A DNA stretch of 32,510 nucleotides from an uncultured Bacteroidota bacterium. Lineage in GTDB: Bacteria > Bacteroidota > Bacteroidia > Bacteroidales > WCHB1-69. A model generated the notes under the pieces. The model ran no database searches, was not told the origin of the DNA, and saw only the letters and a list, made by a program, of their open reading frames with translations. The stretch spans positions 1-32,510 of the forward strand of contig CACYHL010000007.1 of the NCBI GenBank assembly GCA_902774205.1. Direction: 5' to 3'. Position numbers and translations under genes: made by a program. Of this stretch, positions 1 through 32,510 are shown piece by piece. Position 1 is the first letter of the stretch; each line of letters begins with the position of its first letter.

Positions 1-1
1 T

Positions 2-1153
2 CTTGAGGGGCACGGCGAACTCGATTTCATGAGCACATCGTGGGTGCACTGGCAGCTTCAGCGGTTCTACAATGTAGAGCGCGTAGCTCTGAATGGGCGT
101 GTCAACTCGTTGAGAAACATTGAGTTGGCGGATTCGGTGAAGCAGGAGCTGAAACTTGGAGGCAACAAATATGACGTGCTTATCATAGCGCAACCTACGG
201 AACCGTTCAGCGAGACCGACAAATATATTCTCGACCAGCATCTGATGCGCGGCGGCAAAATATTGTGGCTCATCGACCCGACGACGGCGGCGATAGACAG
301 TCTGCAATCTTCGCAGGAGCAGTTTATCTACCCGCGCTCGCTCCGCCTCGAAAACCTGTTTTTCAAATATGGGGTGCGAATGAATACAAATGTGGTGCAA
401 GACCTTAGCTGTCAGGCGATTCCGTTGGAGGTCGGGCGTATCGGAGCACAGCCGCAGTACAAGTTCATGGCGTTCCCCTACGCGCTCAACATCGTCAATT
501 TCAGCGACCACCCGATTGTGAGAAAGATGAAGGAGATAAAATCGGAATTTGCCGCAACTATTGACTTGGTCGGTGCTTCGGAGGGCTTGACAAAGACAGT
601 GCTGATGACAACATCTGAGCGCACCAAGATTGTGCCGTCACCATCAATTGTAACGCTTAATGTTGCGCGCGCAAACCCGAATCCGGAAGAGTTCGCTTTC
701 AAGTATCTGCCGTTGGCGGTGCTGGTTGAAGGTGAGTTCACTTCGGCGTACAAGGGACTTCTGCCAGTGGAGTTCGACACGATACAGCAACTCGGCTATA
801 TTGAGAAGAGTCCGAAGACACGACAGATTTTTGTGTCAGACGGCGACATAATCCGCAATTTCGTTGATGGCAAAAACCAGCCCTATCCCGCAGGTTTCGA
901 CAGATATACGGGAAAACAGTACGACAACGCCGATTTCATACTCAACTGTGTCAATTATCTTTGCGCCGATGACGATTTGCTGCAAATCAGGGCGAAAAGT
1001 CTGAGAATAGGTTCTCTTGACCCTGTTTTGATAAAGACGAAAAAAACATACTATGCTGTGGTGAATATTGTTTTGCCACTGCTTGTCATCGCATTTATAG
1101 GGGCAGTGCTAATTATCTGGAGAAGAGCAAGATACAATAGCAAAAAAAGATAA
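2..1153 (+). CDS. gldG: GldG-like ABC transporter auxiliary protein, 5'-truncated by window edge
   Basis: GldG is the membrane-anchored, substrate-binding-like partner of the GldA/GldF ABC transporter, which is linked to gliding in flagellar-independent gliders but also conserved in non-gliding Bacteroidota. The frame is open to the left edge and reads LEGHGELDF before the first internal Met at base 29. This is the family's conserved E-GHGE segment, so the true start lies outside the window. About 383 residues remain. The DVLIIAQPTEPFSE and GGKILWLIDP segments are typical of the GldG extracytoplasmic domain. The protein ends in one transmembrane helix (about the last 35 residues, NIVLPLLVIAFIGAVLIIW) and a basic RRARYNSKKR tail facing the cytoplasm. 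It converges on ispF with a 25-base gap and no clear terminator. The family assignment is good; involvement in gliding cannot be judged. Confidence 0.9.
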   Translation, partial: LEGHGELDFMSTSWVHWQLQRFYNVERVALNGRVNSLRNIELADSVKQELKLGGNKYDVLIIAQPTEPFSETDKYILDQHLMRGGKILWLIDPTTAAIDSLQSSQEQFIYPRSLRLENLFFKYGVRMNTNVVQDLSCQAIPLEVGRIGAQPQYKFMAFPYALNIVNFSDHPIVRKMKEIKSEFAATIDLVGASEGLTKTVLMTTSERTKIVPSPSIVTLNVARANPNPEEFAFKYLPLAVLVEGEFTSAYKGLLPVEFDTIQQLGYIEKSPKTRQIFVSDGDIIRNFVDGKNQPYPAGFDRYTGKQYDNADFILNCVNYLCADDDLLQIRAKSLRIGSLDPVLIKTKKTYYAVVNIVLPLLVIAFIGAVLIIWRRARYNSKKR

Positions 1154-1178
1154 TGCCGCAATAAAAGATTTCTTCATT

Positions 1179-1655
1179 TTACCGAGCCAGCGTCACAACC
1201 GCAAACGTTGCCACACCTTCGCCGCTGCCTACGAAGCCCATCTTTTCGTTTGTCTTCGCCTTAACAGCGATTTGACTTTCGTTTATTTTCAAAATCGATG
1301 CCAACACCTTCTTCATGCTGTCAATGTATGGTGCCATTTTCGGTTTTTCAATCACGATTGTCATATCGGCATTATTAACAGTAAAACCCTTTTGCCCAAT
1401 AAGATACACCACTTTTTCAAGAAGAATTCTACTGTCAATGTTTTTAAATTCCGAAGCGGTGTCAGGAAAATAGCTGCCAATGTCATTGAGCGAGGCGGCG
1501 CCGAGCAAAGCATCGCACAAGGCGTGAATCAGCGCGTCACCGTCAGAATGAGCGACCAAACCTTTTTCGTAAGGGATTTCCACTCCTCCTAAAATCAAAG
1601 GACGATTCTCACCAAAACGGTGAGAATCGTAACCAAAACCGACAGTAATGTTCAT
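1179..1655 (-). CDS. ispF: 2-C-methyl-D-erythritol 2,4-cyclodiphosphate synthase
   Basis: IspF converts CDP-methylerythritol 2-phosphate to the 2,4-cyclodiphosphate with loss of CMP in the cytosolic MEP isoprenoid pathway. The 158-residue length is the family norm. The zinc ligands D10 and H12 lie in GYDSHRF and H44 in HSDGDALIH. The C-terminal TNEKMGFVGSGEG segment is the conserved IspF signature. The gene is last in a leftward operon: its start lies 12 bases after the phosphofructokinase stop, so it probably depends on the pepD promoter. ispE, two steps earlier in the pathway before IspF, is 4.7 kb away in a separate rightward operon. Confidence 0.97.
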   Translation of the reverse strand: MNITVGFGYDSHRFGENRPLILGGVEIPYEKGLVAHSDGDALIHALCDALLGAASLNDIGSYFPDTASEFKNIDSRILLEKVVYLIGQKGFTVNNADMTIVIEKPKMAPYIDSMKKVLASILKINESQIAVKAKTNEKMGFVGSGEGVATFAVVTLAR

Positions 1656-1667
1656 TATATCTGTCTT

Positions 1668-2900
1668 TTATTGAGGAATAACAACTGGGAATTTGTTGTC
1701 GAACTCCATTCTGTACGGCTCCCCTATTATGTTTGTCAGGAAGTCGATATATTTGTCGGTAAAATAGAATTCGTTGGCGTTATAGTAATCTTCCGGAAGT
1801 GGGAAATTGCCGACGTTGCCCATGTCAATGGAAGTTGTGTGATACTCCTCAAGCTCATTGTAAGGGACTATTTCTTTCATAACCGGCATTTTACCGTAGT
1901 CGCCGCGGAGCAGCAAATCGGTAACCTTATCTGCCAATGTAGAGGTGAGGCGGCGGTCGTACTCATAGCATTTGCCTGAGCGCGGAATGTATCCCGAAAT
2001 CTGGCCGCGGGCTTCGATACCTATGTGCTTGGAAATTTCAGAGGCGATAACGCCACTCACTCCGCCGAAACGCGGGTGCCCATACTCATCAAGGTCTGAG
2101 CTCGCATAGACCATGCCAAGCTCCTGTTTCTCATCGTCCCACCATCTCACACCTTCCGAAACGGCAATGATAAGGCTGTGTTTCGGTGAACGCATATATT
2201 TCTCCTTCACAAACTCGAAGAAAAACTCCTTGCGTTCTCTTGTCATCTCCACTTCGGGGACAAGAGCCACCTGGGCGCCGCCAAAAATCGCGCTTCCCGT
2301 GAGCCACCCCGCGTCACGTCCCATGACTTCGAGCACCATTATACGCTGGTGCGACTCATTGGTGGTATGCAGTTTGCTCGTCATTTTTTTGATTGCCCAC
2401 GCGCCAGAAGCGAAGCCCGGACACAGGACAACCTCATTATCTGTGCCTTGATAGCGATGAATCGTGTGGGTGCGCAAGTCATTGTCGATGGTTTTCGGGA
2501 AGCCGATGACCGGAATGCCATATTTCTCGTACATCTGGCGTGCCGCGCCATTTGTGTCGTCTCCTCCAATAGTGACCAAAACATCAATTTTGTAACGCTC
2601 GATGTTGCGGAGAATCTGCTGCGACCTGTCCTCAGTGTTTTTCTTGCTTGGAAAAGGATTGGTACGGCTTGAGAGTAACGCCGTGCCCCCGTAAAGACCA
2701 TTATACGGAATGTTTGTGAGGTCAACCACATCGCCATCTCCGAGAAGGCCTTTCCAGCCGCGGAGAATTCCGTAAACCTTGAAGCCCAACATTGACGCTC
2801 TGTTTCTCACACTTTCAATGCTTGAGTTGATGGCAGGAGTGTCGCCACCTCCAGAAAGTATGGCAAGAGTCTTGCCTGCGAATATTTTTTCTGTTCTCAT
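1668..2900 (-). CDS. 6-phosphofructokinase, probably pyrophosphate-dependent
   Basis: Phosphorylates fructose 6-phosphate to the 1,6-bisphosphate. The 410 residues include the family phosphate-binding SGGGDTPAIN (about 16-25), IGGDDTN (111-117), PKTIDND (135-141) and MGRDAGW. In this family ATP-dependent enzymes usually have GGDG and PGTIDND. A second Asp in GGDD and a Lys in PKTIDND are the known marks of pyrophosphate-dependent enzymes, so reversible PPi-linked glycolysis is inferred. The start follows the pepD stop by 24 bases on the same strand, making it the middle gene of pepD-PFK-ispF. Bacteroidales often carry several PFK paralogues, so the exact orthologue and symbol are left open. 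Confidence 0.93.
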   Translation of the reverse strand: MRTEKIFAGKTLAILSGGGDTPAINSSIESVRNRASMLGFKVYGILRGWKGLLGDGDVVDLTNIPYNGLYGGTALLSSRTNPFPSKKNTEDRSQQILRNIERYKIDVLVTIGGDDTNGAARQMYEKYGIPVIGFPKTIDNDLRTHTIHRYQGTDNEVVLCPGFASGAWAIKKMTSKLHTTNESHQRIMVLEVMGRDAGWLTGSAIFGGAQVALVPEVEMTRERKEFFFEFVKEKYMRSPKHSLIIAVSEGVRWWDDEKQELGMVYASSDLDEYGHPRFGGVSGVIASEISKHIGIEARGQISGYIPRSGKCYEYDRRLTSTLADKVTDLLLRGDYGKMPVMKEIVPYNELEEYHTTSIDMGNVGNFPLPEDYYNANEFYFTDKYIDFLTNIIGEPYRMEFDNKFPVVIPQ

Positions 2901-2924
2901 ATTATTTATTTGATAATCAATGAT

Positions 2925-4379
2925 TTATTTTAATAATTTCAAAAATTCGACAACCAAATCCCAAGTCATTTTCACGGTTTTTATTTCCAATTTCTCCATC
3001 GGAGAGTGAACACCGCGAAGGGTTGGGCCTACAGAGACCATATCCAACTCAGGATATTTTTCAGCGAAAAGACCGCATTCAAGACCGGCGTGGATGGCTT
3101 TCACAACCGGCTGCTTGTTGAAGCAGTTCTCGTATGCCTTAACAAGAACCTTCAGCACTTCTGAATTTGGATTCGGGGTCCAGCCCGGATAGCCGTCAGA
3201 GGATTCAACGTCCGCGCCAATCATATAAAATGTGGCTGAAACGCGCTCCGCCGCCGCCTGCTTGCGCGAAGCGACAGAACTGCGCTGGCTCGTGGTTATA
3301 ACTATCTTTTCGTCAATTATTTTCACTGAAGCAAGATTTGTGGAAGTCTCCACAAAGTTCGGTATGTCCTGCGACATTGCAAGCACGCCGTGAGGGCACA
3401 CATAGAGAGAGTTCAACAGGTCAATTTCGAGAAGCTCATGCAAAATCCTTTTCGGCATCGCCGCTTTTTCGAACAGGACTTCCACACCCGGGTCGCTGAC
3501 CTTGAACTCGTTTTTCAACGTAACATCGTAGTTATTAATGAATTCCTCAAAATCCCCAGCATTGTTTTTGGGCAAAGTGACAATAGCAATGCCTTCGCGG
3601 GCAATGGCGTTGCGCAAGTTTCCCGCGTTGATGTCGGCGATACGGACATCGAAGTCCTGATAGGCGTTCCACAAAATACGGGTGAGCAGTTTCACGGCGT
3701 TGCCGCGCCCTTTGTTGATGTCATCACCTGAATGTCCGCCTTGAAGACCTTTGACAGTGATTTTGTACGCCACGCTTCCTTCCGGAATCTCTTCCTCATA
3801 TTCGCAGTCAATAGTGGCAACCGTGTCCATTCCGCCCGCGCAACCGATGAAGAACTCACCTTCGTCTTCAGAGTCCAGATTCACTAACATCTTTCCGTTC
3901 ATGAAGCCAGCCTCCAACGCAAACGCACCGGAAAGTCCGGTCTCTTCGTCAACAGTAAAAAGACATTCAATCGGACCGTGCTCTATCTTGTCATCTTCGA
4001 GCAGAGCCAGCTGCATTGCCACACCGATTCCGTCATCGGCGCCCAAAGTCGTGCCCTTCGCCTTAAGCCACTCGCCGTCAATGTACGTCTGAATCGCGTC
4101 CTTGCTGAAATCGAAATCGGTGTCCTCGTTCTTCTCGCAGACCATATCAACGTGGCTCTGGAAAATCACCGGAGTGACATTCTCTTTGCCTTTCGTGGCC
4201 GGTTTGCTGATGAGCACATTTCCGATTTTGTCGCGCTTCGTGGGCAGACCAAGCTTTTTGCCCGTCTCCATGAGCCATTCCACAATCTTCTCCTCGTGTT
4301 TTGACGGACGAGGAATCTTGCAGATTTCATTGAAATAATAAAAAACCTTTTGCGGTTCCAATTGTAACATCTCGTTCAT
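2925..4379 (-). CDS. pepD: Cytosolic aminoacyl-histidine dipeptidase, M20 family
   Basis: Zinc metallopeptidase that hydrolyses dipeptides such as carnosine-type Xaa-His in the cytosol. The metal-site segments are visible in order: HVDMVCEK, LGADDGIGVA, VDEETGLSG, NLDSED and, near the C-terminus, HAGLECGLF. About 484 residues, normal for PepD. The frame is open further upstream, to 4418, but the Met at 4379 (MNEMLQLEP) is chosen. It matches where family members begin (the following KVFYYFNEICKIPRPSKHEE is the conserved N-terminus), and the only good promoter element (4416-4423) would lie inside the longer version. First gene of the leftward operon with PFK and ispF. No frameshift or missing ligand was seen. 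Confidence 0.95.
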   Translation of the reverse strand: MNEMLQLEPQKVFYYFNEICKIPRPSKHEEKIVEWLMETGKKLGLPTKRDKIGNVLISKPATKGKENVTPVIFQSHVDMVCEKNEDTDFDFSKDAIQTYIDGEWLKAKGTTLGADDGIGVAMQLALLEDDKIEHGPIECLFTVDEETGLSGAFALEAGFMNGKMLVNLDSEDEGEFFIGCAGGMDTVATIDCEYEEEIPEGSVAYKITVKGLQGGHSGDDINKGRGNAVKLLTRILWNAYQDFDVRIADINAGNLRNAIAREGIAIVTLPKNNAGDFEEFINNYDVTLKNEFKVSDPGVEVLFEKAAMPKRILHELLEIDLLNSLYVCPHGVLAMSQDIPNFVETSTNLASVKIIDEKIVITTSQRSSVASRKQAAAERVSATFYMIGADVESSDGYPGWTPNPNSEVLKVLVKAYENCFNKQPVVKAIHAGLECGLFAEKYPELDMVSVGPTLRGVHSPMEKLEIKTVKMTWDLVVEFLKLLK

Positions 4380-4415
4380 AATTATTTGTTTTAAGTTTAT
4401 TTCAAAAGTGATTAG

Positions 4416-4423
4416 CAAAGATA
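4416..4423 (-). promoter_or_regulatory. -7 promoter element for pepD operon
   Basis: On the minus strand this reads TATCTTTG, an exact match to the Bacteroidota -7 consensus TAnnTTTG, 37 bases before the chosen pepD start. No convincing -33 box was found. It forms half of a divergent promoter pair with the element at 4456. Confidence 0.6.
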
Positions 4424-4455
4424 CAATAAAAAAAAGATGTACCGAATTTTTTTAT

Positions 4456-4463
4456 TATTTTTG
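4456..4463 (+). promoter_or_regulatory. -7 promoter element for the Cys-rich membrane protein operon
   Basis: TATTTTTG matches TAnnTTTG exactly and lies 19 bases before the ATG at 4482. It also argues against the upstream in-frame ATG at 4437, which would precede the transcription start. Confidence 0.6.
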
Positions 4464-4481
4464 CCATTAAATTATAACTTT

Positions 4482-5186
4482 ATGAAAAAGATATTTTTAT
4501 TGTTGATAACTTTCTTATTGACAATACTTTACGCATATCCACAAGAATTTTCGTGTCCGCAAGTTGACTGCACAGGGCAGTGCGGTGCGTTTGTTGATGC
4601 GAATAATGACGGTTTTTGCGACCACGGACAGCTGTCGGAGATGGTGAGAGAGGCGCAACGCAAGTTGAAAGAGCAGCGAGAGGCAAAGGCTGCTGTATCG
4701 GAAAAAGCTGAAAAAAAAATATCGGAAGAGACGAAGCCCGCCGCAACCGCTCCAACTGAAAATCCCGTGTGCGAGCCCACCACAACCGACTCTGCAGAAC
4801 AGCAGGAAAATGAAGCCGCTTTTGACAATATTTCAGATGAATCAAACCAGCATGAACCTACTGCAAAAAAAACTTCAAAATATCATCTTCTTTCTATAAC
4901 ATTCTCTCTTATAATAATTTATCTGATTTCATTACTTCTTGTAAAGAAAAATATAATTACAAAAAAACTGAACCACAAAATATGGAACACGGCTTTGGCT
5001 CTCGCGTTTCTCGTTTCCGGAATTTTGGGAATGGTGCTTGTCTTCTGGATAAATTACGACATTCGCCCTGACTGCTACATGACTGTGAAAATTCTTCATG
5101 TGGAGTTCGGAATTGCGATGGCTGTGATTACCATTTTCCATCTTTTGTGGCATTTCAATTATTACAAAACCATTTTCAAAAAATAG
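4482..5186 (+). CDS. Secreted/membrane protein with Cys-rich Ca-loop-like head and three C-terminal membrane helices
   Basis: Not recognised as a named protein. From the ATG at 4482 it has 234 residues. A signal peptide (1-20) is followed by a compact motif with C25, C30, C34 and C46, in which DANNDGFCD resembles an EF-hand/dockerin calcium loop. Next come a long Lys/Glu/Ala-rich, probably helical and disordered linker (about 50-145) and three hydrophobic helices. The last two carry His residues (NHKIW, HVEFGIAM, FHLLWHF) in the arrangement seen in heme-binding DUF4405-like or ferric-reductase-like membrane domains. An electron-transfer or heme role is only inferred. It is the first gene of an operon with the Lpt permease (12-base gap) and ispE. 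Confidence 0.8.
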   Translation: MKKIFLLLITFLLTILYAYPQEFSCPQVDCTGQCGAFVDANNDGFCDHGQLSEMVREAQRKLKEQREAKAAVSEKAEKKISEETKPAATAPTENPVCEPTTTDSAEQQENEAAFDNISDESNQHEPTAKKTSKYHLLSITFSLIIIYLISLLLVKKNIITKKLNHKIWNTALALAFLVSGILGMVLVFWINYDIRPDCYMTVKILHVEFGIAMAVITIFHLLWHFNYYKTIFKK

Positions 5187-5198
5187 TTGAACAATCAA

Positions 5199-6323
5199 AT
5201 GTCTGACGGGGTTAAAATGTGGCGAAAGATTTCCAATTTCAAGTGGACTTTGATAGACTCATACATTCTGAAGAAGTTCCTGAGTTCATTCATTCTCTCT
5301 ATAGCCCTACTTATGACAATAGTCGTAGTGTTCGACCTGTCGGAGAACCTGAACCGTTTTTTGCAGAATGATGCTCCTGTAAGTGCCATAATAACAGAAC
5401 GTTATTTCAATTTCATTCCAATCTTCGCAAACCTTTTCGCGAATCTTTTCACCTTCATTTCTGTAATTTGGTTCACATCAAAACTGACAAACAGAAATGA
5501 GATAATCTCAATCTACAACGGAGGCATAAGTTTTAAAAGATTGCTTGTACCATATCTGACAGGCGCATTTATTATCGCTGTGTCATCATTCTGCGTTGCG
5601 AATTTCTATATACCAAAAGCGAATGAAAGATTAGCTGAGTTCTCTCTGAAATATATGTCGCGAAGAAAAGAGATCTCAAACTACGACATGCACGTCAAGA
5701 CGACGGACAGTACATATTTATATATAGGGCACTGGCGGGTGAACGAGTCGGAGGGCGAGGATTTCACCTACGAGATAATCGGAAAGAATTACACCAAGTT
5801 CAAAGTGAAGGCTGGCAGTGTCGCTTATGACGCTAACACAAACCGCTGGACATTGGAGCGTTACCTTATACGCCGCATTGATGACAACGAGCATGAGACA
5901 GTTCGCTACGGAAGCCATTTGGACACAGTGTTCGACTTCAAGCACACAGAGTTCGACAAAACGGACAAGACAGCTGAGACCATGTCATACACAGAACTGC
6001 GACAATTCATAAAAGAGGAAAAAGAGAAGGGCTCAAGTTTGGTTATCTATTATGAGATTGAGAAGCACAAGCGCATGACAATCCCATTCGGAACGATAAT
6101 AATGACCCTTTTGGGGTTCAGCGTGGCATCGCGCAAGACACAGCGCGGTGTGGGAGTGCACCTGTTTATGGGTCTGGCGCTGTCGTTCATCTACATCTTC
6201 TTCCAGCAGGTGTCGAATGTCTTTGCAATCTCGGGACAGTTATCGACTGCTGTCGCCTCGTGGCTGCCCAACGGCATATACCTCATCATCTGCATTGTGA
6301 TGCTGAGGCACGCGCAGAAATAA
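5199..6323 (+). CDS. LptF/LptG family lipopolysaccharide export permease
   Basis: YjgP/YjgQ-type permease of the LptBFG complex, which extracts LPS from the inner membrane and passes it to the periplasmic bridge. The architecture is right: an N-terminal DSYILKKFLSSFILSIALL helix, two further helices by residue 120, a periplasmic beta-jellyroll middle (about 130-280, with VKAGSVAYDANTNRWTLE), and three helices at the C-terminus with the conserved RMTIPFGTIIMTLLGF segment. The open frame begins with TTG at 5187. ATG 5199 and ATG 5217 are both plausible starts and neither has a Shine-Dalgarno sequence. Bacteroidota encode two such permeases, and F versus G cannot be decided here. The operon position between a membrane protein and ispE gives no further clue. 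Confidence 0.92.
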   Translation: MSDGVKMWRKISNFKWTLIDSYILKKFLSSFILSIALLMTIVVVFDLSENLNRFLQNDAPVSAIITERYFNFIPIFANLFANLFTFISVIWFTSKLTNRNEIISIYNGGISFKRLLVPYLTGAFIIAVSSFCVANFYIPKANERLAEFSLKYMSRRKEISNYDMHVKTTDSTYLYIGHWRVNESEGEDFTYEIIGKNYTKFKVKAGSVAYDANTNRWTLERYLIRRIDDNEHETVRYGSHLDTVFDFKHTEFDKTDKTAETMSYTELRQFIKEEKEKGSSLVIYYEIEKHKRMTIPFGTIIMTLLGFSVASRKTQRGVGVHLFMGLALSFIYIFFQQVSNVFAISGQLSTAVASWLPNGIYLIICIVMLRHAQK

Positions 6324-6355
6324 CGGACTAATGTTCACCATATAATATATATTGT

Positions 6356-7147
6356 ATGATTTTACACCCGAATCCTAAAATCAATATTGGTCTGTTTGTT
6401 GTGGCTGAACGGGCTGACGGCTTTCACGACATAGAGACTGTTTTTTTCCCGTTGACGGAGCCAACAGACACTCTTGAGATTGAGCCAATAGAGAATGGCA
6501 TTGACTTTGCTGTTACAAATGCTGATATTGGCTGCGCGGATAGCAATCTCTGTGTCAGGGCGTTCCGCGCTTTACAGGAAGCGTGCGGTTTCACAGGCGG
6601 CGTGCGGATGAGACTCACGAAGCACATTCCTGTCGGAGCGGGACTCGGAGGCGGCTCCTCTGACGCCGCCGCGGTACTCAACGCCACAAATTCCATTTAT
6701 GGATTGAATCTCAATAATGAAGAGCTTAAGAAAATAGCCGCAGTAATCGGGAGTGATGTGCCGTTTTTTATCGACAACCGCGCGGCTTTTGCCACGGGCA
6801 AGGGCGAAAAACTTATCCCTATTGATTTGGATTTGTCTGGGAAGCGGGTGTCTCTCATCAAGCCGCCGTTCTCAATGTCAACAGCAGAAGCGTACAAGGC
6901 GATTGAGTCGAAGCCCGCGCCGTTCGATTTGCGGAAGCTGCCGCAACTTCCCATTTCAGAATGGAAGCACCTGATTACCAACGACTTTGAAAAGCCATTA
7001 TTTGAGAAATTTCCGCTTCTTGCGGCGGCGAAGGAGCAGCTTTATGCGGCAGGCGCTGATTTCGTCTTACTATCGGGAAGCGGTTCTTCGGTTTATGCCA
7101 TTGGCGACAACTATTACGGAATACCTTCTGACTTTTTCGGTTGTTAA
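6356..7147 (+). CDS. ispE: 4-diphosphocytidyl-2-C-methyl-D-erythritol kinase
   Basis: GHMP-family kinase that phosphorylates the 2-hydroxyl of CDP-methylerythritol in the MEP pathway. The N-terminal HPNPKINIGL holds the catalytic-site Lys (K8). The ATP-binding glycine loop PVGAGLGGGSSDAA lies at about 92-105, IGSDVPFF supplies the catalytic Asp, and LSGSGSSVYA is the third GHMP motif. 263 residues, slightly short for the family, with a brief C-terminus. It follows the Lpt permease by 32 bases with no terminator, so it is likely co-transcribed. Confidence 0.96.
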   Translation: MILHPNPKINIGLFVVAERADGFHDIETVFFPLTEPTDTLEIEPIENGIDFAVTNADIGCADSNLCVRAFRALQEACGFTGGVRMRLTKHIPVGAGLGGGSSDAAAVLNATNSIYGLNLNNEELKKIAAVIGSDVPFFIDNRAAFATGKGEKLIPIDLDLSGKRVSLIKPPFSMSTAEAYKAIESKPAPFDLRKLPQLPISEWKHLITNDFEKPLFEKFPLLAAAKEQLYAAGADFVLLSGSGSSVYAIGDNYYGIPSDFFGC

Positions 7148-7177
7148 TAATTTTTTTTGATATTTTTATTTGAGTGA

Positions 7178-7210
7178 TTGAATTTTATATGAAAAAAATT
7201 TGTATTTTTG
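7178..7210 (+). promoter_or_regulatory. Promoter of the rplV-panB operon
   Basis: TTG at 7178-7180 and TATTTTTG at 7203-7210 (exact TAnnTTTG) are separated by 22 bases, close to Bacteroidota spacing. The element lies 109 bases before rplV, leaving a roughly 100-base AT-rich leader that begins with the short inverted repeat CCAATTTTGG near 7213. The promoter indicates that the ribosomal operon really begins at rplV in this genome. Confidence 0.65.
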
Positions 7211-7318
7211 CAGCCAATTTTGGTGTGTAAAGTTTTGTGCATAAAAAGCAAGGCGTATAGCACTGATAATAAATGAATTAAAAAAACATAAAATATAAAA
7301 ATAACCAATAAAAAAACA

Positions 7319-7759
7319 ATGGGAGCAAGAAAAAGATTAGCGGCAGAAGCGAGAAAAGAGGCCATGAAAAATGTCTATATGGCCCGTTTGGTTGATAACC
7401 CGACTTCTCCAAGAAAGACCAGAATCATGGCCGATGTAATTCGCGGCAAGGACGTGGATTACGCATTGAACGTATTGAAATACAGCCGCAGGGAAGCTGC
7501 GGAGAAACTGCTGAAGCTCTTGAAATCAGCCATAGCGAACTGGCAGGTCAAGAACGAGGGCGCGAGACTTGAGGACGCGAACTTGTACGTCAAGACGATA
7601 TTCGTTGACGGCGGCAGAATGCTGAAACGTATCCGCACCGCCCCACAGGGCCGCGCAAACCGTATCCGCAAACGTTCAAACCACGTCACAATCATACTTG
7701 GCAGCCGTAACGCGGAAACAGAAATCAATAACAATATTAATAACGAAGAAGAAAAATAA
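7319..7759 (+). CDS. rplV: 50S ribosomal protein L22
   Basis: L22 binds 23S rRNA and its beta-hairpin lines the nascent-peptide exit tunnel. The 146 residues contain the core TSPRKTRIMADVIRGKDVD and the tunnel hairpin region GGRMLKRIRTAPQGRANRI. A family-atypical Asn/Glu-rich tail (NNNINNEEEK) closes the protein. It is the first gene of the ribosomal cluster here; normally rpsS would precede it, but ispE does. The 12-base gap to rpsC supports co-transcription. Confidence 0.97.
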   Translation: MGARKRLAAEARKEAMKNVYMARLVDNPTSPRKTRIMADVIRGKDVDYALNVLKYSRREAAEKLLKLLKSAIANWQVKNEGARLEDANLYVKTIFVDGGRMLKRIRTAPQGRANRIRKRSNHVTIILGSRNAETEINNNINNEEEK

Positions 7760-7771
7760 AAAAATAAATTT

Positions 7772-8497
7772 ATGGGTCAGAAAGTTAATCCGGTAGGTTT
7801 AAGATTAGGAATTATCAGAGGCTGGGATTCTAATTGGTTTGGCGGCAAACAATTCGCCAATAAGATCGTCGAGGACGACAAAATCAGAAGATACCTGAAC
7901 GCTCGTTTGTTCAAGGCCGGTATCGCAAAAATATACATTGAGAGAACCCTCAAGTTAGTCACCGTCACCATTAACACCGCACGTCCGGGTCTTATCATCG
8001 GCAAAGGCGGCGCAGAGGTTGACAAGCTGAAAGAAGAGCTCAAGAAAATCACCAACAAAGAGATACAGATCAACATCTCAGAGGTCAAACGTCCGGATTT
8101 AGACGCTGTACTTATCGCACAGAACATCGCGAAGCAGATAGAAGGCAGAATCTCTTACAGAAAAGCGATTAAGACTGCTATCGCCTCAACAATGCGCGCA
8201 AACGCAGAGGGTATCAAGATATCCATCTCAGGCCGTCTCGGCGGAGCTGAAATGGCACGTACCGAACACTTCAAGGAAGGCAGAACTCCGCTTCACACGC
8301 TGAGAGCTGACATCGAGTACGCAAAAGACACCGCCCATACAACCTACGGCTGCATCGGTCTTAAGGTATGGGTCTGCAAGGGAATCGTTTACGGGAAGAG
8401 AGACCTGTTCGCCGTTAACGAAGGCGGCAAGGAGCAGAAGAGCGCTATGAGACGCACCGCACGCCCCAACGACAGACGCAGAACAGAAAAAAGATAA
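7772..8497 (+). CDS. rpsC: 30S ribosomal protein S3
   Basis: S3 sits at the mRNA entry channel of the small subunit. The 241 residues begin with the typical [13 protein letters not shown]. The KH RNA-binding loop GLIIGKGG lies at about 73-80, and the C-terminal domain includes [18 protein letters not shown]. The basic, low-complexity C-terminus ([17 protein letters not shown]) is ordinary for Bacteroidota. Second gene of the operon. Confidence 0.98.
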
Positions 8498-8519
8498 TTA
8501 ACTTTAAATACAAATAACA

Positions 8520-8945
8520 ATGTTACAACCAAAAAAGACCAAATACAGAAGACCGCAGAAGGGGAGAATGAAAGAGATAACCAAGCGCGGCAGCGAGATC
8601 GCGTTCGGTTCATTCGCCCTCAAGACACTTGAGAAATATTGGCTTACAGGTCGTCAGATAGAAGCAGCCCGTCAGGCAATCACACGTCACATGAAACGTG
8701 AAGGCCAGCTCTGGATCCGCGTTTTCCCCGACAAACCAGTCACAAAGAAGCCTGCTGAGGTACGTATGGGTAAAGGTAAGGGAACACCTGAGTATTTCGC
8801 AGCACGCATAAGCCCGGGCAGAATCCTGTTCGAAGCTGACGGCGTACCGTACGAAGTCGCTAAGGAGGCTCTCCGCCTTGGTGCCCAGAAACTGCCGGTA
8901 GCCACGAAATTTATTGTCAGAAGAGATTATTCAGAAGAAATTTAA
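8520..8945 (+). CDS. rplP: 50S ribosomal protein L16
   Basis: L16 lies near the A-site side of the peptidyl transferase centre and helps position tRNA. The 141 residues are standard. The N-terminal [18 protein letters not shown] and the central [20 protein letters not shown] segment are diagnostic. It follows rpsC by 22 bases and precedes rpmC by 5 bases. Confidence 0.98.
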
Positions 8946-8950
8946 CCAAC

Positions 8951-9160
8951 ATGAAAAAACATCAGGACATAAAGGAACTTTCAACAAAAGATCTCGTTGA
9001 AAGATTAGCGGAAGCGAAAGACCATCTGGTCAAAATGAAATTGAATCATGCCGTTTCTTCTATCGAAAACCCATACCAGATCAAGGAACAGAGAAGAACA
9101 ATAGCAAGAATGCTGACGGAGCTCCGTAAACGTGAATTAAACGAACAAAATAATAAATAA
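8951..9160 (+). CDS. rpmC: 50S ribosomal protein L29
   Basis: A small helical-hairpin protein near the exit tunnel, a docking site for trigger factor and SRP together with L23. 69 residues. The order (KELSTKDLVERLAEAKDHL, then EQRRTIARMLTELRKREL) shows the two helices of the family. It sits in its canonical place between rplP and rpsQ. Confidence 0.96.
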   Translation: MKKHQDIKELSTKDLVERLAEAKDHLVKMKLNHAVSSIENPYQIKEQRRTIARMLTELRKRELNEQNNK

Positions 9161-9166
9161 CGAGCA

Positions 9167-9424
9167 ATGGAAGAAAGAAATAAAAGAAAAGTAAGAGAGG
9201 GCATTGTCGTCAGCAACAAGATGGACAAGTCTATCGTCGTTAGCGTTGAACGCCGCCTCAAACACCCCAAGTACGGTAAGTTCCTCAAACGCACATCTAA
9301 ACTGATGGCTCACGATGAGGAGAACACCTGCGGTATCGGCGACAAGGTGAGAGTCATGGAGACCCGCCCGCTTAGCAAGAGCAAACGCTGGAGATTAGTA
9401 GAAATCATAGAAAAAGCTAAATAA
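9167..9424 (+). CDS. rpsQ: 30S ribosomal protein S17
   Basis: OB-fold primary 16S rRNA-binding protein needed for small-subunit assembly. 85 residues. The start [19 protein letters not shown] and the [20 protein letters not shown] segment are the family signature, followed by [18 protein letters not shown]. Six bases after rpmC and two bases before rplN, so the operon is tightly packed. Confidence 0.98.
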
Positions 9425-9426
9425 TT

Positions 9427-9795
9427 ATGGTACAACAAGAAACAAGATTATCAGTTGCCGATAACAGCGGAGCTAAGGAAGTTCTCTGTATCCGTGTACT
9501 CGGAGGCACAAAAAAACGCTACGCTTCCGTTGGCGATAAGATTATTGTCGCAATAAAGAGCGCAATACCTTCAGGAAACGTCAAGAAGGGGACCGTCTCA
9601 AAGGCAGTCATCGTCCGTACCAAGAACCGCGTCAGAAGAGCTGACGGCTCATACATCGGTTTCGATGACAACGCTGTAGTTCTCCTTACCCCGACAGACG
9701 AGCTCCGCGGCACCCGTATCTTCGGCCCCGTGGCACGCGAACTTCGCGAGAAACAATTCATGAAGATCGTCTCTCTCGCTCCGGAGGTGCTTTAA
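9427..9795 (+). CDS. rplN: 50S ribosomal protein L14
   Basis: L14 contributes to the intersubunit bridge with 16S rRNA and, in other bacteria, is the binding site for the silencing factor RsfS. The 122 residues match the family length exactly. Diagnostic segments are [19 protein letters not shown] at the start and [20 protein letters not shown] near the end. It begins two bases after the rpsQ stop. Confidence 0.98.
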
Positions 9796-9850
9796 ACAGA
9801 AATTATTAACATCAATTGACAACGACCAATTGAATAAAACAAATCAAACC

Positions 9851-10165
9851 ATGAAAATCCATATCAAGAAAGGCGACATCGTCAAAGTCATTGCCGGCGA
9901 CTCCAAAGGGATGCAGGGCAAGGTGCTGAAAGTCGATGTCAAGAACTACAGAGCTTTCGTGGAAGGCGCGAACATGGTCTCGAAACATACGAAACCGAGT
10001 TCGAAAAATCCACAGGGTGGCATTATCAAACAAGAGGCCCCTATACATATTTCCAACCTCATGCTCATCGATGCGCAGGGCAACGCGACCCGCGTCGGCA
10101 GACGGCTGGGAGAGAATGGTAAATTAGTCCGTTATTCTAAAAAATCAGGGGAGGAGATTAAATAA
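9851..10165 (+). CDS. rplX: 50S ribosomal protein L24
   Basis: An assembly-initiating 23S rRNA-binding protein with a KOW/SH3-like fold. The frame can be read from a TTG at 9830, but the ATG at 9851 ([20 protein letters not shown]) fits the family start and gives 104 residues. The KOW motif is [20 protein letters not shown]. The stop overlaps the rplE start codon by one base (TAATG), implying translational coupling. Confidence 0.96.
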
Positions 10166-10719
10166 TGTACACACCGAGATATAAAGAAAAATACGAAAAA
10201 GAAGTTATCCCCGCACTGAAAGAACAATTCGGATTCAAATCCGTTATGCGGGTTCCCAAACTCAAGAAAATATGTCTGAACCAGGGTTTGGGTAAATTCG
10301 GAATCGCTGACAAGAAACTCATCGAGGTCGGCGTTCAGGAAATGACAACCATAGCAGGACAAAAAGCTGTGGCTACAAAGTCAAAGAAGGATATTTCCAA
10401 CTTCAAACTGAGAAGAGGTATGCCAATCGGCGTGCGTGTCACTCTCCGCGGCGAACGCATGTACGAGTTTCTGGATCGTCTGATTTCGGTTTCAATACCG
10501 CGTATCAGAGACTTCAGGGGCATTAGCGACAAGGGTTTCGATGGAAGAGGAAACTACACTCTCGGTATTCCCGAGCAGATTATCTTCCCCGAAATTGACA
10601 TCGACAAAGTGGCGAAAATCAACGGTATGGACATCACATTTGTCACCTCGGCGCACAATGACAAAGAGTGCCTCGCATTGTTAAAAGAATTCGGCTTACC
10701 TTTCAAAAATCAGAAATAA
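10165..10719 (+). CDS. rplE: 50S ribosomal protein L5
   Basis: L5 binds 5S rRNA, forms the central protuberance and contacts the P-site tRNA. 184 residues, standard for the phylum, with the conserved [37 protein letters not shown] and [20 protein letters not shown] segments. The start codon overlaps the rplX stop by one base. Confidence 0.98.
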
Positions 10720-10722
10720 TAT

Positions 10723-11022
10723 ATGGCAAAAGAATCATTAAAAGCAAAAGAGATAAAAAGAGCAAGATTAGTTGCTAAATACGCCAAGAAACGCGCGGAA
10801 CTGAAGAAGATCATCAACGGCGAGGATTACGAGGCAAAGGCAGCCGCGATAGTCGCCCTCCAAAAACTCCCCCCGAACTCAAACCCTATCAGAATGCACA
10901 ACCGCTGCAAACTGACCGGCCGTCCGAAAGGATATATGCGCCAATTCGGTATTTCTCGTATCAACTTCAGAGAAATGGCATTGGCCGGACTTCTGCCTGG
11001 TGTTAAAAAAGCAAGTTGGTAA
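10723..11022 (+). CDS. rpsN: 30S ribosomal protein S14, zinc-free long form
   Basis: A head-domain protein of the small subunit. At 99 residues it is the long form. The C-terminal half ([20 protein letters not shown]) keeps a single Cys where zinc-binding forms have paired CxxC motifs, so it should not bind zinc. The final KASW is the usual ending. Three bases after rplE. Confidence 0.97.
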
Positions 11023-11043
11023 TATTTAAAAATGTAGAGAATT

Positions 11044-11442
11044 ATGAATACCGATCCAATATCAGATTATTTGACCCGTATGAGAAACGCCATCATGGCG
11101 AATCATAAAGTAGTTGAAATCCCTTCTTCTAAAGTGAAAAAGGAAATTACAAAGATACTTTTCGACAAAGGGTACATATTGAATTACAAATTCGAGGATG
11201 ACGTTCATCCGGCTAACATCAAGATAGCTTTGAAATATCATCCGGTAACCAAACAGTCGGCCATTACCAACCTGCAGCGCGTCAGCCGCCCGGGTCTCCG
11301 TAAATATGTCGGCTGCGATGAAATGCCAACCGTCCTGAACGGTCTCGGAATCGCCATCGTCTCCACATCACACGGAATGATGACAGACAAAGAGGCTAAA
11401 AACCAGCACGTCGGCGGCGAAGTTTTGTGTTATATTAGCTAA
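11044..11442 (+). CDS. rpsH: 30S ribosomal protein S8
   Basis: A primary 16S rRNA-binding protein of the central domain; in other bacteria it represses the spc operon by binding mRNA near rplE. The 132 residues begin TDPISDYLTRMRNAIMANHK and end GIAIVSTSHGMMTDKEAKNQ plus VGGEVLCYIS, both diagnostic. Whether the local mRNA holds an S8-like target was not resolved by eye. Confidence 0.98.
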   Translation: MNTDPISDYLTRMRNAIMANHKVVEIPSSKVKKEITKILFDKGYILNYKFEDDVHPANIKIALKYHPVTKQSAITNLQRVSRPGLRKYVGCDEMPTVLNGLGIAIVSTSHGMMTDKEAKNQHVGGEVLCYIS

Positions 11443-11443
11443 T

Positions 11444-11450
11444 AGGAGGA
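11444..11450 (+). promoter_or_regulatory. Shine-Dalgarno site before rplF
   Basis: AGGAGGA, eight bases before the rplF ATG at 11458. Good Shine-Dalgarno sequences are rare in this window and in Bacteroidota generally, so its presence inside a ribosomal operon is notable. Confidence 0.6.
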
Positions 11451-11457
11451 TCAAGAT

Positions 11458-12018
11458 ATGTCAAGAATAGGAAAATTGCCAATCGCCATTCCCGCTGGCG
11501 TTGAAATAAAAAGAGATGAAAAAACAAACATCGTCACTGTCAAGGGACCTAAGGGTGAGTTGAAACAGTACGTTGACGAGGCTATCTCCTTCTCATTGGA
11601 GGACGGCCACCTCACACTTACCCGCGCTACCGACCAGAAACGCCACAGAGCTATGCACGGCCTCTACCGCGCACTCCTCGCAAACATGGTCAAAGGCGTG
11701 TCTGAAGGTTTTGAAATCAGACAGGAAGTGGTCGGCGTCGGTTTTAAAGCCGAAGCCAAATCACCTCAAATGCTCGAACTCGGACTCGGTTACTCTCACA
11801 ACCTCATTTTCGAGTTCCCATCTGAAATCAAAGTTGAGACAGTGAACGAAAAAGGTAAAAACCCTGTCATCATTCTGAGAGGCATCGACAAGCAGCTGCT
11901 TGGTCAGGTCGCCAATAAAATCCGCTCATACAGGAAACCCGAACCTTACAAAGGCAAAGGTATCAGATTCGTGGGCGAAATCGTTAGAAAGAAAGCAGGT
12001 AAATCTGCCGAAAAATAA
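11458..12018 (+). CDS. rplF: 50S ribosomal protein L6
   Basis: L6 lies near the elongation-factor binding site at the base of the L7/L12 stalk. 186 residues contain two related domains. The start MSRIGKLPIAIPAGVEIK and the second-domain segment EPYKGKGIRFVGEIVRKKAG are the family signatures. The preceding AGGAGGA fixes the start. Directly after rpsH in the canonical order. Confidence 0.98.
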   Translation: MSRIGKLPIAIPAGVEIKRDEKTNIVTVKGPKGELKQYVDEAISFSLEDGHLTLTRATDQKRHRAMHGLYRALLANMVKGVSEGFEIRQEVVGVGFKAEAKSPQMLELGLGYSHNLIFEFPSEIKVETVNEKGKNPVIILRGIDKQLLGQVANKIRSYRKPEPYKGKGIRFVGEIVRKKAGKSAEK

Positions 12019-12022
12019 TAAA

Positions 12023-12030
12023 AAGGAGAT
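12023..12030 (+). promoter_or_regulatory. Shine-Dalgarno-like site before rplR
   Basis: AAGGAGAT, six bases before the rplR ATG at 12037. It is the second of only two clear Shine-Dalgarno matches in the operon. Confidence 0.5.
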
Positions 12031-12036
12031 AGAATT

Positions 12037-12396
12037 ATGGCTTACAATAAGAAAGAATACAGAAGAAACAGGATTAAACAGAGAATACGTAAGATCGTTT
12101 ACGGAACTGCCACTCGTCCGCGTATGTCAGTCTTCAGAAGCAACCGCGACATCTATGTGCAGCTTATCGACGATACCGTTGGCAACACTCTCGTGTCAGC
12201 ATCATCAGCGGTTCCCGAAATCCGTGGCCAGAAGATCACTAAGATCGCCAAGTCTGCCCTCGTGGGTAAGGCTATCGCTGAAAAAGCGAAAGAGGCCGGC
12301 ATCACAAGCGTGGTTTTCGACAGAAACGGATACCTGTATCACGGCAGAGTTAAATCTTTGGCAGACGCAGCCAGAGAAGGTGGTTTAATTTTCTAA
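12037..12396 (+). CDS. rplR: 50S ribosomal protein L18
   Basis: L18 binds 5S rRNA and tethers it to 23S rRNA in the central protuberance. The 119 residues include [20 protein letters not shown], with the later [20 protein letters not shown] plus EGGLIF ending typical of the family. 18 bases separate it from both rplF and rpsE. Confidence 0.98.
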
Positions 12397-12414
12397 AAGA
12401 AAGAAAAGCAGAAT

Positions 12415-12936
12415 ATGGCAAATATTATCAAAGTACAAAGAGTAAAATCAACCGATAGCGAATTGAAAGACCGCTTGGTTGCAGTTAACAGAGTTACCAA
12501 GGTGACGAAGGGTGGCCGTACTTTCAGCTTCTCGGCCATCGTGGTCGTGGGTGACGAAAAAGGTATCGTGGGCTACGGTCTGGGTAAAGCAAAGGAAGTC
12601 TCCGCAGCCATCCAGAAAGGCATTGACGACGCGAAGAAGAACCTTATCCGTGTCCCCGTCATCAAGGGCACCATTCCTCACGCACAGGAAGGCAAATACA
12701 GCGGCGCGCTCGTTTTCATGAAACCGGCTGCTCCCGGTACCGGTGTTATCGCCGGCGGCGCAATGCGTGCAGTCCTCGAAAGTATCGGCGTGAAGAACGT
12801 CCTCGCAAAATCGAAGGGCTCAACTAACCCGCACAGCGTGGTGAAGGCTACCATCAACGCACTCGCGCAGATGAGAGACCCATACGCAATCGCTCAGGTG
12901 CGTGGCGTTGGACTCGACAAGGTCTTTAACGGCTAA
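12415..12936 (+). CDS. rpsE: 30S ribosomal protein S5
   Basis: S5 lies at the mRNA entry site and affects decoding fidelity and helicase action. 173 residues. The N-terminal dsRNA-binding-like domain runs from [20 protein letters not shown] through [20 protein letters not shown], and the second domain contains [20 protein letters not shown]. It is the last ribosomal gene here. The usual followers rpmD, rplO and secY are absent and panB begins 30 bases later. Confidence 0.98.
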
Positions 12937-12966
12937 CGATTTCTCCGGCTGATTAAGATTAGTGAG

Positions 12967-13788
12967 ATGGCTGATTATTTATCACAAAACGTAAATAAGG
13001 TTACCACTCATTTCTTACAGCGGATGCGACAGCAGGGTGAGCCGATAGCAATGCTCACCGCGTATGACTACTCAATCGCGAGTTTACTCGATATGGCCAA
13101 GATAGATGTTGTCTTGGTCGGAGACTCGGCGGCAAACGTAATGGCAGGGTACAAAACTACCCTGCCTATTACTTTAGATGAGATGATATACCACGCATCG
13201 TCTGTTGTAAGAGCTGTGGAACGCGCCCTCGTGGTCGTTGACCTCCCTTTCGGCACTTATCAGGGTAATTCTAAAGAGGCCCTTCATTCTGCCATACGAA
13301 TCATGAAAGAGTCTGGTGCTGATGCGGTTAAGGTGGAAGGTGGCGTTGAGATTTCTGAGTCCGTTGACCGTATCCTCAGCGCGGGCATTCCCGTTATGGG
13401 GCACCTCGGACTTATGCCGCAGTCTATCAACAAGTTCGGTACTTATTCGGTGCGCGCCACCGACCCCAAGGAGGCGGACAAATTGGTGCAGGACGCCCTC
13501 CTGTTGGAAAGGCACGGCTGTTTTGCCATAGTGCTTGAGAAAATTCCTGCGGACGTTGCCAAGTTGGTCACAGAGTCGGTCTCAATCCCGACCATTGGTA
13601 TCGGAGCCGGACCGCATGTCAGCGGGCAAGTGCTTGTCTTCCACGACATGATAGGAATAACACAGCAGTTTTCACCGCGTTTTCTCCGCCGCTACCATCA
13701 TCTCGGCGAAGAGATTGTCAATGCGGTATCCAATTACATTCGTGACGTCAAATCGAAAGATTTTCCGAATGAGAAGGAACAATATTAG
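12967..13788 (+). CDS. panB: 3-methyl-2-oxobutanoate hydroxymethyltransferase
   Basis: PanB transfers a hydroxymethyl group from 5,10-methylene-THF to ketoisovalerate, the first step toward pantothenate and CoA. 273 residues. The TIM-barrel motifs are intact: [16 protein letters not shown], the Mg-site [34 protein letters not shown], the catalytic-Glu [10 protein letters not shown] and [10 protein letters not shown]. It begins 30 bases after rpsE with no terminator or clear promoter between, and a strong hairpin follows, so it appears to be the last gene of the ribosomal transcript. This is an odd place for a vitamin biosynthesis gene. Confidence 0.97.
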
Positions 13789-13810
13789 AAGTTAAAAGTT
13801 AGGAATTAGA

Positions 13811-13841
13811 AATCCTTGTGCCGTGGCACAGGGATTTTTTA
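13811..13841 (+). terminator. Rho-independent terminator after panB
   Basis: AATCCTTGTGCC at 13811-13822 pairs with GGCACAGGGATT at 13825-13836, with one G-T pair and a two-base loop in the DNA (a four-base loop is more realistic), followed by a T-run. It closes the rplV-panB operon. Confidence 0.85.
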
Positions 13842-14024
13842 TTTTGAAATCCGTTATCATCTCTTTGAGTATTGTAACCACACCACATGATTTTGCTGAC
13901 TACTTCAAATTTTATCAGAATTATCCCTTTTTTCTTGTTGTCAATTTCTATACACATAATGTCGAAAATAGTGCAACAAGTTGTAGCATTGGTTTACAAT
14001 ACGGAATAATTACGTTTTTTTTCG

Positions 14025-14032
14025 TATGTTTG
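14025..14032 (+). promoter_or_regulatory. -7 promoter element for pckA
   Basis: TATGTTTG matches TAnnTTTG and lies 40 bases before the pckA ATG. The rest of the 13842-14024 gap is AT-rich with no convincing gene. A CAACAAGTTG inverted repeat near 13973 could be an operator but is weak. Confidence 0.6.
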
Positions 14033-14071
14033 CACTTTATTTTTGAAATTCATTAAAATCAAAATAAAATT

Positions 14072-15694
14072 ATGGAAACCATCAAACAGCAATTAGAGAA
14101 ATTGGGGGTGATGAACCCTGAGAACATTTACTACAACCTTTCGTATGACGACCTGTACAAGCACGAAATCGACCCGAAACTTGAAGGGTACGACAAGGCC
14201 TACATGACAAAAAGCGGTGCACTTTCAGTTGATACCGGGATTTTCACAGGCCGCTCTCCGAAAGACAAATATATTGTTTATGATGATGAGACAAAAAATA
14301 ACGTCTGGTGGGCAGAAAAAGGCAAGAAAGGTTCTGATAACAAGCCAATTACGCCTGAGATCTGGAACCATTTGAAGAAAATCAGCCAGAACCGTCTGAG
14401 CGGGAAGAATGTCTATGTGATGGATGGCTATTGTGGCGCGAACGAGAACTCTCGCCTCAAAATCCGCTTCGTGACAGAAGTGGCGTGGCAGGCGCATTTC
14501 GTGAAAAACATGTTCATCCGCCCGACTGAGGAGGAACTGAAAGGTTTCGAACCCGATTTTGTCGTGCTCAACAGCTGCAAGGCCGTTAACCCGAACTGGA
14601 AAGAGCAGGGCTTGAACAGCGAGGTCTATATCGCCTTCAATCTCACTGAAAGAATGGCACTTATAGGTGGCTCGTGGTACGGCGGCGAGATGAAAAAAGG
14701 TATCTTCTCCGTTATGAACTATTTCCTGCCTCTGAAGGGCATGGCTGCTATGCACTGCTCAGCAAACCAAGGCAAGAAGGGCGACACCGCTATTTTCTTC
14801 GGTCTGTCGGGCACTGGAAAAACCACGCTCTCAACCGACCCGAACCGCGCACTTATCGGCGATGACGAGCACGGCTGGGACGACAACGGGATTTTCAACT
14901 TCGAGGGCGGCTGCTATGCCAAGTGCATCGACCTCAGCGAAGAGAAAGAACCCGACATCTATCACGCAATCAAACGCGACGCGCTTCTCGAAAATCTTGT
15001 GGTGGACGCGGAAGGCAACATCGATTTCAAGTCGGCGGCAAAGACAGAGAACACTCGTGTCTCCTACCCGATTTACCATATCAACAACATCGTGAAGCCG
15101 GTATCACGAGGCACGCACCCCACCAAGGTCATTTTCCTTTCAGCCGATGCTTTCGGAGTGCTGCCGCCAGTCTCCGTTCTTACAAAAGAGCAGACAATGT
15201 ACTATTTCTTAAGCGGTTACACAGCGAAATTGGCAGGCACCGAGCGCGGCATTGTCACCCCGCAGCCAACCTTCTCATCGTGCTTCGGCGCAGCATTCCT
15301 GACACTTCACCCTACTGTCTATGCCAACGTACTCGCAAAGAAACTCGAAGAGCACAACGCAACCGCATACCTCGTCAACACTGGCTGGATAGGCGGCGGC
15401 TACAATGTTGGAAAGCGCATTTCACTGAAAGACACACGCACAATCATCTCCGCGATTCTGAATAACGAACTCGTAGGTTGTGAGACAGAAATGGTGAAAC
15501 CGTTCAACCTTTTCATTCCAAAACATATCAATGATATAGATCCTAAGATTCTTAACCCCGAGAACAGCTGGGCTGACAAGCAGGCATACTCCGAAAATGC
15601 GCGCCAGCTAGCTGAGGCATTTATCAAGAACTTCGAGAACTTTACAGAAAACGCTGACGGTAAAGCACTTGTAGCATTCGGGCCTACACTTTAA
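14072..15694 (+). CDS. pckA: Phosphoenolpyruvate carboxykinase (ATP)
   Basis: Interconverts oxaloacetate plus ATP with PEP, CO2 and ADP. In Bacteroidales it usually runs toward oxaloacetate in succinate fermentation, and also serves gluconeogenesis. The 540 residues are the family norm. The substrate-site GRSPKDKY lies near residue 60, the P-loop GLSGTGKTT at 244-252, and the Mg-binding DDEHGWDD at 264-271. P-loop and length identify the ATP rather than the GTP class. It has its own promoter and a terminator just downstream, so it is monocistronic. Confidence 0.97.
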
Positions 15695-15728
15695 CACTTT
15701 CCAAAGCAACATTTTCAATCTGAATACA

Positions 15729-15769
15729 GCAGTTTTTTGGCTTTTTCACAGCTGAAAAACTGCTTTTTT
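15729..15769 (+). terminator. Rho-independent terminator after pckA
   Basis: GCAGTTTTT (15729-15737) pairs with AAAAACTGC (15755-15763), followed by six T. The hairpin is 35 bases downstream of the pckA stop. Confidence 0.8.
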
Positions 15770-15775
15770 ATCCTC

Positions 15776-15806
15776 TTGATTCTGCAAGGGGTTCGCATTA
15801 TTTTTG
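15776..15806 (+). promoter_or_regulatory. Promoter for the secreted EEP-family protein
   Basis: TTG at 15776-15778 and TATTTTTG at 15799-15806 are spaced 20 bases apart, a near-ideal Bacteroidota promoter. It leaves a leader of about 95 bases that contains the repeat element at 15820-15896. Confidence 0.65.
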
Positions 15807-15819
15807 TAGAACAAATTGA

Positions 15820-15896
15820 GGCTGTGCCAATGGAGCAATACGCAATGGCGCGGGAAAAATCATTGTAGGGCTGTGCCAATGGAGCAGCCCTACAAT
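15820..15896. repeat. Repeat pair with perfect 12-bp inverted repeat
   Basis: GGCTGTGCCAATGGAGCA occurs twice, at 15820-15837 and 15869/15870-15886. The second copy is enclosed by a perfect 12-base inverted repeat, ATTGTAGGGCTG (15862-15873) and CAGCCCTACAAT (15885-15896). It resembles an interspersed, MITE-like or REP-like element inserted in the leader of the following gene, and it could fold in RNA. Confidence 0.7.
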
Positions 15897-15907
15897 AAAA
15901 ATAAAAT

Positions 15908-16978
15908 ATGATGAAAACGATACTGTTTCTACTGCCAATGCTACTCATAACGTGGAATATTTTTTCACAGAATGACACATTTACAACAATTAAAATCTGT
16001 TTTTACAATGTTGAGAATCTTTTTGACCCTGAAGATGATTCTCTAAAAAATGATGATTCTTTTACCCCTGACGGCTTTAACCACTGGACTTATAAAAAGC
16101 TAAACCGCAAAATTAATAACATTGCGAAAGTGGTCTTGGCTATGGGAGGAGAGAAGCCGCCTGCCCTGCTCGCAATGGCTGAGGTGGAAAACCGCAGGGT
16201 GCTGCTGAAACTCTGCAACCATTCGCCGCTGCAAAAGTACAAATACAGCATCGTACACTACGAATCGCCCGACAAACGTGGAATAGATGTGGCTCTTATC
16301 TACCGTCCTGACATCATTACAATAACACACAGCGAAGCTATACCGATTGTCTTTCCATTTGAGCCGGCATCGCAAAATCGTGATATTCTGTTTGCTACAG
16401 CAAGGCTACCGAATGGTGACACATTGTATCTGTTTGTAAACCACTGGACATCGCGCTACGGAGGGTTTGCGCCAACAATTCCCAAAAGGAATTATTACGC
16501 CTCTGTTGTAAAAAAGAAATGTGACTCGCTGCTCACAGAAAATCCGAACGCCACCATTGTCATTGTCGGTGATTTCAACGATTACCCGACAGATGAAAGC
16601 ATGAGAGATATCTTGCAGGTGAAACCTCCCGATGAGGCAGGCGGCGGAGGACTGTACAACCTAATGCTGCCATTTCTGCGCGAGGAGAATATTGGAACGC
16701 ACAAACGCGAGGATTTTTGGGGCTGCCTCGACCAGATAATCGTATCTCATTCACTGTTGGATAATAATTCTACAGTGAAAGTGAAAGATAGAAAAGCGCA
16801 TATATTCCGCGAGAATTTCATGGTGGAGCCGGACGAGAAGTACGGAGGTTACAAGCTGCTCCGCACCTATTCAGGACCGCGCTACATCGGAGGTTACGCC
16901 GACCATTTGCCGGTTTACATAGAACTCGACATTGATTACAGGGAAAACATCTATTTCAATCTTCCCCGTAGCCCGTAA
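15908..16978 (+). CDS. Secreted endonuclease/exonuclease/phosphatase-family protein
   Basis: A DNase I-like fold hydrolase, substrate unknown (DNA, RNA or phosphoester). 356 residues. A signal peptide covers 1-21 (ends NIFSQ), so it is exported. The catalytic set of the EEP superfamily is complete: N34 in FYNVENLF, E92 in AEVENR, D127 in RGIDVALIYR, H179 in NHWTSR, D222 and N224 in GDFNDYP, and D332/H333 in YADHLPVY. The start may be the first or second Met. Its last 23 bases overlap the end of the convergent PorE-like gene. It has its own promoter and a repeat-bearing leader. Confidence 0.92.
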   Translation: MMKTILFLLPMLLITWNIFSQNDTFTTIKICFYNVENLFDPEDDSLKNDDSFTPDGFNHWTYKKLNRKINNIAKVVLAMGGEKPPALLAMAEVENRRVLLKLCNHSPLQKYKYSIVHYESPDKRGIDVALIYRPDIITITHSEAIPIVFPFEPASQNRDILFATARLPNGDTLYLFVNHWTSRYGGFAPTIPKRNYYASVVKKKCDSLLTENPNATIVIVGDFNDYPTDESMRDILQVKPPDEAGGGGLYNLMLPFLREENIGTHKREDFWGCLDQIIVSHSLLDNNSTVKVKDRKAHIFRENFMVEPDEKYGGYKLLRTYSGPRYIGGYADHLPVYIELDIDYRENIYFNLPRSP

Positions 16979-18911
16979 TTTTGAACTCAGTTCTTCGGTT
17001 TGTAGCGCGCCCCTCCTCGGTAGCGTTGTCAGCAATCGGAACGCTCTCGCCGTAACCCTTGTATGTTAGCCTGTCTTGGGCGATACCTTTGGAGACCAAA
17101 TAGCTGTAAACGGTTTTCGCACGCTCCAACGATAACGTCTCATTATAAGCTTCACTGCCCTGATTGTCGGTGTGGCCGCCAATTTCAATTCTAAGATTCT
17201 TGTTCGTCTTAAGATAAACCACAAGGTTATCCAATTCCACGAAAGACTCCTTAACCAACGTGCTCTTGTCGAAATCGAAAAAGATATTCTTCAGGACAAA
17301 TGTGGCACCGATTTCAGCTTTTTTGAGCATGATGTCCTTTTTAAACGGCTCCAACTCTGAGTAAGTCTTTTCAAGTTGGAAATTCTCCGAATAGAAAGGA
17401 TAATGCGGATGGCTGACGTTCATCAGCACATTGCAGCCGGTCGGCACACAGGCAAGAAACTCACCAGTAATCGGGTCAGATGACGTTGCGGTTACAGTCT
17501 GCTCAGTACCTAAGTCGATAAGTTCGATTTGGGCATTGAGCGGAGCGAGGGAGAAAGCGTCCGTAACCTTGCCTTTGATGTAGGTTACAGGCGTGGGGCG
17601 GATACGCTCGTCAAGGGTGAAATAGTAGAGGTCCTGTCCTCCGAAGCCACCGTCCTTGTCAGAGGAGAAGTACCCTGTCGTCCCCGAAGCGTTTATTACG
17701 ATATTGATTTCATCGCTCGGAGTGTTAATGGGATAGCCCAAGTTGACTGGGGTTTGCCACGCGCCATCATAGCCCATTGTGGAATAGAAAATGTCTTTTC
17801 CGCCCATTCCGGTATGACCGTCAGAAACGAAATAGAGGGTGCGCCCGTCTGTATGGATAAACGGTGCGGTTTCCTCTCCTTCTGTGTTGATTGTCGGGCC
17901 AAGGTTTTCGGGAACGGTGAACTTGCCCTCCTCAATCATCTCCGTCTTCCAGATATCACTGCCTCCGTAGCCACCGGGACGGTTTGAAGTGAAATAGATG
18001 GTTTTGCCGTCAGGCGAAATAGAAGGCTGAGATTCCCAATATTTAGTGTTGACGGGCGGCTCGAAGTTCTTCGGTCTCGACCATCGGTTGCCGATACGTT
18101 CAGCCCAATAGAGGTCACAGCTGCCATAGCCGATGTCTGTATTGCACAATGTATAGAACAGATAACGGCCGTCAGGCGAAATGCACTGCGCTCCTTCGTT
18201 GTAACTGGAGTTGATTGGTGCGCCAAGTGCTTTGCGCGGCTGCCATACACCATCAACCTTACGGCTTGAATAGAAATCCTCCTCTGTCTGACAGAAATTG
18301 CAGATTGTCTTTTCGTCTCGGGGACGACGCACGGTGAAAATGAACTCCTCCTCATCAGCGGTCAGCGTTGGCAGGTACTCATCCCACTCCGAATTGATGT
18401 TCTGCCCGAGATTAACCGGCTCGAAACTCATTGGCTGTGCCACCGCTTTCATACCGAACTTACATATTTTCAATCCTTTATCAATATTCTTAGCCAAAGT
18501 AACCTTATCTGGCGACTTTACAAGAAACTCTTCATAATTCTTCTTCGCGGCAGCATAACGACCACATTTCAGTTCTTCTTCCGCTGTTATAAAATAAAGA
18601 ATCGGTTTTGGAGTCCTGAACAACTTGATAGCTCGATTGTACGAATCTGCGGCCTTGTCTGCCTGCAAAGTCAGGGAAAAGACATCCCCTTGCAAAACGT
18701 ATGCTCTGGCGTATGAAGTGTCAACGGCAAAAACCTTTTCCAAGAGAGAATTTGCTTTCGTATAATTCTGATTGTTAATACATTCCATAGCTTTATCGCA
18801 CAGCTTCACCACTTTTTTATTTGTTTGGGAAAATAGAGAAAGCGGAAGCGAAAGAGCGAAAAACAGCAGCAAAGCGCAAAAAATTGAATATCTTATTTTC
18901 AATGTCATCAT
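16956..18911 (-). CDS. PorE-like TPR / beta-propeller / OmpA outer-membrane protein
   Basis: About 651 residues from the ATG at 18911 (ATG 18908 is equally possible; the longer frame would need TTG and would run across the promoter). A signal peptide of about 28 residues ends in LFSQ. It is followed by TPR-like helices (about 30-150), a PD40/WD40-like propeller (about 170-430, with repeated SPDGKTIYFTSNRPGGYGG-type blades), a carboxypeptidase-regulatory-like domain (about 440-520) and an OmpA peptidoglycan-binding domain with GGHTDNQGSEAYN and ATNRRTEF. The same domain order is known for PorE, a type IX secretion accessory protein of Porphyromonas. T9SS linkage is inferred from architecture only; no other T9SS gene is nearby. 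Confidence 0.9.
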   Translation of the reverse strand: MMTLKIRYSIFCALLLFFALSLPLSLFSQTNKKVVKLCDKAMECINNQNYTKANSLLEKVFAVDTSYARAYVLQGDVFSLTLQADKAADSYNRAIKLFRTPKPILYFITAEEELKCGRYAAAKKNYEEFLVKSPDKVTLAKNIDKGLKICKFGMKAVAQPMSFEPVNLGQNINSEWDEYLPTLTADEEEFIFTVRRPRDEKTICNFCQTEEDFYSSRKVDGVWQPRKALGAPINSSYNEGAQCISPDGRYLFYTLCNTDIGYGSCDLYWAERIGNRWSRPKNFEPPVNTKYWESQPSISPDGKTIYFTSNRPGGYGGSDIWKTEMIEEGKFTVPENLGPTINTEGEETAPFIHTDGRTLYFVSDGHTGMGGKDIFYSTMGYDGAWQTPVNLGYPINTPSDEINIVINASGTTGYFSSDKDGGFGGQDLYYFTLDERIRPTPVTYIKGKVTDAFSLAPLNAQIELIDLGTEQTVTATSSDPITGEFLACVPTGCNVLMNVSHPHYPFYSENFQLEKTYSELEPFKKDIMLKKAEIGATFVLKNIFFDFDKSTLVKESFVELDNLVVYLKTNKNLRIEIGGHTDNQGSEAYNETLSLERAKTVYSYLVSKGIAQDRLTYKGYGESVPIADNATEEGRATNRRTEFKITGYGED

Positions 18912-18929
18912 ATCTTGGAAAATTTTCGG

Positions 18930-18937
18930 CAAACTTA
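18930..18937 (-). promoter_or_regulatory. -7 promoter element for the PorE-like gene
   Basis: On the minus strand this reads TAAGTTTG, matching TAnnTTTG, 18 bases before the ATG at 18911. It is back-to-back with the pgk element only 12 bases away. Confidence 0.55.
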
Positions 18938-18949
18938 CACAAAAAAATG

Positions 18950-18957
18950 TATTTTTG
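18950..18957 (+). promoter_or_regulatory. -7 promoter element for pgk operon
   Basis: TATTTTTG matches TAnnTTTG, 59 bases before pgk. It is divergent from the PorE-like promoter, so the two polymerase sites overlap physically. Confidence 0.6.
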
Positions 18958-19016
18958 CACCCGTTTTTAGAAAATGATTTTTACAAGACGACATAGTAAT
19001 TAAAAAGTTCAAAAAG

Positions 19017-20216
19017 ATGAAATCAATTAATGAAACGAACTTCAACGGGAAAAAAGTCTTGGTCAGGGTTGATTATAATGTGCCCTTGAATGACCAATTT
19101 GAAGTAACAGACACAACACGTATTGAAAGAACAATCAAAACGGTGAACAAAATCACCGGAGACGGTGGCGTGGCAATCCTGATGTCACACCTCGGACGTC
19201 CGAAAGGCGAGCCCAACGAGAAATTTTCTCTTCAGCATATTATTGGGAAATGCTCGGAAATCTTAGGCAAACCTGTCGCGTTTTTGGGCGATGTCACCGA
19301 CAAAGAGACAGAAGCGAAGATTAACAAACTGAAAGCTGGCGAAATCGGGCTGTTGGAGAACCTGCGTTTCCACAAAGAGGAGGAAGCCGGTGATGTTGAA
19401 TTTGCGAAAGCCATTGCGCGCTTAGGCGACACTTACGTCAATGACGCGTTTGGCACAGCGCACCGCGAGCACGCCTCAACAGCAACGATTGCACAGTTTT
19501 TCAAAGGAAATTGTTTTGCGGGCTACCTTCTTTATGAAGAGGCGATGAACCTTGAAAAAGTTCTGAGCGAGCCTACGGAGCCGTTCCTCGCAATCATCGG
19601 CGGGTCGAAAGTCTCATCAAAATTAGATATTATCAACAACCTGCTCACCAAAGTCGATACTCTGATTGTGGCAGGCGGCATGAGCTACACTTTCCTCCAC
19701 GCAATGGGCGTCAACATCGGAAACTCTATTTATGAGCCCGACATGGTGGAGACGGCACGCGGAATTATCCGCAAAGCCCACCTCCGCGGCGTTGACATTT
19801 TCTGTCCAATCGACAACATTTGCGCTGACAAGTTCTCGGAAGATGCTGATATATACGTCACTACGCAGAACCACATTCCTGACGGCTGGGAAGGAATGGA
19901 CATCGGTCCGCGCACAATTCGCAAGTTCGCCTCTATTATTAAAGGCGCAAAAACCATCCTCTGGAATGGTCCTGTCGGTGTTTTCGAGATGGATAAATTC
20001 GGCAAAGGCACTCAGTCTATCGCTTTGTGTGTTGCAGTCGCGACAATGGCGGGGGCGTTCTCGCTCATCGGCGGCGGCGACTCAATAGCAGCCATCAACA
20101 AGTACAACCTCCAGAATTTCGTCTCATACATCAGCACCGGCGGCGGCGCGATGCTCGAATATCTTGAAGGCAAAGAGCTGCCGGGGATAAAAGCCCTGAA
20201 CGTTTACGAAAAATAA
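19017..20216 (+). CDS. pgk: Phosphoglycerate kinase
   Basis: Transfers the acyl phosphate of 1,3-bisphosphoglycerate to ADP in glycolysis. 399 residues. Signature segments include KKVLVRVDYNVPLND near the N-terminus, LMSHLGRPKGEPNEKFSL, the AFGTAHREHAST region, ATP-domain AIIGGSKVSSKLDII, LWNGPVGVFEMDKF, and the C-terminal ISTGGGAMLEYLEGKELPGI. First gene of a probable three-gene operon with the methyltransferase (4-base gap) and the DUF1294 gene (7-base gap). Confidence 0.98.
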   Translation: MKSINETNFNGKKVLVRVDYNVPLNDQFEVTDTTRIERTIKTVNKITGDGGVAILMSHLGRPKGEPNEKFSLQHIIGKCSEILGKPVAFLGDVTDKETEAKINKLKAGEIGLLENLRFHKEEEAGDVEFAKAIARLGDTYVNDAFGTAHREHASTATIAQFFKGNCFAGYLLYEEAMNLEKVLSEPTEPFLAIIGGSKVSSKLDIINNLLTKVDTLIVAGGMSYTFLHAMGVNIGNSIYEPDMVETARGIIRKAHLRGVDIFCPIDNICADKFSEDADIYVTTQNHIPDGWEGMDIGPRTIRKFASIIKGAKTILWNGPVGVFEMDKFGKGTQSIALCVAVATMAGAFSLIGGGDSIAAINKYNLQNFVSYISTGGGAMLEYLEGKELPGIKALNVYEK

Positions 20217-20220
20217 CATC

Positions 20221-20922
20221 ATGCCGACACTGTATCTGATACCTACACCGTTAGGGGAAAGGGACTTCACAGCCCTTTTCCCTAAATTCAACGGTGAAAT
20301 CATAAACACGATAGACGCTTTTGTGGTTGAAAATCTCCGCGAAGCACGCCGCTTCTTGAAAAAAACCGGTTATGAAAAAGACTTCGATAATGTTGATTTT
20401 CAGGAGCTTAACGAGCACACAAAAGTCATAAATTTCAAAGATTTTCTGAAACCCGCTCTTGAAGGCAGAGACATGGGACTGCTTTCTGATGCAGGCACGC
20501 CTTGTGTCGCCGACCCGGGCGGAAAGGTTGTCGCCGAAGCACATCAATTAGGGATAAAGGTTGTTCCACTTGTCGGACCCAACTCTATAATTCTTTCCCT
20601 CATGGCTTCCGGATTGAATGGTCAGAATTTTGCTTTCAATGGATATCTGCCTGTAGAACAAGACAAAAGGGAACGACAGCTTGCATTTTGCGAGTCGCTG
20701 ATGCTTAAAAACGGACAGACACAGATTTTCATTGAGACACCTTACAGAAACAATCATCTGATGGATTCGATCATGAAAGTTTGCCAGCCTTCAACAAGGG
20801 TTTGCGTTGCCGTTGATGTGGCAACCGATACGGAGGAAATCCGCACACAGACCGTTGCGAAATGGAGAAAAACAACCTTCAATTTTCATAAAAGACCTGC
20901 TATTTTTATGATAGGCAGATAA
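20221..20922 (+). CDS. RsmI-like SAM-dependent methyltransferase (tetrapyrrole methylase fold)
   Basis: Belongs to the family of RsmI, the 16S rRNA C1402 2'-O-methyltransferase. At 233 residues it is shorter than typical RsmI (about 280) and lacks the C-terminal extension. The family segments are present: LYLIPTPLGE at the N-terminus, GLLSDAGTPCVADPGGKVV, VPLVGPNSIILSLMASGLNG, FNGYLPVEQDKR and IFIETPYRNNHL. Bacteroidota commonly encode this short paralogue beside a full RsmI, so the rRNA target is uncertain. It starts 4 bases after pgk. Confidence 0.9.
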   Translation: MPTLYLIPTPLGERDFTALFPKFNGEIINTIDAFVVENLREARRFLKKTGYEKDFDNVDFQELNEHTKVINFKDFLKPALEGRDMGLLSDAGTPCVADPGGKVVAEAHQLGIKVVPLVGPNSIILSLMASGLNGQNFAFNGYLPVEQDKRERQLAFCESLMLKNGQTQIFIETPYRNNHLMDSIMKVCQPSTRVCVAVDVATDTEEIRTQTVAKWRKTTFNFHKRPAIFMIGR

Positions 20923-20929
20923 TTAGCAA

Positions 20930-21229
20930 ATGGATAATCTTCCTCAATATTTGCTTAATACAATCATTATTTATCTTATCGTGATAAATTTGCTTTCACT
21001 TGTCATGTTCGGAATTGACAAAGTGCGGGCAGTGCGCGGGGCATGGCGGATTCCTGAAGCAAAGCTGTTTGTCGCGGCGTGGGCAGGAGGCAGTGCGGGG
21101 GCTTTGGCTGGAATGCTGCTTTTCCGTCACAAAACCAAACACGCGAAATTCCTCATTGGAATCCCGCTGATTTTGGCGCTGCAAATTGCGGCAATATTCA
21201 TCGCTATACATTTTATAACAGGAATGTAA
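20930..21229 (+). CDS. DUF1294 small membrane protein
   Basis: 99 residues with three hydrophobic segments: LLNTIIIYLIVINLLSLVMF, a central WAGGSAGALAGMLLF helix and a C-terminal FLIGIPLILALQIAAIFIAI. The conserved DUF1294 elements FGIDKVRAVRGAWRIPEAKL and FRHKTKHAKF are intact. Function unknown; an inner-membrane location is predicted. Seven bases after the methyltransferase, so probably co-transcribed with pgk. Confidence 0.88.
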   Translation: MDNLPQYLLNTIIIYLIVINLLSLVMFGIDKVRAVRGAWRIPEAKLFVAAWAGGSAGALAGMLLFRHKTKHAKFLIGIPLILALQIAAIFIAIHFITGM

Positions 21230-21400
21230 ATGTAAAACCGCTACAGCAAACGGCAATAAAAAAAAAAATTGTAAAATTGGAATTTTCTTTTTTTTTAGCT
21301 GTATAATTCAAATAAAAATGTTGTAAATTTATTGTCTTAAATTTTTTTAGGATTTTTAGCACTAACTAATTGATAATAAATAACTTAAATTATAAATGTT

Positions 21401-24400
21401 ATGTATAAAATAACAGAACATCCTATCCTTGATATTCCAAAAACGGAGCAGGTTTCATTTGAATTTAATGGTCAGACAGTAATTGGCAGAAAAGGTTATA
21501 CAATTGCCGCGGCGTTACATCAGGCAGGCTATCCCGTTCACAGCCACAGCGTTGACGGACGCGAACGCAGCCTTGAGTGCGGAATCGGCAAGTGCGGCGC
21601 ATGCCAAATGCTCGTTGACGGCGAAATAAGACGTATCTGCATCACCCCTGTTGACGGAGTGAAGTCTGTTAAAGAGATTCCACACGACTATTTTCCGCAA
21701 GCTGTTGAGCCAAAGGATAATACACACAAAGTATATAAAACGCAAGTGGTGATTATAGGTGCTGGCCCCGCTGGGTTGGCGTGCCGCGAAACATTGAACC
21801 GCTTCGGAATTAACAATATTGTGGTGGATAATAACGAACGTGTCGGCGGACAGTTCAACATGCAGACCCACCAGTTCTTTTTCTTTGAGAAGGAAAAGGT
21901 TTATGGCGGAATGCGCGGATTCGACATTGCAAAGACACTTGCAGGTGACGACCATACAGGCATTCTTCTCAACACAACTGTTTGGGATTTGCTTGAAGGC
22001 AAACGTATTGCCTGCAAAAACCTGAAAGACGGAAGCATTTTTTACATTGATTCTGAGGCACTTGTGGTTGCGACTGGAGCGGTTCCGTTCATGCCAGTGT
22101 TCGAGAATGACGACCTGCCCGGTGTCTATACAGCCGCAGTCGTCCAGAAGATGATGAACGTTGAGCATACCCTGCTCGGCAAACGTATTCTCTCTATCGG
22201 TGCGGGCAACATCGGCTATCTAACTTCGTATCAGGCGACACAGGCGGGGGCGAAAGTCGTTGCCATTGTCGAGGCGATGAACCACGAAGGCGGCTTCCCT
22301 GTTCAGGCAAACCGTGTCCGCCGTCTCGGCATTCCGATTTACACCTCTCACACTTTGCTCCGCGCAATCCCGAATAAAGACCACACTGGAATTGTGGGCG
22401 CTGTGATTGCCGAATGTGAGAATTTCAAGCCGATTCCGGGAACTGAAAAAGTTATCGAAGGTATTGATGTTATAAACATCTGCACAGGGCTTATTCCTGA
22501 TAATCAATTACTTACAAAAGGTCGTGAAGTCTTTGGCGCAAACGTTTACGGTGCTGGCGATGCGGTACGTGTTGGTGAAGGCACCTGCGCCGTGCTCCGC
22601 GGAAAACAGGTTGCTCTCGAAATCGCTATGCAGATTGGGAAACGCGTCAATTATGACGAATATCTCGCTGTCTCGAAGGAATATATTGACGCTCAGCAAC
22701 ATCCGGTCAGAGTTCTGCAAACGCCGAACAAGCCGTCAGCCGAGCGTATGAACGCCAAAGGCTTCGTAATCGCCGACTGTCTGTACGGCTTCGCCTGTAA
22801 TCCATGTTCATTCTCATGCCCGCAAGGCGCAATCTCCAAATCTTCCACATCTACTGTGCCAGTGGTTGACTATAATAAATGTATCGGTTGTATGGAGTGT
22901 GTCTCACATTGTCCGGGCTTGGCGGTTTTTGGCTATAACTTATTGAAAAACTGGCTGTTCCTGCCTATTGAATACCACGTTGATGAAAATGCTGAGGTTG
23001 TTCTCATTAATGACAACGGAGAGAAAGTCGGCGAAGGAATTGTTGAACATATCAAAGTTAACACGAACAAAACAAACGTTGCTCGAGTGAAAGCTACTGA
23101 CATCAGCGGTGAGAAACTTACTGAGGTTACAGGTTTCATTCTCAAGGAGAACTTTGGTGAAAAAGTTCAGATGAAAGATATTGCAAAAGATGGTAAAGAG
23201 CCTGCATACATCTGCCATTGCGAAGATGTACAGCTTGACAAGCTGCTTGAGGTCATCGGCGACAGGAAAGTCATCTCTGTTGATGAGCTGAAGCACACCA
23301 CAAGAATAGGTATGGGAACGTGCCGCGGCAAACGATGCATTCCACGTGTGAAACAGCTGCTCCGCGGCTACGGGATCGAGGTTGTAGGCGAGCCAACCCC
23401 ACGCGGACCGCTCTCTAACCAAGTCACTATCAATGACATGCAGCCGACCAACAAGCCAGTGGAGTTCGTCTCAGCAATCGGCAAGGCGACAAAACGCATG
23501 GAGTGTGAGGTCTTTGTTGCAGGTGGCGGTATCGCAGGTAGCGCACTTTTCCGCTATTTCTCAGAGAATGGAATGAAGACGGTGCTTTGTAACGCAGAAC
23601 GCGGCTCCTCTTGGCGTTGTATCGGCGGAGGACGACCGGCGTTCTCAGTGCCGGAAATTGCAGACATCGCAAACCATAACCAAGAGATATTCAAAGAGTT
23701 ACAGAGCAAGACCAATGTCGGTTACCACCCGATACGCTATGTCGGTTTTGCACACGATGAGGCGACTTACAAATCTTTGGAAGCCTCTCTCGGTTGGTCT
23801 GACGGCTATATGGTTGACAGAAAGGATTTTCAGAAAGAGATTTCTCCATATTTCAATCCTGATTTGACAACTTACAGTGCGGCATGTGTCACAAACGACT
23901 GCTGGCAGGCAACCCCGGGACTCGTCATCGACTATATACGCCACCTCGCCTGCGAAAAGGGCGGAGTGCTGCTTGAGGACTGCCGCCTCGTTGAAGTGCA
24001 GCGCACCGAAAAGGGTTTCATGGCTTTGGTTTACACCCACGACAAAGAGTTTGTGGAGTACCATTGTCATCACTTTGTGAACTCTCTCGGCTATCAGGCG
24101 GCGAAATTCGCGAAACAGCTTGGTATTGAGACTGGCTTGTATCCAATTAAGCATCAGGCGTTTATAACAGGACGTCTGCCAATGTTGGGTAAAGACGGCA
24201 ACTGCTTGGACATGTTGATTGACCGCCGCCGTTACAAAGGGTTCTCAGCTGTTTACGGACAGCAGTTCAAGGAGACAGGGCAAATTATCGGTTGCGCTTC
24301 GCCGGGCACAGACTCCGCCGAAGCTGGCAAGAACCTGAAATACAACGCACAGGATTTCCTCGAAATCTGTTCGGAGATGTTCCGCGAGTGGATTCCGCAA

Positions 24401-24628
24401 CTTGGCGCGGTGAGCTTCCAAGCCTTCTGGGCTGGCTATTACACCGAACCGCGTTACATCATCGACCCAGGCCACGGCTTGTTGGTCGGATTGCAAGGCC
24501 ACGGCTTCATGCTCGGTCAGTATCTCGCTAAAATCTACGTTGACAGATACTTAGGCCGCCCGGTGCCAGATTACTCAGACAGACTTTTGCTCAGCGGAGA
24601 CGGACTTTGCGAAAACGCTTTCAAATAG
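21401..24628 (+). CDS. Giant multi-domain iron-sulfur flavoprotein oxidoreductase (HcnABC/opine- or sarcosine-oxidase-like fusion)
   Basis: 1075 residues in one frame. In order: a [2Fe-2S] Fer2_4-type domain (about 15-100; C60, C65, C68, C80); an FAD/NAD(P) oxidoreductase domain (about 112-420; FAD loop GAGPAG at 120-125, second nucleotide loop GAGNIG at 267-272); two ferredoxin-like Cys sets (C460/466/469/473 and C494/497/500/504); a BFD-like [2Fe-2S] domain (C605, C607, C641, C646); and a second flavin domain of the DAO type (GGGIAG at 708-713). These parts normally form separate subunits of hydrogen cyanide synthase, opine or proline/hydroxyproline dehydrogenases and sarcosine oxidase alpha. 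Oxidation of an amino acid or amine with internal electron transfer is inferred; the substrate is unknown. It is a single gene with about 170 bases of AT-rich upstream DNA and no signal peptide, so it is cytosolic or peripherally bound. Confidence 0.9.
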   Translation: MYKITEHPILDIPKTEQVSFEFNGQTVIGRKGYTIAAALHQAGYPVHSHSVDGRERSLECGIGKCGACQMLVDGEIRRICITPVDGVKSVKEIPHDYFPQAVEPKDNTHKVYKTQVVIIGAGPAGLACRETLNRFGINNIVVDNNERVGGQFNMQTHQFFFFEKEKVYGGMRGFDIAKTLAGDDHTGILLNTTVWDLLEGKRIACKNLKDGSIFYIDSEALVVATGAVPFMPVFENDDLPGVYTAAVVQKMMNVEHTLLGKRILSIGAGNIGYLTSYQATQAGAKVVAIVEAMNHEGGFPVQANRVRRLGIPIYTSHTLLRAIPNKDHTGIVGAVIAECENFKPIPGTEKVIEGIDVINICTGLIPDNQLLTKGREVFGANVYGAGDAVRVGEGTCAVLRGKQVALEIAMQIGKRVNYDEYLAVSKEYIDAQQHPVRVLQTPNKPSAERMNAKGFVIADCLYGFACNPCSFSCPQGAISKSSTSTVPVVDYNKCIGCMECVSHCPGLAVFGYNLLKNWLFLPIEYHVDENAEVVLINDNGEKVGEGIVEHIKVNTNKTNVARVKATDISGEKLTEVTGFILKENFGEKVQMKDIAKDGKEPAYICHCEDVQLDKLLEVIGDRKVISVDELKHTTRIGMGTCRGKRCIPRVKQLLRGYGIEVVGEPTPRGPLSNQVTINDMQPTNKPVEFVSAIGKATKRMECEVFVAGGGIAGSALFRYFSENGMKTVLCNAERGSSWRCIGGGRPAFSVPEIADIANHNQEIFKELQSKTNVGYHPIRYVGFAHDEATYKSLEASLGWSDGYMVDRKDFQKEISPYFNPDLTTYSAACVTNDCWQATPGLVIDYIRHLACEKGGVLLEDCRLVEVQRTEKGFMALVYTHDKEFVEYHCHHFVNSLGYQAAKFAKQLGIETGLYPIKHQAFITGRLPMLGKDGNCLDMLIDRRRYKGFSAVYGQQFKETGQIIGCASPGTDSAEAGKNLKYNAQDFLEICSEMFREWIPQLGAVSFQAFWAGYYTEPRYIIDPGHGLLVGLQGHGFMLGQYLAKIYVDRYLGRPVPDYSDRLLLSGDGLCENAFK

Positions 24629-24664
24629 CAGATGTCTCTTTGAGAATACGCACTTATATCGTCT

Positions 24665-25159
24665 CTACAACAACTGCATTGCGATATGTGCGCAGGCTTC
24701 GGCGTCGGCGAGGGCGTGGTGGTGATTTTCCAAATTGAAACCGCACGCCGCCGCTACCGTGTGCAATTGATGGTTTGGTAATTTCTGTCCGAAATGTTGG
24801 CGTGAGGCACGACAGGTGCAGCGGAACTTATAATTGGGATAATTCATCTGGTAGGTTTGGAAAACGGCTTTAAGACATCCCTCGTCAAAGGGGCTGTTGT
24901 GTGCCACTAACGGAAGACCGGCAATCAGCGGTTCTATCTGCCGCCACACGGTCGGGAAGGTGGGAGCGTTGTCGGTGTCTTCCGGACCCAGACCGTGCAC
25001 TTGCTGACAGAACCACGCGTAGTAGTCGGGCACCGGATGGATGAGGCTATAGAAAGTGTCGGTGATGAGGCCGTCGCGCACCACCACTACGCCGACGCTG
25101 CACACGCTGCTGCGCTGCCCGTTGGCGGTCTCAAAATCAATTGCAGCAAAATCTTTCAT
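24665..25159 (-). CDS. DEDDh 3'-5' exonuclease, DnaQ/epsilon-like
   Basis: Removes nucleotides from 3' ends of DNA or RNA. At 164 residues it is a stand-alone exonuclease domain without polymerase or UvrC parts. The catalytic residues are visible: D8 and E10 in AIDFETANG, D92 in AHNSPFDEG, and H147 with D152 in HHALADAEA, giving the DEDDh class. It could act in mismatch or damage repair or as an oligoribonuclease-like enzyme; the sequence does not decide. It ends 36 bases from the convergent flavoprotein gene. It has its own promoter. Confidence 0.93.
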   Translation of the reverse strand: MKDFAAIDFETANGQRSSVCSVGVVVVRDGLITDTFYSLIHPVPDYYAWFCQQVHGLGPEDTDNAPTFPTVWRQIEPLIAGLPLVAHNSPFDEGCLKAVFQTYQMNYPNYKFRCTCRASRQHFGQKLPNHQLHTVAAACGFNLENHHHALADAEACAHIAMQLL

Positions 25160-25191
25160 GCTGTTCGGTTTTATGCCGACATTTCAGGCGG

Positions 25192-25199
25192 CAAAGGTA
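25192..25199 (-). promoter_or_regulatory. -7 promoter element for the DEDDh exonuclease
   Basis: On the minus strand this reads TACCTTTG, an exact TAnnTTTG match, 32 bases before the ATG at 25159. Confidence 0.55.
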
Positions 25200-25232
25200 C
25201 AATTTTTTCGGAGGCAAAAATATGACACAAGT

Positions 25233-25484
25233 ATGACAAAGTGCGGCATACATTTTCTTACTTTTCATGCTGTGTCTGAACGGCATGACTGCATAGGTGC
25301 TGCCAGTCCGTGGATGCTTCCGTGGCACATCATCTACAAGGGGCAGCATTATTGTTGTTGCGACATTGCTTTCTCAAAATTCATAAAAGATTGTCTTCCA
25401 TGTGATTTTTACAATCACAGGACTTTCGACAATGCCGTCCTGCTGATGGAGATAGCCGATTATTTTCAGCGGAAAAGAAGGTAA
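25233..25484 (+). CDS. Possible small Cys/His-rich hypothetical protein
   Basis: Unrecognised. An 83-residue frame from ATG 25233 with a Cys cluster (HYCCCDIAFSKFIKDCLPCD) and a soluble-looking end (TFDNAVLLMEIADYFQRKRR). The second half has a natural amino-acid composition, but no promoter, Shine-Dalgarno or homologue was recognised. The longer frame from 25056 is antisense to the exonuclease and unlikely. It may be the tail of a decayed gene. The stretch 25485-25598 holds only T-rich sequence with no gene. Confidence 0.3.
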   Translation: MTKCGIHFLTFHAVSERHDCIGAASPWMLPWHIIYKGQHYCCCDIAFSKFIKDCLPCDFYNHRTFDNAVLLMEIADYFQRKRR

Positions 25485-25598
25485 AATAATTCTTTTATTT
25501 TTGATTTTGCTTTTGCTTTTTTGTGGAAATGCGTCTTTAATGGCAAGGAAATGGGAATCACCTTCCGACAGCTCCGCTTATTAGAAAATTGTTTTTTT

Positions 25599-25626
25599 GT
25601 AGAGACACAAAATTTTGCGTCTCTAC
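25599..25626. repeat. 28-bp interspersed palindrome
   Basis: GTAGAGACACAAAA (25599-25612) and TTTTGCGTCTCTAC (25613-25626) form an almost perfect 28-base palindrome with one mismatch, flanked by a T-run on each side. This type of palindrome, built on GTAGAGAC...GTCTCTAC, recurs in intergenic DNA of many Bacteroidota. It lies just 3' of the secreted protein gene and could act as a rightward terminator. Confidence 0.75.
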
Positions 25627-25641
25627 GTTTTTATGGCAACC

Positions 25642-26520
25642 CTACTCTCCCCACTGCAGCCGGTGCTCCTCGATTTCATCAATCTCTTCAGGAGTAAACA
25701 CAATATCAACGTGTTTCCTTTTATTGGTGGAACTGACAAAACGGAAAATGAGCCCATAGTTCATGATGGAACATCCCGTTATGTTCAAATACAGGGATGA
25801 ATTATCCTCCAGCATCACATTAATAGTATTGGCTTTTAAGGCTGCGCTGTTTTTCTTTAACATCTTGATATTGTAATTTTTATCCTCAAAAACCGTGTAA
25901 TGATATAGCAAATATCCTTTGTTGATGGTCATCGAATCAATACGCATGTATCTGTCAATAGTCGCGGGAAAAGACTTGTTGACCTCTTTGAGCACATCGC
26001 GGAAATATTTTAGGACACGTTCTTTGGAAACTTTTTGTGAAAAGATGTCGGAAATCTCTTCTGGAGTGTAAACGACCTCTGTTCCCCCTGCCGTATCCTT
26101 GAACGAGACAAAATAGGTGAGACCCAGATGGCATCTCCTGATTATCTTAAAAAAGTGGCTGGTTCTTGACAATAAAATCATCAAAGCCCCGTCTTCTTTC
26201 GACTGCATGTAATCTTTTGAATTAACAGATACATGGTAGCCAACTTGCGGATTGCTGAATGCAAGACTATCCAGAATGAAAATGTCGAACAAGGGTATGG
26301 GACAGGAGGCGTTTATTTCGGGTATGCTCTCCACAAACTGTTGCAATGTGATTTGGTCTATAACATGGTTTGTTGTTATGGAATCCATTTCCGACACCAC
26401 GTATTTTTCCTGAATTTCGTCGGTAACAATCGTGCGTGTAGCCATCGAATCTGCCTGACCGTAGCCACAAAGCACTCCTATCCATAAGAGGATCACCGTC
26501 ATCGCAAGGGACTTTTGCAT
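25642..26520 (-). CDS. Uncharacterised exported protein with an internal duplication
   Basis: Not recognised. From ATG 26520 it has 292 residues; an upstream in-frame start at 26607 would precede the promoter. A signal peptide covers about 1-22 (ends CGYGQ, possibly cleaved before Q22). Two copies of an 80-95-residue unit follow, at about 79-160 and 189-284. Each starts with an I/L-DS segment plus a GY-hydrophobic strand (FILDSLAFSNPQVGYHV; MRIDSMTINKGYLLYHY) and ends in the near-identical VVYTPEEISDI / IVFTPEEIDEI. The strand-rich pattern suggests a periplasmic beta domain. It is transcribed alone, divergently from the AAA_14 gene. Confidence 0.8.
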   Translation of the reverse strand: MQKSLAMTVILLWIGVLCGYGQADSMATRTIVTDEIQEKYVVSEMDSITTNHVIDQITLQQFVESIPEINASCPIPLFDIFILDSLAFSNPQVGYHVSVNSKDYMQSKEDGALMILLSRTSHFFKIIRRCHLGLTYFVSFKDTAGGTEVVYTPEEISDIFSQKVSKERVLKYFRDVLKEVNKSFPATIDRYMRIDSMTINKGYLLYHYTVFEDKNYNIKMLKKNSAALKANTINVMLEDNSSLYLNITGCSIMNYGLIFRFVSSTNKRKHVDIVFTPEEIDEIEEHRLQWGE

Positions 26521-26543
26521 AGCTATTTTGTTTGTTTGAACGG

Positions 26544-26551
26544 CAAAAATA
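26544..26551 (-). promoter_or_regulatory. -7 promoter element for the duplicated exported protein
   Basis: On the minus strand this reads TATTTTTG (exact TAnnTTTG), 23 bases before the ATG at 26520. It supports the shorter start. Confidence 0.55.
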
Positions 26552-26632
26552 CCACAAATTTCTGGAAATATGATGTCAGTGTTAAAGGGAACGGGGATCA
26601 CCTTCACAAAGTCACAATCTGGAAAGAAAATA

Positions 26633-26716
26633 TTGGAAAAACGGACGAAATTACATATAAAAGTGTTGGAAAAGCGGATTTTTTTGTATTTTTGCCGTTG
26701 GAAAAACGGACAAATT
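26633..26716 (+). repeat. Three evenly spaced direct repeats in the AAA_14 promoter
   Basis: TTGGAAAAACGGAC at 26633-26646, TTGGAAAAGCGGAT at 26666-26679 and TTGGAAAAACGGAC at 26698-26711. Start-to-start spacings are 33 and 32 bases, about three helical turns. Copies one and three share further bases (AAATTA). Copy two contains the -33 TTG of the promoter and copy three ends just before the ATG, so a bound protein would block transcription: a candidate autoregulatory operator. Confidence 0.75.
26666..26694 (+). promoter_or_regulatory. Promoter of the AAA_14 ATPase gene
   Basis: TTG at 26666-26668 and TATTTTTG at 26687-26694 with 18 bases between them is one of the best Bacteroidota promoters in the window. 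The ATG follows 22 bases after the -7 element. Confidence 0.7.
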
Positions 26717-28063
26717 ATGATTAACAGAAAGATTGACAGGTTTTTAGAGAAATATTACACTTCAACAAATAAAGCGTTGCTGATAACAGGTGCTCGGCAG
26801 ACAGGAAAGACGTATTCCATCCGCCATTTCGGCAGATCTTATTTTGAAAACATGGTGGAAATCAATTTCATTGAAATGAGCGAAGCGGTTTCTGTTCTTG
26901 CCGGTGCCAAAAATAGCCATGACCTGCTGCTGCGCATCTCTTCCCTTACCACCCAGCCGTTGATAGAGGGAAAAACGTTGATTTTTTTCGATGAGGTTCA
27001 AGAGTGTCCGGAGATGGTTACCGCCATCAAGTTCTTGGTTGAAGAAGGGAGTTACCGTTACATTATGAGTGGTTCTCTTTTGGGAGTTGAGCTGAAAGAT
27101 TTACGTTCAGAACCAGTTGGTTACATGGATGTTAAAGAAATGTTTCCTATGGATATGGAGGAGTTTTTTGAAGCTGCAGGGGTGAGTCAGAGGGTCATGG
27201 ATGAGCTCCATAATGCTTGGGAGCAGAAGCGTCTTGTAGATGCCTTTGTTCACACCAAGTTGATGGAATTGTTCCGATTGTATCTTATTGTGGGCGGGAT
27301 GCCGGCAGCTGTACAGAAGTATTTGGACACAAACAATCTCCAAGAGGTTCTGGCTGAGCAGCAGTCCATTATCCGTCTTTACAAGCGCGACATTGCCAAG
27401 TACGACAAAACCAACAAACTATATCTTGAGGAGATTTTCGGGCTGATTCCGTCAGAGCTCAATGCAAAAAACAAGCGTTTTGTTCTGAAAAATTTGAATG
27501 AGAATATTAAATTTTCACGATACGAGAACAGTTTCATTTGGCTGAAAGAAGCTGGTGTGGCCATACCCGTCTATAATGTGGAGGAGCCTGTCATCCCCTT
27601 GAAGTTGTCGCGCTCTCGTAATTTGTTTAAGCTCTTTCAGAACGATGTCGGACTATTGGCCAGTCAGTATGCTGATGGCATACAATTGAAGTTGCTCACC
27701 AATGCCAAAAGCATCAATTTCGGTTCCATTTATGAAAACGCCATCGCACAGGAATTGCACGCTCATGGGTTTGACCTCTACTATTTCAACAGTAAAAAAC
27801 AAGGGGAATTGGATTTCGTGATCGAAAAGAGCGGTAGCGTTCTACCCATAGAAGCGAAATCTGGGAAGGACTATCACCGGCACAATGCGCTGTCGAATGT
27901 GATGGGGAATGCCGACTACTTGATACCACAAGCATACGTATTTAGCAATGAGAACCTCAGGCAGGAGAATACGGTGGTGTATCTTCCTATCTATATGGCC
28001 ATGTTTTTGGAGCAACAGACCTCCATGGATGTCACTTACAAGGTGGATTTGTCGGGGCTGTAG
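26717..28063 (+). CDS. AAA_14 ATPase with C-terminal DUF4143 nuclease-like domain
   Basis: 448 residues from ATG 26717; the open frame extends upstream across the promoter, so the shorter start is chosen. Walker A is GARQTGKT (25-32), Walker B LIFFDEVQ (88-95), and a sensor-like YIMSGSLLG follows. The C-terminal part belongs to DUF4143 and shows PD-(D/E)XK nuclease-fold residues: D366 in GELDFVIE, then E379-A-K381 in PIEAKSGK. Such genes are abundant and often multi-copy in Bacteroidota, with suspected roles in DNA processing or defence but no settled function. Three phased repeats cover its promoter. Remnants of a second, divergent family member lie just downstream in the opposite orientation. 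Confidence 0.93.
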   Translation: MINRKIDRFLEKYYTSTNKALLITGARQTGKTYSIRHFGRSYFENMVEINFIEMSEAVSVLAGAKNSHDLLLRISSLTTQPLIEGKTLIFFDEVQECPEMVTAIKFLVEEGSYRYIMSGSLLGVELKDLRSEPVGYMDVKEMFPMDMEEFFEAAGVSQRVMDELHNAWEQKRLVDAFVHTKLMELFRLYLIVGGMPAAVQKYLDTNNLQEVLAEQQSIIRLYKRDIAKYDKTNKLYLEEIFGLIPSELNAKNKRFVLKNLNENIKFSRYENSFIWLKEAGVAIPVYNVEEPVIPLKLSRSRNLFKLFQNDVGLLASQYADGIQLKLLTNAKSINFGSIYENAIAQELHAHGFDLYYFNSKKQGELDFVIEKSGSVLPIEAKSGKDYHRHNALSNVMGNADYLIPQAYVFSNENLRQENTVVYLPIYMAMFLEQQTSMDVTYKVDLSGL

Positions 28064-28161
28064 GCTGAACGAGGTTCATTTTGCAACAGGATTCCGCGCG
28101 CCATGGGTGTGCGGGTAAAAAGGCACAAGGTTTTCACCCCTCGGGAAACGCGGAAATTCAC

Positions 28162-28414
28162 TTTTGCGCAAGGAACCGTAAAAGAACTTCTTGTTCTCAC
28201 GTGCCAACTGAGCCGGGATGCTTTGCCACACTTGATGGATTCTCTGTATCTGGCTCTTGCTGTGTTTGGTCATATCGTGTGAGTAAGTTTCCAGAATCTC
28301 CCGTTGCACCTAGCGCACTTCACGCATATTTCCGGTCTCAATGTATTTCAATACGGCCTCGGGCATCCCGCCCACAAAGAAATACTGCCGCAAAAGTTCT
28401 GTGAGTTGTTCGTT
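28162..28414 (-). pseudogene. Remnant of a second AAA_14/DUF4143 ATPase
   Basis: Reading leftward, one frame gives LHNEQLTELLRQYFFVGG, then MPEAVLKYIETGNMREVR, a TAG stop, and QREILETYSHDMTKHSK through IPAQLARENKKFFYGSLRK. This is the middle of the AAA_14 family and aligns with the RLYLIVGGMPAAVQKYL and GLIPSELNAKNKRFVLKNL regions of the intact neighbour, but clearly diverged from it. The Walker A/B part and the nuclease end are gone and an in-frame stop is present, so this is a dead fragment, inverted relative to the intact gene. Beyond GSLRK similarity ends and 28064-28161 holds nothing recognisable. Confidence 0.8.
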
Positions 28415-28672
28415 GTGCAGAAGAAATCAGGCATTTACGCATACGTTCTCGATGGAGACGAACACCATTGGGGCATCCGCACGTTTGACGACAACACCAA
28501 ACGCGAGGTTTACGAACGGCAACAAGGCATTTGTCCTATTTGCCACACACATTTTGAGATAGAGCAGATGGAAGCCGACCACATCACGCCTTGGCACGCG
28601 GGTGGCCGCACCATTGCCGAAAACTGCCAAATGCTCTGCAAAGAATGCAACAGACGGAAAGGAGGAATTTGA
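28405..28672 (+). pseudogene. C-terminal fragment of an HNH endonuclease
   Basis: About 88 residues retain the end of a DUF262/HNH-type nuclease: KKSGIYAYVLDGDEHHWGI, KREVYERQQGICPICHTHF, MEADHITPWHAGGRTIAENC and CKECNRRKGGI. The zinc pairs CPIC and CKEC and the catalytic ADHITPW His are intact. Everything upstream is missing: the frame runs back into antisense of the AAA_14 remnant, where an ATG at 28304 could give a 122-residue chimera. Full-length relatives carry a large N-terminal DUF262 or similar domain. A 5'-deleted pseudogene is favoured; expression of the chimera cannot be excluded. Confidence 0.75.
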
Positions 28673-28700
28673 CTTTCTAAAAACTTCTTCAAATAAAATT

Positions 28701-28730
28701 TTGCAGATTGAAAAAGTATTGTTATACTTG
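28701..28730 (+). promoter_or_regulatory. Promoter for the small lipoprotein
   Basis: TTG at 28701-28703, 19 bases, then TATACTTG at 28723-28730, which matches TAnnTTTG except for one base. The lipoprotein ATG is 39 bases downstream. Confidence 0.55.
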
Positions 28731-28769
28731 CAAAACTATTTTAAACATAACCATTAAAAAATTAATATC

Positions 28770-28997
28770 ATGAAAAAAGTATTAGTTATCGCTGTTTGCG
28801 TTGCACTTGTCGGTGCGTTCGCATCATGTGAGAAAAAATGCACATGCAAAACTTATCCGACTGAGACAACAACAAAAATGTCTCTTAAAGATGTCCAGAA
28901 CACTTACGCAAAAGTGGGTATTGACATCAAGAAATGCTCAGACATGAACACTGTTGTTGAAGCCAATGGAACAAAAACCGGTGTCGAATGCAGATAA
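28770..28997 (+). CDS. Small Cys-rich lipoprotein
   Basis: 75 residues. A signal peptide ends in the lipobox AFASC, placing the lipidated Cys at residue 20. The mature 56 residues hold four more Cys (C24, C26, C56, C74), enough for two disulfides. Function unknown. Similar short CxC lipoproteins are widespread in Bacteroidales, but this one was not matched to a named family. It has its own promoter and a strong hairpin terminator shared with the convergent DUF4476 gene, so it is a free-standing gene that may be highly expressed. Confidence 0.85.
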   Translation: MKKVLVIAVCVALVGAFASCEKKCTCKTYPTETTTKMSLKDVQNTYAKVGIDIKKCSDMNTVVEANGTKTGVECR

Positions 28998-29013
28998 TTT
29001 TGCGAAAGAACAC

Positions 29014-29047
29014 AAAAAAAGCGGGGCTTGAAAGTCCCGCTTTTTTT
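29014..29047. terminator. Bidirectional terminator between lipoprotein and DUF4476 gene
   Basis: A7-GCGGGGCT (29014-29028) pairs with AGTCCCGC-T7 (29033-29047), with one G-T pair and a TGAA loop. A-runs and T-runs flank both sides, so it can stop transcription from either direction. Confidence 0.9.
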
Positions 29048-29059
29048 TATCTTTTTTAA

Positions 29060-29971
29060 TTATCTTCCTCTGATATAATCATTTAACTCATCAACAGAAG
29101 ATGAATAGGTGAAGACCTTATTGAGTTTGTAATACTTGTTCGGGTCAAAGCAATAGTCATAGGCGTATTTGAGATATTCGAGTTTTGTATCCTCAAAAGT
29201 GAAAAGTGCGGCGATTTCAGCGAGCTGGTCAACGGTGAGCAGTTCTGCCGCCGTCGCCTGTTTCGCTACCGTAAGTTTCGAATCCTCAAAGGTCTCGCTC
29301 CGTATCAGCTGTTTGATTTCCATGAAGTCCCTTTCATTACACGGCATTGGTGCTGGCGCAGGTGGAGGGGTGACAACTGGAGCGGGGGCCGGAGCGGGGG
29401 CCGGAGCGGGTGGAGGTGGAACCGGCGCGTGTCCGTTGTAATGATTTCCTCCATGGCTGCCATGCCCTTGGGGAGCATGATTCGGTGCGCCTTGATTCGG
29501 AGCACCATGATGCTTATCCCCGTGGTGTTGGTTTCCGTGGTGTTGGTTTCCGTGGTGCTGATGATGAACATCAGCCTCGTATTGCGCGTTCATCTGGCCA
29601 ACCATATTTCCAAAAGCGTTGATAGCAGCGCCCGCGGCTTCAGCATCTTTGTCCGCTGACCTGAACATAATGTTATTCTCACCTGGGCGATAGGCCACTT
29701 CAAAATAGTTAACCCCTGTATGAAGCCGCACAGGGGTGTTCAATGTCGTCTGCTGGCGATTGTCCATAACAATTGTGAAATTGTAATTGCTCGGTGCAAG
29801 ATTCTTCACAATCACAGCCTCGTCCGAACGCTCGTTCTGGAGCTCGTTGTCGATGTACAGCCAGAAACGCTCATGCCTTTCCGATTGTATTGAAATCGCT
29901 GTCTGAGGAGGTTGCGCTACCGAAAACATCACGCTTATAAAGCATAACGCTGCTAAAATTATTCTTTTCAT
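29060..29971 (-). CDS. Exported DUF4476 protein with His-rich and Pro/Ala-rich linkers
   Basis: 303 residues from ATG 29971; an earlier alternative start at 29998 overlaps the promoter. A signal peptide (about 1-20, ends SVAQ) precedes a beta-rich N-terminal domain (about 25-115, SERHERFWLYIDNELQNERS). Next are a His/Gly/Asn segment (about 136-185) with tandem HHGNQ repeats, a Pro-Ala stretch, and a C-terminal DUF4476 domain (about 215-303) with internal FEDSKL / FEDTKL repeats and the KYAYDYCFDPNKYYKLN motif. DUF4476 proteins are Bacteroidota-specific and uncharacterised. The His tract suggests metal binding; this is inference only. Confidence 0.9.
   Translation of the reverse strand: MKRIILAALCFISVMFSVAQPPQTAISIQSERHERFWLYIDNELQNERSDEAVIVKNLAPSNYNFTIVMDNRQQTTLNTPVRLHTGVNYFEVAYRPGENNIMFRSADKDAEAAGAAINAFGNMVGQMNAQYEADVHHQHHGNQHHGNQHHGDKHHGAPNQGAPNHAPQGHGSHGGNHYNGHAPVPPPPAPAPAPAPAPVVTPPPAPAPMPCNERDFMEIKQLIRSETFEDSKLTVAKQATAAELLTVDQLAEIAALFTFEDTKLEYLKYAYDYCFDPNKYYKLNKVFTYSSSVDELNDYIRGR
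29381..29416. repeat. 12-bp tandem repeat encoding Pro-Ala
   Basis: GGAGCGGGGGCC occurs two full times plus a partial third within the DUF4476 gene, encoding the alternating Ala-Pro linker. Such tracts can expand or contract. Confidence 0.65.
29521..29565. repeat. 15-bp tandem repeat encoding HHGNQ
   Basis: CGTGGTGTTGGTTTC is exact at 29521-29535 and 29536-29550, with a degenerate third copy at 29551-29565. The repeat is in frame in the DUF4476 gene, so copy-number change would alter linker length without frameshift. Confidence 0.75.
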
Positions 29972-29995
29972 CTTTATCACTTTTTGATCAGAATG

Positions 29996-30003
29996 CAAAA
30001 ATA
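29996..30003 (-). promoter_or_regulatory. -7 promoter element for the DUF4476 gene
   Basis: On the minus strand this reads TATTTTTG (exact TAnnTTTG), 24 bases before the ATG at 29971. Confidence 0.6.
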
Positions 30004-30052
30004 AAAAAAATTTACAACAAAATATATTAATCCGCGAAATCTGCGGAAATTA

Positions 30053-31221
30053 TCACATCGCAAACAGTACCAACAGCTGTGCGGTGAAAATTCTCAGAAA
30101 CATAGTCAGCGGATAAACCGTGGCGTAGCCCATATTCGGAAGTTTGCAGCCATCGGAGGCCACAGTGTTCGCAAACGCCAAAGTAGGCGGATCAGTATGC
30201 GCGCCACTTATGAAACCCATAAGGGTGTAATAGTTGATTTTCAACACAATACGTCCGAACAACGCGACCAAAATTGGCGGTACCATAGTGATAATGACAC
30301 CATAAAACACCCACAGATAATGTTCCTGCACCGTGGCAATGAACTGACCACCGGAGCCCAACCCCACGCCCGCAAGGAAGAGTGCGATACCAACCTCACG
30401 CAGCATCCAAACGCCATGACTGTCAGTAAATTCCGTAGTGAACCAACCTTTCTTCACACCCAACCAGCCGCCTATAATAGCAACCACCAAAGGCCCGCCA
30501 GCCAAACCGAGCTTTATCGGCGACTTCAGCCCGACAGGACCAGACCAATTGCAATGATGATGAAAATCGGAATCAGGTGTGCTTTATGGCGTTGTGTTGT
30601 CGGAGTGGCTTTTTTATCCCCTACCGGCACCACAGCATCATCAGTAAAGGGCTCATTTTTCAAATCAATATGGCAAAACAGGCGTATCAGTATGCAGGTG
30701 ACAATCATACCCACGACAGCGAGCGGGTAAGCCACCGCATAGCCCGCCGCCAAGCGGTCTGCCGCCCCCGCAATACCCATGTCATTCACTGTCTGCTGCG
30801 CCGCCGAGAGTCCTGGCGTATTGGTGATTGCGCCGGTATATACCCCCGCCATGTCTGCCAAGTCCTGGTTCGCGACAAGAGCAATCACAAAGGTAATCAG
30901 CACACCGAGCGCGGCGTTCACCAAGGCCATCAGATTCATCGCAAGACCGCCTTTCCTGAACGAGCGAAAAAAGCCCGGGCCGACCTGCAAACCCACCGCC
31001 ACCACAAAGAATATCAGCCCCAACTCCTTGATAGCGTGCAACATATCCAAATTCAGCACGACACCGAAGGCACCGAAGGCAATCCCCACAAAAAGAATCC
31101 AAGTTATTCCTAAAGAGATATTTGCTATTTTCAGTTTGCCAAGCAAAAAACCTAAAAATATGGATAAGGAGAGGTAAAGCATTGTAGGCCCCACGCCAGA
31201 ACCTGTAAAAAGTGTCAGCAT
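30053..31221 (-). pseudogene. AspT/YidE-family transporter, interrupted by a frameshift
   Basis: Two adjacent leftward frames together form one membrane transporter of the aspartate-alanine exchanger (Asp-Al_Ex, YidE/YbjL) family. The first (31221-30526) covers the N-terminal duplicated unit, with AVGLQVGPGFFRSFRKGG and GAITNTPGLSAAQQTVNDMG, and ends IPIFIIIAIGLVLSG-stop. The next frame continues PVGLKSPIKLGLAGGPLVVA and the second unit (GVGLGSGGQF, FISGAHTDPPTLAFANT) to 30053. A one-base deletion (or -1 shift) near 30535-30548 separates them. The combined length is about 389 residues. The two RCK/TrkA-C domains found between the halves in YidE (about 550 residues) are absent. Sequencing error, real pseudogene or programmed shift cannot be told apart; no slippery heptamer is evident. 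Confidence 0.85.
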
Positions 31222-31350
31222 TTTGTTCGTTTTTTATATCAATATTTAATTGTAGTCTTTTGAATTGTACCGCGCAGTGTTGAAAAAGAGATAAAAATAG
31301 GTGATTTTGCGAAGACAGACCGTGTCTCTACACCACAGCGGTGACGAATG

Positions 31351-31764
31351 TTATCGTAATGATTTTTTTCTTTTCTTTGAGTGCTTGGGCTGTTTCTCAG
31401 GTTCGCTAAACACGAACTTAAATGGCATTATATACTGTAATTTGATTTTTTGACCGTTGTACATGCCAGGTTCCCAGCGAGGCATAGCCTTTAATACTCT
31501 TACAGCCTCATTATCCAAAATGGGATCCACTGATTCCAGCACATGTATATTGACCATATCGCCAGTAGTGTCAATTTCAAATTCAATCAACACAGTTCCA
31601 TAAAGATTCTTGTTTATTGCCGCTTCAGGATATTGCAAATTTGTAATGATAAATTGGTACATTGCATCTGTTCCGCCCGAAAATTGCGGACGAATTGTGT
31701 CTTTTTGAGCAATGGCATTTGCAGTAAAAAGTATGGCAAAACAATAAGTGATTGTCTTTTTCAT
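31351..31764 (-). CDS. Exported TonB C-terminal-domain protein
   Basis: 137 residues. A signal peptide (1-19, ends NAIAQ) is followed by a TonB C-terminal fold: FIITNLQYPEAAINKNLYGT, VLIEFEIDTTGDMVNIHVLE, then VLKAMPRWEPGMYNGQKIKL and a final beta strand YIMPFKFVF. The tail is strongly basic (KHSKKRKKSLR). There is no membrane anchor or Pro-rich arm, so it is not an energy-transducing TonB. Stand-alone periplasmic versions are common in Bacteroidota and unexplained. It has its own promoter. Confidence 0.9.
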   Translation of the reverse strand: MKKTITYCFAILFTANAIAQKDTIRPQFSGGTDAMYQFIITNLQYPEAAINKNLYGTVLIEFEIDTTGDMVNIHVLESVDPILDNEAVRVLKAMPRWEPGMYNGQKIKLQYIMPFKFVFSEPEKQPKHSKKRKKSLR

Positions 31765-31782
31765 GAATCGGATTTATTTTGC

Positions 31783-31790
31783 CAAAGATA
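31783..31790 (-). promoter_or_regulatory. -7 promoter element for the TonB-domain gene
   Basis: On the minus strand this reads TATCTTTG (exact TAnnTTTG), 18 bases before the ATG at 31764. Confidence 0.55.
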
Positions 31791-31881
31791 CGATAATAAT
31801 GAATAGTTTTTCAATTTTTGTAATAAATAATCATAATGGATATTGGAAGAATTAAACGAGAGCGATTTGCACAGAAGCGGA

Positions 31882-31913
31882 CAAAAAAAAAGCCCCTTCT
31901 GGATGAAGGGGCT
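31882..31913 (-). terminator. rRNA operon terminator
   Basis: Reading leftward, AGCCCCTTC and GAAGGGGCT (perfect 9-base stem, 5-base loop, 31891-31913) are followed by a run of eight or nine T. It lies about 8 bases beyond the 3' end of 5S rRNA. Confidence 0.9.
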
Positions 31914-31920
31914 AAGGTAT

Positions 31921-32031
<111 letters not shown>

Positions 32032-32161
32032 ATCTCTCCTCGCCGCGTCTCTGCGGCGTATGGGATCGACAGCGCGGCGAAACAAGAAGACCGGAGCCTA
32101 CAAGGAACCGGCTACGCGACCGTGTCCGGCATCCGCGGACACTCGGACACCATCGCGCACG
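32032..32161 (-). other. 23S-5S internal transcribed spacer
   Basis: About 130 GC-rich bases between 23S and 5S with no tRNA. It includes a hairpin GTGTCCG...CGGACAC near 32120-32142 and other short inverted repeats, probably processing stems. Start-to-stop frames here are not genes. Confidence 0.7.

Positions 32162-32510
<349 letters not shown>

What the first reader, a model, noticed from the sequence alone, without database searches (positions are those of the whole stretch)
26633..26719. Three helically phased direct repeats overlapping the promoter and start of the AAA_14/DUF4143 gene
TTGGAAAA(A/G)CGGA(C/T) occurs at 26633, 26666 and 26698. The 32-33 base spacing places all copies on one DNA face, the middle copy supplies the -33 TTG and the last one abuts the ATG. 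This looks like an operator for cooperative binding, perhaps by the ATPase itself, and could be a handle on a widespread family with no known function.
Basis: partly seen in the sequence, partly recalled or inferred. Interest (0 to 1): 0.6.

Follow-up and report, generated by a model that had tools for sequence, protein, structure and literature searches.

The report
ATPase gene's own repeat operator
Just upstream of one of the commonest candidate anti-virus genes of bacteria and archaea lie three evenly spaced copies of a short DNA word that changes in step with the protein, so the protein very probably binds its own gene's control region; this makes an untested gene family open to direct experiments.

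Summary
The repeats are real: TTGGAAAARCGGAY at 26633, 26666 and 26698, exact nowhere else in the genome. They belong to a family-wide pattern. The gene (26717-28063) is PADLOC PDC-S01, an AAA_14/DUF4143 STAND-like ATPase with a PD-(D/E)XK nuclease, a candidate phage-defence gene without validation. Most relatives, across eight bacterial phyla and two archaeal assemblies, carry two or, usually, three copies spaced 32-34 bp before the start codon. Spacers and flanks are not conserved; array plus ORF recurs as a unit in unrelated neighbourhoods. The repeat differs among paralogues but matches among orthologues. Among ~390 protein columns, the one covarying best with it is residue 265, at the tip of the winged-helix recognition helix: K pairs with ..GG.., R with ..GT... 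This held in 19 of 21 K/R genes scored out of sample; phylogenetically strict contrasts are 5:0, p = 0.06. In Bacteroidota the promoter lies in or beside the array. Best explanation: a self-recognised operator for autoregulation. Binding, repression and defence are inferred, not shown. Other DUF4143 subfamilies appear to have 23- or 40-bp arrays.

The parts
26633..26646 (+). iteron 1, TTGGAAAAACGGAC
   Evidence: exact match; conserved at the same place in orthologues
26666..26679 (+). iteron 2, TTGGAAAAGCGGAT; contains the -33 TTG
   Evidence: exact match, 33 bp from iteron 1
26698..26711 (+). iteron 3, TTGGAAAAACGGAC; ends 5 nt before the ATG
   Evidence: exact match, 32 bp from iteron 2
26687..26694 (+). 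probable -7 box TATTTTTG (Bacteroidota consensus TAnnTTTG) between iterons 2 and 3
   Evidence: sequence; in 88 of 97 array regions that contain such a box it lies inside or downstream of the array
26717..28063 (+). PDC-S01 gene: AAA_14/DUF4143 STAND-like ATPase-nuclease, 448 aa
   Evidence: Pfam AAA_14 3.1e-26, DUF4143 5.9e-29; PADLOC PDC-S01 1.7e-199
26768..27166 (+). AAA_14 ATPase domain (aa 18-150); Walker A GARQTGKT, Walker B FFDEVQ
   Evidence: G25, R27, G30, K31, D92, E93 invariant
27416..27580 (+). winged-helix region (aa 234-288) inside DUF4143; predicted recognition helix aa 266-279, residue 265 at 27509-27511
   Evidence: AlphaFold2 model, pLDDT 88.6 overall but about 60 at aa 250-269; covariation with the repeat
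27668..28060 (+). PD-(D/E)XK nuclease domain; invariant E340, E379-x-K381 and nearly invariant E364, D366
   Evidence: PDB fold matches McrC, Hjc, DdmD, Can2

Best explanation
The three repeats are a cis-acting iteron array, the operator of the gene they precede, and are read by the winged-helix domain of that gene's own product. The product is a STAND/ORC-like ATPase fused to a PD-(D/E)XK nuclease (PDC-S01, a candidate phage-defence protein). About three protomers, one per iteron and lined up roughly every three helical turns, would assemble over the promoter and hold transcription down, keeping a potentially dangerous nuclease scarce and perhaps parking it inactive on DNA; titration or a nucleotide-state change during infection would release it. 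Shown by computation: the array, its fixed count and spacing, its coupling to this gene across phyla, its overlap with the promoter in Bacteroidota, conservation of repeats against non-conserved spacers, and covariation with the recognition-helix tip. Inferred: actual binding, repression rather than activation, ATP-dependent assembly, nuclease activity, any role in defence.
For: Arrays precede 104 of 141 surveyed genes beyond all shuffles, with spacing 33/32/34 bp in 136/30/14 of 183 intervals and three copies in 70 of 104. Among 158 control genes only 6 have a best repeat of 32-34 bp at score 15 or more, and the two strongest flank an AAA_14 gene. Relatives in Bacillota, Actinomycetota, Verrucomicrobiota, Fibrobacterota, Kiritimatiellota, Desulfovibrio, archaeal assemblies and a Glaesserella plasmid have it too: no single host regulator is likely. 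Repeat identity falls from 91% to 57% as protein identity falls (Mantel r 0.31, permutation maximum 0.11). Column 265 ranks first in all sequences, in the P0001 clade and in the disjoint rest. Out of sample, K265 has G12 in 11 of 12 and R265 has T12 in 8 of 9. In the surveyed set the -7 box is inside (51), downstream (37) or upstream (9) of the array, usually within 40 bp. Own-core matches are 113 near and 3 far in 53 relatives' flanks. The model matches ORC/Cdc6 bound to DNA as well as STAND ATPases.
Against: No binding or expression data. In STAND proteins the winged helix often contacts nucleotide or neighbouring protomers, not DNA. Phylogenetically strict independent pairs are 5 concordant, 0 discordant, p = 0.0625: suggestive only. 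The model is weak (pLDDT about 60) just before the recognition helix. The array lies upstream of the promoter in some genes and in the 5' UTR in others, so a simple blocking repressor fits some better than others. About a quarter of the surveyed genes show no clear array. The iteron alignment was partly found with a motif profile, which biases weak cases.
Confidence: 0.7

Rival explanations
1. The array is a mobility end: the ATPase-nuclease uses it, as MuB/TnsC-type ATPases and TnsA-type nucleases use theirs, to move the unit [array + ORF] to new sites. Autoregulation would be secondary.
For: In pairs with different neighbours, similarity often starts at the first iteron and stops at the stop codon, even at 97.5% ORF identity (L080/L088: -104 to +1). 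Copies are numerous (17 DUF4143 matches in this genome) and the family is spread across phyla. MuB and TnsC appear among the fold matches.
Against: No repeat or inverted repeat at the 3' end; no target-site duplication seen or systematically tested; no integrase or transposase domain; some pairs share flanks far beyond the unit. Recombination between units would give the same boundaries.
Confidence: 0.12
2. The array is an operator read by a host transcription factor, not by the ATPase.
For: Promoter overlap; many regulators bind phased repeats.
Against: Different paralogues in one genome have different repeats, orthologues in different phyla have the same repeat, and the repeat covaries with the protein's own winged helix.
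Confidence: 0.08
3. The array acts in RNA or as another nucleic-acid signal (5' UTR element, CRISPR-like array).
For: Some arrays lie downstream of the -7 box and are transcribed (L018, L021).
Against: In the window only iteron 3 would be transcribed; folding z = -0.12; no Rfam match; spacers are unconserved and no cas genes were seen near it.
Confidence: 0.04
4. Chance or promoter low complexity.
For: A/T-rich Bacteroidota promoters and tandem repeats occur upstream of other genes too.
Against: 0 of 100 shuffles give the pattern; controls lack the 32-34-bp period; 27 of 28 genes drawn later showed it.
Confidence: 0.01

Closest known systems
RptR operator of an E. coli defence island (PMC12255303)
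   Different: RptR is a separate 9-kDa repressor on 9-bp repeats with a palindromic core; here the likely binder is the single ATPase-nuclease itself, repeats are 32-34 bp apart, non-palindromic, and diversified gene by gene
C-protein boxes of type II restriction-modification systems (own knowledge; mentioned in PMC12255303)
   Same: autoregulatory sites that limit a nuclease
   Different: a separate small HTH protein controls the nuclease
ORC/Cdc6 and plasmid iteron initiators (own knowledge; fold match)
   Same: ATPase with a winged helix reading phased repeats
   Different: no replication role is indicated; a nuclease domain is fused
MalT and other STAND transcription regulators (own knowledge; 8bob)
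   Same: STAND ATPase working on direct repeats at promoters
   Different: MalT uses a separate C-terminal LuxR-type HTH and activates other genes
PADLOC PDC-S01 (PMC12988326)
   Same: the protein itself belongs here
   Different: none of the papers found here that mention PDC-S01 or DUF4143 was seen to describe a cognate array; only parts of them were read

Membership tests
PDC-S01 (PADLOC) | match to the PADLOC profile over the whole protein | tested here: met
   1.7e-199, residues 1-446
PDC-S01 (PADLOC) | anti-phage activity | not testable with these tools
   experiment needed; [quoted passage not shown]
AAA_14/DUF4143 proteins | both Pfam domains above cut-off in that order | tested here: met
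   92.3 and 101.3 bits against cut-offs 27 and 28.1
STAND NTPases | nucleotide-binding domain, helical domain and winged helix arranged as in CED-4/NLR/archaeal STAND structures | tested here: met
   VIA-align Z 16.3 (2qen), 15.6 (2fna), 14.5 (CED-4), model residues 1-319 to 1-383; conserved GGMP at 193-196 recalls the STAND GxP motif (own knowledge)
PD-(D/E)XK nucleases | core fold and E..D/E-x-K residues | tested here: met
   McrC, Hjc, DdmD, Can2 matches at Foldseek E 9e-4 to 0.03; E340, E379, K381 invariant
Autoregulatory operator | overlap with the gene's own promoter | tested here: met
   and the window sequence; promoter inferred from consensus only
Autoregulatory operator | product binds it and changes transcription | not testable with these tools
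   gel shift and reporter needed; covariation is indirect evidence
Insertion sequence or MITE | terminal inverted repeats and target-site duplication | tested here: inconclusive
   no own repeat at the 3' end; target-site duplications were not systematically tested
CRISPR array | identical repeats with unique spacers beside cas genes | tested here: not met
   usually three copies, degenerate repeats; the ten ORFs of the window that were scanned are not cas genes

The most novel reading that the evidence does not exclude
DUF4143/PDC-S01 genes are self-contained mobile defence cassettes: an ATPase-nuclease plus its private iteron array, in which the array both silences the gene and serves as the site on which the protein assembles to move or amplify the unit, with a modular residue-to-base recognition code that keeps the many paralogues in one cell from cross-talking.
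Probability: 0.12. Interest if true: 0.92.

Novelty: new variant of a known kind. Interest (0 to 1): 0.76.

Why it matters
PMC12988326 calls PDC-S01 the fourth most common defence across all prokaryotes, with 29,494 bacterial and 9,986 archaeal systems counted and no validation reported in the passages read. A cognate DNA site for each member turns it into a testable system: it gives a ligand for purification, gel shift, structure determination and nucleotide-dependence assays, and predicts which paralogues cross-regulate. It also suggests a STAND-type winged helix acting as a sequence-specific DNA reader with an evolvable code.

Tried and rejected
Phage targets of the array: iteron hits in viral contigs are coding repeats (W-K-N-G-T) that mimic the motif, period 30. 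BrickBuilt 23-nt repeats of Porphyromonas: a lead because other DUF4143 subfamilies have 23-bp arrays, but the word ATPase does not occur in that paper. RNA element: no Rfam match, no unusual folding. Own repeats after the stop codon: none convincing. A wider regulon: the 9 array hits below 1e-18 all precede P0001 orthologues; L318 and L320 look like leftovers of lost genes, L324 is an orphan array of unclear origin. Column covariation beyond residue 265: residues 267 and 236 suggestive in the clade only. Literature searches by Pfam and PADLOC names and by words found no description of the arrays; the library holds open-licence papers only.

Full report
Observation. TTGGAAAARCGGAY occurs exactly at 26633, 26666 and 26698, 0 of 100 shuffles giving even one copy, and nowhere else exactly in the 2.43-Mb assembly. 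The start codon is 26717; iteron 3 ends 5 nt before it. A Bacteroidota-type promoter fits: TTG in iteron 2, TATTTTTG at 26687-26694.

The gene. 26717-28063 encodes 448 aa with AAA_14 and DUF4143. It matches PADLOC PDC-S01 at 1.7e-199, a candidate phage-defence family described as the fourth most common defence across prokaryotes, with validation pending for most such candidates (PMC12988326). The AlphaFold2 model (pLDDT 88.6) matches archaeal STAND ATPases 2qen and 2fna, CED-4, plant NLRs, Avs5 and ORC/Cdc6. The C-terminal part, modelled alone, matches PD-(D/E)XK nucleases. Walker and nuclease residues are invariant or nearly so, so both activities are probably kept. The window's other genes that were scanned are mostly housekeeping genes, not a defence island.

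A family-wide array. Seventeen DUF4143 matches lie in this genome, and many have their own, different direct repeats upstream. In 141 upstream regions, 104 beat all 40 shuffles; spacing is 33, 32 or 34 bp in 180 of 183 intervals, with three copies in 70 of 104. In 158 control genes this period is nearly absent and the two strongest cases flank an AAA_14 gene. Of 80 named relatives at 39-81% identity, 66 score 18 or more and 64 of those have spacing 32-33 or double that; they include Clostridia, Bifidobacterium, Akkermansia, Fibrobacter, Desulfovibrio and two archaeal assemblies (many are metagenome bins, so single host labels should be read with care). A Glaesserella plasmid copy has it; a Fusobacterium copy does not. 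Of 28 further genes drawn later from the order, 27 have it. An alignment of the closest arrays shows conserved iterons and unalignable spacers.

Who reads it. Repeats are about 91% identical when proteins are over 70% identical and fall to about 57% below 40%. Among about 390 protein columns, residue 265 has the strongest association with iteron bases 9-13 after correction for overall distance (r 0.43, next 0.21), and is also first in the clade of P0001 (294 columns) and in the disjoint remainder. It caps the predicted recognition helix (266-279). K265 goes with G at base 12 (ACGGA, GTGGA), R265 with T (GTGTA); S267 tends to go with GGAC and D/E267 with GGCA or GGAA. Out of sample: K with G 11 of 12, R with T 8 of 9. 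Independent-pair contrasts are 5:0 (p 0.0625), so this is strong but not final. I infer that the winged helix of the protein binds the array.

What it does. In the surveyed arrays, most from the window's family, the -7 box is inside the array (51), downstream (37) or upstream (9), usually within 40 bp. Own-core copies occur 113 times near and 3 times far from the gene in 53 relatives' flanks. The simplest reading is autoregulation of a nuclease by its own product, with assembly of a phased oligomer. Sign of regulation, cooperativity and any role in defence are inferred.

Unit structure. In pairs with unrelated neighbours, similarity often runs from the first iteron to the stop codon. Arrays with remnants of a deleted gene exist (L318, L320). 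Mobility as a unit is therefore plausible, but no ends, duplications or transposase were found.

Other subfamilies. DUF4143 proteins with GPKWCGKT have about 23-bp arrays in Bacteroidota, Erysipelotrichaceae and archaeal assemblies, and GxRRCGKS proteins 40-bp palindromic ones. Numbers are small (about six and two genes).

Limits. The genomes of the family and order are unnamed; the iteron calls used for covariation came from a profile-guided fit; no experiment exists.

Noticed in passing
L325, about 1500-1634 and ORFs 1634-2302 and 2346 onward (G082): A second TTGGAAAAGTGTAA array lies about 470 bp downstream of a PDC-S01 gene, before a GIY-YIG-like ORF and an HsdR-like ORF (named by eye, not scanned); either a wider regulon or a leftover array.
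   Followed up: partly
L318, L320: Arrays followed by only the start of the ATPase gene, i.e. loss of the gene leaves the array behind.
   Followed up: partly
L083 upstream region: The outer part of the array resembles an L080-type array, suggesting recombination between arrays of different paralogues.
   Followed up: no
L285, L299, L302, L017, L020, L180: GPKWCGKT-type DUF4143 genes have 22-23-bp tandem arrays; GxRRCGKS types (L022, L300) have two palindromic copies 40 bp apart.
   Followed up: partly
L269-L278 (viral contigs): Phage contigs encode long GTWKNGTWENG-type repeat proteins whose codons mimic the iteron.
   Followed up: partly
L170, upstream of the genes ending at 8405 and 14896: 14-bp tandem repeats (AACACGAAGTAACC) upstream of two unrelated genes.
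   Followed up: no
window 24668-25159 (-): DEDDh exonuclease-like gene that matches PADLOC PDC-S48 and DEDDh profiles.
   Followed up: no
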